From: Solobacterium sp.
GTDB taxonomy: Bacteria; Bacillota_I; Bacilli_A; Erysipelotrichales; Erysipelotrichaceae
Length of the DNA stretch: 53,349 bases
Assembly: GCA_017512725.1 (NCBI GenBank)
Contig: JAFWEW010000030.1
Span: 1 to 53,349, forward strand
Direction of reading: 5' to 3'
Shown here: piece by piece, positions 1 through 53,349 of the stretch
How the letters are laid out: each line of letters starts with the position of its first letter
Position numbering within the stretch: the first letter of the stretch is position 1
The notes under the pieces: model-generated
Databases searched by the model: none
Seen by the model: the letters and a program-made list of their open reading frames with translations, nothing else
Told to the model about the DNA's origin: nothing
Position numbers and translations under genes: made by a program

Positions 1-31
1 AATCTCAGGAGAAAGAACTTTTCTTCTGTAC

Positions 32-210
32 TTGACAGACCATACCATATGGTAATTGATATTGCATACAGAAGTTCTGTAATGAACAAGATTCTGTTTC
101 ATACATATAGTATAGCAATAAAAGGGTATAAAAGATAGAGAATAGAAGAAAAAGACTAGTAAAAATGACTTTCTGAGGTGCGCTTTCATCTCGGTAATTG
201 AATTACCGAG
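32..210. promoter_or_regulatory. Upstream region with two palindromes
   Basis: No gene is visible in the first 283 bases. A consensus -35 TTGACA lies at 32-37, and a perfect 12-bp palindrome TACCATATGGTA (43-54) sits where the spacer to a -10 would be, as a repressor operator often does. A second, longer perfect inverted repeat has arms CTCGGTAATT (190-199) and AATTACCGAG (201-210) around one base. The two sites share the 9-mer GGTAATTGA. A common regulator is inferred; no regulator gene is adjacent. Confidence 0.4.
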
Positions 211-283
211 GATTCCCGCTTAGTGTTCTAAAAAAAAGAATGAACGAGACGCAAAACTGAGACCCTATCTTGAAGCGATACCG

Positions 284-1993
284 GTGATCGTAAAATATCA
301 GGTCATTACAAAGCTTGTATTAGGTGTGTGGCTGTATCTGCTTGGCCGCCTGTTCCGTGTTCTTCTGAACAGTACGGGAAGAGTTGCTGTTTCTACGGGA
401 GACTTCACGTTCCTGTTTGGAACCTGGCAGGGAGTCCTGATTATTCTGATCGCTCTGGTTTCCCTGTTTGTTTATATTGCACTGGATCTGAACACCAAGA
501 TTTTCATGAGCTATAACCTGCTGACGGGGAAAGCAGTTTCCATCTGGAACAGCATCTCGAAAGCGCTGGAAGGAGTTCTTCGTTTCTTCAATCTGAAAGG
601 CATCCTCGTCTGCCTCTACCTTGTTCTGATTGCCCCGATCCTTGGAATCGGATTTTCCATTTCCCTTACCAAAGGATTTTATATTCCAACGTTTATTTCT
701 TCTGTGATTGCCTCAACACCGCTGTATCTGGTTTTAACAATCATTGCAGTATTTCTTTTCCTGTCACTTGGAATCGCAAACATTTTTATCATTCACGGCG
801 TTGTACTCGACAAAATGCCGATCGATGAAGCGAGCAGACAGTCCCGAACGCTCATTCATAAAAACTGGAAAGACTATCTGAAACAGAATATCCTCTTCAT
901 CCTTGTTATGTCTGCTGTTATCCTTCTTGTCGCTGCAGTTGTACTTGGAATTCCGCTGTTTCTGGTCGATGTGATCCAAATGTCCGATTCCCTGAAACGA
1001 ATGCTGAATGTATTCTTTGTGCTGAACGGAATCATTCTTTCCGGTGCTACCGATCTGCTGTCTACACCGTTCTATACCATGAAGCTCACTCAGCTTTACT
1101 ATGAATACAAAACCGGTGAGCCGATTCATTATCAGGAACATCCGTTCAAGTTAAATGCGATCGATAAATACGGTATTATCGGTCTCGCCGCAGTTGTACT
1201 GATCGGAACCGTCTTCTTGAACAACCATTTCGATGATATCTTCCCGCTCGATCCCGGTGTCCGGATCATTGCGCATCGTGCCGGCGGCGCAGAAGGTGCC
1301 GAAAATACAGTTTCCGGCATGGAGACCGCCTGGGAACTGGGCGCGTATGGGAGTGAGATCGACATTCAGCGGACAAAGGACGGGTATTACATTCTCAATC
1401 ATGACGGAAACTTTAAACGGGTTGCCGGAGACAGCCGGAAACCGGAAGAAATGACACTGGAAGAGATCCGTCAGCTTTCGGTAGACGGGTATCCGATTCC
1501 AACGTATGAGGAAATGCTGGATGCCTGCAAAGGCAAGGTGATTCTCTTTACCGAACTGAAGGGAGAAACGGCAGATATTCAGATGGCAGATGATGCGGTA
1601 AAGATCGTCAAGGAGCGCGGGATGGAAGAGGAAGTGGTTTTCATCTCCCTGAAATATGACCTGATTGACTATATCGAAACGAATTATCCGGAAATGCAGA
1701 CAGGATTCCTGACATTTGCCTCGTTCGGTGATACCGAAAAACTCAACTGCGATTACATTGGTCCTGAAGAAGAATCCGCGACTGCGGATGCGATCGATAC
1801 GATTCACAGCCAGGGAAAAAAGGTCCTGGTCTGGACCGCGAATAAACGGAACTCCCAGAGGCACTTCCTTTGTTCTCACGCGGATGGTCTGATCACAGAC
1901 AACGTCAAACAGGCAAACGACGTATTGTATGAAATCCGGAACCGTTCGGATCTGAGCAGAATGCTGGACAAGGCAAAGGAACTGTTCAGCTGA
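284..1993 (+). CDS. Membrane-anchored glycerophosphodiester phosphodiesterase
   Basis: Predicted to hydrolyse glycerophosphodiesters to glycerol-3-phosphate and an alcohol at the membrane. About 320 N-terminal residues are strongly hydrophobic with several membrane segments, of the type that precedes GDPD domains in Firmicutes (the GRVAVSTGDF stretch is typical). The catalytic domain starts near residue 326 with AHRAGGAEGAENT, in which His331-Arg332 match the family HR motif, followed by the metal-binding SEIDIQ and NHDG. The C-terminal half looks complete. The start is uncertain: GTG 284 is used here, but the frame is open back to the TAG at 221 and reads plausible protein (LRPYLEAIP) before it. 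No ATG occurs in that stretch and no strong ribosome site precedes 284. A bidirectional terminator follows. Confidence 0.88.
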   Translation: MIVKYQVITKLVLGVWLYLLGRLFRVLLNSTGRVAVSTGDFTFLFGTWQGVLIILIALVSLFVYIALDLNTKIFMSYNLLTGKAVSIWNSISKALEGVLRFFNLKGILVCLYLVLIAPILGIGFSISLTKGFYIPTFISSVIASTPLYLVLTIIAVFLFLSLGIANIFIIHGVVLDKMPIDEASRQSRTLIHKNWKDYLKQNILFILVMSAVILLVAAVVLGIPLFLVDVIQMSDSLKRMLNVFFVLNGIILSGATDLLSTPFYTMKLTQLYYEYKTGEPIHYQEHPFKLNAIDKYGIIGLAAVVLIGTVFLNNHFDDIFPLDPGVRIIAHRAGGAEGAENTVSGMETAWELGAYGSEIDIQRTKDGYYILNHDGNFKRVAGDSRKPEEMTLEEIRQLSVDGYPIPTYEEMLDACKGKVILFTELKGETADIQMADDAVKIVKERGMEEEVVFISLKYDLIDYIETNYPEMQTGFLTFASFGDTEKLNCDYIGPEEESATADAIDTIHSQGKKVLVWTANKRNSQRHFLCSHADGLITDNVKQANDVLYEIRNRSDLSRMLDKAKELFS

Positions 1994-2003
1994 ATGAAAA
2001 ATG

Positions 2004-2037
2004 AAAACCGTCTGAAGAAATGAACTCAGGCGGTTTT
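2004..2037. terminator. Bidirectional terminator between convergent genes
   Basis: AAAACCGTCTGA and TCAGGCGGTTTT form a 12-bp stem with one G-T pair. It has T-runs in both directions, so it can end both the phosphodiesterase (+) and the alpha/beta hydrolase (-). It overlaps the hydrolase stop codon. Confidence 0.8.
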
Positions 2038-2787
2038 ATTAATCAGGAACTGTTCTGTTTCAGCGATCCATTTCTGCGGTTCATAACAGGCAAGCTGTGC
2101 ATGTGCATAGCCTTCAAAGCAGCGGATGACGGTCTGAGGATTTTTCTCCTTCAGACGAAGCGCTGCTTTTTTCGACACCGCTTCATTCCCTTTTGTACCA
2201 TGCAGGAAGAGAATCCGCATCTCATTTTCATAAGGCACAAATTCAAACTCCGAAAAGACCGAATCAATGATATTTGCAATCGATGTATCTTCCATACGGT
2301 CAGCGATCTGAAGAAACGGCTCCAAATAGTTTTCCGGAAGAAAGTCTTTTTTGAAGCTTTCCAGGACCCTGGGATCCCGTTTTCGGGATTTCTGAATGAT
2401 GTTCTGGTAACTGTGTTTCATGATGGTTTTAGCCACACCCGGAAGTTTTATCAGCGGTGCACCATCCAGAACCAGCACGTCGGTATGAAGCTGCGGATCT
2501 TTGACTGCTTCCGCTGCGATCCGGCCGCCCATGGACAGTCCGCAGATCATAAGCGTTCTGCCGCCAAACGACTGTTTGAGATACGCCGCCAGTTTTTCCG
2601 CCTCGTCCGTAATCGACTGAAACGCAGACGCTGTTTCTTCCGTATGGGCATCGAGTTCCGGGACAACGACACAAAAGCGTTCGGAATAATGCTTTACTGC
2701 TTCCTCCCAGATCTGCCATGGTGTCAGCATCCCATGGATCAGAACGATCACCGGATCAGTCGGATTTCCAAATGTATGAAACTCCAT
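2026..2787 (-). CDS. Alpha/beta hydrolase
   Basis: A 253-residue serine hydrolase of unknown substrate. The oxyanion-hole segment VIVLIHG is at residues 13-19, the nucleophile elbow is GLSMGG with Ser85, and a C-terminal GYAHAQL supplies the likely catalytic His. The start ATG at 2787 follows a strong AGGAGG eight bases upstream. The frame stays open further upstream, but that extension would overlap xpt and lacks family features. It lies 55 bases downstream of xpt on the same strand with a terminator hairpin between them, so co-expression would need readthrough or an unseen promoter. Family placement is firm; function is unknown. Confidence 0.85.
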   Translation of the reverse strand: MEFHTFGNPTDPVIVLIHGMLTPWQIWEEAVKHYSERFCVVVPELDAHTEETASAFQSITDEAEKLAAYLKQSFGGRTLMICGLSMGGRIAAEAVKDPQLHTDVLVLDGAPLIKLPGVAKTIMKHSYQNIIQKSRKRDPRVLESFKKDFLPENYLEPFLQIADRMEDTSIANIIDSVFSEFEFVPYENEMRILFLHGTKGNEAVSKKAALRLKEKNPQTVIRCFEGYAHAQLACYEPQKWIAETEQFLINKTA

Positions 2788-2806
2788 ATCTTCTTGCCTC
2801 CTCATC

Positions 2807-2836
2807 GAAAAACAGGAACGGTTCTGCGGTTCCTGT
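2807..2836 (-). terminator. Terminator after xpt
   Basis: On the minus strand ACAGGAAC and GTTCCTGT form an 8-bp stem followed by TTTTTC. It falls just after the xpt stop codon and before the hydrolase ribosome site, so it should separate or attenuate the hydrolase from xpt. Confidence 0.75.
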
Positions 2837-2842
2837 GAATCG

Positions 2843-3427
2843 TTATTCTTCAGTTTCTTCAAACAGAATTCTGCCGTTCTCCAGAGAAGAAATCCGTACC
2901 AGTGTTTCCACTTCATAACCAAGTTCCAGAATGCGTTTTCTACCCGGCTGATAGCTTTTTTCCACGACGGCTCCGCAGCCCTCGATCACTGCACCAGCCT
3001 GCTCTGCCAGCGCAATCAGTGCAGTCATTGCTTCTCCGTTGGCAAGAAAGTCATCAATAATCAGCACATGATCTTCCCTGTTCAGATACTCTTTGGAGAT
3101 CCGTACAACATAGTCACTCTGCCTGGTATAGGAATGTGCTCCCATGGCAAACGTATCTTCATCCATGTTTGCCGCATATCCCTTTTTTCCATAAACTACC
3201 GGAAGATAGCCAAACGCTCTGGCAGTTTCGCAGGCAAAAATAATCCCGCCGGATTCGATTGTCAGAATCTTGGTGACTGGCCGGTCCCTGAAGCGGTGAT
3301 AAAACGCATTCCCGATTTCTTCGGCAGTCTTTACATCAATCTGATGATTCAGAAAACTGTCGACCTTAAGAATATCTCCGGGCAGACTTTTCCCTTCTCT
3401 CAGAATTCGTTCTTTCAGCTTTTCCAT
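2843..3427 (-). CDS. xpt: Xanthine phosphoribosyltransferase
   Basis: Salvages xanthine to XMP with PRPP in the cytoplasm. The 194-residue length is normal for Xpt. It starts MEKLKERILREGKSLPGDIL and carries LNHQIDV, the base-binding region TKILTIESGGI, and the PRPP loop VLIIDDFLANGEA (around residues 121-133), all characteristic of the family. It is translated eight bases after a collapsed MATE-transporter frame, probably as one transcript. No purine riboswitch is visible directly upstream, although a guanine-type one controls a purine permease at 33.4 kb in this window. A hairpin terminator follows. Confidence 0.93.
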   Translation of the reverse strand: MEKLKERILREGKSLPGDILKVDSFLNHQIDVKTAEEIGNAFYHRFRDRPVTKILTIESGGIIFACETARAFGYLPVVYGKKGYAANMDEDTFAMGAHSYTRQSDYVVRISKEYLNREDHVLIIDDFLANGEAMTALIALAEQAGAVIEGCGAVVEKSYQPGRKRILELGYEVETLVRISSLENGRILFEETEE

Positions 3428-3435
3428 TTTTCAAA

Positions 3436-3675
3436 TCATATCACAGGATGTTCTTCACTTGCCTTCAGGACATTCAGCAAAAGTGTTACAGAGGCAATCA
3501 TCATAATCAGTTCCGTAAGCGGCTGTGCCCAGATCATTCCGTTGAATCCAAAGATCCGGTTCAGAACCATGACAAACATGCCTGCGATCAGCGGAACCCC
3601 AAAATGGATTACTGCCCGGGCCGGTTTCTCTTCACTCAGGATATAAATTCGTTCGTCTTCAGGCGGCTGTTTCAT
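3436..3675 (-). pseudogene. MATE exporter remnant with in-frame internal deletion
   Basis: A 79-residue frame that fuses the two ends of a MATE-family multidrug exporter. Residues 1-39 resemble a MATE N-terminus (ILSEEKP...PLIAGMFVMVL). From about residue 40, RIFGFNGMIWAQPLTELIMM matches the extreme C-terminal region of MATE proteins (GFxGxxxAQPxxD). A normal protein has about 450 residues, so roughly 370 are missing, yet the frame is intact and ends eight bases before xpt. Only the first and last membrane segments remain, so transport activity is very unlikely. It may survive because its translation leads into xpt. A quasi-palindrome GAATGGTATCATTC (3710-3723) lies upstream and may be a regulatory site. 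Confidence 0.75.
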
Positions 3676-3745
3676 ACCTTCCGATCATAATACGAACCCT
3701 TCATTTTTTGAATGGTATCATTCTGTTCTCTGGTTCAGACCTGCA

Positions 3746-3774
3746 GAAAAAATCCGGTTCTGGATGACCGGATT
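3746..3774 (-). terminator. Terminator of the LtaS-like gene
   Basis: On the minus strand AATCCGGT and ACCGGATT pair around an 8-base loop and lead into TTTTTTC. The stem touches the stop codon of the sulfatase-fold gene. Confidence 0.8.
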
Positions 3775-5819
3775 CATTCGGTTTCAAGACTGCTCAGCAC
3801 GTGATGGAAATAGTCTGTCTGCAGAACCCCTCTGCAGTAGCTGATCTTATTGCGGACGATTTTCCGCATTGTTTCAATATAACTGTCCGTCACCGTAACG
3901 CCTTCATTCGGCACAAAGGTTCCGCTTCCCGCATAGAACCGTCCCCGTTCGGTCTTCCAGTCATAATTCAGCGTAAAGACCAGCGGTGCCCGGTTGGAGA
4001 ACACATCTCTTCCCGGCAGCAGCCGGCTGTCCCATTCAATGCCGAACAGATTCAGCAGCGTCGGCAGGATATCCAGGCTGGAAGTCGGTGTATCAATCGT
4101 TACCGGTGCTTTCTTTTCAAGACATCCGCTCCAGATGATCAGACGGTTATGGTCCCGGTCAAGATAATCCGTTACGTTGTATCCGTAAAGATTTGAAAGA
4201 TTATCGCTCTCTCCAAGCCCTTCTCCGTAATCCAGTCCATACGGGAAGTGGTCTGCCGCGATTACGATGACGGTATCATCGGCAATTCCCGCTTTCTCCA
4301 GCCGGTCTACCAGATAGGTGACCGCATCTTCCAGTTCCAGATTTGCCGCAAGATAACACTTTACGGAATCGTTGTACTGTTCCAGATCCTTCACCTCATC
4401 CCAGTGTTTGGCAGACATCTTGTTTGAAGGATTATAAAGACTGTGGCCGCTGACACTCATGTAATAAACATTAAACGGCTGCTGATCGATATACATATCA
4501 ACCGTTCCCTGCATCATTTCCAGATCGCTCTCCGGAAACTGGTTTTCTACAAATTCTTCCATTCCGTTTCCGTATCCCATAAACCCGTTGGAATAGCCAA
4601 GATTGTTATGGGTGATATGACGGTCATAGAACATGTAGTCATTGTTGTGAAATGCCCAGCCGTTATAGCCTTTCCGGTTCAGCTGACTGCCCATGATCAT
4701 ATCGTTATGAAAATGCGAGGTGATCTTGAAGGAAGAGCCTCCTTCTGTGGGCAGCAGACCGAAGATATTCTCATATTCTCCTCCGGTCGTTCCGGCACTT
4801 GCCGGCTGATAGTAATCCGTGAACCGGAACCCCTTCTCCGCAAGGCGGTATAAGGTTGGTGTCCGCTGGGGATCAATCACTTCCCTGGAAAACGCTTCGG
4901 CGCTGATGAAGATCAGATTCTTTCCCGCGAAGAGACCTGTATATTCGTTTTTCCTGGACGGGATCTGTTCAGCAACATAGGAATCGAGTGTTTTCTCAAG
5001 CGCCGTATCGGTTTCATACAGTGCTTCAAAGTCAATATCCAATGCATTGTCGCCATAGATTACAGGCTGGCTGACCGTTTCTTCCGGCTGCTCTGTTTCA
5101 TCTTCTTCCGCATCCATGACTTCAAATTCCATTGGTGCTTCCGTTCGGTCCAGCAGATGTTCCGCATCCAGCCTTATCCCGCTCAGAAACCCAAAATCCG
5201 AAACTGCAGTCTGAAAGGAATACTCACTGGTATAAACCCCGAACATGACATGGCTGAAGGAGATTGCCAGCACCCCGCCGACATAGAACATGATAAAGCT
5301 GGCCCCAAGCACAAACGGTTCCATGCCGGAGAGCCGTTCTCCTTTATCCATTTTCCAGGAAACCAGCAGATAGATCAGAACCGGAAGAAAGAACAGTCCG
5401 ATATGGATCATGCCGGTACGGCTGAAAACCATCTTTACCGCATCCTCCGTAAACCCGGTCAGTGCATCGGTTCCGCCGGAAAACACCGTTCGCAGGTCAT
5501 AAAACATTTTGAAGGTTTTGTAGATGAAGTAGTACGCACTGTAGCAGGCCGCAAGCAGAATCAGCAGAAAGCTTCGTGCAGTCCGGTTGACCCATCTCCT
5601 TTTGCTCAACGACGTTAATACAAACAGAAGAATTCCATAGGAAACCGAAAACAGCATTGTAAACAGAATCGTGATATCCCATGGACCGTTCAGCGTTGAC
5701 CATTTAAATAACAGTTCTTCAACACACAGAAAAAAGGATGGAAAGCAGGCCGCGATGATCCGCAGCCGGTGTTCAGCACGCTGCTTCTTTTCCCGTTCCA
5801 GTTTCTTTTTTCCTGCCAT
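3774..5819 (-). CDS. LTA synthase family phosphoglycerol transferase
   Basis: A 681-residue membrane enzyme of the LtaS type, expected to transfer phosphoglycerol from phosphatidylglycerol onto a lipid-anchored polymer outside the cell. The N-terminal third holds about five hydrophobic segments, followed by an acidic linker (DAEEDETEQPEE) and an extracellular sulfatase-fold domain. Visible catalytic features are NLIFISAEAF (metal-binding Glu), SAGTTGGEYENIFGLLP with the nucleophilic Thr, and VIVIAADHFPYG. The start is taken at ATG 5819, which begins MAGKKKLEREKK. A TTG twelve bases earlier overlaps the predicted -10 box and is unlikely. Lipoteichoic acid synthase or a primase-like paralogue cannot be told apart here. 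Confidence 0.87.
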   Translation of the reverse strand: MAGKKKLEREKKQRAEHRLRIIAACFPSFFLCVEELLFKWSTLNGPWDITILFTMLFSVSYGILLFVLTSLSKRRWVNRTARSFLLILLAACYSAYYFIYKTFKMFYDLRTVFSGGTDALTGFTEDAVKMVFSRTGMIHIGLFFLPVLIYLLVSWKMDKGERLSGMEPFVLGASFIMFYVGGVLAISFSHVMFGVYTSEYSFQTAVSDFGFLSGIRLDAEHLLDRTEAPMEFEVMDAEEDETEQPEETVSQPVIYGDNALDIDFEALYETDTALEKTLDSYVAEQIPSRKNEYTGLFAGKNLIFISAEAFSREVIDPQRTPTLYRLAEKGFRFTDYYQPASAGTTGGEYENIFGLLPTEGGSSFKITSHFHNDMIMGSQLNRKGYNGWAFHNNDYMFYDRHITHNNLGYSNGFMGYGNGMEEFVENQFPESDLEMMQGTVDMYIDQQPFNVYYMSVSGHSLYNPSNKMSAKHWDEVKDLEQYNDSVKCYLAANLELEDAVTYLVDRLEKAGIADDTVIVIAADHFPYGLDYGEGLGESDNLSNLYGYNVTDYLDRDHNRLIIWSGCLEKKAPVTIDTPTSSLDILPTLLNLFGIEWDSRLLPGRDVFSNRAPLVFTLNYDWKTERGRFYAGSGTFVPNEGVTVTDSYIETMRKIVRNKISYCRGVLQTDYFHHVLSSLETE

Positions 5820-5830
5820 AACAGTTTCCA

Positions 5831-5859
5831 ATTATACCGCACATCCCTGTTTGCGTTAA
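5831..5859 (-). promoter_or_regulatory. Promoter of the LtaS-like gene
   Basis: On the minus strand TTAACG (5854-5859), a 17-bp spacer and TATAAT (5831-5836). Transcription would start about five bases before ATG 5819, giving a near-leaderless message. It overlaps the back-to-back promoter of the aminopeptidase gene. Confidence 0.6.
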
Positions 5860-5861
5860 TC

Positions 5862-5870
5862 TGCTATAAT
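5862..5870 (+). promoter_or_regulatory. Extended -10 promoter of the M18 peptidase
   Basis: TGC-TATAAT forms an extended -10 element 27 bases upstream of ATG 5897; no convincing -35 is visible. It sits back to back with the LtaS-like promoter. Confidence 0.55.
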
Positions 5871-5896
5871 CCCTACAGAAAAGAGGACATTTTACG

Positions 5897-7204
5897 ATGG
5901 ATCTTAATGAAGAACTGATTCATTTTCTGAATACATGCCCCACTGCATATCATGTCGTGGCCGACATCCGGGACCGGCTGAAGGAGAACGGGTTTACTGC
6001 ACTGTCCGAACACGATGCCTGGAACCTGGAACCCGGGAACAGCTATGTCGTTACACGCAGTGACTCTGCCCTGATTGCCTTCCGGCTGCCAAAGAAAAAA
6101 CTGACCGGATTCATGATCGGGGCAAGCCACGCAGACAGCCCGGCACTCAAGATCAAGCCAAATCCCGAAATGGAAACGGATGGTCTGGTCCGCCTGAATG
6201 CAGAAGGCTATGGCGGACTGATCCGGTATCCCTGGTTTGACCGTCCGCTCTCGATTGCCGGCCGGGTCTGTGTCCGGGAGAAAAACGGCATCCGTACACG
6301 GCTTCTCCATATTGACCGTGGTGTCTGCATCATTCCGAGCCTTGCGATTCATATGGACCGCAGCATCAACACGGAAGGACATGTGTTTTCCGTCCAGAAG
6401 GAACTGCAGCCGGTGTTCCGGGCTGCCGATGATCCGACAACCTTCCAGACGATGCTTGCAAAGGAGCTCGGGGTAAAGGAATCCGATATTCTGGCTCACG
6501 ATCTGTTCCTGTCCCCGCATATGCCGGCAGCCCTGGTCGGGGCAGACCAGTCCTTCGTTTCTTCTCCTCATCTGGATGATCTGCAGTGCACGTTCGCCAA
6601 TATGAAAGGATTCCTGGAGGCGAAGAGTCCGAAATCGACTCCTGTACTGGCAGTATTCGACAATGAAGAAGTCGGTTCCTCCTCTCTGCAGGGAGCCAAC
6701 GGCACCTTCCTGGAAGATACCCTGGATCGGATCCGGGAATGCCTGAAGATGTCAGACAATGCGTTTCTTGCCTGCTGTGCAAATTCCTTTATGCTGAGCA
6801 TGGACAATTCTCACGCAGCTCACCCCAACTACCCGGAAAAGGCCGATCCGACAAACCGTCCAAGACTGAACGGCGGCATTGTCATCAAGCAGGCAGCACC
6901 GATGACCTATCTTACCGATGCCCGTTCTTCCGCACTGGTTCAGCAGCTCTGCAAAAAGACGAACATTCCGTACCAGTTTTTTACCAATCATTCCGATATC
7001 CGCGGCGGCAGCACACTGGCGCACTACTTCTGCGAACATCTCAGCGTCCTGACTGCAGATATCGGCCTTGCGCAGCTGGCAATGCATTCTTCGTTTGAAA
7101 CTGCCGGTGCAAGGGATACCGCATATATGAAGAATCTGACGGCAGCCTTCTATGGGGCTGCACTGAAAAGAACAGGCGATGACCTGTTCTCCATTCAGCT
7201 TTGA
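5897..7204 (+). CDS. M18 family aminopeptidase
   Basis: A cytoplasmic zinc aminopeptidase related to aspartyl aminopeptidase, 435 residues, the normal family length. Metal and active-site motifs appear in order: GASHADSPAL (His78, Asp80), FDNEEVGSSS, HSDIRGGST and the C-terminal AMHSSFETAG. The substrate-pocket stretch YGGLIRYPWFDRPL is also typical. The start is ATG 5897, preceded by AGAGGA. It is monocistronic, transcribed divergently from the LtaS-like gene and closed by a strong terminator. Preference for acidic N-terminal residues is inferred from the family only. Confidence 0.93.
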   Translation: MDLNEELIHFLNTCPTAYHVVADIRDRLKENGFTALSEHDAWNLEPGNSYVVTRSDSALIAFRLPKKKLTGFMIGASHADSPALKIKPNPEMETDGLVRLNAEGYGGLIRYPWFDRPLSIAGRVCVREKNGIRTRLLHIDRGVCIIPSLAIHMDRSINTEGHVFSVQKELQPVFRAADDPTTFQTMLAKELGVKESDILAHDLFLSPHMPAALVGADQSFVSSPHLDDLQCTFANMKGFLEAKSPKSTPVLAVFDNEEVGSSSLQGANGTFLEDTLDRIRECLKMSDNAFLACCANSFMLSMDNSHAAHPNYPEKADPTNRPRLNGGIVIKQAAPMTYLTDARSSALVQQLCKKTNIPYQFFTNHSDIRGGSTLAHYFCEHLSVLTADIGLAQLAMHSSFETAGARDTAYMKNLTAAFYGAALKRTGDDLFSIQL

Positions 7205-7213
7205 TTCATCCTG

Positions 7214-7235
7214 ACAGCCTTCGGGCTGTTTTTTT
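7214..7235 (+). terminator. Terminator of the M18 peptidase
   Basis: ACAGCC-TTCG-GGCTGT followed by a run of T: a stable UUCG-capped intrinsic terminator. Confidence 0.9.
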
Positions 7236-7236
7236 C

Positions 7237-7743
7237 TTATTCCCGAAGGGTCCGTTCCTTTTCCAGTGCTTCAATTTTTCCGTGGATCCTTCCAAGACCA
7301 TACATCAGAAAAGTCGCACAGAGAAGGTTGATCCATCCGAATCTGGAATTGGTGCCAAGTGAGTTTACGATGCCGATCAGAAGGTTTCCGATTCCAATCA
7401 TCAGCAATGTGTATCCGATTCTCTTCAGATGCTCGATCCTGGAATCAATATCGGAAAACAGTTCGAATGCCCCAAGGGATGCGTCCTTCCGGAAATAGAT
7501 CCAGTTCACCATCCTGCCGATATATTCCGCACCGGTATCTTTAATAAACTGAATATAATCCCTGCCATTCTTATCCATCTGCATGCGAATGACATAAGCA
7601 TCCGGTTCACAGCGTTCAAACTCATATCTGCAGAAACCGACTCCGACAAGTGCCCAGCCCTGGGATGCCATTTCATTCAGCCACTGCTCTTCCTTTTCAA
7701 AATCCCATACAAAGAACCACTTCCAGATTGTTTTTCTCTCCAT
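7237..7743 (-). CDS. DUF2812 domain membrane protein
   Basis: A 168-residue protein beginning MERKTIWKWFFVWDFEKEEQWLNEMASQGWAL, the signature opening of DUF2812. Two hydrophobic segments follow in the C-terminal half (GYTLLMIGIGNLLIGIV and a later INLLCATFLMYGLG). DUF2812 proteins are commonly encoded next to PadR regulators, as here, where the PadR stop is two bases upstream. The function of the family is not established; a membrane stress or transport-accessory role is only inference. Confidence 0.85.
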   Translation of the reverse strand: MERKTIWKWFFVWDFEKEEQWLNEMASQGWALVGVGFCRYEFERCEPDAYVIRMQMDKNGRDYIQFIKDTGAEYIGRMVNWIYFRKDASLGAFELFSDIDSRIEHLKRIGYTLLMIGIGNLLIGIVNSLGTNSRFGWINLLCATFLMYGLGRIHGKIEALEKERTLRE

Positions 7744-7745
7744 AC

Positions 7746-8063
7746 TCAGTACGCTCCTTTCAGTACCTCATCTCCGCATGCGGCCAGTTCTTTCAGCCGC
7801 TTTGTTTCATTGATCAGAATCTCAAGTCCAAGATCCGTCAGACTATATTCTTTTTTCCGGCTGCCACTCTCTGCCGGCAGCTGTTCGATCCAGCCCTTCT
7901 CGACCATATTGTTAAGTGCTCCATAGAGTGTTCCTGCCGCAAGCCGGACACGGCCGTTTGACATCTCTTCCGCCTTCAGCATAATTCCGTACCCATGGTT
8001 CGGCTGAACCAGTGCCAGCAGGATAAAATAGGTCGCTTCGGTAAGCGTAATATTCTCTGCCAT
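7746..8063 (-). CDS. PadR family transcriptional regulator
   Basis: A 105-residue winged-helix repressor. The motif YFILLALVQPNHGYGIMLKAEE, then LAAGTLYGALNNMVEKGWIEQL and KKEYSLTDLGLEIL, is the classical PadR winged helix with a short C-terminal dimer helix (subfamily 2 size). It starts at ATG 8063 behind GAGGTGATGGG. It is co-transcribed with the DUF2812 gene, and two matched inverted repeats on its own promoter point to autoregulation. Confidence 0.92.
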   Translation of the reverse strand: MAENITLTEATYFILLALVQPNHGYGIMLKAEEMSNGRVRLAAGTLYGALNNMVEKGWIEQLPAESGSRKKEYSLTDLGLEILINETKRLKELAACGDEVLKGAY

Positions 8064-8092
8064 CCCATCACCTCTTTTATTTCGCTTCCCGT

Positions 8093-8150
8093 TATATCGT
8101 CATCCGATATATCGTATTTCCAATATATCGCCTCCCGATATAAAAATCAA
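8093..8150 (-). promoter_or_regulatory. PadR promoter with two operators
   Basis: Two copies of TATATCG-N5-CGATATA lie at 8093-8111 and 8124-8142, 31 bp apart, about three helical turns. On the minus strand a promoter TTGATT (8145-8150), 17-bp spacer, TATATT (8122-8127) is covered by the second operator; the first lies just downstream of the start point. This is a strong autoregulation layout for the PadR-DUF2812 operon. Confidence 0.8.
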
Positions 8151-8162
8151 CCCTTTCGCACG

Positions 8163-8186
8163 AAAAAAGAGGATTATCTCCTCTTT
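8163..8186 (-). terminator. Terminator of the aconitase-family gene
   Basis: On the minus strand AAAGAGGA and TCCTCTTT pair and run into six T. The hairpin begins at the last codon and stop codon of the hydratase gene. Confidence 0.8.
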
Positions 8187-10423
8187 CAGTGCTTGTAGTA
8201 GTTAATGAGGCATCCGCTTGCCAGGATCTCCCGTTCTCCCGCTTCCAGAGAACCAAGTTCAACTGCAAACGGCAGAACCGTTCCGTCCGGTCTGATGATC
8301 CATGCCTGCACGGGTTTGTCTTCCAGAAGCGCTGTCCGGACCCCCTTCAGGAAGACCCAGTCATTCCGTTCCAGCTTTTCGGATTCGGCAGTCACAAACG
8401 GCAGGATTCCCCAGTTGATCAGATTGGAGCGGTACCGTTTCGTCGCATATTCTTTCGCGAAGTTGGCGCTTCCGCCCAGCACTCTCTGGCAGGATGCCGC
8501 CTGTTCTCTCGCACTCCCGTCCCCCGGTTTATGTGCGTAGATGGAAGATCCGACGAGTGTTCTGGAGAGATCCGCTTCCATGCCTGCCTGTTTCAGGGCA
8601 TCGATCACTTCCTGCAGTTCTGCAGCGATCGTTCCGTTTCTGCGCTGCTCTTCCAGTTTCTTTACCGCTTTTGCGTTCGGCACATACTCCGGGTCTTTGC
8701 GGGACAGTGTGAATTCCGCAAGCCGCAGCGGATTGGAGCGGAAGCTGGAGGTTTCGCCGCTTGGGATCAGCTCATCGGTTGTTGTGACCGGATCGGTGAT
8801 ATAGGAAATATTCTTTACCAGCAGATCCTCGCTGAGTTCCGGCTGTTCCGGCCAGTCTTTGATATTCGGTCCGAACCGCAGTTCATACTCCGGTTCCGGA
8901 TGACCCCACCCGTTATAAACTCTCTGCTTATATATATTCGCATTAAACTGCGCTGCCGGAATCACAACCGGTTCACTGAGCACTTCATCTCCTGCAGTCA
9001 GAACACCCTGGTTCTTTGCGGTGGCAGCGATCGAGCGGGCATCCATCAGTGCCACGCCGGCGATCTGTCCTTCACCCGGCTTTGAACCTTCCCGGTTCGG
9101 GAAATTCCGGGTGCTGTGGCGGATCGAGAACTCTCCGTTTGCCGGGGTATCGCCGGCACCGAAACACGGGCCGCAGAACGCTTCCCGAATGATTGTACCG
9201 CTGCTGACCAGCCGGCTCACAGCGCCGTTGTTTACGAGTTCCTGGTATACCGGCATACTGTCGGGATAGATGCTGAGACGGAATTCTCCGTTTCCGCAAC
9301 TGCTGTCCTTCAGGATCTCTGCCGCAGTCATGATGTTTTCATAAATGCCGCCGGAGCAGCCTGCGATCACACCCTGATCGACATGAACCGTTCCGTCCGC
9401 ATCGATCTTTGAGACGAGATCCATGGTGACCTTCCCGCCAAGCTGCTGGTTGGACCGGTCCTGTGCTTCCTGAAGATACTTCTTCGGATCTGCCTTTAGT
9501 TCTTTAATCGACACTGCATAGCTTGGATGCATCGGAAGTGCGATCATACATTCGACTTCGGAAAGATCCAGTTCAATGCACGCATCATAGTATGCCCCTT
9601 CCAGCGGTTCGATCTTTTTGTAATCCTGCGGGCGGCCGTGAACGCTGTAATACTCCTCCGTAACCGCATCGGTTTCCCAGATGGAAGACCAGCAGGTCGT
9701 TTCCGTTGTCATAACATCGATGCCGTTCCGTTCATCCTGCGACAGGGAGGCTATACCGGGGCCGGCAAATTCCATGACTTTGTTCTTCACAAAGCCGCTT
9801 TCATAAGTCGCTGCCACAAGGCTCAGTGCTACGTCCTGCGGGCCGACACCCGGGCGCAGTTTTCCGGTCAGGTATACAAGAACCACCTGCGGGCGCTCCA
9901 TGTCATACGTACGCTTTACCAGCTGTTTTGCCAGCTCGCCGCCGCCTTCACCGACTCCCATGGTGCCAAGTGCACCATAACGGGTATGGGAATCCGATCC
10001 CAGGATCATCCTGCCGACTCCGCTCATGCATTCCCGGTTATAGCTGTGAATGACTGCCATGCACGGCGGAACAAAAATACCTCCGTATTTATGCGCTGCA
10101 GAAAGTGCAAACTGATGATCATCTTCATTGATCGTTCCGCCTACAGCACAGAGTGTGTTGTGGCAGTTGGTCATGACATACGGCATCGGGAACTCCTTCA
10201 TGCCGGAAGCTCTCGCCGTCTGGATGATGCCGACATAGGTAATGTCGTGACTCGTCAGAGAGTCAAATGTAATATGCAGAACATCCGGATCGCTGTGATT
10301 GTCGTGAGCATCCAGGATCCGGTATGCCATGGTCTTCTGTTTTCCTTCTTCCCTGGAACATCCGCTGATATATTCTGCCGGACTTCCGTTTGCGTAGAAT
10401 ACGCCGTTCTTTCTCAGTTTCAT
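8186..10423 (-). CDS. Aconitase family hydratase
   Basis: A 745-residue [4Fe-4S] dehydratase of the aconitase superfamily, expected to interconvert citrate and isocitrate. Substrate and cluster motifs visible are ILGSDSHTRYGALGTMGVGEGG, GVIAGCSGGIYENI with one cluster Cys, and FCGPCFGAGDTPANGEFSIRH with the other two. The C-terminal swivel domain follows (AKEYATKRYRSNLINWGILPF). The sequence style is that of the aconitase-like hydratases found in anaerobic Firmicutes and of E. coli YbhJ rather than canonical AcnA. The start ATG 10423 follows GGTGGAG; a longer frame to 10474 has no such site. It is divergent from citrate synthase, which supports the citrate role. 2-methylisocitrate or homologous substrates cannot be excluded. 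Confidence 0.85.
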   Translation of the reverse strand: MKLRKNGVFYANGSPAEYISGCSREEGKQKTMAYRILDAHDNHSDPDVLHITFDSLTSHDITYVGIIQTARASGMKEFPMPYVMTNCHNTLCAVGGTINEDDHQFALSAAHKYGGIFVPPCMAVIHSYNRECMSGVGRMILGSDSHTRYGALGTMGVGEGGGELAKQLVKRTYDMERPQVVLVYLTGKLRPGVGPQDVALSLVAATYESGFVKNKVMEFAGPGIASLSQDERNGIDVMTTETTCWSSIWETDAVTEEYYSVHGRPQDYKKIEPLEGAYYDACIELDLSEVECMIALPMHPSYAVSIKELKADPKKYLQEAQDRSNQQLGGKVTMDLVSKIDADGTVHVDQGVIAGCSGGIYENIMTAAEILKDSSCGNGEFRLSIYPDSMPVYQELVNNGAVSRLVSSGTIIREAFCGPCFGAGDTPANGEFSIRHSTRNFPNREGSKPGEGQIAGVALMDARSIAATAKNQGVLTAGDEVLSEPVVIPAAQFNANIYKQRVYNGWGHPEPEYELRFGPNIKDWPEQPELSEDLLVKNISYITDPVTTTDELIPSGETSSFRSNPLRLAEFTLSRKDPEYVPNAKAVKKLEEQRRNGTIAAELQEVIDALKQAGMEADLSRTLVGSSIYAHKPGDGSAREQAASCQRVLGGSANFAKEYATKRYRSNLINWGILPFVTAESEKLERNDWVFLKGVRTALLEDKPVQAWIIRPDGTVLPFAVELGSLEAGEREILASGCLINYYKH

Positions 10424-10580
10424 AGGTCTTCTCCACCGGCAGGAGCCCCCTGCCGCAATACTGCAATCATACAACCTTTTCTCCGGGAATGTGTATCTGC
10501 CTGCTGAAATGTTGTTCTTCAGAGAACGGATCTTTTCTCCGATTTTCTCCGGTCATACATGCAAAGATTTCAATTTTGGC

Positions 10581-10586
10581 TATAAT
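10581..10586 (+). promoter_or_regulatory. -10 box of the citrate synthase gene
   Basis: TATAAT lies 33 bases upstream of ATG 10619. No good -35 is visible at the standard spacing, so activation or an unusual -35 is possible. The ribosome site is CGGAGGG. Confidence 0.5.
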
Positions 10587-10618
10587 GTTACGTAATGTCT
10601 GAAACGGAGGGATAGAGT

Positions 10619-11995
10619 ATGGCTGATTTTTTCCCGGAAGTCGCCAAGCTGGAATCTGATGATCTGAAACTGCTTTGTGATACCTTTCACCGCAACAACA
10701 CGATCGACGTGGAAACATCCGAACGTCTTGGAGTCAAAAGGGGACTCCGTAACCCCGACGGCACCGGTGTGCTTGCCGGACTGACCAATATCTGTGATGT
10801 TACCGGTTATACCAGGAATCCGGATGGTTCCGTTGTCCCGGCGGAAGGAAAACTCATTTACCGTGGCATTGATGTCGAACGCATCGTTGAAGAAGCGATG
10901 CAGAAAGACCGGTTTCTCTTTGAGGAAGTTGCCTGGCTCCTGATGTTTGGTGATCTGCCAAATGAAGAGAATCTGAAACGATTTACAGATATCCTTGATA
11001 CACACCGTGAACTGCCGCCGGGATTTCCGCAGACGATGATCCTCAACGCACCGAGCCCGAATATCATGAACAAGATCGCACGGTCGGTCCTGTCCATGTA
11101 CAGCTATGATGATGACGCAGAAGATACTTCTCTCGAAAGCATCATCCGGCAGTCCATCAACATGATTGCCTCGCTGCCGACCATGATGATCTACTCGTAC
11201 ATCGCAAAGATCCATGTCTATGATCATGGCACGCTTTATTACCACTACCCTGTCAGAGGGCTGAGCACCGCAGAACATATCCTGTCGATCTACCGGCAGG
11301 ATCAGAAATACACGCACGAAGAAGCCAAGCTTCTGGATCTGTGCATGGTCGTTCATGCGGATCACGGCGGAGGTAACTGTTCTACCTTCGCAGACCGTGT
11401 TCTCTCTTCTGCCGGCACGGATACTTACAGTGCAATCGCTGCTGCGATCGGCTGTCTGAAAGGTCCCAAGCACGGCGGCGCCAATCTGAAAGTCATGAAC
11501 CAGCTTGACTTCATTCTCAATAACGTCAAAGATCCGGATGATGAAGCAGAAATACTCGCCCTGCTGGAGAAGATTCTGAAGAAAGAAGCAGGAGACGGAA
11601 GCGGTCTGATCTATGGTATCGGCCATGCCGTCTATACGATCAGTGACCCGAGAGCGCAGATGCTCAAGAACTACTCGAAGGATCTGGCATTCGAAAAAGG
11701 CTATGGGAAAGACTGGAAGATGCTGTGCATGATCGAAAAGATGGCTCCGGTCGCATTTGCCAATGTCAAAGGCAATACAAAGCAGGTCTGTGCAAACTTC
11801 GACCTGTTCTCCGGACTGGTCTACCGGATCCTCGGAATTTCCGAAGAACTGTTTACCCCGATGTTCGCAATTGCCCGCTGTCCGGGCTGGTGCGCGCATC
11901 GAATGGAAGAAATTGAGTTTGCCAACCGGATCATCCGCCCGGCTTATAAATATGTCGGCAGTAATCAGGAATACGTCCCGATTGAAGAACGTTGA
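10619..11995 (+). CDS. gltA: Citrate synthase
   Basis: Condenses oxaloacetate and acetyl-CoA to citrate. At 458 residues it is longer than the Bacillus enzyme (about 370) and matches the citrate/2-methylcitrate synthase type of anaerobic Firmicutes. The catalytic regions are visible: VVHADHGGGNCSTF, GCLKGPKHGGANLKVM (His of the active site), GIGHAVYTISDPRA and the C-terminal ARCPGWCAHRMEE. It is divergent from the aconitase-like gene and upstream of trpS and gdhA. With glutamate dehydrogenase nearby it fits a biosynthetic half-cycle to 2-oxoglutarate and glutamate; no isocitrate dehydrogenase is in the window. The trpS promoter overlaps its 3' end. Confidence 0.92.
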   Translation: MADFFPEVAKLESDDLKLLCDTFHRNNTIDVETSERLGVKRGLRNPDGTGVLAGLTNICDVTGYTRNPDGSVVPAEGKLIYRGIDVERIVEEAMQKDRFLFEEVAWLLMFGDLPNEENLKRFTDILDTHRELPPGFPQTMILNAPSPNIMNKIARSVLSMYSYDDDAEDTSLESIIRQSINMIASLPTMMIYSYIAKIHVYDHGTLYYHYPVRGLSTAEHILSIYRQDQKYTHEEAKLLDLCMVVHADHGGGNCSTFADRVLSSAGTDTYSAIAAAIGCLKGPKHGGANLKVMNQLDFILNNVKDPDDEAEILALLEKILKKEAGDGSGLIYGIGHAVYTISDPRAQMLKNYSKDLAFEKGYGKDWKMLCMIEKMAPVAFANVKGNTKQVCANFDLFSGLVYRILGISEELFTPMFAIARCPGWCAHRMEEIEFANRIIRPAYKYVGSNQEYVPIEER

Positions 11996-12020
11996 AGTCC
12001 GGTTTAATTTGGCATAGAAT
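11992..12020 (+). promoter_or_regulatory. Promoter of the trpS leader
   Basis: TTGAAG (11992-11997), 17-bp spacer, TAGAAT (12015-12020). The -35 overlaps the citrate synthase stop codon. Confidence 0.65.
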
Positions 12021-12026
12021 GGAACT

Positions 12027-12246
12027 GCGTTGAACGGATGCGGATATATGCATAAGAACGTCCGGAACAAGAGAGGCGGCGAATGGTGAAATGCCGCTGC
12101 GGACCGGCATATAGTGGAGTCCCGGAGCATCTTCCTGTAATCGGAAGCGGCGAAAACCGTTATCCCGCTAAGGTGATTCAGCAGACGCTGAATAAACCGG
12201 GTGGTACCGCGCATTCAGGCGTCCCGTTTTGGGACGCTTTTCTTTT
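12027..12246 (+). promoter_or_regulatory. Tryptophan T-box leader of trpS
   Basis: The conserved T-box GGGTGGTACCGCG (12199-12211) is followed by the terminator GCGTCCC-GTTTT-GGGACGC-TTTT (12219-12241). A stem I region precedes it, with the likely specifier TGG at 12115-12117 in the context AGTGGAGTCCCGGAGC. Uncharged tRNA-Trp should stabilise the antiterminator and turn on trpS. T-box identity is firm; the specifier position is read by pattern. Confidence 0.9.
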
Positions 12247-12268
12247 CACCAGAAGGAGAAATCAGAGT

Positions 12269-13264
12269 ATGAAACGTATGTTAAGCGGCATTAAGCCGAC
12301 CGGCCAGCTGCATCTGGGCAATTACATCGGAGCCCTCAGCAAATTTGTGTCCTATCAGGACGAATATGAAATGATTGCGTTTATCGCAAATCTGCACTGC
12401 ATTACGGTTCCGCAGGATCCGGCGGAACTGCAGAAGAACCTGCAGGACTGTGTTGCCCTCTACCTTGCCTGCGGTCTGGATCCGAAGAAGAGCACCATCT
12501 TCCTGCAGACCGATGTCAAAGAACATGCCCAGCTTGGTTATATCATGTGCTGCCACACTTATATGGGCGAACTGAACCGCATGACCCAGTTCAAGGACAA
12601 GCAGGCCCATGGCGAGAAGAATCTCTCCGGCGGACTCTACACCTATCCATCTCTGATGGCTGCCGATATTCTGATCTATGACCCGGACTATGTTCCGGTC
12701 GGAGAAGATCAGAAACAGCATGTCGAACTGACACGTGACATTGCGATCCGAATGAACAACCGCTATGGCAGACTGTTCAAGATTCCGGAACCGCTGGTAC
12801 CGAAGGTCGGCGCAAGAATCATGTCATTAACCGATCCTTCCAAGAAGATGTCCAAGTCCGATGAGACCAACAAGGGATGTATCTATCTGCTGGATGATCT
12901 CAAGACAGCCCGCAAAAAGATCATGGGTGCCAAGACAGACTCCCTCGGCATCATCAAATACGATCCGGAAAATCAGCCGGGCGTTGCGAACCTCATGCAG
13001 ATACTGTCTTCCCTTTCAGACAACCGGCCGATGGCCGAGATTGAGGCAGAATTTGCCGGCAAGGGCTATGGCGACTTCAAACGCGCAGTCGCAGACAAAG
13101 TATGCGAAGAACTCGAAATGATCCAGGGCAGATACAATGAGATCATTGCCTCAGGCATGATCGAGGATGTACTGAATGAAGGTGCCGCAAAAGCACGGGC
13201 ACTTGCAGCACCAAAACTCGAAACCGTACAGCGTGCGATCGGCATGGAGATCATCTCCAAGTAA
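12269..13264 (+). CDS. trpS: Tryptophanyl-tRNA synthetase
   Basis: Charges tRNA-Trp. The 331-residue protein begins MKRMLSGIKPTGQLHLGNYIGAL, with the HIGH-type signature PTGQLHLGNY, and carries PSKKMSKSDE as the KMSKS loop around residue 193. The start at ATG 12269 follows AGAAGGAG. An upstream extension of the frame runs through the T-box and is not coding. Placement directly behind a Trp-specific T-box confirms the assignment. A short hairpin terminator follows. Confidence 0.96.
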   Translation: MKRMLSGIKPTGQLHLGNYIGALSKFVSYQDEYEMIAFIANLHCITVPQDPAELQKNLQDCVALYLACGLDPKKSTIFLQTDVKEHAQLGYIMCCHTYMGELNRMTQFKDKQAHGEKNLSGGLYTYPSLMAADILIYDPDYVPVGEDQKQHVELTRDIAIRMNNRYGRLFKIPEPLVPKVGARIMSLTDPSKKMSKSDETNKGCIYLLDDLKTARKKIMGAKTDSLGIIKYDPENQPGVANLMQILSSLSDNRPMAEIEAEFAGKGYGDFKRAVADKVCEELEMIQGRYNEIIASGMIEDVLNEGAAKARALAAPKLETVQRAIGMEIISK

Positions 13265-13269
13265 GATTC

Positions 13270-13297
13270 AGCGGAAGCCAATGTGCTCCGCTTTTTC
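13270..13297 (+). terminator. Terminator of trpS
   Basis: AGCGGA at 13270-13275 pairs with TCCGCT at 13287-13292, followed by TTTTCTTT. Confidence 0.7.
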
Positions 13298-13299
13298 TT

Positions 13300-13353
13300 T
13301 GAAAACATTTTCAGAAAAAAGTAGTGTGCAATTTCAGAAAATCGTTCTATAAT
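13300..13353 (+). promoter_or_regulatory. gdhA promoter with upstream palindrome
   Basis: TATAAT lies at 13348-13353 with a weak -35 (TGTGCA, 13325-13330, 17-bp spacer). Just upstream is the inverted repeat TGAAAA-CA-TTTTCA (13300-13313), which resembles a cre site without the central CG. Its regulator is unknown. Confidence 0.45.
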
Positions 13354-13386
13354 TTTTTCTCGTAAGAGGCAAGGGGGAAACTTACT

Positions 13387-14733
13387 ATGAGTGATTATGT
13401 AGATCGAGTGATCGCCGCAACAAAAGCGAAGAATGCACAGGAACCGGAATTCCTTCAGACGGTGGAAGAGGTTCTGTCTTCTCTCAAACCGGTTATCGAA
13501 CAGCATCCGGAGTATGAAAAGGCAGCGCTTCTGGAACGGATGGTAGAACCGGAGCGTGTCATCGAATTCCGTGTCGTCTGGACAGATGACGAAGGAAATG
13601 CTCAGGTAAACCGCGGTTACCGTGTTCAGTTCAATGGAGCAATTGGTCCGTACAAGGGAGGCCTTCGCTTTCACAGAACGGTCAACCTGGGAATTCTGAA
13701 ATTTCTCGGTTTTGAACAGATCTTCAAGAACAGCCTGACAACTCTGCCGATCGGCGGCGGAAAAGGCGGTTCGGATTTTGATCCTCATGGCAAGAGCGAT
13801 GCGGAAGTCATGCGCTTCTGCCAGGCATTTATGACAGAACTGCAGCGCCACATCGGCCCTGATACAGACGTTCCTGCCGGTGACATCGGTGTCGGCGGAC
13901 GTGAAATCGGTTACCTGTTTGGCCAGTACCGCCGTATCCGCGATTCCTTTGACAACGGCGTTCTCACCGGCAAAGGTCTCACCTACGGCGGAAGCCTGAT
14001 CCGTCCGGAAGCTACCGGCTTTGGCGGAATCTACTATGCACAGCAGGTTTTCGAACATGAAAACGATACGATCAAAGGCAAAACCTTCGTTCTTTCCGGC
14101 TACGGAAATGTTACCTGGGGTGCTGCTACGAAGATCACGGAACTCGGCGGCAAGGTCGTGACCATCTCCGGTCATAATGGCTATGTCTATGATCCGGACG
14201 GAATCAACACAAAGGAAAAGCTGGACTACCTGCTTGAGATCCGCGCCAGCCGCAATGCCAACGTCAAGATGTACGCAGACAAGTTCGGTCTGGAATTCCA
14301 CGAGGGTGAAAAGCCTTGGGGCGTCAAGGGCGATGTCTATATTCCGTGCGCGACACAGAATGAAGTCGGTCTCGAAGAGGCTAAGATGATCGCTGCCAGC
14401 GGTGCGAAGTATTACTTCGAGCTTTCCAACATGCCTACCAGCAATGAAGCCATTGCCTATCTCATGGAACAGGGCATGATCGTTGCGCCTGCCAAGGCAG
14501 TCAATGCCGGCGGTGTCGCAGTCAGTGCACTTGAAATGTCGCAGAACAGCATGCGCTACAGCTGGTCAAAGGAAGAAGTTGACGAGAAGCTTTATCAGAT
14601 CATGAAATCCATCCATGACAACAGCGCGAAAGCAGCTGAAGATTACGGTCTTGGATACAACCTGGTCGCAGGCGCCAACATTGCCGGCTTCCTGAAGGTT
14701 GCCGAGGCAATGCTCGCACAGGGTCTGTTCTGA
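13387..14733 (+). CDS. gdhA: NADP-type glutamate dehydrogenase
   Basis: Aminates 2-oxoglutarate to glutamate. The 448-residue length and the opening MSDYVDRVIAATKAKNAQEPEFLQTVEEVL match the hexameric, usually NADPH-dependent family (E. coli GdhA type). The substrate and catalytic region reads FKNSLTTLPIGGGKGGSDFD with the active-site Lys. The Rossmann stretch VLSGYGNVTWGAATKI and the C-terminal AGGVAVSALEMSQNS are intact. The ribosome site AAGGGGG precedes ATG 13387. Cofactor preference is inferred from the subfamily. It lies after citrate synthase and trpS but has its own promoter and terminator. Confidence 0.95.
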   Translation: MSDYVDRVIAATKAKNAQEPEFLQTVEEVLSSLKPVIEQHPEYEKAALLERMVEPERVIEFRVVWTDDEGNAQVNRGYRVQFNGAIGPYKGGLRFHRTVNLGILKFLGFEQIFKNSLTTLPIGGGKGGSDFDPHGKSDAEVMRFCQAFMTELQRHIGPDTDVPAGDIGVGGREIGYLFGQYRRIRDSFDNGVLTGKGLTYGGSLIRPEATGFGGIYYAQQVFEHENDTIKGKTFVLSGYGNVTWGAATKITELGGKVVTISGHNGYVYDPDGINTKEKLDYLLEIRASRNANVKMYADKFGLEFHEGEKPWGVKGDVYIPCATQNEVGLEEAKMIAASGAKYYFELSNMPTSNEAIAYLMEQGMIVAPAKAVNAGGVAVSALEMSQNSMRYSWSKEEVDEKLYQIMKSIHDNSAKAAEDYGLGYNLVAGANIAGFLKVAEAMLAQGLF

Positions 14734-14749
14734 TTCGATTGTGTTTCCA

Positions 14750-14774
14750 GGCACTCCGGAAGGAGTGCTTTTTC
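14750..14774 (+). terminator. Terminator of gdhA
   Basis: GGCACTCC and GGAGTGCT form a tight hairpin followed by TTTTTCTTTT. Confidence 0.85.
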
Positions 14775-14803
14775 TTTTCCCTTCCATACTCCATCTGAAT
14801 TCC

Positions 14804-14832
14804 CAAAAAAAGCGGCTGTTTCTGAGCCGCTG
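14804..14832 (-). terminator. Terminator of the kinase-like gene
   Basis: On the minus strand AGCGGCT-N7-AGCCGCT is followed by seven T. It ends the minus-strand unit converging on gdhA. Confidence 0.85.
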
Positions 14833-14872
14833 ATTTATACTTCACCTGGTTCGGATACAATAATTCAGGAGT

Positions 14873-15451
14873 TCAGTACAGCTGACAGATCAGATCTGCA
14901 CACTTCTCAATTCCCAGTTCCCCGCTGTCCAGACAGATCTGGTAATTATAAACGTCTCCCCACTTCCTGCCGGTGTAATACCGATAGTATTCCATTCTCT
15001 GCTTATCTTTCTCTTTCACCCGGTGTTCCGGAGTATCCTCACGTTCTCCATACTGTTTCACGATCCGTGCCATCCGCTTTTCCACACTCGCATGGATAAA
15101 TACATTCAGGCAGTTCTCCCGCTCCTCCAGGATGTAATCGGCACAGCGTCCGATGAAAATACAGGAACCTTTTTCTGCCAGTTCCGTGATAATGCGGCAC
15201 TGTATCGTCCAGAGTTTGTCCTGATTCGTCAGTCCCATTGAACGATCCGCAAACAAAGCAGAAAACAATCCTCCATTTAAGGATTCGGTCTCTTCTTTGA
15301 CATAATCTGCCGCATAACCGCTTTGTTCCGCAATCTGTTCAATCAGTTCTTTGTCGTAACATGGAATTCCCAGTTTTTCCGCTGCCCGTTTGCCGATCGT
15401 ACGGCCTCCGCTTCCAAATTCACGGCTGATGGTGATGATTCTTTCCGGCAT
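14873..15451 (-). CDS. Cytidylate kinase-like family protein
   Basis: A 192-residue P-loop protein of the cytidylate-kinase-like family. It opens MPERIITISREFGSGGRTIG, whose REFGSGGRTIGKRAAEKLG is the modified Walker A of this group. Later stretches (CIFIGRCADYIL, NVFIHASVEKRMARI and the LID-like MEYYRYYTGRKWG) also fit. Members are widespread in anaerobic Firmicutes and lack a demonstrated substrate; a nucleotide or nucleoside kinase role is inferred. The start at ATG 15451 follows AGGAGGAA. It lies 59 bases after the LD-carboxypeptidase and is probably in its transcript. Confidence 0.85.
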   Translation of the reverse strand: MPERIITISREFGSGGRTIGKRAAEKLGIPCYDKELIEQIAEQSGYAADYVKEETESLNGGLFSALFADRSMGLTNQDKLWTIQCRIITELAEKGSCIFIGRCADYILEERENCLNVFIHASVEKRMARIVKQYGEREDTPEHRVKEKDKQRMEYYRYYTGRKWGDVYNYQICLDSGELGIEKCADLICQLY

Positions 15452-15510
15452 ATAACATTTCCTCCTGATGATATTCCTTATATCGATTCCGTAACGTTCT
15501 GAAACCGTAC

Positions 15511-16500
15511 TCATTCCCATTCCAGTGTATAGCTGTCTTCCGAAACACACAGTTTTGCCTTACTCCCAAACAGAAGCGGGTAATGAATGGAACTGTGCCC
15601 TGCCGGGAAGCCAAACGCTGCCGGGACATTCAGATCACTCAGAAACTGACGGCTGATCATGTCCGCAACACTTTTAAATTCGCCACCGCGGGAACTGCCG
15701 CTGTATGTCAAGCACTTTGCCGGCCGGTCGGTCCATTCTCCAAACAGGAGTCCAGCCGCTTTCTTCAGAATCCCCAAATGCTTTAATACCGTAAGGTACC
15801 GATAAAGATGTTCCATATCTTCTTCCGTCTCTTCGAGAAACAGAATATACGGTTCTTTCAGCGTTGTCGGATCATAATCGGTTGACACGACGGTGAGAAG
15901 CACGGAAAGATTGCCTCCGATCAGAATTCCTTCTGCAGTTCCCTTCCGGTCATAAGAACTTCCTTCACAGCGATAGGAAGGGATTTCTCCCTTCATCATC
16001 TGTTTCTGAACTGCTGCACTTTCTTCCGAAAGATCTGTAAATGCACTGGCCATTGCGGCATGGATTGACGGATAGCCGCAGATGGTCCAGGCAGAGAGAA
16101 AGGTCACGATATCACTGAAGCCAATAATCAGTTTTTTACCGGAATAAATCGGGGCCAGCCCCATGTAGTCAAGATCTTCTGAGGATCCTGTGCCGCCCCT
16201 GACACAGTAAATCGCTTTGATTTCCGGGTCTTCCAGTGCCCATTTCAGATCCTCTGTCACATTCTCGATCGTACGCATGGTTCCGACGGTATACCTGCCT
16301 TCTGTCGGAACATATCCAAGTCCCTCAAGGCCCTTCATGACCGCATCCCGCTGTTCTTCACCCGGATAGGCTGACGGAGAAATCACCGCAATCCTGTCTC
16401 CTTCTCTGAGAAAATAGGAATGCTTATATGCATGGGAATGATACGCTGTGACTTCACATACCGTATCCACACCCTCATTTACCGTCGGTTTCGTTTCCAT
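15511..16500 (-). CDS. LD-carboxypeptidase (S66 family)
   Basis: A 329-residue serine peptidase of family S66, which cleaves the LD-bond to the terminal D-Ala in peptidoglycan tetrapeptides or, in the MccF branch, detoxifies peptide-nucleotide antibiotics. The substrate-loop motif GDRIAVISPSAYP opens the fold, YCVRGGTGSSEDLD is conserved, the nucleophile is the Ser of LIIGFSDIVTF, and the His sits in GFPAGHSSIHYPLLFGSKAKL. No signal peptide is seen, which favours cytoplasmic peptide recycling or MccF-like immunity. The region upstream of the start has only a weak ribosome site. Confidence 0.87.
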   Translation of the reverse strand: METKPTVNEGVDTVCEVTAYHSHAYKHSYFLREGDRIAVISPSAYPGEEQRDAVMKGLEGLGYVPTEGRYTVGTMRTIENVTEDLKWALEDPEIKAIYCVRGGTGSSEDLDYMGLAPIYSGKKLIIGFSDIVTFLSAWTICGYPSIHAAMASAFTDLSEESAAVQKQMMKGEIPSYRCEGSSYDRKGTAEGILIGGNLSVLLTVVSTDYDPTTLKEPYILFLEETEEDMEHLYRYLTVLKHLGILKKAAGLLFGEWTDRPAKCLTYSGSSRGGEFKSVADMISRQFLSDLNVPAAFGFPAGHSSIHYPLLFGSKAKLCVSEDSYTLEWE

Positions 16501-16842
16501 TGTTCCACGTTCCTTATTTGCTGCACAGCAGTGAACTTAAACAATTTCATCTGGATTTCAGAATCCGGCAATATCTGTCCTTTGCCGAAGACATACAGAG
16601 CCCCGCATCAGTGACGCCGCAAGGACGGTTCCCTTTCCGGATACAGCAGATTCGTGCTGTCCGCTGCCCGTACAACATCAGAACCCCATAAACTGTGCAA
16701 TACAATTCTACACTACGGATCCGATGTTTCCGGTTCAATATTCCGACGATTGATTTTCCGATGCGATATAAAAAAGCCTGTAATGAACTTTACAGACTTT
16801 TTACAGCAGAACACCTGTACTGTTCTGCAGGAATTGTTCAAG
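16501..16842. other. Gene-free stretch between S66 peptidase and tRNA-Gln
   Basis: No supported gene; the short open frames here lack ribosome sites and family features. It holds the terminator at 16770-16803 and an inverted repeat GCAGAACA / TGTTCTGC (16806-16829) just downstream of the tRNA. The promoter of the S66 peptidase should lie here but no convincing pair of boxes was found. Confidence 0.5.
16770..16803. terminator. Terminator downstream of tRNA-Gln
   Basis: AAAGCCTGTAA and TTACAGACTTT form an 11-bp stem (one G-T pair) with A-runs and T-runs on both sides, so it works in either direction; on the minus strand it ends the tRNA-Gln transcript. Confidence 0.8.
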
Positions 16843-16914
16843 CTGGGGTGGCGGGATTCGAACCCACGCATGAGGGAGTCAAAGTCCCCTGCCTTACCGC
16901 TTGGCTACACCCCA
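16843..16914 (-). tRNA. tRNA-Gln (UUG)
   Basis: A 72-base cloverleaf on the minus strand. The acceptor TGGGGTG pairs with CACCCCA, the D-arm is TAGCCAAGCGGTAAGGCA, the anticodon stem-loop GGGGA-CTTTGAC-TCCCT has anticodon TTG, and the T-loop contains GGTTCGAATCC. The 3' CCA is not encoded. Confidence 0.95.
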
Positions 16915-17033
16915 AGAAGCCATCGGACAGCAGCACTTACCGTCTGCATAACAGTTCTCATGACCGTTATTGAAGACATGCCGTCTGCGGATTGCGATTC
17001 GGACTTTATCCGGGTCATCAAAAGTCCGTACAG

Positions 17034-17062
17034 ATTATACAAAAAAGCCGAATTTGAAACAA
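17034..17062 (-). promoter_or_regulatory. Promoter of tRNA-Gln
   Basis: On the minus strand TTGTTT (17057-17062), 17-bp spacer, TATAAT (17034-17039). It would give a leader of about 110 bases before the tRNA 5' end. Confidence 0.6.
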
Positions 17063-17120
17063 CTGCGTAAGCGCAGGATTCATCTTCTTTTTCATCCCGT
17101 CCCGTGATATCCGGATCCGT

Positions 17121-17918
17121 TCAGATAAACCCGAAATGCTTCATCGCATTGAAAATGCCGTCTTCTTCAATATCATCCGTCACATAATCCGACAGCTGCT
17201 TGATACTGTCCGCCGCATTGCCCATCGCGATACCTGTGCCGCATGCCTTAAGCATCTCAAGATCATTTTCGGAATCCCCGAATCCATAGGAATCCGAAAT
17301 ATCCGCATGAAGATACTGCAGCAGTTCCCGGATGCCGGTGCCTTTGTTTACGCCTTCGGCCGTAATTTCACAGCCCGATCCAATTCCGACATCCCGGAGC
17401 AGTTTGCAGACTTCCAGCCCGCTCGGAACTTCTTTCAGCATCGCAAGCGCATGTTCCAGATCCGGAAAAAAATAATCCAGTTTGAATATCGTTTCTCCGT
17501 GATACGTCTCCAGCCTGTGGATATGGAGCCGCCTGATATAGGATTCCCGTTTCTGCCCATGCCGGATAATATCCAGTACATTGTCACTCAGCCAGCTGCA
17601 GTCTTCTCCCTGCATGGAAAGACCGGATTCATGGATCTTTGCCAGTTCGATCAGATGAAAGATCACGCTGTCCGGAATCGGATGCGAGGCGACGATCTGA
17701 TTTTTCCAGACCAGATTCCCACCGCTGCTGCAGACCGCACCGTCAAACAGTTCCGGATCATAAAAATCCACGATTCCCGAAAACCCTCTGCCGCTGCAGA
17801 GCACAAGATAATGCCCGTTTTCTTTTGCCTTGTGCAAAGCCTCCATGGCGCTTTTCGGAATTGTGAAAGTACGATGGGAAAACAGCGTGTTGTCGATATC
17901 AAAAAACAGAATACTCAT
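17121..17918 (-). CDS. HAD family phosphatase (Cof type)
   Basis: A 265-residue HAD hydrolase with a type IIB cap. Motif I is ILFFDIDNTLF at residues 3-13, motif II LVLCSGR near 40, and motifs III/IV include the C-terminal GFGDSENDLEMLKACGTGIAMGNA, the Cof-type signature. Substrates of this family are usually sugar phosphates or FMN-like compounds and cannot be predicted here. The start at ATG 17918 follows GAGG. It stands downstream of the SPFH pair with a hairpin between. Confidence 0.9.
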   Translation of the reverse strand: MSILFFDIDNTLFSHRTFTIPKSAMEALHKAKENGHYLVLCSGRGFSGIVDFYDPELFDGAVCSSGGNLVWKNQIVASHPIPDSVIFHLIELAKIHESGLSMQGEDCSWLSDNVLDIIRHGQKRESYIRRLHIHRLETYHGETIFKLDYFFPDLEHALAMLKEVPSGLEVCKLLRDVGIGSGCEITAEGVNKGTGIRELLQYLHADISDSYGFGDSENDLEMLKACGTGIAMGNAADSIKQLSDYVTDDIEEDGIFNAMKHFGFI

Positions 17919-17931
17919 ATAAGAAAACCTC

Positions 17932-17959
17932 ATAAACAAAGGGCCTTTCCGTGCCCTTT
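17932..17959 (-). terminator. Terminator-like hairpin after the SPFH pair
   Basis: On the minus strand AAAGGGC-N8-GCCCTTT followed by GTTTAT; a good stem with a weak T-run, so some readthrough into the HAD gene is possible. Confidence 0.55.
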
Positions 17960-17969
17960 GCGTGTCATA

Positions 17970-18266
17970 CTACAGATCTTTGCAGTCGGAGATTTTCCTT
18001 TTAACGCCGTTGAGAACGACATAACCGATCTCCGGATCATCGTGAACGATGTAGCGCGGACCATATTCCTTCTCCTCCGCTGCGGATCGCTTCAAATGGA
18101 TATGTCCTTCTCTTCCCTCACAGGTAATGTCCTTCTCGGGAGGAATCACGTGGCCGTCTGCCGCAATCGTCTGCCTTCTTTTCTTAACTCCGGATGCCAT
18201 TCTGACCCATACTCCGACAATGATGACCCAGATCAGCACCGAAAGGATCACAAACAGGAATTCCAT
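17970..18266 (-). CDS. Small membrane protein paired with SPFH protein
   Basis: A 98-residue protein with one N-terminal membrane segment (MEFLFVILSVLIWVIIVGVWV) and a charged, basic cytoplasmic tail (GVKKRRQ...). Its ATG overlaps the SPFH stop codon in the sequence TAATG, so the two are translationally coupled. It is not a clear NfeD protein, the usual partner of prokaryotic SPFH proteins, though the small tail could be a degenerate or analogous partner. No family recognised. Confidence 0.75.
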   Translation of the reverse strand: MEFLFVILSVLIWVIIVGVWVRMASGVKKRRQTIAADGHVIPPEKDITCEGREGHIHLKRSAAEEKEYGPRYIVHDDPEIGYVVLNGVKRKISDCKDL

Positions 18267-19153
18267 TATCTGGTTGCTTCCTTAACGCCTTCCACAAGAC
18301 CGGCAATCTTCTGAATATCCGAAGGAATGATGATCTTGGTAGCCTGTCCGTTGGCAACCTTCTCAAGTGCCTCAAGGCTCTTGAGTTTGACAACCGCCGC
18401 GTCTGCACCGGCTTCGCGGATCATACGGATACCATCGGCAGTCGCCTGCTGAACCTTGCGGATCGCCTCAGACTGACCTTCTGCCTCAAGAATCTGCTTT
18501 TCTTTTTCTGCTTCCGCATTCAGCACTGCGGATTCCTTGCGGCCTTCCGCTTCAAGGATCATCGCCTGTTTCTGGCCTTCCGCAGTCAGGATCGCAGCAC
18601 GCTTTTCACGCTCTGCCTTCATCTGTTTTTCCATGGATTCCCGGATCGCAGTCGGCGGCTGAATGTTCTTCAGCTCAACACGGGTAACTTTGATACCCCA
18701 GGGATCGGTTGCGGCATCGATTGTCGCAAGCATCTTGGAGTTGATCGCCTCACGGGAAGTGAGTGTCGCATCCAGTTCCATATCACCGATGATATTACGC
18801 AGTGTGGTCGCAGTCAGGTTCTCCATGGCCATAATCGGATTTTCTACGCCGTATGCATACAGTTTCGGATCAAAAATCAGAAAGTAAACAACGGAGTCGA
18901 TCATCATGGTTACATTATCCTTTGTGATAACCGGCTGCGGTGCAAAGTCTGCTACCTGTTCCTTTAGCAGAACTTTACGTGCAACTCTGTCCAGTACCGG
19001 AAGCTTGAAGTGAACACCCGGCTGCCAGGTAGCGTTATAGCGTCCAAGACGCTCCACAACAAACGCACTTCCCTGAGGAACGATCTTCAGGCATGCGCCG
19101 AGAATCAGGATCACAAGGATCGCAATCACAAGAATATCGAAGAATAATGGCAT
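18266..19153 (-). CDS. SPFH / band 7 (stomatin-like) protein
   Basis: A 295-residue membrane-scaffold protein of the stomatin/QmcA type. An N-terminal membrane segment (ILVIAILVILILGACL) is followed by the SPFH domain (VPQGSAFVVERLGRY, then PVITKDNVTMMIDSVVYFLI, and KVTRVELKNIQPP). From about residue 185 comes the long alanine- and glutamate-rich coiled coil (AEGQKQAMILEAEGRKESAV). Such proteins organise membrane microdomains and protease complexes. The start has a GGAGG site and an extended -10 TGCTATAAT at 19183-19190. It is coupled to the small membrane protein downstream. Confidence 0.93.
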   Translation of the reverse strand: MPLFFDILVIAILVILILGACLKIVPQGSAFVVERLGRYNATWQPGVHFKLPVLDRVARKVLLKEQVADFAPQPVITKDNVTMMIDSVVYFLIFDPKLYAYGVENPIMAMENLTATTLRNIIGDMELDATLTSREAINSKMLATIDAATDPWGIKVTRVELKNIQPPTAIRESMEKQMKAEREKRAAILTAEGQKQAMILEAEGRKESAVLNAEAEKEKQILEAEGQSEAIRKVQQATADGIRMIREAGADAAVVKLKSLEALEKVANGQATKIIIPSDIQKIAGLVEGVKEATR

Positions 19154-19274
19154 AATAATCTACCTCCATTCGTAATACGATGATTATAGCACGAGCCTGG
19201 TTTCTGCAATACAGCCGCGCTTTCGTCTATCGCCTGCAGAACTGCCAAAAACACCTTATAAATAAGCATTTTCC

Positions 19275-19290
19275 CCGTAACCGGTTACAT
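19275..19290. promoter_or_regulatory. cre-like palindrome
   Basis: GTAACCGGTTAC (19277-19288) is a perfect 12-bp palindrome. On the minus strand ATGTAACCGGTTAC fits the CcpA consensus WTGNAANCGNWNNC. It lies between the SPFH promoter and the VanZ-ProX-FNT operon. CcpA binding is inferred. Confidence 0.4.
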
Positions 19291-19356
19291 TTCCCTTTCC
19301 TCTTCCATCTTCTTCGTTTCGTGCTAGAATTCCTTGCATGTAAGGAGGAAGCGGAT

Positions 19357-19824
19357 ATGAAACCAAGAAAACACTGGTGGATCTGGCTGCTTGTTGCCGC
19401 ATACATCTGGTTTATTTTTTCGAATTCTCTTATGGTCGCAGATGCCTCTTCCAGAATGAGCACCAAAGTCACCTGGTATCTGATCAATCATCTGCAGCGC
19501 TTCGGCCTGTATGCGGATTTTTATACGTTTCATCACTATGTACGCAAACTGGCACATTTCTCAGAATTTGCCGGACTGGGATTTCTGGTCACGCTGGCCA
19601 TGCATATCTGTCCGCTGTTCAAGAGCCGGTTTTTGAACTTTACACTGTTCCTGGTTGCCATTCCGATCGCAGACGAAACCATTCAGCGGTTTGTGGAAGG
19701 CAGAAGCAGTGAATATTTTGATATGCTGATTGACGGAGGCGGATTTCTCGCAGGAGGGTTCTGCTGTTATGTACTGATCCTGATCCTTCTGGATATCTTC
19801 AAAAGGAAACCAAAATATGCCTGA
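19357..19824 (+). CDS. VanZ family protein
   Basis: A 155-residue integral membrane protein with four to five hydrophobic segments. The VanZ fingerprints are VRKLAHFSEFAGLGFLVTL in the middle and IADETIQRFVEGRSSEYFDMLIDGGG towards the end (DExxQ...GR...D). VanZ-like proteins confer low-level teicoplanin tolerance in vancomycin-resistant enterococci, but chromosomal members have no assigned reaction. The start at ATG 19357 follows AAGGAGG; the frame continues upstream without family similarity. Its end overlaps the ProX-like gene by eight bases. Confidence 0.88.
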   Translation: MKPRKHWWIWLLVAAYIWFIFSNSLMVADASSRMSTKVTWYLINHLQRFGLYADFYTFHHYVRKLAHFSEFAGLGFLVTLAMHICPLFKSRFLNFTLFLVAIPIADETIQRFVEGRSSEYFDMLIDGGGFLAGGFCCYVLILILLDIFKRKPKYA

Positions 19825-20308
19825 GGGGAACGAGATTCTGGACCTGCTCGGGGAATGCGGGATCCCCTATGAACTGAGTGAACACCCGGCGGTATTCAAT
19901 ATCGAAGAGATACGGAAGATCGATCTTCCCTATCCCGACCGGATCGCCAAAAACCTGTTCGTACGGGATGACAAAAAGAGGAGCTACTTTCTTCTGACCG
20001 TTATGGGTCATCAGCGCGTTGACCTGAAGGAATTCCGGAAGGCTCATGGAACACGTGCACTGTCATTTGCCTCTTCGGAAGATCTGTTTACGTATCTGAA
20101 AGTGACACCCGGAGCGGTCACACCGCTTGGTCTTCTGAACGATACCGATCACCGTGTCATACTGTTTCTGGATGCGGGCTTTCTTGAAGGAAACGGAATG
20201 ATCGGCGTTCATCCAAACGACAATACGGCAACGGTGTGGCTCAGCACGAACGATCTGATCCGCCTGCTGGGCAGAAAAGGCACCATCGTAAAGACGGTTC
20301 CGTTCTGA
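19817..20308 (+). CDS. Prolyl-tRNA editing protein, ProX-like
   Basis: A 163-residue YbaK/aaRS-associated domain protein of the ProX/PrdX type, expected to deacylate mischarged Ala-tRNA-Pro in trans. The stretch KNLFVRDDKKRSYFLLTVMGHQRVDLKEF with its conserved Lys, then VTPLGLLND and FHPND-like GVHPNDNTATVWLS, is diagnostic. It is translated from inside the VanZ 3' end. The window also carries the related YbaK at 23613-24107, so both editing specificities (Ala and Cys on tRNA-Pro) are probably covered. Confidence 0.9.
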   Translation: MPEGNEILDLLGECGIPYELSEHPAVFNIEEIRKIDLPYPDRIAKNLFVRDDKKRSYFLLTVMGHQRVDLKEFRKAHGTRALSFASSEDLFTYLKVTPGAVTPLGLLNDTDHRVILFLDAGFLEGNGMIGVHPNDNTATVWLSTNDLIRLLGRKGTIVKTVPF

Positions 20309-20334
20309 ATCAGCGGTCTCAAAGGAGTATATGT

Positions 20335-21126
20335 ATGAAATCATCCAGACAGATTCTTGAAAACTATCGGAAAATCGGCGCCGCAAAATGTTCTTTATCT
20401 GCCGGGAAAATGATTCTCAGCGGAGCCTTTGCGGGAATGTTCATCGCATTTGGTGCCTTTGGTTCCCAGATTGTCGGTGCTTCCGTGCAGGATCCGGGTC
20501 TTGCAAAACTGCTTGGCGCTCTGGTATTCCCGGTTGGACTGACATTGGTACTGTGTGTCGGAACCGAGCTGTTTACCGGCAACAGCCTGCTCGCAATCCC
20601 GCTGCTGGAAAAAAAGAGCACTGCCGGGGGAATGCTGAAAAACTGGCTGCTGGTCTATCTCGGCAATCTGATTGGATCCCTGATCGCAGCTGTGCTGGCA
20701 GTGTATTCCAATCTGCCTTCGATGTTTGGCGGAAATCTGGCAGCTGTCATGGTCAGTGCTGCGGTTTCAAAATGTGCGCTGACATTCGGCGAAGCGCTGA
20801 TGCGTGGAATTCTCTGCAATGTACTCGTATGTCTTGCGGTATGGATTTCCTTTGCGGCAGATGAACAGGCCGGTAAGATTCTCGGCCTTTACCTTCCGAC
20901 GATGCTGTTTGTGCTCTGCGGATTTGAGCACTGTGTTGCGAACATGTATTTCATTCCGGCAGGCATGATGGCCTCATCCCATTTTTCCATCGCAGCAGAA
21001 GGCGTATCGATTGCTTCGTTTCTCATCGGCAATCTGGTTCCGGTTACGATCGGTAATCTGATTGGCGGAGCGGTACTTGTCGGCGGCGGATTCTTTGTGT
21101 TATTTGGAGATCATGAACGTTCCTGA
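20335..21126 (+). CDS. Formate/nitrite transporter family channel
   Basis: A 263-residue member of the FNT family (FocA/NirC), a pentameric channel for formate, nitrite or related small anions. It has six hydrophobic segments, among them ILSGAFAGMFIAFGAFGSQIV, LCVGTELFTGNSLL and NLVPVTIGNLIGGAVLVGGG, which contain the FNT signature regions. The ATG at 20335 follows AAAGGAG; the frame upstream overlaps the ProX-like gene and is not used. Formate is the likelier substrate in a fermenting anaerobe, but this is inference. Confidence 0.9.
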   Translation: MKSSRQILENYRKIGAAKCSLSAGKMILSGAFAGMFIAFGAFGSQIVGASVQDPGLAKLLGALVFPVGLTLVLCVGTELFTGNSLLAIPLLEKKSTAGGMLKNWLLVYLGNLIGSLIAAVLAVYSNLPSMFGGNLAAVMVSAAVSKCALTFGEALMRGILCNVLVCLAVWISFAADEQAGKILGLYLPTMLFVLCGFEHCVANMYFIPAGMMASSHFSIAAEGVSIASFLIGNLVPVTIGNLIGGAVLVGGGFFVLFGDHERS

Positions 21127-21895
21127 CTGGCTTCGTGAAATACTGTTCTGGACCGCCTGGCCGATGGAAGCCCCGGCGATGTTCGGAACCTTTCATCTTT
21201 TCATGCTGGTGCTGTGTACGGCTGTGCCCTATTTCCTTGCGAAACGAAGTCCTGTTAAAAACAGACAGCTGCTGGTAAAACGGCTGTCTGCCTGCGGATG
21301 GATCCTTGCGGGCACGGAAGTCTATAAGCAGCTGTTTTATTATTGTGTGGTCAATGGCATGCATTATGACTTCTGGTTTTTCCCGTTTCAGCTGTGTTCC
21401 GTTGCCATGTATCTCTGCATTCTGCTGCCGCTGTTTCGCGGAAGAACGCAGAACGCCATGATCACATTCCTGTATTCCTTTTCGCTTCCCGGTGCGCTTT
21501 TAGCACTTGTTTTCCCTGAAGACATGCTGAGAAGCTGGTGGACGATGACCATTCATGGTTTTTTCTGGCATGCGATGCTGGTATACATTGCCTTTACGGT
21601 ATTCTTCTCGGGGCAGATGGATGATTCTGACCGGGGCTTCCGGAATTCCGCACTGCTGTACATCCTGCTTGGTTCCATTGCAGTTGTGCTGAACCTCGTA
21701 TTGCGGCCGTTTGCGGTATATGGTGCGAAACCGAATCTGTTCTACCTTTCTCCATATGAAAAGTCCGGTCAGTTTTTCTTTTCGCTGATTACGGAACGCT
21801 TCGGCATACCGGCAGAACTGATTCTCTATGTTCTGCTGTATCTTCTGCTCTGTTACGCGTTCCATCTCATCGCCCGAAAAACCGGCCGGACCTGA
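21113..21895 (+). CDS. YwaF-like (TIGR02206) membrane protein
   Basis: A 260-residue polytopic membrane protein with about seven hydrophobic segments. The TIGR02206/YwaF fingerprints are FPFQLCSVAMYLCILLPL near the middle and TIHGFFWHAMLVYIAFTVF after it. Function of the family is unknown. The start ATG 21113 lies inside the FNT gene behind GGAG, overlapping it by 14 bases, so the two are coupled. Its terminator lies within the 3' end of the convergent Lrp gene. Confidence 0.85.
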   Translation: MNVPDWLREILFWTAWPMEAPAMFGTFHLFMLVLCTAVPYFLAKRSPVKNRQLLVKRLSACGWILAGTEVYKQLFYYCVVNGMHYDFWFFPFQLCSVAMYLCILLPLFRGRTQNAMITFLYSFSLPGALLALVFPEDMLRSWWTMTIHGFFWHAMLVYIAFTVFFSGQMDDSDRGFRNSALLYILLGSIAVVLNLVLRPFAVYGAKPNLFYLSPYEKSGQFFFSLITERFGIPAELILYVLLYLLLCYAFHLIARKTGRT

Positions 21896-21903
21896 AATAC
21901 TGT

Positions 21904-22395
21904 CTATGCTGAGACGATCATCCGATCGTCTTTTAATTCTTCCTTCATATCCATCGTCACGCCGTTGACCTTGTACTTCCTTAGCACAAACATCGTCACG
22001 GTGGACGTTACGCCTTCGATCGGCGCAAGCTTTGAACCGACAAAGTCCGCGACTTCCCGCATGGTCTTTGCATTGAGACTGACCATGAATTCAGAAGTAC
22101 CGCTCAGAAGATAGAGACTTGCCACTTCCGGAAACTTCGCGATCCGCTCTGCAATCCGGTCATAGCCGGTATCCCGTTCCGGCTTTGCACTGACGCCGAT
22201 AAATGCATCAACGTGCTCAATATTCGTTTTATCCCAGTTAATTACCGTATGATAGCCGCAGAGAATCTTTTTCTGCTCGAGCTCATTCATTCCCTTCTCG
22301 ACATTCTCTTCACTCTCGCCGAGAATATCCGCCAGATCCCGGACCGTTGCCCGCGGATCATCCGCCAAGAGATTCAATAACTGCATTGTATCCAT
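21904..22395 (-). CDS. Lrp/AsnC family regulator
   Basis: A 163-residue regulator. The N-terminal winged helix reads MDTMQLLNLLADDPRATVRDLADILGESEENVEKGMNEL, and the C-terminal RAM/ligand domain has VDAFIGVSAKPERDTGYD, VASLYLLSGTSEFMVSL and VTSTVTMFVLRKYK. Lrp proteins sense amino acids. It lies five bases downstream of the aminotransferase gene on the same strand, so control of that enzyme or of amino-acid levels is likely. The last codons form the stem of the terminator for the opposite strand. Confidence 0.93.
   Translation of the reverse strand: MDTMQLLNLLADDPRATVRDLADILGESEENVEKGMNELEQKKILCGYHTVINWDKTNIEHVDAFIGVSAKPERDTGYDRIAERIAKFPEVASLYLLSGTSEFMVSLNAKTMREVADFVGSKLAPIEGVTSTVTMFVLRKYKVNGVTMDMKEELKDDRMIVSA
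21912..21934 (+). terminator. Terminator of the VanZ-FNT-YwaF operon
   Basis: AGACGATC-ATCC-GATCGTCT followed by TTT. The stem is encoded inside the convergent Lrp gene's last codons. Confidence 0.7.
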
Positions 22396-22400
22396 ATCGT

Positions 22401-23570
22401 TTATTCTCCTTTATGTTCTTCCAGGAATTCCCTGATTCTCTTAAATGCTTCCCGCAGATGGTCCAGGCTGTACGCGTAACTGATTCGAGCAAACCCTTCC
22501 CCTGCAGCGCCAAACGCCGTGCCCGGCACGATCGCCACATGTTTTTCCTGCAGCAGTTTCTCACAGAATTCCTCGCTGCTCATCCCGCTGGAAGTAATGT
22601 TGGGGAAGACATAGAACGCGCCTTTCGGCTCGAATGTCTTCAGACCCATCTCATTCAGCTTGCGCACACAGTACTTTCTTCTGAGATCATACTGCTTGCG
22701 CATTTCTTCCACATCATCATCACAGTCTCTCAGAGCTGTAATCGCCGCATACTGTGAGGTGGTAGGCGCTGCCATGATGCAGCTCTGATGGATCTTCAGC
22801 ATTGCCTTGATCAGCACCAGCGGTCCGCAGGCATAGCCAAGGCGCCATCCGGTCATTGAGAATGTTTTGGAAAAGCCGCCGACCAGGACCGTTCGTTCCC
22901 GCATGCCTTCAAATGCCGCAATGGATTCATGTTTGATCCCGTAAACCAGTTCCGCATAGATCTCATCGGAAAGAACCGTCACATTGGTACCGCGCAGTAC
23001 TTCTGCAATTGCTTCAAGATCTTCATGACGGAGCGCCGCTCCGGTCGGATTATTCGGGAACCCGAGTACCAGGATCTTCGTCCGTGGAGTAAGCGCCGCC
23101 CTGATCTGCTCCGCTGTGATCCGGAACTCATTTTCCTCAAGACACGGCACCGGAACCGGAACGCCTCCGGTCAGGGTCGTGATCGGATCATAACTGACAT
23201 AGCAAGGCTCCGGAATGATTACCTCGTCCCCCGGTTCAATCAACGCACGGATCGCAAGATCAATCGCTTCAGAACCGCCGACCGTCACAATGATCTCCTC
23301 TTCGTTATAGGAAAGACCGTATTTGCGGCCGACATACTCTCCGATGCCGGTACGCAGTTCCTTAAGACCGGAATTGGCGGTATATTTCGTATGCCCGATC
23401 TCCAGAGAATGAATTGCCGCATCCCGGATATCCCAGGGTGTCGGAAAATCCGGTTCGCCGACACCAAGTGAAATGCACTCCGGCATTTCCGCAGCCAGAT
23501 CAAAGAATTTCCGGATTCCGGAAGGACGCATCTTTCTCGTATTTTCAGAAATCAGTGTTTCATAATCCAT
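22401..23570 (-). CDS. Class I/II aminotransferase
   Basis: A 389-residue PLP enzyme of aminotransferase fold type I. Visible features are GVGEPDFPTPWDIRDAAI, the PLP-binding TVGGSEAIDLAIRAL, NNPTGAAL, and GGFSKTFSMTGWRLGYACG with the Schiff-base Lys. The sequence style fits the aspartate/aromatic aminotransferases called PatA or AraT in Firmicutes; the substrate cannot be fixed. A -10 box TATAAT on the minus strand (23593-23598) precedes it. It is followed at five bases by an Lrp regulator. Confidence 0.92.
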   Translation of the reverse strand: MDYETLISENTRKMRPSGIRKFFDLAAEMPECISLGVGEPDFPTPWDIRDAAIHSLEIGHTKYTANSGLKELRTGIGEYVGRKYGLSYNEEEIIVTVGGSEAIDLAIRALIEPGDEVIIPEPCYVSYDPITTLTGGVPVPVPCLEENEFRITAEQIRAALTPRTKILVLGFPNNPTGAALRHEDLEAIAEVLRGTNVTVLSDEIYAELVYGIKHESIAAFEGMRERTVLVGGFSKTFSMTGWRLGYACGPLVLIKAMLKIHQSCIMAAPTTSQYAAITALRDCDDDVEEMRKQYDLRRKYCVRKLNEMGLKTFEPKGAFYVFPNITSSGMSSEEFCEKLLQEKHVAIVPGTAFGAAGEGFARISYAYSLDHLREAFKRIREFLEEHKGE

Positions 23571-23601
23571 ATTTTTTCACCTGTATTTTCCTATTATACA
23601 G

Positions 23602-23628
23602 AAAAAGGGAGTTCAGTGCTCCTCCCTT
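23602..23628 (-). terminator. Terminator of trpXYZ-ybaK
   Basis: On the minus strand AAGGGAG-N10-CTCCCTT followed by TTT. The ybaK stop codon lies in the loop, so the hairpin starts within the coding sequence. Confidence 0.75.
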
Positions 23629-24107
23629 GTGATCATTGCCATATTTGCGTGAATCAGTCCGCATAGTTCCTGGGGATCCACTTCGATCTGCAGTCCGACC
23701 TTCCCGCCGGAAACACAGATCGTATCAAACAGGATGGCGGTCTCATCGATCCAGGTCGCAAACAGTTTCTTCATTCCGACCGGGGAACAACCGCCGTGAA
23801 TATATCCGGTCAGTCCCAGAAGTTCCTTCTGCGGAATCATCTCTATGGACTTCACACCTGCTTCCTTTGCGGCTTTCTTGAGATCCAGCTTCTCCCGGAC
23901 CGGCACAACAAATACGTAGTGGTTCCCATCACTCCCGACCGATACCAGCGTTTTGAATACCCGTTCGGGATCCTGTCCGCATTTTTCCGCCACCGACACA
24001 CCGTCGATCTTTCCGTCCTCCGTGTCGTATTCATGGACCTGATACGGAATTCCGGCACTGTCGAGCAGCCGCATCGCGTTGGTTTTTGTTTCCTTTGCCT
24101 TTGCCAT
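23613..24107 (-). CDS. ybaK: Cys-tRNA(Pro) deacylase YbaK
   Basis: A 164-residue YbaK/EbsC protein that hydrolyses Cys-tRNA-Pro in trans. It begins MAKAKETKTNAMRLLDSAGIPYQ, has VFKTLVSVGSDGNHYVFVVPV with the catalytic Lys, LDLKKAAKEAGVKSIEMIP and GCSPVGMKKLFATWID, all typical. It is the last gene of the tryptophan transporter operon; its ATG lies one base beyond the trpZ stop. A GTG start three codons earlier is possible. Linkage to tryptophan uptake is unexpected and may be incidental. Confidence 0.92.
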   Translation of the reverse strand: MAKAKETKTNAMRLLDSAGIPYQVHEYDTEDGKIDGVSVAEKCGQDPERVFKTLVSVGSDGNHYVFVVPVREKLDLKKAAKEAGVKSIEMIPQKELLGLTGYIHGGCSPVGMKKLFATWIDETAILFDTICVSGGKVGLQIEVDPQELCGLIHANMAMITREEH

Positions 24108-24108
24108 G

Positions 24109-24909
24109 TCACTCACTCAGAAGGATCCGGTCATTGTCGAATTCCTTCCCGGCATGTTCTTTGAACAGGTTCATCAGATCCTGAATCGTCAGACCATCCC
24201 GTTCCGTTCCCTTCAGATCCACAACGATATCACCGCCGGCCATCATCAGGGTCCGGTTGCCGATACTGACTGCCTGCTTCAGGTTGTGCGTAACCATCAG
24301 ACAGGTCGTATGGTTTTCTTCTGTGATTTCCCGGGTCAGTTTCATGATCTTTTCGGCTGCCTGCGGGTCAAGCGCTGCCGTATGTTCATCCAGAAGAAGG
24401 ATCTTTGGCGGCACCAGTGTTGCCATCAGCAGCGTCAGCGCCTGCCGCTGCCCGCCGGAAAGTGTTCCTACCGGTGTATTCATCCGGTCTTCCAGTCCCA
24501 TGTCCAGCATCTTCAGCCGTTCATGAAACAGTTCTTTTTCTTTTCGGGTGATGCGGCTGAACGGATTGGAATTCTTTTCTGCCCGCAGATATGCCAGCGC
24601 AAGATTTTCTTCAATCGTCATGTGCGGAGCAGTTCCTTTCAGGGGATCCTGAAACATTCTTCCGATATACCGTGAGCGCACATAATCCGGCTGAAATGTG
24701 ATGTTTTCGCCATCCAGAATAATCTTCCCGCTGTCTGCGAGAAATACGCCGGAGATCGCATTGAACAGTGTGCTCTTTCCGGCCCCGTTTGATCCGACAA
24801 CGGTAATGAAGTCTCCGTCTTCTACCTTCAGAGACAACCCGTTCAGGGCAACCTTTTCGTTGACTGTGCCCGGATTGAATACTTTGGAAATGTTCTGTAT
24901 ATCAAGCAT
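24109..24909 (-). CDS. trpZ: Tryptophan ABC transporter ATPase
   Basis: A 266-residue ABC ATPase energising the tryptophan importer. Walker A is VVGSNGAGKST, the signature is TLSGGQRQALTLLMA, Walker B ILLLDEHTAALDP with the family-specific EHTAALDP seen in TrpZ/ABC_sub_bind systems, and the H-loop MVTHN. It overlaps the permease stop by eight bases and shares the tryptophan T-box transcript. Substrate assignment rests on the T-box and gene order, not on the ATPase itself. Confidence 0.9.
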   Translation of the reverse strand: MLDIQNISKVFNPGTVNEKVALNGLSLKVEDGDFITVVGSNGAGKSTLFNAISGVFLADSGKIILDGENITFQPDYVRSRYIGRMFQDPLKGTAPHMTIEENLALAYLRAEKNSNPFSRITRKEKELFHERLKMLDMGLEDRMNTPVGTLSGGQRQALTLLMATLVPPKILLLDEHTAALDPQAAEKIMKLTREITEENHTTCLMVTHNLKQAVSIGNRTLMMAGGDIVVDLKGTERDGLTIQDLMNLFKEHAGKEFDNDRILLSE

Positions 24910-25810
24910 CGTCTCTCAGCTCCCTTCTCGCACGCTTTCTTACTTCCAGGGAAGCACGGACATACGGTGCTGCGATGGCTGCCGCTACGATAATCGCAGT
25001 CATCAGTTTCAGGCCTTCAATCGGAATGATTCTGGTCTGCAGGACGATCGCATAGATAAAGCGATAGATGATATTACCGACAAGACACGCAAGAATGTTC
25101 CGGCCAATTGATTTTCTGCCGTTGATCACGGTTTCACCGATGATCAGCGTCGCAAGACCGATGACAACGATTCCGGTACCGGCGTTGATATCCGCACTCT
25201 TCTGAAGCTGACCTGCGACTGCACCGGAAAGACCGGTAAAGCAGTTAGACATAAACAGTCCGACGGTAATCATAAACTTCGGATTGATGGAAGAAGCACT
25301 GACCATATCACGGTTGTCACCGGTTGCCCGGATCGAAAGGCCAAGCCGGGTCTTCAGAAACTCCCGCATGATGAACATACAGATAAACGAAATCGCAGCC
25401 GACAGGATAATCGCATACCAGCTGCCGCCGATGCCGGTAGCCCGGAACATCGTAAAGATCGTTTCCTGTTTGATCAGACTGACATTGGAGCTCCAGCCCA
25501 TTGCCATCAGATTGATCGTATAAAGCCCCGTATTGGTAATGATGCCGGCGATAATCGAAGGCACGCCAAGCCGGGTCTGCAGGATAGCCGTAACAATTCC
25601 TGCACAGCCGCCCGCAAGGATCGCAAGAAACAGTCCCATAATGGGATGCCCTGCCGCGGCAGAAGAAACGGAAACAGCCATTCCGAGTACGAAACAGCCG
25701 TCTGTCGTGAGATCCGCAATATCAAGAACCCGGTAGCTCAGGAACAGGGCCAGAGCTACCAGGCTGTAAATACATCCGAGTGATAAAGCAGTTTGTGCAA
25801 TGTGAAGCAT
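24902..25810 (-). CDS. trpY: Tryptophan ABC transporter permease
   Basis: A 302-residue permease of the LivH/branched-chain type with about eight membrane segments. Fingerprints are LAILAGGCAGIVTAILQTRLGVPSIIAGI and LGLSIRATGDNRDMVSASSINP, found in permeases paired with ABC_sub_bind lipoproteins. It sits 12 bases after trpX and overlaps trpZ. With the Trp T-box upstream it is read as TrpY. Confidence 0.9.
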   Translation of the reverse strand: MLHIAQTALSLGCIYSLVALALFLSYRVLDIADLTTDGCFVLGMAVSVSSAAAGHPIMGLFLAILAGGCAGIVTAILQTRLGVPSIIAGIITNTGLYTINLMAMGWSSNVSLIKQETIFTMFRATGIGGSWYAIILSAAISFICMFIMREFLKTRLGLSIRATGDNRDMVSASSINPKFMITVGLFMSNCFTGLSGAVAGQLQKSADINAGTGIVVIGLATLIIGETVINGRKSIGRNILACLVGNIIYRFIYAIVLQTRIIPIEGLKLMTAIIVAAAIAAPYVRASLEVRKRARRELRDDA

Positions 25811-25822
25811 TCGTTTCTCCGT

Positions 25823-26851
25823 TTAGTCTTCGGTTGTCACAACTTCCGCAAGTGTACCGAACGCACTCAGTGCGGAATAGTCGAGACCAAGGGTTTCTGC
25901 TGTTTCGGTATTGACGGTTACAATACCGCCGTCCATCAGATAGTAATCCTCCAGAGATCCCTTACCGCCGTTGACAAGTACTTCGTATGCGTAGTCCGCA
26001 GTTTTCTTGCCCAGTTCGGTGTAGTTGACACCGCAGGTCGCAAATGCGCCGTTGCGTACAAAGCTGTCTGCACCTGCATAATGCGGAATGCCGGCAGCTG
26101 CGAAATCCGCAGCGATCGTGAGTTCTGCCGCCATAACAACATTATCCGTCGGTGTGAATACCGCATCAACACCCTGACCGATCAGAGAAGAAGCTGCCTG
26201 AATGACTTCGTCATTGGTATTTCCGGTTGCCTCAACCGGAACGATGCCTTTTTCTTTGCTGAGATATGCTTTGGCTTCTTCGATGGATTTTGCGGAATTG
26301 GCTTCCGATTTGGAATACAGAAGGCCAACGGACTTAATATCCGGGTTCTGTGCAATCATCATGTCCATAATCACCTTGGTGTTCAGGGCATCGCTGGTGC
26401 CTGTTACATAATCGATACCGGTAAGCTCAGCTGCTTCCGGATCCGAAATCGCCGCATAGACGATCGGTGTCTTTGTGTCCGCTGCTGCAGCAGTCATCGT
26501 CTGAGCCGCAAGTGTCGCAATCGGGATGATTACATCCACACCGTCCGCAATTGCCTGTGAGCCGATCTGCTGAAGTGTTGTCTGATCATTCTGTCCGGAA
26601 TAGATATCTCCGTATTCAATCACAACACCGTTCTTTTCTGCCAGCGCATCCAGTTCAGATGCGATCGCATTGGCGATTTCATCAAGGGAAGCGTGATCAA
26701 GCTGTTTGACGATCGCTACCTTGTAGACTGTCTTTTCTCCGTCTGCTTCGGCAGTAGCGGTCGGTTCGGATGTGCCTGTTGTGCCTGCACAGGCTGTGAG
26801 GGTCAGGGCGAGAATTGCGCTGAGCGCTGTTTTCAGTGTGAAGTGTTTCAT
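25823..26851 (-). CDS. trpX: Tryptophan-binding lipoprotein
   Basis: A 342-residue substrate-binding lipoprotein. The signal peptide MKHFTLKTALSAILALTLTAC ends in lipobox LTAC with Cys21. The mature part is the ABC_sub_bind fold: VYKVAIVKQLDHASLDEIANAI, then TPIVYAAISDPEAAELTG and SVGLLYSKSEANS. The start ATG 26851 has AGGAGG ten bases upstream; a longer frame runs through the T-box leader and is not coding. Tryptophan specificity is inferred from the upstream T-box with a TGG specifier. Confidence 0.92.
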   Translation of the reverse strand: MKHFTLKTALSAILALTLTACAGTTGTSEPTATAEADGEKTVYKVAIVKQLDHASLDEIANAIASELDALAEKNGVVIEYGDIYSGQNDQTTLQQIGSQAIADGVDVIIPIATLAAQTMTAAAADTKTPIVYAAISDPEAAELTGIDYVTGTSDALNTKVIMDMMIAQNPDIKSVGLLYSKSEANSAKSIEEAKAYLSKEKGIVPVEATGNTNDEVIQAASSLIGQGVDAVFTPTDNVVMAAELTIAADFAAAGIPHYAGADSFVRNGAFATCGVNYTELGKKTADYAYEVLVNGGKGSLEDYYLMDGGIVTVNTETAETLGLDYSALSAFGTLAEVVTTED

Positions 26852-26903
26852 TTCTTTCCTCCTTCTGGGTGATAGATGTTCCACGGCGCCAATCTCCGAT
26901 GGA

Positions 26904-27180
26904 TAAAAGGCTCCCGTCCCTACATGGGACAGGAGCCTTGTTAACTTCTGCGATACCACCCAACTTGACGTTCATACCAAACGTCCACTCGCTTTGCGTA
27001 CCATCATACGCATCTGATTGATAACGGGTGAGATTCCCGTCCTTCCTACTTGGTCATCCCGTTCAGTCGGCCCTGATGAAGTCCATTCCTTCAGTTTCAG
27101 CCCATGTCCTTTCCACCTTCCGGACACTCTCTTGGAACCTCTCTCAGAAGTACTCGTCTTCGTCTTCGGTTTCTGTGTAT
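26904..27180 (-). promoter_or_regulatory. Tryptophan T-box leader of trpXYZ
   Basis: On the minus strand the T-box GGGTGGTATCGCAG (26948-26961) precedes the terminator AGGCTCCTGTCCC-N5-GGGACGGGAGCCTTTT (26904-26939). The specifier is read as TGG at 27083-27085 in the typical context GAATGGACTTC. Transport genes should be induced when tRNA-Trp is uncharged. Confidence 0.9.
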
Positions 27181-27186
27181 ACCAAA

Positions 27187-27215
27187 ATTATTTCTGAAAT
27201 CGCAGGATGTGTCAA
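27187..27215 (-). promoter_or_regulatory. Promoter of trpXYZ
   Basis: On the minus strand consensus TTGACA (27210-27215), 17-bp spacer, AATAAT (27187-27192). The start point lands at about 27180, the 5' end of the T-box leader. Confidence 0.75.
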
Positions 27216-27328
27216 CAATTTTCAAAGATGTTTTCAGAAAATATTCTCAATTCTGAAATTATTTTCACGCACAGAGCTTGTCTTTATATTATCATTAATA
27301 CTGTTTGAAACATGCAAGGAGGTTCGCC

Positions 27329-28183
27329 ATGTATCAGATCATGCATAAGAGGGAACTGAATTCTTCAGTTACCGAAATGGAAATTCATGCCCCGCTGGTT
27401 GCCAGGAAGGCAAAGCCGGGACAGTTCATCATCCTGAGAGTTGATGAAAACGGGGAACGGATCCCGCTGACCGTTGCGGGAACGAATCCGCTGGAAGGTT
27501 CCGTCAAGATCATCTTCCAGGTTGTCGGCGGCACAACCATGGCGCTGAATGCCAAAGCGGAAGGAGATTCCATACAGGATTTCACAGGTCCGCTTGGTAC
27601 TGCTACTGATATTGAAGGAAAAAAGAAAGTCTGCGTCATCGGCGGCGGTGTCGGATGTGCAATCGCAATGCCGGTCGCAAAAGCGCTCCATGATCAGGGC
27701 ACGGAAGTCACCAGCATCATCGGTTTCCGAAACAAAGACATTCTGATTCTGGAAGACGAATTCCGTTCCTTCTCGGACCGCCTGATCGTCACAACCGACG
27801 ACGGTTCCTATGGGTTCCACGGCAACGTTACGGTACCGCTTAAGGAGATGCTGGATGCGGGAGAACCGTTTGATGAGATCATTGCAATCGGACCGCTTAT
27901 CATGATGAAATTTGTCACTGCGACAGCCCGTCCCTACAATATCCCCGTTACCGTATCCATGAATCCGATCATGATTGACGGCACCGGAATGTGCGGGTGC
28001 TGCCGTCTGACACTGAATCAGGACGGCAAGCGCGTCACGAAGTTTGCCTGTGTTGACGGACCGGATTTCAATGGTTATGAGGTGGATTTCGATGAAGCGA
28101 TGTCCCGCAACCGCATGTATACAGACTTTGAAGCACACAAGCGGGATGAAGCCTGCAATCTTCTGAAAAAGGAGGCTCAGTAA
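27329..28183 (+). CDS. nfnA: NfnA-type ferredoxin:NADP oxidoreductase, small subunit
   Basis: A 284-residue FAD- and [2Fe-2S]-binding subunit of the ferredoxin-dependent NADH:NADP transhydrogenase type. FAD region KAKPGQFIILRVDENGERIPLTVAG, nucleotide-binding KVCVIGGGVGCAIAMPVAKAL, and the C-terminal cluster GTGMCGCCRLTL...KFACVDGPDFNGYEVDF are intact. The start ATG 27329 follows AAGGAGG. It is one base from its partner downstream. A sulfide dehydrogenase or dihydroorotate-dehydrogenase electron-transfer subunit has a similar fold, but the pairing with an NfnB-like protein favours NfnAB. Confidence 0.88.
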   Translation: MYQIMHKRELNSSVTEMEIHAPLVARKAKPGQFIILRVDENGERIPLTVAGTNPLEGSVKIIFQVVGGTTMALNAKAEGDSIQDFTGPLGTATDIEGKKKVCVIGGGVGCAIAMPVAKALHDQGTEVTSIIGFRNKDILILEDEFRSFSDRLIVTTDDGSYGFHGNVTVPLKEMLDAGEPFDEIIAIGPLIMMKFVTATARPYNIPVTVSMNPIMIDGTGMCGCCRLTLNQDGKRVTKFACVDGPDFNGYEVDFDEAMSRNRMYTDFEAHKRDEACNLLKKEAQ

Positions 28184-28184
28184 T

Positions 28185-29597
28185 ATGGCACTCGATCCGA
28201 AAAAACATGAAATGCCTACGCAGGAACCACAGGTTCGTGCGCATAACTTCAATGAGGTAGCACTTGGCTATGATGAAGCGACAGCGATCGCAGAAGCTTC
28301 CAGATGCCTTTCCTGCAAAAATCAGCCCTGTGTATCCGGCTGTCCGGTCAACATTCACATTCCGGAATTCCTGAAACAGGTTAAGGAAGGCAATTTTGAA
28401 GAAGCTTACCAGATCATCAGTCAGACCTCTTCCCTTCCCGCCGTATGCGGACGGGTGTGCCCGCAGGAAAGTCAGTGTGAATGCAAGTGCACGCTCGGCA
28501 TCAAGTTTGAACCGGTCGGTATCGGCAGAGTCGAGCGGTTTGTCGCAGATTATCACAATACACATAACACCGAACCGGCAAAGGCTCCGGAGCCAAACGG
28601 CCATAAGGTCGCAGTGATCGGATCCGGTCCCAGCGGTCTTACCTGTGCAGGCGATCTGGCGAAGAAGGGTTACAAAGTAACCGTGTTTGAGGCGCTGCAC
28701 CAGGCCGGCGGCGTACTTGTCTACGGCATTCCGGAATTCCGTCTTCCGAAATCGATCGTTGCCAAGGAAGTTGATACACTGAAGCAGCTGGGTGTCGATG
28801 TAGAGACCAATATCGTCATCGGCAAGACCCTTACGGTTGATGAGCTGTTCGAGATGGGTTATGAAGCGGTCTTTATCGGCTCCGGTGCCGGACTTCCGAA
28901 CTTCATGAATATTCCGGGCGAGGCATTAAAAGGCGTCTATTCCGCGAATGAATTCCTGACCCGCTCCAATCTTATGAAATCCTATCTGGATGATCCCACC
29001 ACCCCGATCATGAAAGGCGGAAACGTCGCGGTCGTCGGAGGCGGAAATGTCGCAATGGATGCCGCACGCACTGCGCTTCGTCTTGGGGCGGAAAAAGTAT
29101 CCATTGTCTACCGCAGGTCCATGGAAGAACTTCCTGCCCGTAAGGAAGAAGTAGAACATGCCCAGGAAGAAGGAATTGAATTCCTGCTGCTGCACAATCC
29201 GGTGGAGATCCTCGGCTATCAGAATCCCGATGATCCAAGAGATCCGAAAAACGGATTCGTTACCGGGATGAAATGCATCAAGATGGAACTTGGCGAGCCG
29301 GATGAAAAAGGCAGACGCCGTCCGATTCCGATTGAAGGCAGTGAGTTTACAATCGATGTCGACTGTGTGATCATGGCAATCGGTACTTCGCCCAATCCGC
29401 TGATCAAGAATACAACCGATGGTCTTGAAGTCAACAAACGCGGCGGAATAATCGTTAACGAAGACGGTCTCACTTCCAGAAACGGCGTTTATGCCGGAGG
29501 CGATGCCGTAACCGGTGCCGCAACCGTCATATCTGCTATGGGAGCCGGAAAACTGGCAGCCAAAAGCATTGACGAATATCTCTCAGACAAGGCATAA
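28185..29597 (+). CDS. nfnB: NfnB-type subunit / glutamate synthase small-subunit family
   Basis: A 470-residue flavoprotein with two N-terminal [4Fe-4S] sites (CLSCKNQPCVSGCPVNIHIP and RVCPQESQCECKC), then an FAD site KVAVIGSGPSGLTCAGDLAKK and an NADP site NVAVVGGGNVAMDAARTAL. The family is shared with GltD and the large subunit of NfnAB; no glutamate synthase large subunit is nearby and nfnA is adjacent, so electron bifurcation between NADPH, NADH and ferredoxin is the best reading. AGGAGG lies inside the end of nfnA. A strong terminator follows. Confidence 0.9.
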   Translation: MALDPKKHEMPTQEPQVRAHNFNEVALGYDEATAIAEASRCLSCKNQPCVSGCPVNIHIPEFLKQVKEGNFEEAYQIISQTSSLPAVCGRVCPQESQCECKCTLGIKFEPVGIGRVERFVADYHNTHNTEPAKAPEPNGHKVAVIGSGPSGLTCAGDLAKKGYKVTVFEALHQAGGVLVYGIPEFRLPKSIVAKEVDTLKQLGVDVETNIVIGKTLTVDELFEMGYEAVFIGSGAGLPNFMNIPGEALKGVYSANEFLTRSNLMKSYLDDPTTPIMKGGNVAVVGGGNVAMDAARTALRLGAEKVSIVYRRSMEELPARKEEVEHAQEEGIEFLLLHNPVEILGYQNPDDPRDPKNGFVTGMKCIKMELGEPDEKGRRRPIPIEGSEFTIDVDCVIMAIGTSPNPLIKNTTDGLEVNKRGGIIVNEDGLTSRNGVYAGGDAVTGAATVISAMGAGKLAAKSIDEYLSDKA

Positions 29598-29603
29598 CCA
29601 AAC

Positions 29604-29628
29604 GAAAGGATCCGCGAGGATCCTTTTA
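29604..29628 (+). terminator. Terminator of nfnAB
   Basis: AAAGGATCC-GCGA-GGATCCTTTT: a perfect stem with a short T-run. Confidence 0.85.
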
Positions 29629-29635
29629 ACATGCA

Positions 29636-29914
29636 TTATTTTTTGTTCTGCTCAATCAGATCGGTCTGATACTGGCGGGAAGCAGCCATCAGTGCTTCAT
29701 ACCAGCTGCGGAAGTAGAGTCTCAGGTGTTCCGGGAGTTCTGCCTCTCTGGCACGGATCAGTTCTGCCTCCCGTTTCCGGTCCAGTACCGGAAGGCCGTT
29801 TTCCATCTTGTACTGTACAATCCCTTCCACTGCCGCAAACCGTTTTTCAAACAGTTTTGTCAGCTCACGGTCCACTTCATTGATGACCGCCCGGTTTTCT
29901 TCCAGCTTTGTCAT
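29636..29914 (-). CDS. Chorismate mutase (AroQ type)
   Basis: A 92-residue all-helical monofunctional chorismate mutase converting chorismate to prephenate. MTKLEENRAVINEVDRELTKLFEKRFAAVEGIVQYK shows the expected helix 1 pattern (R/ID..L..L...R...V...K) and DRKREAELIRA the second helix. It is the last gene after a LacI-type sensor protein with only three bases between them. No other aromatic-pathway gene adjoins it. Confidence 0.9.
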   Translation of the reverse strand: MTKLEENRAVINEVDRELTKLFEKRFAAVEGIVQYKMENGLPVLDRKREAELIRAREAELPEHLRLYFRSWYEALMAASRQYQTDLIEQNKK

Positions 29915-29917
29915 GGA

Positions 29918-30802
29918 TCAGCCGTTCTCCGCAATGTTTTCAACCGTTCCGCCGCTGATCAGTTCGATCGGATAGACACTCGGAATGCGGTTGGCTGTTT
30001 TGGGATTCTCAATCAGAGAGATCAGCCGCTGCGCGGCGGTCTTGCCGATCAGGTCGGTGCTTTGACGGATCGTTGTCAGTTTCGGAGACATCGACTGCAG
30101 AAGCGGAATACCGTCATATCCCATGAACGAAATATCTGCAGGAACCCGAAGCTCCAGATCATGTGCCGCTTCTCTTGCGCCGAAGTAGCAGATATCATCC
30201 GGCAGCAGGATACAGGTCGGACGTTCCGGCAGCTTCAGCAGTTCCGCTACGATCCTGCGTGTCAGTCTGACATCATCGTATTTTCCTTCCCGGATATATC
30301 CTTCCGGGATCGGGAGTTTATAGTACTTCATCACATTGCAGAACTGCGTGATACGGGTCTTTGTCACGACAGAGTTATTCTGTCCGGACACGAATGCGAT
30401 CTTTTTATGCCCGCTGTTAACTGCATATTCCACCAGTTTCTGCATGCCGGTCTCATTATCGGACATGACGGCAGGAATCTTTTTATACATATGGTCAACT
30501 GTGACACACGGAATGCCGCTCTCCGCAAATTCGCGGATCTTGGGAGATTCAAATTCCGCACAGACAATGCATACGCCGTCCAGGTGCTTCTTGCGGCAGT
30601 GCTCAATATAGTTTTCCTCTCCCTCATTCTGATTCAGCGACAAAAACATAATGTCATATCCATGCGCTTCCGCCTCGATTTTGAATTCATTCAGGATCAG
30701 CGAAAAGAACGGATGCGTAAGTCCCCTTCCGCCTTCTTCCTCATAAATGATCCCTAACGTATAAGTACGTTCGGAAGATTCCTTGATAATTGTGTCTGTC
30801 AT
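29918..30802 (-). CDS. LacI-type sensor domain lacking the DNA-binding region
   Basis: A 294-residue protein whose whole length matches the periplasmic-binding-like effector domain of LacI/GalR regulators: TYTLGIIYEEEGGRGLTHPFFSLIL, KHLDGVCIVCAEF, PCVTVDHMYKK, GHKKIAFVSGQNN, ISFMGYDGIPLLQSMSPKLTTIRQ. Only about 13 residues precede the first strand, so the helix-turn-helix and hinge (about 60 residues) are absent. A search of the 200 bases upstream shows no displaced helix-turn-helix. The start ATG 30802 has GGAGG. It could be a cytoplasmic ligand-binding protein or a co-regulator. It is translated just ahead of chorismate mutase. Confidence 0.82.
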   Translation of the reverse strand: MTDTIIKESSERTYTLGIIYEEEGGRGLTHPFFSLILNEFKIEAEAHGYDIMFLSLNQNEGEENYIEHCRKKHLDGVCIVCAEFESPKIREFAESGIPCVTVDHMYKKIPAVMSDNETGMQKLVEYAVNSGHKKIAFVSGQNNSVVTKTRITQFCNVMKYYKLPIPEGYIREGKYDDVRLTRRIVAELLKLPERPTCILLPDDICYFGAREAAHDLELRVPADISFMGYDGIPLLQSMSPKLTTIRQSTDLIGKTAAQRLISLIENPKTANRIPSVYPIELISGGTVENIAENG

Positions 30803-31107
30803 GACTGTTCCTCCAGAGAGTTCCAAAATGATTTCTGTTCTCATTATACCGACAACAGACTGTTTCTCCTAGAAGGTTCTGTGCCGGAGCTTAATTCCAA
30901 AAATCAGGATCTCCATTTGAAAACTGCTTTGCCCAGCTGTCATTACATTTCAATTTTAAGCATCAACAGTCACTGCAAATGCTAACTGCCGCAAGGAACA
31001 TCAGCCGCCTGCCATACAAAAAAACACCCATTGCTGAGTGCTCTTAGCCTAATTAAATGCACCTTATCACACAGGTGCATTTCATCTCTCACAAACTGCT
31101 GGAGAAT
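30803..31107. other. Gene-free stretch upstream of the LacI-like gene
   Basis: No gene seen. On the minus strand a TATAAT (30843-30848) lies 41 bases before ATG 30802, and AACAGTCTGTT, a small inverted repeat (30854-30864), lies in its spacer. Two hairpins end the small-peptide unit: AAATGCACCT/AGGTGCATTT (31055-31082) and a CACTC/GGGTG stem followed by seven T (31017-31046). The stretch is visibly AT-richer than the surroundings. Confidence 0.55.
31017..31082 (-). terminator. Tandem terminators of the small-peptide unit
   Basis: The minus strand carries AAATGCACCT-N8-AGGTGCATTT and then a second stem CACTC/GGGTG running into GTTTTTTT. Confidence 0.65.
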
Positions 31108-31428
31108 CTAAACATACTTCTGTATCAGATCAATAATATCATCCTTGGTAATACAGAAATTCGTTAAAGGATTATACAGTCCGGCGATACCGGTATAACA
31201 AAACGGTTTGGGAATTGGAGTTACCCAGAAATTATTTACATACTTCTTCACAGTTTCTCTGCTGTTATCTGGAATATTGATACTATGAAAGAAATCTGCA
31301 AATTCTTTTGCAAGTTTATTTGCCTGCTCTGCTTTGGGCTCAGGGATCCAGCCTCCAGCAGTTGCCTCTAACTCTTCGGAACTTAGTGTTTCCTTTTCAG
31401 AAAGTTGCTTTACATTTTTGTTATCCAT
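31108..31428 (-). CDS. Double-glycine leader peptide, putative RiPP/bacteriocin precursor A
   Basis: A 106-residue secreted-peptide candidate. The N-terminus MDNKNVKQLSEKETLSSEEL leads to EATAGG at residues 21-26, a leader of the type cut by peptidase-containing ABC exporters (LSSEELEATAGG). The 80-residue remainder has a proline-rich patch and only two Cys (FCYTGIAGLYNPLTNFC), which could form a disulfide or be modified. GGAGGT precedes ATG 31428. It lies 48 bases after the second GG-leader gene and ends in terminators. No maturation enzyme, exporter or immunity gene is visible nearby, and the family is not recognised. Confidence 0.7.
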   Translation of the reverse strand: MDNKNVKQLSEKETLSSEELEATAGGWIPEPKAEQANKLAKEFADFFHSINIPDNSRETVKKYVNNFWVTPIPKPFCYTGIAGLYNPLTNFCITKDDIIDLIQKYV

Positions 31429-31476
31429 TCTTCAGACCTCCGTATGTATCTGGGCTTCAAACTATTAGATCGGATG

Positions 31477-31734
31477 TTATCTCCAGCTTTCAGTTGCACG
31501 AATCACATTACCGCACTTACATTTAAATGCATTATTCATGTAGGTACTATAAGCCTGATCTACATCGTAATCCCGAATTACCGTTCTCAGCTGACGGCCG
31601 CAGAAATTGCAACGTACATTGCCATAGTGGTCAATCCACCATTTTTTCCAGGCCTCAGCCCATTCCTGCCACTCTTTTTCATATTGACCACCACTGATTT
31701 TTTCTAAATCATGTTCATCAAGATTCATTTTCAT
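31477..31734 (-). CDS. Double-glycine leader peptide, putative precursor B with Cys-pair core
   Basis: An 85-residue peptide. MKMNLDEHDLEKISGG (residues 1-16) is a classical bacteriocin-type GG leader. The core starts with an amphipathic tryptophan-rich stretch (EKEWQEWAEAWKKWWIDHYG, seven aromatic residues) and then a zinc-ribbon-like pair, CNFCGRQ and CKCGN, about 26 residues apart. AAGGAG precedes ATG 31734 at 11 bases. It is first in a two-gene unit with precursor A. Function is unknown; a leader-secreted peptide is inferred from the leader alone. Confidence 0.7.
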   Translation of the reverse strand: MKMNLDEHDLEKISGGQYEKEWQEWAEAWKKWWIDHYGNVRCNFCGRQLRTVIRDYDVDQAYSTYMNNAFKCKCGNVIRATESWR

Positions 31735-31851
31735 AATAGTTAAATCTCCTTATTGCAACTTCATTTATTTATACGATTCTTTACATTACATTCTATGTTG
31801 TTACGAAGGTGCCTTAACTGCAAGTAAGCCCTGCGCCGTAACAGCAGCCAT

Positions 31852-31899
31852 AAAAAAACCGTTTCCCGGCTGAACTGCAGTCCAGAGAGAAACGGTTTT
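31852..31899 (-). terminator. Terminator of the purine permease gene
   Basis: On the minus strand AAACCGTTTC and GAAACGGTTT form a 10-bp stem with a long loop, followed by seven T. Confidence 0.8.
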
Positions 31900-31924
31900 C
31901 ATCCGATGTTTTGAAGTATCCTTC

Positions 31925-33292
31925 TTAAATCAGGAAGTATTTGAGAACGAACAGGATGCTCAGAATGTAGAGCAGAACGTTCAGATCCTTGTACTTGCCT
32001 GTCAGAAGCTTGAGGATCGTGTAGCTGATGATACCGAATGCAATACCATCGGAGATGGAGTATGCAAAGCCCATCATGGTAATGCAGCAGAAGCACGGAA
32101 TCGCTTCAGTAAGATCATTCCAGTCGATCTTGGTAACCTGCTGCATCATCAGGAATCCGACAACGATCAGAGCCGGTGCGGTCGCAAAGCTCGGAATCGT
32201 CAGGAACAGCGGGCTGAAGAACAGCGCAAGCAGGAAGAGAATACCGGTTGTGACACTGGTAAGACCGGTACGGCCGCCTTCGGAAATACCGGAGGAAGAC
32301 TCAACGAATGTTGTAACGGCGGAAGTATCGAGCATAGCACCAACGGTTGTACCGATCGCATCTGCAAGAAGAACACCCTTAATGCCATCGAGCTGTCCGT
32401 TTTCATCCAGCATATCCGCCTTGGCAGCACATCCGATGATGGTTCCCAGTGTATCGAAGACATCAACGAACAGGAATGCGAATACAACGACGACAAAGTC
32501 AAGTACATGGGTTGTAACAAACGCAAAGTCCAGCTTCATGAATGTCGGCGCAAGCGATGCCGGTGCAGAGAAAATTGAAGTCGGGATCACGGAGTAGAAA
32601 CCAAGCTCCGGATTCGGTACATAAAGACCAACGAGCTGGCAGACAATTCCGATTGCCCAGGTAATCAGGATTCCATACAGCATGTATCCCTTGACACCCT
32701 TGACCAGAAGCGCAGCGGTAATGACAACACCAACCAGCGCAAGAATAACGGTGATTCCCTGGGTGGTGAATGTGCCGTTGGCAATGGAAGCGTTGAAACC
32801 GAACAGTGTGACCAGCGTGGAACCGTCAACGATCAGGCCTGCATTCTGAACACCGATAAAGGTAATGAACAGACCGATACCAACGGAAACCGCAACTTTC
32901 AGGCTGGACGGAATCGCATTGAAGATCGCTTCACGGACATTGGTCAGAGAAAGCAGAATGAAGATAAGACCTTCTACAAAGACTGCTGTCAGCGCAACCT
33001 GCCAGGTATAGCCCATACCAATACATACGGTATATGCGAAGTAAGCATTCAGACCAAGACCGGCAGACAGTGCAAACGGCTTGTTGGAGAATGCGGCCAT
33101 ACAGAAACATGCGATGGCAGAGGCGACCGCAGTAGCTGTGATGATCGCACCGCGGTCCATTCCGGAAGCTTCCAGAATGTTCGGATTGACGGCCAGAATG
33201 TAGACCATGGTCATGAATGTCGTAATACCGGCAATGACCTCAGTTCTGACATTTGTTCCGTGTTCCTCGAGCTTAAAAAACTTTTCGAACAT
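31925..33292 (-). CDS. pbuG: NCS2 family purine permease (AzgA/PbuG type)
   Basis: A 455-residue transporter with 12-14 membrane segments, of the AzgA-like NCS2 branch that imports guanine, hypoxanthine or adenine by proton symport. Signatures include MFEKFFKLEEHGTNVRTEVIAG, AGLGLNAYFAYTVCIGMGYTWQ, FLFVDVFDTLGTIIGCA and DTSAVTTFVESSSGISEGGRTG. The start ATG 33292 follows GGGGGA. A guanine-type riboswitch sits in the leader, supporting a guanine/hypoxanthine substrate. Transcription unit is monocistronic. Confidence 0.92.
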   Translation of the reverse strand: MFEKFFKLEEHGTNVRTEVIAGITTFMTMVYILAVNPNILEASGMDRGAIITATAVASAIACFCMAAFSNKPFALSAGLGLNAYFAYTVCIGMGYTWQVALTAVFVEGLIFILLSLTNVREAIFNAIPSSLKVAVSVGIGLFITFIGVQNAGLIVDGSTLVTLFGFNASIANGTFTTQGITVILALVGVVITAALLVKGVKGYMLYGILITWAIGIVCQLVGLYVPNPELGFYSVIPTSIFSAPASLAPTFMKLDFAFVTTHVLDFVVVVFAFLFVDVFDTLGTIIGCAAKADMLDENGQLDGIKGVLLADAIGTTVGAMLDTSAVTTFVESSSGISEGGRTGLTSVTTGILFLLALFFSPLFLTIPSFATAPALIVVGFLMMQQVTKIDWNDLTEAIPCFCCITMMGFAYSISDGIAFGIISYTILKLLTGKYKDLNVLLYILSILFVLKYFLI

Positions 33293-33315
33293 AAAAATGT
33301 CCCCCTTCTCTTTTC

Positions 33316-33446
33316 CCACATATCGGCTTCGACAGCTCCTGGATTCTATCCCATAAGCAGAAGCACCTGAAAAGAAGTATCGTAGTCCTGCAGTTATGGC
33401 CGCGGGGTAGAAACACTTCCGCCAGATTCGAAAGCATATACGATAT
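33316..33446 (-). promoter_or_regulatory. Guanine-type purine riboswitch
   Basis: On the minus strand an aptamer spans about 33446 to 33378: P1 ATCGTA/TACGAT, the core GTTTCTACC, and J3/1 GGACTACGAT with C at the position that selects guanine-type ligands rather than adenine. Ten bases overlapping the 5' side of P1 (CCACATATCG, 33441-33450) are exactly complementary to CGATATGTGG (33316-33325) just upstream of the permease ribosome site, offering a P1-competing structure. ACTTCTTTTC after P1 can also pair with the GAAAAGAGAAG ribosome-site region. The aptamer is firm; the switching mechanism is inferred. Confidence 0.85.
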
Positions 33447-33460
33447 GTGGAGACAACGGA

Positions 33461-33488
33461 ATTATATCTTATTGCCCTGTCATTTCAA
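33461..33488 (-). promoter_or_regulatory. Promoter of the purine permease leader
   Basis: On the minus strand TTGAAA (33483-33488), 16-bp spacer, TATAAT (33461-33466). Confidence 0.7.
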
Positions 33489-33522
33489 GGCTGATAATCG
33501 GAAAAAATGGCACTTTTCCAAT

Positions 33523-33536
33523 TGTTAGCGCTTACA
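33523..33536. promoter_or_regulatory. cre-like site upstream of the ATP-grasp gene
   Basis: TGTTAGCGCTTACA; on the minus strand TGTAAGCGCTAACA fits the CcpA cre consensus at all fixed core positions except the outermost W. It lies 60-75 bases before ATG 33598, upstream of a candidate -10 TATGAT. Catabolite control of the ATP-grasp/esterase pair is inferred. Confidence 0.5.
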
Positions 33537-33597
33537 GATTTTCACCCTTGTTTCAAACATGTTATGATTTCTAGGTTAATTGAAAGGTGGATTTGTT

Positions 33598-34845
33598 ATG
33601 GCTAATTTTGTCTTTATTTCACCAAATTTCCCCCGAACCTATTATCAATTCCCGAAGGCATGGAAAGAGGTCGGCGGAACATCACTCTGTATCGGTGAAG
33701 ATCCGTATGATTCCCTGCCCCAGGAGCTTAAAGATTCGATGGATGAGTATTATCAGGTCGGATCCATGATGGATTATGACCAGATGTATCGTGCAGTCGC
33801 ATGGTTTGCCCACAAGCATGGGAAAATCGACTGGCTCGAAAGCAATAATGAGTTCTGGCTGGAACAGGATGCCCGTCTGCGCACCGATTTCAACATCACG
33901 ACCGGTGACAAGAGCGATTCGGTCATGCGTTATAAGACCAAGTCCAACATGAAGGCCTTCTATGAAAAGGCCGGTGTTCCAGTCGCCCGCTATCATCTGG
34001 TATCGACACCGGAAGCGGGAAAGAAGTTTGTTCAGGAAGTCGGTTTTCCGGTCATTGTAAAACCGGACGGCGGCGTTGGTGCCAACGCGACCTGGAAAAT
34101 TTCCAACAGCCAGCAGCTGGATGACTTTTATAAGCAGAAGCTGATGGTTCAATATATTATGGAGGAATTTGTTCCGGGATATATCGTCAGTTTTGACGGC
34201 ATTACCGATCAGGACGGAAATATTATCTTCCGTACTTCTCACGTCTTCCCGGATCCGATCATGGACATCGTCAATACGAAAGGCGAATGTTTCTATTACA
34301 GCGTGCGGGAAGTCCCGGAGGATCTTGAGAAAATGGGCACCGCCGTCATCAAGGCATTCGGAATCAAGGGCCGGTTCTTCCATACCGAATATTTCCGCCT
34401 TACCGAAGACAAAGAAGGACTCGGCAAAAAAGGAGATCTTGTAGGTCTTGAGGTCAACATGCGTCCGCCCGGAGGATTCACGCCGGATATGATGAACTTT
34501 GCCAATGACATCAATGTTTACCGAATCTATGCGAACATGGCGATGTTCAACAAAGGGCTCTATGATACGGATCGTCCGTATTACTGCGTCTATGTCGGAA
34601 AACGGGATTATATCAACTATCAGTACTCCATGGCTGATATCTACCGGAAATACGGCCAGTCCATCTGCATGCATGAGCGCATGCCGGCAATTCTCGGCAT
34701 CGCCATGGGAGATGAAGCTTACGTTGCCCGCTTCAAGGAAGAAAAGGAAATCTTTGAATTCATGAAGTTTGCCTACGAACGCAAGCCGTCCGTTGAACGC
34801 CGGCCGGAAGACGCGCCGAAACCAAAGAAGGCTAAGACCAAATGA
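33598..34845 (+). CDS. ATP-grasp domain ligase
   Basis: A 415-residue ATP-grasp enzyme of unknown substrate. The N-terminal preATP-grasp region MANFVFISPNFPRTYYQFPKAW is followed by TKSNMKAFYEKAGVPVARYHLV, the nucleotide-binding FPVIVKPDGGVGANATW and the metal-binding GLEVNMRPPGGFTPDMMNFAND. Such enzymes couple a carboxylate to an amine or thiol. AAAGGTGG precedes ATG 33598. It shares four bases (ATGA) with an esterase gene, so both act together. Proteins like this have sometimes been annotated as short carbamoyl-phosphate synthase large subunits; true CPSase activity is very unlikely. Confidence 0.85.
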   Translation: MANFVFISPNFPRTYYQFPKAWKEVGGTSLCIGEDPYDSLPQELKDSMDEYYQVGSMMDYDQMYRAVAWFAHKHGKIDWLESNNEFWLEQDARLRTDFNITTGDKSDSVMRYKTKSNMKAFYEKAGVPVARYHLVSTPEAGKKFVQEVGFPVIVKPDGGVGANATWKISNSQQLDDFYKQKLMVQYIMEEFVPGYIVSFDGITDQDGNIIFRTSHVFPDPIMDIVNTKGECFYYSVREVPEDLEKMGTAVIKAFGIKGRFFHTEYFRLTEDKEGLGKKGDLVGLEVNMRPPGGFTPDMMNFANDINVYRIYANMAMFNKGLYDTDRPYYCVYVGKRDYINYQYSMADIYRKYGQSICMHERMPAILGIAMGDEAYVARFKEEKEIFEFMKFAYERKPSVERRPEDAPKPKKAKTK

Positions 34846-35597
34846 AAACAGAGTATTTCAAGGAATACAGCAGCAATCTGAACCGTGACATGGAATTTAA
34901 GGTCTATGGTCATGCCGGAAAGCCGATTCTGGTTTTTCCGTCACAGGACGGCCGGTTCTTCGATTTCGAAAATCAGGGCATGATTGCCTGCGCGCAGGAA
35001 TATATCGATGCCGGGAGGATCCAGATGTTCTGCTGTGACTCCAATGACGTTAATTCCTGGTCTTCCAAAAGCTGGGACAACCGGGCCCGCATCCAGAGTC
35101 AGGAAGATTATGTGAGATATATCTGCGACGAACTGTGCCCGCGCATCTTCGATATCAATAAGGATGCCAACGGCGGTCACTATGCCGCAGGCATCATGAC
35201 AACCGGATGCTCCATGGGCGGAACGCACGCACTGAACTTCATGCTCAGGAGACCGGATATCTTTTCTGGCTGTATCGCGCTTTCCGGAGCGTACAATGCA
35301 AGACTGTTCTTCGGAGACTACTTCGATGATCTGGTCTATGCGAATTCCCCCGTCGATTACATCAACGGCATGCCGTATGATCATCCGTATGTTGAGATGT
35401 ACCGTCACCGTGACATCATTCTCTGCTGCGGAAGAGGTGCCTGGGAACATCCGATGCAGGAAGACAGCGCCCGCATGAAGGAACTGTTTGAATACAAAAA
35501 TATACCTGCATGGGTGGATTTCTGGGGAGAGGATGTTGCACATGACTGGCCATGGTGGCGTCAGCAGCTCCCCTACTACCTCAATTACGTGTGTTAG
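34842..35597 (+). CDS. Esterase-family alpha/beta hydrolase
   Basis: A 251-residue esterase of the type related to esterase D and enterochelin esterase. The nucleophile elbow is TGCSMGGTHA with Ser124; His234 in VAHDWPWW is the likely catalytic His, and Asp lies before it in the C-terminal strands. No signal peptide is present, so it is cytoplasmic. It is translationally coupled to the ATP-grasp ligase (ATGA overlap), which suggests that ligase product or substrate is an ester or thioester, or that the hydrolase removes a wrongly formed product. Substrate unknown. Confidence 0.85.
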   Translation: MKTEYFKEYSSNLNRDMEFKVYGHAGKPILVFPSQDGRFFDFENQGMIACAQEYIDAGRIQMFCCDSNDVNSWSSKSWDNRARIQSQEDYVRYICDELCPRIFDINKDANGGHYAAGIMTTGCSMGGTHALNFMLRRPDIFSGCIALSGAYNARLFFGDYFDDLVYANSPVDYINGMPYDHPYVEMYRHRDIILCCGRGAWEHPMQEDSARMKELFEYKNIPAWVDFWGEDVAHDWPWWRQQLPYYLNYVC

Positions 35598-35603
35598 ACA
35601 GGA

Positions 35604-35631
35604 GACAGGAGTTTCGTTCCTGTCTTTTTTT
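35604..35631 (+). terminator. Terminator of the ATP-grasp/esterase unit
   Basis: GACAGGA and TCCTGTC pair around GTTTCGT and lead into seven T. Confidence 0.85.
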
Positions 35632-35671
35632 ATATTATGGTAAAATTCATATAATATTGGAGGTTCTCCAG

Positions 35672-36034
35672 ATGAGTGAAAACAAAGAAAATATGACCAT
35701 GGATGATCATGAGATTCTCATGCGCCTTGCCAAGCAACAGAAGACCGCTGCGCTGCACCGGGGGATTATTGCCTATGTCGAAGTACTGATTCTGATCCTG
35801 CTTGTAGCGATGGTTCTGATCGTTGGCCCAAAGCTTCTCTCACTGACCAATGAAATAGCAGCTACCCTTGAACGAATCAACCATCTGATTGATCAGACCG
35901 AGCCGGCTGTAGAGGGACTGTCAAAGCTGGACTATGACGGACTGAACACATCGATTACCAGTCTGACACAGTCGGTTGACAAGTTTGCCGGCTTTATGGA
36001 TAAGTTTTCAGGTCTCGGCGGGCTGTTCCGCTGA
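35672..36034 (+). CDS. Small membrane protein heading the FHA-ABC operon
   Basis: A 120-residue protein with a short charged N-terminus, one central membrane segment (YVEVLILILLVAMVLIVGPKLL) and a helical, coiled-coil-like C-terminus (ATLERINHLIDQTEPAVEGL). TATAAT at 35650-35655 and GGAGG give it a promoter and ribosome site, so it probably opens the operon with the FHA-ABC genes 27 bases downstream. No family recognised; a membrane partner of the transporter is inferred. Confidence 0.75.
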   Translation: MSENKENMTMDDHEILMRLAKQQKTAALHRGIIAYVEVLILILLVAMVLIVGPKLLSLTNEIAATLERINHLIDQTEPAVEGLSKLDYDGLNTSITSLTQSVDKFAGFMDKFSGLGGLFR

Positions 36035-36061
36035 TCCGATATCATTTACAGGGAGGTATAT

Positions 36062-37693
36062 ATGAGCACAGAAAAGAAAACGGCCGAGAAGGAAAAAAAG
36101 TCTTCTGCAGAGCCGGAAAAGAAAGAACCGTCACAGACTCCGGAGAAAAAAACACAGTCTGAAACTACGACGACGTATAACGATACAAACATCGCTGACC
36201 TCGCCAAACTGACTGCCCTGAATTCCCGCGGTGACCATATGCAGTTTTCCATGGGAGACAAGACGGATATCTGTTATGGGGAAACATCGGATGTCGTTAA
36301 TGGAAAGTTGACGCTCGACAATGGCATTCTCGGAGTTCCGCAGTTCCGGATCACACTTGACAGAAGCCCTCTGGAAGGAAAGAAATGGCACCTGACTTCC
36401 ATTAATCTGAAAAATCACACCTATATTAATAAGAAGGAAATCACGGACTCCGAACCGGTTGAGCTTCATGACGGTGATCTGATCCGGATCATGGAAGGAA
36501 ACAAATCGCAGGTATTCGTTTTTGAAGATTCCTATAATCCCAATGTGGAATGGAAATCCCACCTGCTGCGCAATAAGAAAAAGCCGATTACCATCTATTC
36601 TTCCGAAGCGCTTCGCCAGATGAGCTCTGCGACGGTCGAACGCAAGGACAAGAGCGAATATCCGCATGCGGAATTCGTTAACTCCAACGGTCAGTGGATG
36701 GTTAAGGATGTCAACATCAACCGCGGCATCACGATTAACGGTGAAAAAATCTCCGGTGAAGCAAATATCAGCCTGTATGATGTGATCCGGATTGGTCAGA
36801 CAATATTTGTCTACCTTCCCGGACGGCTCGTATACAACCTCGCCAGCGGAACACGCAAGAATCTGATCATCAGTATTGCCGACCGCACGATCAAGACGTC
36901 CTGGCACAAGAAGAAAACCCTTCTGAAAGATATCTCCCTGACCATCGAACCAGGACAGCTGGTTCTTCTGCTGGGCGGTTCCGGTGCAGGTAAAACGACC
37001 TTCATCAATGCCGTTACCGGATATGAACCTGCCAATGCGAAAGTACTGAATGGCGGTGTAGACGTTTATGAGAACTACAAGGACATGAAGTACGAGATCG
37101 GCGTTGTTCCGCAGCTGGATCTACTGCGCGGTACCGACTCCGTATTCATGACGCTGTTCAATGCCGCAGAGCTGCGTCTTCCGGAATGTTATTCTCCTCG
37201 TGAACTTCATCAGCGTGTAAACGAGGTTCTGGCAGATTTCGGTCTTACTTCCCAGAAAAACAGTCTGGTCAAAGATCTTTCCGGCGGCCAGCGCAAACGT
37301 CTGTCGATTGCCTGTGAATATATCGGTGATCCATCCCTCTTCATCCTTGATGAACCGGATTCCGGACTGGATGGCGTCATCGCCCGTGACCTGATGGAAC
37401 GTCTGCGCAGAATCGCTGACAGCGGGAAAATCGTCATCGTTATCACCCATACACCGGATCGGGTTGTTGATCTGTTTGATCACATCATCGTTCTGGCAAA
37501 GGACTCCTCCAAGACCGGACGTCTTGCCTACTATGGAACGATCGACGGCGCAAGGAAGTTCTTCGGAAAAGAAAAGATGGAAGACATCGTCAAATCCGTC
37601 AACACCCCTGAAGAAGGCGGTGAAGGCCGTGCGGATGAACTGATCGCCGCATATGATGAAATGAGAAAAAAGGAGGAATCTGAAAATGCCTAG
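36062..37693 (+). CDS. Tandem-FHA ABC transporter ATPase
   Basis: A 543-residue ATPase. A Lys/Glu/Thr-rich N-terminal tail (residues 1-45) precedes two FHA-type domains, about residues 60-155 (containing WHLTSINLKNHTYINKKEI and LHDGDLIRIMEG) and 175-265 (containing NGQWMVKDVNINRGITINGE and LYDVIRIGQTIFVYLPG). The ABC domain follows: Walker A LLGGSGAGKTTF, signature DLSGGQRKRLSIACE, Walker B LFILDEPDSGLDG, H-loop ITHTP, an ABCG-like arrangement. FHA domains read phosphothreonine, so control by a Ser/Thr kinase is likely. The Thr-rich tail SETTTTYND could be the phosphosite, as in other FHA proteins. It overlaps the permease by eight bases. Confidence 0.87.
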   Translation: MSTEKKTAEKEKKSSAEPEKKEPSQTPEKKTQSETTTTYNDTNIADLAKLTALNSRGDHMQFSMGDKTDICYGETSDVVNGKLTLDNGILGVPQFRITLDRSPLEGKKWHLTSINLKNHTYINKKEITDSEPVELHDGDLIRIMEGNKSQVFVFEDSYNPNVEWKSHLLRNKKKPITIYSSEALRQMSSATVERKDKSEYPHAEFVNSNGQWMVKDVNINRGITINGEKISGEANISLYDVIRIGQTIFVYLPGRLVYNLASGTRKNLIISIADRTIKTSWHKKKTLLKDISLTIEPGQLVLLLGGSGAGKTTFINAVTGYEPANAKVLNGGVDVYENYKDMKYEIGVVPQLDLLRGTDSVFMTLFNAAELRLPECYSPRELHQRVNEVLADFGLTSQKNSLVKDLSGGQRKRLSIACEYIGDPSLFILDEPDSGLDGVIARDLMERLRRIADSGKIVIVITHTPDRVVDLFDHIIVLAKDSSKTGRLAYYGTIDGARKFFGKEKMEDIVKSVNTPEEGGEGRADELIAAYDEMRKKEESENA

Positions 37694-38630
37694 TTTCTCG
37701 GAAGAAAATCTTGAAAATCAGAAACACACCGGTCGAATCGGTCAGATCTGGATCTATCTTGGGAAGCTGTTCCGCATCTTTCTCCACGAACGGGGCTGGA
37801 AAGTATTCCCGATGGCTGCGATCGTATCCCTGATCGTTGCCTCTGTCTGCAATAACGTATTCGTTAACATGGAAGGAACCCAGGTCGGTGCTCTGGCATT
37901 TGCCTGCGTATGTATCTGGAACGGTTTCTTCAACAGTATTCAGTCGATCTGTAAAGAACGTCCGATCATCAAGCGGGAACATCGTGCAGGCATGCACATC
38001 AGTTCGTACATCGCTGCCCACATGATCTATCAGGCATTCCTCTGCTTTGGTCAGACACTGATCCAGCTGGGAATTTACAAACTCTGCGGGTTCCCGTTCC
38101 CGGAAGCCGGTCCGGTATCCGGAAACTTCATCGTCGATTTTGGCGTAACCCTGTTTATCATCACTTACGCATCGGATCTTCTGGCACTGATGGTATCCTG
38201 CATCGTCAAGGACACCACTACTGCCATGACGGTTGTCCCCTTCCTGCTCATTCTGCAGCTGATCTTCTCCGGTGTCGCATTTGAACTCTCCGGCATTACC
38301 GATAAGATCTCTCAGTTCATGATCAGCCGCTGGGGCATCCGTACGATCTGTACCGTCGCCAACTTCAATTCCCTGCATTCCATTTCCCTTTACGCAGCGG
38401 TCAACAAGCTGACAACCGTAAAGGAAGTATCCCTGATCTACAAATATATCCGCAACTCCGAGATGTGGACCATTATTGGTGAAACTTCTACCAAGAACAT
38501 GATGAATACCGCTTATGAATTCACCGCATCCAACATGTGGCTGGAATGGGGCGTACTGCTTGGAATGGGACTGCTGTTCGTAATCGTTGGAACACTCTTC
38601 CTCGAAGGAATCGACAAGGACAGCCGCTGA
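37686..38630 (+). CDS. ABC-2 type permease
   Basis: A 314-residue permease with about six membrane segments, partner of the FHA ATPase. Characteristic pieces are FLHERGWKVFPMAAIVSLIVASVCNNVF, IWNGFFNSIQSICKERPIIKREHRAGMHISSY (the ABCG-type coupling loop EREHRAGM-like), and MVSCIVKDTTTAMTVVPFLLILQLIFSGVAFEL. Its ATG lies within the end of the ATPase gene behind AAGGAGG. Transport direction and substrate are unknown; the ABCG-like style suggests export. Confidence 0.87.
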   Translation: MPSFSEENLENQKHTGRIGQIWIYLGKLFRIFLHERGWKVFPMAAIVSLIVASVCNNVFVNMEGTQVGALAFACVCIWNGFFNSIQSICKERPIIKREHRAGMHISSYIAAHMIYQAFLCFGQTLIQLGIYKLCGFPFPEAGPVSGNFIVDFGVTLFIITYASDLLALMVSCIVKDTTTAMTVVPFLLILQLIFSGVAFELSGITDKISQFMISRWGIRTICTVANFNSLHSISLYAAVNKLTTVKEVSLIYKYIRNSEMWTIIGETSTKNMMNTAYEFTASNMWLEWGVLLGMGLLFVIVGTLFLEGIDKDSR

Positions 38631-38639
38631 TCGCTCACA

Positions 38640-38671
38640 ACACGTGCTATAATCTTATGGCACGTGTTTTT
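38640..38671 (+). terminator. Terminator whose loop contains the tRNA-Leu -10 box
   Basis: ACACGTGC and GCACGTGT pair around TATAATCTTATG and lead into TTTTTT. The loop carries TATAAT (38649-38654), placed 19 bases before the tRNA 5' end. The same 30 bases thus look able to end the permease transcript and start the tRNA transcript. Confidence 0.7.
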
Positions 38672-38672
38672 T

Positions 38673-38752
38673 GCGCCTGTGGTGGAACTGGCAGACACGA
38701 TAGATTTAGGATCTATTGCTTCGGCGTGCAGGTTCAAGTCCTGTCAGGCGCA
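38673..38752 (+). tRNA. tRNA-Leu (UAG)
   Basis: GCGCCTG pairs with CAGGCGC as the acceptor. The D-arm contains GTGGAACTGGCAGAC, the anticodon stem-loop ATAGA-TTTAGGA-TCTAT gives anticodon TAG, a short variable arm GCTTCGGC and the T-loop GGTTCAAGTCC follow. Discriminator A; CCA not encoded. Confidence 0.95.
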
Positions 38753-38767
38753 TGCCACACCTAATTC

Positions 38768-38810
38768 AAGGGTTCCGATCCTTTCACATTTCAGGATCGG
38801 AACCCTTTTT
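38768..38810 (+). terminator. Terminator of tRNA-Leu
   Basis: AAGGGTTCCGATCCT and AGGATCGGAACCCTT form a 15-bp perfect stem followed by T. Confidence 0.9.
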
Positions 38811-38896
38811 GCTTATGTATTAGTTTCTTTCCGGATTTGCCCCTGCCGAGCCAATGGATGAAAGATCTCTCCGAATGGAAACTGATATGTCATTTC

Positions 38897-40417
38897 TCAT
38901 TCCTGCCCGGAAAGGATGGATTCCGGCTGATAACGGTATTTTTCACAGGCGCGCTCGACCATGGCAGGACTATTCATATTCGTATGAGCCAGTTCCATTG
39001 TGAGAAGTCCGCCGTTTTCCAGAGTCTCTTTTTGGAAACAAGGAACTGTCACATTCACATGATAGTCTTCCGTCTTATATGGTTCTCCGCCAATCGAATA
39101 GCTTCCCCGACAGGTCAGCTCACAGCTCTTCGTCGGAATAATCACGGTTTCAATTCGATAGGTATCATCTACGAGCGGTGTGTTATCTCCGGTCACAAAA
39201 CGCAGTTCGGTCGGAGGGTTATCGACATCGAGCAGGGCATACAGCGTGATGCTCGGGTATTCTTCGTAATTTCCACCATAATCCGCAACGATGGAATCCC
39301 CATCTGGATCATACATAAAGAACAGTGTAAAGCCGCTGCTCTTTCCTTCGCAGTTACAGCTGAGACAGAAGTAATACAGCACTTGCATATACTGCATATC
39401 CTGCTGACGTGCCCACTCAAGCAGTTCGGAAAAATCAACGGTTGTTCTAAGCAGTTCAGCCGCACTGCCGCTTTCAACGGAAACGGACGTGGAGCCGTTC
39501 AGACGCCCCTCAAAGGCGGGAAACGAAGGAACTCCAGCCTCCGGTTCGAGGTGCCACTCAGCGCTCACGATTTCGGCCTTTCCCCAGCCGTCGTTAAACG
39601 CAAACGCTGTCAGGGTATTATCTTCCAGAAGCACTCCGTCCGCACGGATGACAGGCGTTTCCACTGGTGTCAGTTCATCGATCTCACAGGCGATCTTTTC
39701 CACAAACACCGATTCTTCGGATGGATTTTTGATAAAACTCAGCAGGGAGAATGCCCTGTCATACTCAGGAAGATCGTATTCACTTTCCTGTGCGGACTGT
39801 ACGGTGGCATAGCTGCCGGTTTCATAGAACGGAAGCACTTCGGAGTAATACACCGATGCAGCCTGAGTTGCCTGCTGTGTCTGCGGTTCAGCAGGTTTTC
39901 GAGTAAAGAAATATGCCGCTAAACCGGTGAGCAGTGTGATGATGGCAAGGCCAGCAATGATCCAGGGGACATTGTTGTTCTTTTTGACGACCTTGATTTC
40001 CACTCTTGCGGTGCTGTCCTGTCCAAGCACCTCACGGATATCCTTTACTACCCGCTGCAAAGCCGACTCTTCATCCTTCCAGGCAAACACCTGCTGCATT
40101 GTACTCATGGAGAATGCAAACTCATCTTCCAATGGACAGTCCTGAATGACATACGGGATGACAAGCTTTTCCTTACTGATTGCTTGGGAAAACTCATTCT
40201 TGACCCATGTGGAGTGCTGAGACTTCTCTGATACCAGTACAATCATTGCCTTGCAGTTTTCAATTGCCTGGGGTATCTGTTTCATATAGTTGGATCCGAC
40301 GGGGATACTGTCCGGTGCCATCCAGCAGGAAATCCCGTTCTGTTCGAGAACATTCCTTACCCGCTTGGCGTATTCTTCCTCATCTGATTTGTAGCTGATA
40401 AACACATCTGCGCACAT
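38897..40417 (-). CDS. Membrane-anchored TIR domain protein
   Basis: A 506-residue receptor-like protein. Residues 1-130 are a TIR domain: MCADVFISYKSDEEEYAKRV, GISCWMAPDSIPVGSNY, AMIVLVSEKSQHSTWVKNEF with Glu75 in the position of the catalytic NADase glutamate, and LVIPYVIQDCPL. A single membrane segment spans about residues 151-171 (WIIAGLAIITLLTGLAAYFF) and about 330 residues of extracellular beta-rich sequence follow, no known domain recognised. The start ATG 40417 has AGGAG. The orientation (cytoplasmic TIR, external sensor-like part) resembles a signalling receptor. An anti-phage or stress-NADase role is possible; no partner effector gene is adjacent. Confidence 0.85.
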   Translation of the reverse strand: MCADVFISYKSDEEEYAKRVRNVLEQNGISCWMAPDSIPVGSNYMKQIPQAIENCKAMIVLVSEKSQHSTWVKNEFSQAISKEKLVIPYVIQDCPLEDEFAFSMSTMQQVFAWKDEESALQRVVKDIREVLGQDSTARVEIKVVKKNNNVPWIIAGLAIITLLTGLAAYFFTRKPAEPQTQQATQAASVYYSEVLPFYETGSYATVQSAQESEYDLPEYDRAFSLLSFIKNPSEESVFVEKIACEIDELTPVETPVIRADGVLLEDNTLTAFAFNDGWGKAEIVSAEWHLEPEAGVPSFPAFEGRLNGSTSVSVESGSAAELLRTTVDFSELLEWARQQDMQYMQVLYYFCLSCNCEGKSSGFTLFFMYDPDGDSIVADYGGNYEEYPSITLYALLDVDNPPTELRFVTGDNTPLVDDTYRIETVIIPTKSCELTCRGSYSIGGEPYKTEDYHVNVTVPCFQKETLENGGLLTMELAHTNMNSPAMVERACEKYRYQPESILSGQE

Positions 40418-40599
40418 GATGATTCTCCTGTCTTTTCGAAACGAAGGATTCGTTCCAGAAACTGTCAATCTTTGCACTATCATTATCACAGGATTCCCCT
40501 GTTTCCAATAGTGATTTCGGGATGCCTGTACTGCGCCAGTCAGTGTAATGCCGTTCTTTCAAGGATTTCCTTTTTTCCGCTATAGCCCGCTTCCCGCTT

Positions 40600-42357
40600 T
40601 TACATATGCTTCTGAAATACTTCTCTGAGTTCTATGCAAGCTTCCCTGCCATCACTGATCGCCTCATACGTTGCATCGTGCCGCTTATACTGCTCTTCCG
40701 GAGCAGCATAGGAAAAATCTCCACCTTCAAATGTCCAATGAACCCAATTGATACCCAATTCATCACAGGTGGAAAGTACGTCCTCATAAAATTGCTTCGC
40801 ACATTCAATGTCCGTATAAACCGTGTCTCCAAACTCCTGCAGCATCACCTGGGTTCCTGTCTCATTTGAAAAATCCACATAGCGTTTGAAACGCTCCTCA
40901 AACAGGGATTTACCAACGTTGTATTTTGCGGCTTCCGGGTTGTTGACAGTCACGATTCCACGCTCATCTATGGATATATCTGTTCCAGGCAGATCGTCCA
41001 GCACACCCTCGATCCACTGTGATACCAGTTTGGCCTTATAATCCGCGGTTTCAATCGTAAGGGTATCCATATCCATCCATGCGGAACTGTCATCCAGAGA
41101 AAGAGAAATCCCTGTGGTGTCATGGTCAAGTTCGCATTCCAGATAAATCAGATTTCCTGTGTTATCCTCATATGCCGAATAGATGTGATTCGGCTCAAGA
41201 ACTTCATGGCCCTCCGCATTTATCATTTCTTTATCAAAGGTTTCGGAATAAAAAGTGTTTCCGTCGGCATCCTTCACATTCAGAGTCACATCTGCCTGGC
41301 AGCCAGAGATTGCCATCTTAAACTTCGTGCCGGATTTGAAATCTCCGGAGACCCTATATCCCTTATGGATTCCGGCATAGATTGCCGGCAGAGGATAGGT
41401 AATTTTCTCTCTGTGCTCACTTCTCCGGTTCTCCTCCCCGGCCTCATAATCCATGTTATCGAATCCTGAGTTCGTAAAATTATACGGCTCATAACAATGG
41501 AATGTCTGTACGATATGTTCATCTTCCAGTCCGTATACAGGTTCTGTAGCATACTTAAGCATATCAACAAAGATCACACGGTCTGGATTTGCCGGTGTCG
41601 CAACCTTCAGCGTATTTTTGATAAACCGCACATACTGCTCCTGTTCCAAAAACTCCGGAGGCTCATTGTACAGATTAAAGGACAATGCGTTCGGTGAAAT
41701 ATCCGCATATCGCTGTGAGAAAAACTCCCAGAAGTCAAAGAAGTACTGCTCTTCCGGGCTTCCCTCCGTAAAAAGAAGTCTCCGACTGGCTTCTTCGTCT
41801 CCACCGATCATATATCCGCCGGGTGTCGTGTGCACATCAAAGCAGACATGAATGCCATTATCTATGCACCAGGAAATCAGTTCATCCACATTTTTCAGTT
41901 CCTTTGTGTTGACCTGAGTGCTGTCGCCGTTGAAGTATTCTCCGGGGTCGCCCGTCATGCTTGTATAAAAGACGCGGGTATCCAAAGGAACTCTGACAAA
42001 ATTAAATCCCTCATTTGCCACATCCTTTATCAATGCTTCCGTGTATTGAGCCGTGACCACAGGCCAGCCATACTCCATCTTATTTACCAAGGTTGTGCCA
42101 TTCCAATCCGGAAGTTTCTGGCAGGATACCACAGGCATTGCCTTAGCCTTTTCTTTTATTTCATCGGAAATGGTATTCGTCACAGCATCTTTGCTCAGAC
42201 GATCCACCATCAGCGTCACGGAACTTCCTTCCGGTTTCCCTGTCGTTTCTGCAGCGGGTTCGCTGTTTTCCGTTTTGTCTTCTTTAGCCTTGCCACAGGC
42301 TGTAATGCAAAAGATAAAACACATACACAGTGCAACAATCAAAATGGTTTTTTTCAT
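40600..42357 (-). CDS. GH5-type glycoside hydrolase lipoprotein with inserted domain
   Basis: A 585-residue surface lipoprotein. The signal MKKTILIVALCMCFIFCITAC ends in lipobox ITAC with Cys21. The (beta/alpha)8 GH5 fold shows FNFVRVPLD, VCFDVHTTPGG, the acid/base Glu in SFNLYNEPPEF, FHCYEPYNFT, the nucleophile Glu in VMLQEFGD and WVHWTFEGGDF. Between FHCYEP and VMLQEF lies an extra segment of about 170 residues (KMAISGCQADVTLNVKDADG...) that looks like a beta-sandwich insertion. Endoglucanase or another beta-glycanase activity is inferred. The ATG 42357 follows AAGGGA. It lies 180 bases from the TIR gene on the same strand. Confidence 0.85.
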   Translation of the reverse strand: MKKTILIVALCMCFIFCITACGKAKEDKTENSEPAAETTGKPEGSSVTLMVDRLSKDAVTNTISDEIKEKAKAMPVVSCQKLPDWNGTTLVNKMEYGWPVVTAQYTEALIKDVANEGFNFVRVPLDTRVFYTSMTGDPGEYFNGDSTQVNTKELKNVDELISWCIDNGIHVCFDVHTTPGGYMIGGDEEASRRLLFTEGSPEEQYFFDFWEFFSQRYADISPNALSFNLYNEPPEFLEQEQYVRFIKNTLKVATPANPDRVIFVDMLKYATEPVYGLEDEHIVQTFHCYEPYNFTNSGFDNMDYEAGEENRRSEHREKITYPLPAIYAGIHKGYRVSGDFKSGTKFKMAISGCQADVTLNVKDADGNTFYSETFDKEMINAEGHEVLEPNHIYSAYEDNTGNLIYLECELDHDTTGISLSLDDSSAWMDMDTLTIETADYKAKLVSQWIEGVLDDLPGTDISIDERGIVTVNNPEAAKYNVGKSLFEERFKRYVDFSNETGTQVMLQEFGDTVYTDIECAKQFYEDVLSTCDELGINWVHWTFEGGDFSYAAPEEQYKRHDATYEAISDGREACIELREVFQKHM

Positions 42358-42600
42358 GTGATTTCCCTTCTCTGATATTAGTGATGTCTGAATCATTATT
42401 ATCTTCTTCAATTCCATAAACATATTATAAATTTCTTTTAATATGTTTTTATAGCCCACAGACCATAATGCAACATAATCATCAGAGAAAAAACAACGCA
42501 CTAAATCATCAATCAGACTCTTATTTCAATCGTATGGATCCCTGCCGCGCATGAGAAACCAGTCACATGGTAAAGTAGTACATGACGATTGGAAATGACT

Positions 42601-43638
42601 ATGCCTGAGAACGAGAAACGAGTATCTTTATTCCTCTGCGGTGATGCAGTGATCCACGAATCGGTTTATATGGACGCAAAGCGGAAAGATAACCGCTTTG
42701 ATTTTGACCATCAGCTCCATTACATCCGGAAAATGATTTCCGGATATGACCTGAAATACTATAATCAGGAAACTGTTCTCGGTGGAACAGAACTGGGGCT
42801 TTCCGGCTATCCGACCTTTAACTCTCCCATTGAATTCGGAGAATATATGACCGACATCGGATTCAATCTCATTTCAACTGCGACGAACCACTGCATTGAT
42901 ATGGGAATGAAAGGCATTCAGAACAGTTCCGCGTTTTTCCATTCAAAGTCAGGTGTTCTCACAGACGGAACTGCGGCTTCCTGGGAAGAAAAAAACACAA
43001 TTTCCTCCATGGTAATCAATGGAGTAACCGTTGCGTTTCTTTCCTGGTGTGAATACCTGAACGGAAACATACCCGAAACCCCTTTTGAAGTGAATTTCTT
43101 TCCCGGGCATGAAGAAGAAATGCTGGCATGCATACGGCGCGCCAGGGAAACCAGTGACATTGTTATTCTTGCCCTCCACTGGGGCAGGGAATACACTCAT
43201 ACACCAGAGCAATGGCAGAGATCTCTAGCGGAACGCTGCATACAGGCAGGTGCCGATGTCATTATTGGAAACCATGTACATGTAATCCAGCCATTTGAAC
43301 GGATTCACGGCGTGCCTGTCTTTTATGCAATGGGAAATCTCATTTCTTCTCAGCTGAACACTGAGAATCTCATAAGCATGGTGGCCGGTATGGATCTGAT
43401 TCTCAAAGAGGAAAACGGTACAAAACAGGTCCGTATTCAAAATCTCCGTTGCGATTTTCTTTATACTTCAATGCAGGGAACCTATCCTGCACTGCGGACA
43501 AACATTGAAGTACTGCCCTTTTCAAAGCTGAATGATTCCATTCTTCCAGGATACAGGGAGATCCAGAACGCATTGGCAGCGCATGTACAGTCACTGAAAA
43601 GTCCGATCACGATCGGCGGTGTCGGACTGTCAAAATGA
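42601..43638 (+). CDS. CapA family protein
   Basis: A 345-residue metallophosphoesterase-fold protein of the CapA/PgsA type. Metal-site motifs are LFLCGDAVIHES, YYNQETVLG, ISTATNHCIDMG, ALHWGREY and IIGNHVHVIQPFE. No signal peptide or membrane anchor is seen, unlike PgsA, so a role in poly-glutamate capsule is doubtful; cytoplasmic members are uncharacterised. ATG 42601 with GGAA seven bases upstream is preferred to earlier TTG 42589 and ATG 42595. It is divergent from the GH5 lipoprotein. Confidence 0.82.
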   Translation: MPENEKRVSLFLCGDAVIHESVYMDAKRKDNRFDFDHQLHYIRKMISGYDLKYYNQETVLGGTELGLSGYPTFNSPIEFGEYMTDIGFNLISTATNHCIDMGMKGIQNSSAFFHSKSGVLTDGTAASWEEKNTISSMVINGVTVAFLSWCEYLNGNIPETPFEVNFFPGHEEEMLACIRRARETSDIVILALHWGREYTHTPEQWQRSLAERCIQAGADVIIGNHVHVIQPFERIHGVPVFYAMGNLISSQLNTENLISMVAGMDLILKEENGTKQVRIQNLRCDFLYTSMQGTYPALRTNIEVLPFSKLNDSILPGYREIQNALAAHVQSLKSPITIGGVGLSK

Positions 43639-43660
43639 AAAATCTTCGTTGATAGAAAAA

Positions 43661-44032
43661 TCAGTTGTTCAGATAAAACGCATCAATAAACTGAACGTTA
43701 ACCCCTGCCGGATCCCGTACATAGAAAAACCGTACACCGGGAATTGGTGTTATAAACGGCGTCGGATCCAATCCTGCAGAAATAAGCTTCTCCCGTATGG
43801 AATCCAGATCATCCGTGTGAAAGCCAATGGACAGATACGTATTTTCATATTCCGGTGCTTCCTGATTGTGTATGATCTCCAGCATGGTTGATTCGTTTCG
43901 GTTCCCCAGAAATACAAGTTCTTTCCCGACCGAACGCATATCCCGCTGGATTGAAAGACCTGCATACGTCTCATAAAACGCTATCTCTTCTTCAAATCCT
44001 GGGGTCTGAATTGTAATGTGTACCATCTCCAT
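43661..44032 (-). CDS. VOC (glyoxalase/bleomycin-resistance) family protein
   Basis: A 123-residue small protein of the vicinal-oxygen-chelate superfamily. MEMVHITIQTPGFEEEIAFYET and the closing VRFFYVRDPAGVNVQFIDAF are the two beta-alpha-beta-beta-beta repeats. Family members include lactoylglutathione lyases and isomerases, and its substrate is unknown. The start ATG 44032 follows GGAGG. It is third in the HAD / GH1 / VOC operon. Confidence 0.88.
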   Translation of the reverse strand: MEMVHITIQTPGFEEEIAFYETYAGLSIQRDMRSVGKELVFLGNRNESTMLEIIHNQEAPEYENTYLSIGFHTDDLDSIREKLISAGLDPTPFITPIPGVRFFYVRDPAGVNVQFIDAFYLNN

Positions 44033-44103
44033 AACGCTGTCCTCCGAATGATTATTCAGCACTGACAGATTTTTATAGATCTGTTTCTTTATCATCAACC
44101 GTC

Positions 44104-45600
44104 TCAGTCAAGATCTTCTCCGTTAGAGAGAATGCATTTCTTATACCAGTAATAGGAATCTTTCAGTGATCTTTTGAATGTTCCCTGTCCATAGTTATCC
44201 GCATCCACATAGATCTGGCCATAACGCTTTGCCATCTCACCTTCCCCGTTGCTGACCATATCTACACAGCCCCAGTAGAGATATCCCATCAGCGGAATGC
44301 CGTCCTGTTCAACCGCATCCTTCATGGACTGGATGTTTGCCCGCATATAATCAATGCGGTAATCATCATGGACCGTTCCGTTCTCCATCACATCATTCCA
44401 GCCGATTCCGTTTTCGACACAGAACAGATCACAGTGATAGCGGTCAAACAGCGTATTCAAGGTAATGCGCAGACACTGCGGATCGGTTGCCCAGCCCCAG
44501 GCATTTGTTTTGAGGTACGGGTTTTTCACCATATGCGCCTGAGTCCCGCCGTTGCCTTCTCCTGCTTCTGCGTTTTCATCATGGCATGTTACAACATGGG
44601 AACCGTAAACACTGAAGCTGAGAAAATCACACGGATATAATGCGATTGTTTCAAGATCTCCATCTTCCAGCGGAAGTGTAATTCCGTTCCGTTCATATTC
44701 TTTCAGCTTGTAATCCGGATAGCGTCCAAGCATCTGCACATCTGAATAGAACAGGGTCTGATTGTTCGCCTGCAGGGCAAGCAGCTGATCTGCCGGATCA
44801 GCCGTAGCCGCATAGACCGGTCCGCAGGCCAGCATCATGCCGACACTGATATCCGGGTAATTCTCATGTGCTTCCTTTACCGTCAGTGCAGTCGCAAGAA
44901 ACTGATGAAATGCCGCATTCGCGATATTCTGCGGATCGGCATGAATCAGTCCGGCGGTAACGTAGGGTGCCGCATCAATACAGTTGATCTCATTAAACGT
45001 CAGATAATACTTCACGAGCCCGTCAAACCGTTCAAAACAGGTTTTTGCATATCGGACATACGCATCCACAAGATAACGGCTGTCCCAACCGTTATACTTC
45101 TGAGCAAATGCCAGCGGATTCTCATAGTGCAGCAACGTTACTACCGGTTCAATCCCTTTTTTTTTGCATTCTTCAAAGATTTCCCGGTAAAAACGAACAC
45201 CTTCTTCATTTACCGTCTCATCATCGCCGTTCGGAAACAGGCGGGACCATTTCACAGAGAACCGCAGACAGTTGAAGCCCTCTTCTGCACAAAGACGGAT
45301 ATCTTCTTTCCAGTGATGATAAAAATCGGATGCGATATGGGAAGGATAATAATACTTCTTATCCTCCAGCTGTACCGGTATTGCCCCCTCCGGAAGATGC
45401 CGTTCGGCACTCCCAAAACACAACGGTGTAGAACCGGTCTCTCCGTTTTCCTTTCTCCATGTCACCTGACGCCTCACTGTATGGGAGCCATTGGTCATGA
45501 CATCAGCCGTTGAAAGTCCGGCGCCGCCTTCAAAAACGCCGCCTTCATACTGATTGGCGGCAGTTGCACCGCCCCATAAGAAATCCTTCGTAAATGACAT
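44104..45600 (-). CDS. 6-phospho-beta-glucosidase (GH1)
   Basis: A 498-residue family 1 glycosidase, likely to cleave phosphorylated beta-glucosides imported by a PTS. It begins MSFTKDFLWGGATAANQYEGG, the acid/base is the Glu in LTFNEINCID, the nucleophile Glu in FCVENGIGWND, and SVKWSRLFPNG with LKDSYYWYK at the C-terminus are characteristic. GAGGTGG precedes ATG 45600. No PTS permease is in the window. It is 19 bases downstream of a HAD phosphatase, which may act on the released sugar phosphate. Confidence 0.92.
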   Translation of the reverse strand: MSFTKDFLWGGATAANQYEGGVFEGGAGLSTADVMTNGSHTVRRQVTWRKENGETGSTPLCFGSAERHLPEGAIPVQLEDKKYYYPSHIASDFYHHWKEDIRLCAEEGFNCLRFSVKWSRLFPNGDDETVNEEGVRFYREIFEECKKKGIEPVVTLLHYENPLAFAQKYNGWDSRYLVDAYVRYAKTCFERFDGLVKYYLTFNEINCIDAAPYVTAGLIHADPQNIANAAFHQFLATALTVKEAHENYPDISVGMMLACGPVYAATADPADQLLALQANNQTLFYSDVQMLGRYPDYKLKEYERNGITLPLEDGDLETIALYPCDFLSFSVYGSHVVTCHDENAEAGEGNGGTQAHMVKNPYLKTNAWGWATDPQCLRITLNTLFDRYHCDLFCVENGIGWNDVMENGTVHDDYRIDYMRANIQSMKDAVEQDGIPLMGYLYWGCVDMVSNGEGEMAKRYGQIYVDADNYGQGTFKRSLKDSYYWYKKCILSNGEDLD

Positions 45601-45619
45601 ATTTCCACCTCTTCCAGTC

Positions 45620-46456
45620 TTATTCCGGTTTCAGGAATTCCATGCAGTGATCATACAGATACCTGCCGACTCCGTCTTCCGTACATTTATATTCCGTAAT
45701 CGCATCTGCCATGGATTTGCAGTACGGACTGCCGTCGTTCAGACAGACACCCCATCCCGCTTCCCTCAGCATCGGTGCATCATTGTCGTTATCTCCGAAT
45801 GCCATGATATTCTCAAGCTTCAGTCCTGCTTTTTCGGCATAATTCTTTAATCCATCGCCTTTATTGACGCGGGGATCCATAAATTCAAGACATCCCGGTG
45901 CCGTCCGTATCCCGATATAGCGGTCGTTGGAGATTGCTTCTGCATGTTTCAGAACTTTTTCTTCATCTTCCGGATCATAACGGAATAAGACATTATTGTT
46001 TGGACGTATATAAAGCCGTGCTTCATCGCCGTTGGTAACAATGACCTGCGTATTGTTGCGCTTCATGGATGCTTCCTGAAACATATCCATTCTTGTCGCT
46101 ACCATATGCTCATCTTCATAAATGACCGCATTGAGGTTCATCGGACGCATCCGTTCAATGATCTCCTTCAGGGATTCACGGGAAAGCAGATGGTAGTTTT
46201 CAACATATGGATCTTCTTTTGTCCAGAGCTGGCCGCCATTCATTCCGATGATGAAATCAAAGTCAAAGGAAAGGCCCCAGTAATCCTTCATTGTGAAAAC
46301 TCTCTGATTGATGGCGCGCCCGGTGCCAAGTCCGAACAATACGCCGCGCTGATGAAGTGCTTCAACTGCCTCTCTGGTGAGCGGATACAGCTGTCCTCCT
46401 TTTTCGCAGAGCGTACCGTCAATATCAGCACAAACTGCGCTCAGATTTTTAATCAT
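45620..46456 (-). CDS. HAD family phosphatase (Cof type)
   Basis: A 278-residue HAD hydrolase with MIKNLSAVCADIDGTLCEKGG (motif I), LFGLGTGRAINQ, the Cof-type GDNDNDAPMLREAGWGVCLNDG and an RRVNKGDGLKNYAEK-type Lys region. Substrate unknown, perhaps a sugar phosphate because of the adjacent GH1 enzyme. ATG 46456 follows AGGAG. It opens the operon HAD-GH1-VOC. Confidence 0.9.
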   Translation of the reverse strand: MIKNLSAVCADIDGTLCEKGGQLYPLTREAVEALHQRGVLFGLGTGRAINQRVFTMKDYWGLSFDFDFIIGMNGGQLWTKEDPYVENYHLLSRESLKEIIERMRPMNLNAVIYEDEHMVATRMDMFQEASMKRNNTQVIVTNGDEARLYIRPNNNVLFRYDPEDEEKVLKHAEAISNDRYIGIRTAPGCLEFMDPRVNKGDGLKNYAEKAGLKLENIMAFGDNDNDAPMLREAGWGVCLNDGSPYCKSMADAITEYKCTEDGVGRYLYDHCMEFLKPE

Positions 46457-46480
46457 AATGAAAACTCCTGATTTCCGCTT

Positions 46481-46509
46481 ATTATATCTGTATTTTGAAT
46501 TTCGCTCAA
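46481..46509 (-). promoter_or_regulatory. Promoter of HAD-GH1-VOC operon
   Basis: On the minus strand TTGAGC (46504-46509), 17-bp spacer, TATAAT (46481-46486). Confidence 0.7.
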
Positions 46510-46546
46510 AGCAGAATGACCGGAATACTGCGTCTGTAACTGGATT

Positions 46547-46617
46547 TTGCATTCAACACCGGTTTAGCATAGACTGATGATACAGACAACGGAACATCTG
46601 CTTAATAGTGTGTTCCG
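46547..46617 (+). promoter_or_regulatory. Promoter and leader inverted repeat of the Cys/Met enzyme
   Basis: TTGCAT (46547-46552), 17-bp spacer, TAGACT (46570-46575). In the early leader CGGAACA (46590-46596) and TGTTCCG (46611-46617) form an inverted repeat with a 14-base gap, either an operator or an RNA hairpin. No SAM or other known riboswitch core was recognised. Confidence 0.5.
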
Positions 46618-46655
46618 CGCTGTTTCACACGATCAAATAAAGGAGACTATGATTT

Positions 46656-47822
46656 ATGAGCAGATATGAAACAGATTTTGACAAAATGGAATTTGCGACC
46701 AGAGCAGTAAAGAGCGGAGAAGGCCCCGATCCGGTTACGCGGGCACTGAATACACCGATTTACGAGACTTCTACTTACGGGTATGAAACCGCAGAACAGT
46801 ATGATGAAATGCTTGCCCGCGGTGCCAAGTGGGAACAGGATCTCTATATATACAGCCGTACAACGAATCCAACAACCAATGCGCTGGAAAAGAAAGTCAT
46901 GGCACTTGAAAATGCGGAAGATGCAGTGATTTGTGCCTGCGGCATGGCTGCCATCAGCAATGCGCTTCTTTCCAACCTGAACGCCGGTGACCATGTAATC
47001 TGTTCCGACGACACCTTCATGTGCACCTCCAGCATGTTTGCGGATATCCTCCCGGCAAAGGGAATCGAGACTTCCCGCGTAGAAGTGCTGGAACTCTCCA
47101 ATATTGAAAAAGAAATTCGCCCGAATACAAAAGTAATCTATCTGGAGGCACTCTCCAATCCGCAGCTCAAGCTGGCAGATATTCCGGCAATCGCCGAAAT
47201 CGCACACAGTCATGGCTGCAAATTCATTGTCGACAATACGTTCCTATCCCCCTGTGTTATGAGGCCGCTTGACTGGGGTGCAGATATCGTTGTTCATTCC
47301 GGTACCAAGTACTATGTCGGTCATGGCGATGCACTCTGCGGAATCGTTGCAGGAAGAAAGGAAGATATGGACCGGGTCCGTTACTACTATGACAACCTGG
47401 GATCCCATATCAGCCCGTATGATGCATGGCTTGCCCTTCGCAGCGTACGTACGATGCCGCTGCGTCTCCGCCAGCAGTCTGAAAATGCCATGGCGCTTGC
47501 AAAATGGTTCGAAGCCCGCCCGGAAGTTGACTTCGTCACCTATCCAGGTCTGGAGAGCCACCGCCAGCATGAACTTGCAAAGAAACTGTTTGTAAACGGG
47601 CTGTATGGAGGAATGCTTTGTGTTCATCTCAAAGGCGGATATGAAGAGATGTGCCGTTTCGCAGATGCGACAAAAATCCCTCCAATCGCTACCAGCCTCG
47701 GAGATGTCGTAACCCTGATGTTCCCGAAGAGCGCATATAACAATCTGATCCGTATTTCGACCGGATGTGAAGACGTAAAGGACCTGATCGCAGACTTTGA
47801 GCAGGCGTTTACGAAACTGTAA
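46656..47822 (+). CDS. Cys/Met-metabolism PLP enzyme (methionine gamma-lyase-like)
   Basis: A 388-residue PLP enzyme of the cystathionine gamma-synthase/beta-lyase/methionine gamma-lyase family. FATRAVKSGEGPDPVTRALNTPIYETSTY, YSRTTNPTTNALEKK (PLP phosphate contact), CACGMAAISNALL, and IVVHSGTKYYVGHGD with the Schiff-base Lys are conserved, as is the C-terminal IRISTGCEDVKDLIADFEQA. Which reaction it performs cannot be settled by eye. Methionine or cystathionine lyase is most likely. AAAGGAG precedes ATG 46656. A PNPOx-like gene follows in the same unit, 28 bases on. Confidence 0.9.
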   Translation: MSRYETDFDKMEFATRAVKSGEGPDPVTRALNTPIYETSTYGYETAEQYDEMLARGAKWEQDLYIYSRTTNPTTNALEKKVMALENAEDAVICACGMAAISNALLSNLNAGDHVICSDDTFMCTSSMFADILPAKGIETSRVEVLELSNIEKEIRPNTKVIYLEALSNPQLKLADIPAIAEIAHSHGCKFIVDNTFLSPCVMRPLDWGADIVVHSGTKYYVGHGDALCGIVAGRKEDMDRVRYYYDNLGSHISPYDAWLALRSVRTMPLRLRQQSENAMALAKWFEARPEVDFVTYPGLESHRQHELAKKLFVNGLYGGMLCVHLKGGYEEMCRFADATKIPPIATSLGDVVTLMFPKSAYNNLIRISTGCEDVKDLIADFEQAFTKL

Positions 47823-47850
47823 TAATTAAAGAAAAAAGAGGAGGTTCATT

Positions 47851-48243
47851 ATGCAGGAAGTATTTGATTTTTTGACAAAGGCAGGTGTCTGGTTTCTCGC
47901 AACGGATGATAACGGACAGCCGCGGGTAAGACCGTTTGGTGCACAGAACATCTTCGAAGGCAAGCTTTACATCCAGACCGGACTCGTAAAGAATGTCGCA
48001 AAGCAGATGCTGAAAAACCCGAAAATTGAACTCTGTGCATTCTCAGAAGGAAAATGGCTGAGGGTTGCGGCTGAGGCGGTTCTCGATGAGCGTATCGAAG
48101 CACAGGAAGCGATGCTGGATGCTAACCCGATGTTGAAGAAGATGTATGCGGCAGGAGACGGAAACACTGCTGTATTCTATCTGAAAAATGCAACAGCAAC
48201 GTTCAGCAGCTTTACCGAGGAACCGCGCACGGTTCAGTTCTGA
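47851..48243 (+). CDS. Pyridoxamine 5'-phosphate oxidase family protein
   Basis: A 130-residue split-barrel flavoprotein-like protein, expected to bind FMN or a similar cofactor. MQEVFDFLTKAGVWFLATDDNGQPRVRPFG is the family opening (xxxLATxxxGxPxxRP). It is far shorter than PdxH (about 220), so not a true PNP oxidase. AGGAGG precedes ATG 47851. A vitamin B6 link to the upstream PLP enzyme is tempting but unsupported. Confidence 0.87.
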   Translation: MQEVFDFLTKAGVWFLATDDNGQPRVRPFGAQNIFEGKLYIQTGLVKNVAKQMLKNPKIELCAFSEGKWLRVAAEAVLDERIEAQEAMLDANPMLKKMYAAGDGNTAVFYLKNATATFSSFTEEPRTVQF

Positions 48244-48274
48244 ACACGCGTCAACATTCAATCAATCATCACTG

Positions 48275-48309
48275 ATCCTGTTCTGCGGTAAGGCAGAATA
48301 GGATTTTTT
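48275..48309 (+). terminator. Terminator of the Cys/Met enzyme unit
   Basis: ATCCTGTTCTGC and GCAGAATAGGAT form a 12-bp stem (one G-T pair) followed by TTTTTT. Confidence 0.85.
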
Positions 48310-48333
48310 ATAATTCTGTTAACGGATATTACC

Positions 48334-48362
48334 AAAAAGATGCCCTCACTGAACATCTTTTT
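48334..48362 (-). terminator. Terminator of the M3 peptidase gene
   Basis: AAAAAGATG-N11-CATCTTTTT is symmetrical; on the minus strand it ends the convergent oligopeptidase transcript. Confidence 0.75.
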
Positions 48363-48393
48363 GAATACTTAATTCAGATTTCGTAAATGATGT

Positions 48394-50079
48394 TTAATAC
48401 GCACTTTCATCCAGCCAGGTGCCGATTTCCTTTACAACCTCTTTCAGACAGCCGTCTTCAAACGGAACTTTGAGATTTGCGTTTCGTACCAGTTCTGTAA
48501 AAGGCTTTGTTCCGCCTGCCCTGCACAAAGAGATATAATCCTTCCAGGCTTCCGGATCCTTCTGATGATTGCGCACCCAGAACTGCAGGGCGCAAACCTG
48601 TGCCAGTGTGTAATCGATGTAGTAAAACGGAACCTCAAAGATGTGACCCTGCTGGTACCACCAGCAGCCTTTTTCCAGAATCGGTGCTCCTTCATAATCC
48701 AGATACGGCTCGTACATCTGTTCCAGCTTTCGCCAGCACTGTTTCCTCTCCTGCGGTGTCCAGTCCGGATGATCATAGATTTCATGCTGGAAATGATCAA
48801 CAAGAACGCCATATGGCAGAAACTTCAGAGCTCCGGAAAGATGGAGAAACTGATATTTTCCGGTATCTTCCTTAAAGAAATGGTGGAGCCAAGGCCAGGC
48901 ATTAAACTCCATTGACATGGAGGCAATTTCTGCAGACTCCATAGTCGGCCACTGTACATCAAGTACCGGAATCGAACGGGACATATAATACTGGAACGCG
49001 TGTCCTGCTTCATGCGTCAGAACATTTACATCCCCGCTGGTTCCGTTGAAGTTGGCAAAAATAAACGGAACTTCATAATCGGCAATACTGGTGCAGTAGC
49101 CTCCCATCTCCTTTCCGTCTTTTGACTTGAGGTCCCAAAGGTCATTATCGATCATGATATCGATGAATTCACCGGTCTCACTGCTCATTTCGTGATACAT
49201 TGTTCCGGCTGCGGCAATCAGTTCTTCATAGGTGCCTTTGGGTGTCGGGTTGCCATCCGGGAAGTCCATTGTTTTGTCATAATATCTTACTGTCGAAGTC
49301 CCAAGACGCTTAGCCTGCCGCTCATACAGTTTTGTAACTTCCGGAACAATATCTTCCAGAATCTGCCTCCGGTAATTCGCCACCATATCACGGTCATAAT
49401 CAAGACGTGTCATTCGCTGGTAAGCAAGTTCGGTAAACGAGGAGTAACCCAGCTGACGCGCGATTTCCGTACGTACTTTTACAAGTTCGTCATAGATCCG
49501 GTCAAACTCTGCTTCATTTTGTTCATAAAAGCTCAGTCTGGCATCCATTGCACCTTTACGGACATTGGAATCAGGGTCTTCCGCCTTCACAGAGATGGTA
49601 GAAAGATTATAGGTTTCTCCATCAAATTCAATCTGTGCAGAAGCCTTAAGTTTTCCATACTCACTGGCGAGTTTATTCTCCTGCTGCAGAAGCGGAATCA
49701 CCTCTTCTGAAAAACTCTTCAATGCGCATTCTGCCAGCTGGAAGAATGTTTTTGGAATATAGCTATATAGTTCTTCCTGAAACGGACACTCGACACAGAT
49801 CCTGCTCAGACGGTTGTCATAGGCTTCATACAGCGGTCTGTTTTCATCCCAGTAATCATTTTCCTGATCATAGAACGGATCTTTCGTATCGATTGAATGA
49901 CGGATTTCACAGAGGTTGGACATTGTGGAGATCCGGCTCCGCAGCGTATTGATCTTCGAAAATACTGCGGCAAAGCTTTCTGCATCTTCTGCATCCTGCA
50001 GATCTTTCAAAAGTGCTTCATACTGACCGGATATTTCCTTAAAATCCGGACGTTCATATTTCATTTCACTGAATTTCAT
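48394..50079 (-). CDS. M3 family oligoendopeptidase
   Basis: A 561-residue cytoplasmic zinc metallopeptidase of the M3 oligopeptidase family (PepF-like). The zinc motif HEAGHAFQYYM (HEXXH) lies near residue 355, with the third ligand Glu in TMESAEIASMSMEFNAWPW. The N-terminal half is the all-helical cap. GGAGGAG precedes ATG 50079. It probably degrades short peptides taken up by oligopeptide transporters. The gene is convergent with the PNPOx-like gene. Confidence 0.92.
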   Translation of the reverse strand: MKFSEMKYERPDFKEISGQYEALLKDLQDAEDAESFAAVFSKINTLRSRISTMSNLCEIRHSIDTKDPFYDQENDYWDENRPLYEAYDNRLSRICVECPFQEELYSYIPKTFFQLAECALKSFSEEVIPLLQQENKLASEYGKLKASAQIEFDGETYNLSTISVKAEDPDSNVRKGAMDARLSFYEQNEAEFDRIYDELVKVRTEIARQLGYSSFTELAYQRMTRLDYDRDMVANYRRQILEDIVPEVTKLYERQAKRLGTSTVRYYDKTMDFPDGNPTPKGTYEELIAAAGTMYHEMSSETGEFIDIMIDNDLWDLKSKDGKEMGGYCTSIADYEVPFIFANFNGTSGDVNVLTHEAGHAFQYYMSRSIPVLDVQWPTMESAEIASMSMEFNAWPWLHHFFKEDTGKYQFLHLSGALKFLPYGVLVDHFQHEIYDHPDWTPQERKQCWRKLEQMYEPYLDYEGAPILEKGCWWYQQGHIFEVPFYYIDYTLAQVCALQFWVRNHQKDPEAWKDYISLCRAGGTKPFTELVRNANLKVPFEDGCLKEVVKEIGTWLDESAY

Positions 50080-50130
50080 AACTCCTCCAAAACAGCATGT
50101 CTATTGTCGCATTGCGAGCGTTTTTTCTCA

Positions 50131-50162
50131 AACAAAAGACGAAAGCTTTTACAGCCTTCGTC
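50131..50162 (-). terminator. Terminator of the lipoprotein gene
   Basis: On the minus strand GACGAAGGCT and AGCTTTCGTC pair, followed by TTTTGTTT. Confidence 0.75.
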
Positions 50163-50189
50163 CGGTTTGTTTTCGGTTTTGTATGCAGA

Positions 50190-51443
50190 CTACTCGGGGT
50201 TATACGCTTCCCGTGCAATCACATCATAAGAAGAAATCACTGCAATCGATGCGGATTCAAAGGTCAGCTTTCCGCCAAGTGAGAACGGCTGTCTCGTTCC
50301 CGGGGACAGTTTACCGATATAATCATGTGCTGCAGAGTCGGCCCGTTCATCGTTATCGTAATAAATGATATAAAGCTGAATATTCGGATAATCATGATCG
50401 GTATCGTTGGTAACATAACCAAGCGCAGACGGTTTTCCGTTTTCATCATTCACCGACACGATCTCTACCGGGTAGTCATGCAGTGTTCCTTTCGCCTCCT
50501 GAGGCCGAATCTCGCCGCCGAGCTCATATTCATAGCCGGTGAAGTATCCGCCAGGAAGTTCAATCCCTTTCCGTGTCACATAATATCCGTATTCTCCAGG
50601 CAGGATCACTTCCGGGATCAGATCGATATTTCCTTTGGAACAGGAAGCGATGATATCGCCGCTTTCGTTGTAGATATCAAAATACGTATCATCATTCAGC
50701 CAGATCGGTACATCTCCTGTGTTATGAATCTCAAGCATTGCATCACAGGCAACCGTTCCGTCATTCTGTTCATAACATTTGAGTGTGTAATCCGACTGCT
50801 CATACGTCATCTTGCCGGATGAAAAAACCGGTGCCTGAGAGTCTTCGGTCGAGAAGGAAGGATCCGTTGCAATACGGACCGTATCCCAGATTTCCTCAAA
50901 CTCCGTTCCATAATCGACATCCCCTTTTTTCAGCTGGGAAAACATCATACGCGTGACCTGTGACGGTCCGGCAATGATCATCATGTCACAGACTCTCGCA
51001 CCGGCATCCGTATCCGTATCAAACTCTACCTGATAGCCTTCCGCACTGCCCACTTCAATCGGATTGGAGAACGTTACCGTTGCGCCCTCCGGAATCGACT
51101 GTTTTGCGATATACTCCAGCGCAGCCGCCTTTGACGTAAAATTTCCATAGTTTGCGGTATTGGCATCCGCAAGAATAAACGCCTCATAGTTCCCGGCTTT
51201 GTCAAAATACCGATAGTAACAGGCAGCCCCATTTTGATCTTCTCTGGTCCAGAGAGAACTGATTTCAAAGCTTACCTCTCCGATCGTCTCTGTCCGATAG
51301 GTTACGCCTGCGTTCTGTGTATCCGATACTGCGCTGTCCGTTTCCGTGCCCGAACCCGTATTGGTTCCTTCGGCCGGCTTCTTTGTACCGCATCCCGCCA
51401 GCAGGATTATGCTCATTAATACAGCCATCTGTTTTCTGATCAT
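50190..51443 (-). CDS. Lipoprotein of unknown function
   Basis: A 417-residue secreted lipoprotein. MIRKQMAVLMSIILLAGCG ends in lipobox LLAGC with Cys18, followed by a Gly/Thr/Ser-rich linker to about residue 45. The remainder is beta-rich, in two parts: residues 48-195 (TETIGEVSFEISSLW..., perhaps a PsbP-like or Cna-like fold) and a C-terminal region that resembles FxLYD-type domains (VEIVSVNDENGKPSALGYVTN). The family was not recognised with certainty. AGGAGG precedes ATG 51443. Confidence 0.75.
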   Translation of the reverse strand: MIRKQMAVLMSIILLAGCGTKKPAEGTNTGSGTETDSAVSDTQNAGVTYRTETIGEVSFEISSLWTREDQNGAACYYRYFDKAGNYEAFILADANTANYGNFTSKAAALEYIAKQSIPEGATVTFSNPIEVGSAEGYQVEFDTDTDAGARVCDMMIIAGPSQVTRMMFSQLKKGDVDYGTEFEEIWDTVRIATDPSFSTEDSQAPVFSSGKMTYEQSDYTLKCYEQNDGTVACDAMLEIHNTGDVPIWLNDDTYFDIYNESGDIIASCSKGNIDLIPEVILPGEYGYYVTRKGIELPGGYFTGYEYELGGEIRPQEAKGTLHDYPVEIVSVNDENGKPSALGYVTNDTDHDYPNIQLYIIYYDNDERADSAAHDYIGKLSPGTRQPFSLGGKLTFESASIAVISSYDVIAREAYNPE

Positions 51444-51535
51444 AGGTATTGTGATCCTCCTTTTTGTTGTATTGCACTGCTATAAGTTCATGGTACAGTA
51501 ATTTCCGTTTTACAATCATTTTCCGGAATTGCCAA

Positions 51536-52414
51536 TCACGGTAACTTTGCGATCTCCCGGTTGATCGTATTCAGTACCCGTTTCTTGTTGCGGATCCAGT
51601 CTGGTCCAATCAGCAGTTTTCCAGGGCCGTCTCCGCTCATGCGATGAATGACCGTGTTCTCTGGCAGAATACGGATACTCTCTTTTACCAATTCCGCGTA
51701 TTTCTCCAGCGTCAGCAGCGGGAAAGGATTTTGAAGATACTCCTCTGCCATCTTTGTTCCCCTGAGGATATTCAGCATCTGTATCTTGATTCCATCCAGT
51801 TCCGGCTCCAGTTCAGACAAATACTGTATAGTCTTCAGCATATCATCTCTGCTTTCCCAGGGAAGCCCGAAGATCACATGTACGATGACGGTAATTCCTT
51901 CTGCTTTCAGTTTACGATAAGCTTCCTCAAATACGGAAAGCGGATATTGTCGGTTGATGCGTTCAGCTGTTTTTTTATGAATTGTCTGAAGTCCAAGCTC
52001 CACCCATACCGGTTTGATCCGATTCAGGTTCCGCAGCATCTCCATTACTTCTTCACCAAGACAGTCCGGTCTTGTGCCAAGGGACAGGATCACGATGTCT
52101 TCCCTTCGGATTGTCTCTTCATATAAATCTGACAGACGCTTCACATCCCCATAGGTATTGGTAAAGGACTGAAAATAGGCAATGAATTTCTTTGCGTCTG
52201 TTTTTCCTGCAATCCGCTTTTTCGCTTCTTCAATCTGCTGCTCCACAGAAGCATAGTCTGCGGCAAACTCACCTGATCCTCCCTCGGAACAGAATGTACA
52301 GCCTCCATAGGAAAGCGAACCATCCCGGTTTGGACAGGTGCAGCCGGAAGAGAGGGTCAGACGGTAAACCTTTTCTCCATATTCTTCTTTCAGTACCTCT
52401 GACAGTCTTCGCAT
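51536..52414 (-). CDS. TIGR01212 family radical SAM protein (YtqA-like)
   Basis: A 292-residue radical SAM enzyme. MRRLSEVLKEEYGEKVYRLTLSSG is followed by the cluster motif CPNRDGSLSYGGCTFC (Cys27, Cys39, Cys42), which is the CPNRDG..GGCxFC signature of the YtqA group. FQSFTNTYGDVKRLSDLYEE and VWVELGLQTIHKKTAERINR also fit. A role in modifying RNA or another substrate is not established for the family. The stop lies three bases upstream of the flavodoxin gene's end region; the pair forms one unit transcribed from the flavodoxin side. Confidence 0.9.
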   Translation of the reverse strand: MRRLSEVLKEEYGEKVYRLTLSSGCTCPNRDGSLSYGGCTFCSEGGSGEFAADYASVEQQIEEAKKRIAGKTDAKKFIAYFQSFTNTYGDVKRLSDLYEETIRREDIVILSLGTRPDCLGEEVMEMLRNLNRIKPVWVELGLQTIHKKTAERINRQYPLSVFEEAYRKLKAEGITVIVHVIFGLPWESRDDMLKTIQYLSELEPELDGIKIQMLNILRGTKMAEEYLQNPFPLLTLEKYAELVKESIRILPENTVIHRMSGDGPGKLLIGPDWIRNKKRVLNTINREIAKLP

Positions 52415-52417
52415 GGA

Positions 52418-53038
52418 TCACCGTATAAAATTGGTTCGGATTGTCGGTTCGTATACGGGAGCCGCGATCCCGGCAGCCCTTCCGGCTTCAATGCATTTCA
52501 GGAGCCATGCCATATTCACCGCGAGCGTACGCATTGTCTGAAGTCCTTCCGCATCCTGCAAAGCTTCTTCTCTCGTATTGCCGTGGATCTGATTCCAGTA
52601 CATCGAAGTCACTACCGGCATACTGTTCATCTCAAAGTATTTGTTCAGGCGTTCAAAACTGGCAGTTGCCCCGCCCCTTCGGCATGAAACAACGGCAGCA
52701 CCCGGTTTTGTTTTCATCGCATCATGCGCACTGTAGAAGAGCCGGTCGAGAAACGCGGTCAGCTGAGCGCACGGGCCACCGTAATAGACCGGGCATCCGA
52801 CGATAATACCATCGATCTCATTCAGCCGTTCTGCCACCCGGTTCACTTCATCATCAAAAACGCATTTTCCCTGCTTTCTGCATTTTCCGCAGGCAATGCA
52901 TCCCTGGACTCCCTTTGTGCCAAGCCAGAGGAGTTCGGTTTCGATTCCGTTCTGATTCAGTGTCTTCATGCACTCTTCCAGTGCAGTAAACGTACATCCA
53001 TTTTCATGCGGACTTCCGTTAATCAGCAATACCTTCAT
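52418..53038 (-). CDS. Flavodoxin-family NAD(P)H-dependent oxidoreductase
   Basis: A 206-residue flavoprotein of the NADPH-dependent FMN reductase group. MKVLLINGSPHENGCTFTALEE is the FMN phosphate-binding start. GCIACGKCRKQGKCVF carries four Cys typical of iron-sulfur flavoproteins or Cys-rich FMN reductases, and VGCPVYYGGPCAQLTAFLDRLF follows. CAGGAG precedes ATG 53038. It is the first gene of a unit with the radical SAM protein three bases downstream, perhaps supplying electrons to it. Confidence 0.9.
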   Translation of the reverse strand: MKVLLINGSPHENGCTFTALEECMKTLNQNGIETELLWLGTKGVQGCIACGKCRKQGKCVFDDEVNRVAERLNEIDGIIVGCPVYYGGPCAQLTAFLDRLFYSAHDAMKTKPGAAVVSCRRGGATASFERLNKYFEMNSMPVVTSMYWNQIHGNTREEALQDAEGLQTMRTLAVNMAWLLKCIEAGRAAGIAAPVYEPTIRTNFIR

Positions 53039-53349
53039 GTTTCAGACATCTCCTGACAATAATATAATTGCTTTCCGTCCCAAAGTCATTTCAGCTGCTG
53101 ATCCAGCCTTCAGTATAATGACCCTGTAATGACCCTGAAAAAAACAGGGCCATTTTTCGAATTATTAAAACCAGCCAAACCATAAGAAAAACCGCATAGA
53201 TATGCGGCCAATGGCGTAAACCCAAAAATGGGTGAGCGCTTTTTTTTAAATGAGAAGTCAATGAAAAAAAGAACAGGCAGAAGAGCGCAAAAGAACAATG
53301 CACAGTCAAAAACTGTACGGTTGATTATCAATAGGTATTGAACTTGAGG
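53039..53349. other. Gene-free right end
   Basis: No supported gene. It holds a tandem 11-bp repeat TAATGACCCTG (53116-53126 and 53127-53137), a hairpin CCCTG-N7-CAGGG followed by ATTTTT (53133-53157) that may be a plus-strand terminator, and CCGCAT-N4-ATGCGG at about 53191-53206. Open frames on the minus strand lack ribosome sites. Confidence 0.4.

Follow-up and report, generated by a model that had tools for sequence, protein, structure and literature searches.

Two neighbouring double-glycine leader genes as likely members of a dispersed set of exported small proteins

The two small genes described here, designated A and B, are best explained as belonging to a regulon, dispersed over the genome and numbering about 30 genes or more, whose products would be unmodified proteins with double-glycine (GG) leaders, regulated by a sigma factor and cleaved and exported by a shared peptidase-containing ABC transporter (PCAT); the probability of this reading was put at about 0.72. 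Activation of the sigma factor would lead to co-expression of many precursors, genes A and B being transcribed together from one promoter of the alternative-sigma type. An NHLM-type PCAT encoded on another contig (C45) would then bind each leader (Leu -12, acidic residue -8, Leu -7), cut after GG and export the core, which would fold outside the cell, core A probably around a metal. The precursors of such a regulon would have leader type, promoter and exporter in common and would differ in their cores.

Gene pair and local context

The window was the whole stretch of 53,349 nucleotides analysed, and the features discussed are listed in Table 1. Two ORFs 48 bp apart, with the leaders and cysteine patterns that the sequence-only reading had described, were present exactly as reported; gene B lies downstream of gene A, the distance being that from the gene A stop to the gene B start. 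The patch is also richer in A+T than its neighbours, as had been remarked, with a GC content of 38.9% against 48.6% for the whole window and a GC3 of 34-39% where the genes on either side have 57%; by eye we take these two to be a LacI-type regulator and an NCS2-type permease. It had further been noted that no exporter-peptidase is within reach, and the only two C39 matches in the genome do lie outside the window, on contigs C45 and C12. The description as an orphan pair was abandoned, the pair being one of many GG-precursor loci in the genome.

Table 1. Coordinates of the features discussed (positions in the window unless a contig is named; G000 is the same genome).
Feature	Position	Strand	Remark
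Gene A ORF	31480-31734 (to stop: 31477..31734)	minus	85 aa, leader + 69-aa core
Gene B ORF	31111-31428 (to stop: 31108..31428)	minus	106 aa, leader + 80-aa core
Shine-Dalgarno-like AAGGAG, gene A	31746-31751	minus	read from sequence
Shine-Dalgarno-like GGAGG, gene B	31437-31441	minus	read from sequence
Alternative-sigma-like promoter of the pair, TAGA-N16-CGTATA	31770..31795 (-35 31792-31795; -10 31770-31775)	minus	motif match
B-type frameshifted remnant	G000:C36:46199-46397 (L014 ~9699-9900)		after intact A-type gene
C12 exporter locus (L002/L004)	G000:C12:126028 region

Homologues, cores and pairing

Judged from sequence conservation, A and B are real genes: the GG boundary, on which the earlier reading had been made to depend, and the cores are kept in other genera and dN/dS is low, which takes both frames beyond chance. 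The gene A family is present in two genera, and in the family alignment (n=8) the GG, three Cys and one Trp are invariant. Two Cys pairs occur in 8/8 aligned members, with three invariant Cys columns and a fourth that shifts between CxC and CxxC. Close pairs of gene A's relatives gave a dN/dS of 0.08; synonymous sites were saturated in distant pairs of the family, those with gene A itself included.

Core A combines an aromatic helix-like stretch with a CxxC...CxC pattern resembling a zinc ribbon, and its matches in Pfam and NCBIfam were all sub-threshold. A single-sequence structure model had a mean pLDDT of 78 and was confident over the core; Foldseek found no significant match for it in the PDB or BFVD, and a VIA fold comparison returned one row (Z 2.4). 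Going by its Cys pattern, this core is likely to form a metal-bound ribbon that follows an aromatic helix.

Gene B shares about 60% identity with its homologues in another genus, among them a sequence from an Erysipelotrichaceae MAG of goat jejunum. All of them have kept the GG boundary and a large part of the core unchanged, and the dN/dS of 0.19-0.29 indicates purifying selection. Core B carries two FC dipeptides, and the structure model of gene B's product (mean pLDDT 55) was too poor for a fold to be assigned. Several genomes contain a more common family of GG cores with the C-terminus M-[ST/N]-H-x-E-[FL]-M (L023:925-1227, L060, L105 and L106), once adjoining an A-type zinc-ribbon precursor; a distant relationship of gene B to this family, suspected by eye, was rejected on an hhalign probability of ~0.1%.

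Conserved synteny of the two genes, one of the checks proposed from the sequence, was found in part, A/B-type pairing occurring at three loci in all. Contig C36 of this genome carries an intact A-type gene with the frameshifted B-type remnant directly behind it, and in genome G201, from another genus, one gene of each type was found in convergent orientation, ~190 bp apart. The two types are on separate contigs in genome G180. Pairing is thus recurrent across genomes but not obligatory. Neighbouring GG precursors whose cores are unrelated occur commonly across the genome.

Leaders and exporter

Leader A reads MKMNLDEHDLEKISGG, with the cut point before QYEKEWQ..., and leader B ends in LSSEELEATAGG, with the cut point before WIPEPK.... 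With L-12, D-8 and L-7 in gene A and L-12, E-8 and L-7 in gene B, both conform to the PCAT substrate consensus L(-12)xxxE(-8)L(-7)xxxxGG established for PCAT1 (PMC6959990), and positions -12, -8, -7 and -4 are conserved among the precursors. We infer from the sequences that cores A and B would be cleaved off and exported.

The earlier suggestion of double-glycine precursors served by machinery encoded elsewhere, which called for a C39 exporter in the genome, was borne out by an active-type exporter on C45, one of the two C39-type ABC proteins. It scored 923 bits against NHLM_micro_ABC1 (TIGR03796; cut-off 853), aligned over residues 1-147, the whole domain, with the LahT peptidase structure sequence 6mpz, and retains the catalytic Cys, His and Asp. 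An ECF sigma gene stands first in its cluster, accompanied by the exporter gene and the genes for a second ABC protein (ABC2) and a short HlyD-like protein. The cluster is called NHLM-type here and not a full member, since ABC2 (694 bits to TIGR03797, cut-off 709) and the HlyD-like protein (28 bits to TIGR03794, cut-off 156, 44 residues matched) both fall under the cut-offs. The LahT150 peptidase tolerates very diverse cores (PMC6363468).

In the ABC protein on C12 the catalytic Cys is replaced by Asn (ENG for ECG) and the His is gone. NHLM-type ABC1 proteins of this conserved Asn-for-Cys, His-less group were seen in six genomes of two genera (L002/L004, L081, L083, L084, L085 and L087). As both catalytic residues are missing here and in five relatives, the C12-type C39 domain is probably a binding-only pseudopeptidase.

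Strong C39 exporters were found in 22 of the 26 leader-positive genomes of the family and in 18 of 218 others (n=244). For the genus, with 37 members listed, the same comparison gave 9/10 against 3/27, a count that controls for relatedness only partly. Among the 26 leader-positive genomes three had no reported C39 match and one had a weak match only; some of the assemblies are incomplete.

Promoter and sigma factor

A CGTATA element with a -35-like element at fixed spacing lies upstream of over half of the precursors, the pair included. CGTATA was present at -75 to -25 in 27/72 precursors against 2/249 control ORFs, and the full motif (-35 plus CGTATA) in 20/72 against 0/249. The motif was defined on these same 72 precursors, and the independent test was a genome search with TGGA-N16/17-CGTATA, which returned 33 matches against 6 for the reversed pattern. 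Among 30 motif loci examined, 17 were followed by a GG-leader ORF, and several of these ORFs had escaped the leader model. A later control (3/275) was discarded, since the motif itself had served to retrieve some of its loci; the 249-ORF control is older.

The TAGA-N16-CGTATA of the pair is the sole such match in the window and has one mismatch to TGGA. No motif of its own was found upstream of gene B, which is probably co-transcribed with gene A. The -35 element is TGGA in this genus and TTRCC in the other, the -10 CGTATA being kept in both, as would be expected if promoter and sigma factor had changed together. GTAAC, taken as the first candidate for the -35 element, proved wrong.

The ECF sigma factor of the C45 cluster is the obvious candidate regulator by position. 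Position is what links it to the motif, since the motif is absent upstream of the C45 exporter cluster and, in the other genus, no sigma gene adjoins the exporters. The exporter cluster was for the same absence rejected as a member of the promoter regulon.

Precursor repertoire

About 30 or more small GG-leader genes with unrelated cores are dispersed over the genome. A leader model built from the first relatives of the pair matched 32 places at E <=10, mostly small ORFs with a GG boundary. The precursor catalogue was selected by this model plus the GG requirement, so that its leader statistics are partly circular; precursors found by the promoter motif are evidence independent of the model.

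Zinc-ribbon families exceeded the Pfam cut-offs in two cores (Zn_ribbon_IS1595 and Lar), one core is a 2[4Fe-4S] ferredoxin (Fer4 over the cut-off) and others are helical; many had no Pfam match. Two or more closely spaced Cys pairs occurred in 6 of the 29 catalogued cores of this genome against 1.1 expected from shuffling (maximum 4 in 300 shuffles). Metal binding by the cores is what we infer from such patterns. The ferredoxin-core precursor (L139:776-1018, minus strand, near G000:C23:1084) has a TGGA/CGTATA promoter motif upstream.

It is proposed tentatively, at slightly less than even odds, that the regulon secretes unmodified, folded and often metal-binding microproteins, leader and promoter forming a cassette behind which the cores turn over freely. 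If true, the arrangement would amount to an effector system based on secretion and separate from bacteriocin clusters and from RiPPs, and if the cores are exported as folded metal proteins they would form a class of secreted microproteins not yet described from gut bacteria. As to their role, short-range competition between bacteria is the most likely, although this is the least certain part of the reading and is held with still less assurance. Signalling is considered less likely than competition in view of how many and how diverse the cores are and of a sign of turnover, one decayed copy in the genome; no immunity genes, however, were identified.

Alternative explanations

It is unlikely that the products are signalling peptides, or pheromones, matured by the PCAT. 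In streptococci, PCAT-exported GG peptides do act in cell-to-cell communication (PMC7018657), and gene A gave a weak match to the ComC leader, below the cut-off. The cores here, however, are of large size, many are rich in Cys and a single genome encodes a very wide variety of them, and the ORF list showed no recognisable receptor-type gene beside the pair.

Slightly less probable is that A and B are RiPP precursors whose cores are modified before export by enzymes encoded elsewhere, a possibility raised in the sequence-only reading. RiPP systems typically have GG leaders and exporters of the NHLM type (PMC2887384), and four SPASM radical SAM proteins exceeded the cut-off in the genome, none of them near the pair and one adjoining a Nif11-type precursor. 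A search of the genome for LANC-like proteins with PF05147, on the other hand, gave no match (the control matched only in Deinobacterium). The short leaders also fall below the Nif11 and NHLP models, leader B scoring 11.3 bits against TIGR03798 (Nif11; cut-off 32.3) and neither leader having a listed TIGR03793 (NHLP) match in the profile search, and the cores resemble folded metal-binding domains for which modification would be unnecessary. The locus on contig C43 (L069 and L119), in which a Nif11-like precursor ending in GG adjoins a SPASM radical SAM protein and a Fic-like gene, is a probable separate RiPP locus of another type.

A class IIb two-peptide bacteriocin, in which both cores would act jointly as a membrane-active toxin, is very unlikely. 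Adjacency of the GG precursors, the A/B-type pairing at three loci and weak leader matches to the cerein 7B and lactococcin G-beta models in the profile search speak for it. Against this, core B has 80 aa and a net charge of 0, core A has 69 aa and a charge of +2 and resembles a folded zinc ribbon, and neither has a GxxxG motif. Neither an exporter gene nor an immunity gene adjoins the pair, no gene for a small membrane protein being recognised beside it in the ORF list, and the partners are separated in G180 and unequally preserved on C36, where B is decayed and A intact. On these grounds the two-peptide bacteriocin put forward earlier is not supported in its classical form.

Zinc ribbons and ferredoxins are normally cytoplasmic domains, yet it is highly improbable that A and B are intracellular zinc-ribbon and helical proteins which are not exported and owe a GG-leader-like N-terminus to descent only, for one leader type precedes dozens of unrelated cores, keeps positions -12, -8, -7 and -4, and co-occurs with C39 exporters, within the genus too.

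Comparison with known systems

For an exported, sigma-regulated set of unmodified proteins, the leader, the exporter class and the presence of multiple variable precursors each have a precedent. PCAT1/CtA of Clostridium thermocellum (PMC6959990) shares the short L(-12)/E(-8)/L(-7)/GG leader, the C39 ABC exporter and a small-protein cargo (CtA, 66 aa) with no stated modification; here, in contrast, two dissimilar cargos are distant from the exporter and belong to a large dispersed set with a common promoter. LahT/LahA of Lachnospiraceae C6A11 (PMC6363468) has a very similar C39 domain and several precursors with diverse cores per exporter, but the LahA leaders are of the Nif11 type and are encoded, together with the exporter, within a lanthipeptide cluster, whereas here the leaders are short, the genes are dispersed and there is no LANC-like enzyme.

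The NHLP/NHLM systems (TIGR03794, TIGR03796 and TIGR03797; PMC2887384) have the same type of exporter cluster and precursors that are often apart from the exporter. They differ in that the leaders here are not of the nitrile-hydratase/Nif11 type, the HlyD-like protein is short and the cluster begins with an ECF sigma gene. In the prochlorosins of marine picocyanobacteria (PMC10783134), too, one machinery serves numerous precursors whose cores vary; these are Nif11-family lanthipeptides made by one promiscuous ProcM, an enzyme with no equivalent here, and the folded-domain cores and alternative-sigma-like promoter set the present genes apart from them. Class IIb bacteriocins are similar in having two neighbouring GG precursors and differ in core size, charge, the GxxxG motif and an adjoining immunity or exporter gene.

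None of the papers searched describes dispersed precursors with short leaders and cores that are folded and often metal-binding in combination with a promoter of the alternative-sigma-like type and a PCAT of the NHLM type, nor such a regulon in this lineage, subscription literature lying mostly outside the search; for ECF sigma factors with double-glycine peptides only one unrelated paper was found. GG peptides are usually sought beside an exporter or modifying enzyme, so dispersed repertoires are easily missed, and the promoter motif, which finds precursors from DNA alone, offers a second and independent route to them. With one active-type exporter, one candidate sigma factor and many substrates, the system is directly testable.

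Other observations

A phage origin of the pair was rejected, there being no match to gene A in phage records and no relatives of either gene in viral contigs, and so was a plasmid origin, no relatives of gene B being found in plasmids. Elsewhere in the window, an ORF at 38897-40489 on the minus strand has a TIR-like start (ADVFISYKSDEEEYAKRVRNVLEQNGISCWMAPDSIPVGSNY), a transmembrane-like segment and a long C-terminal region.
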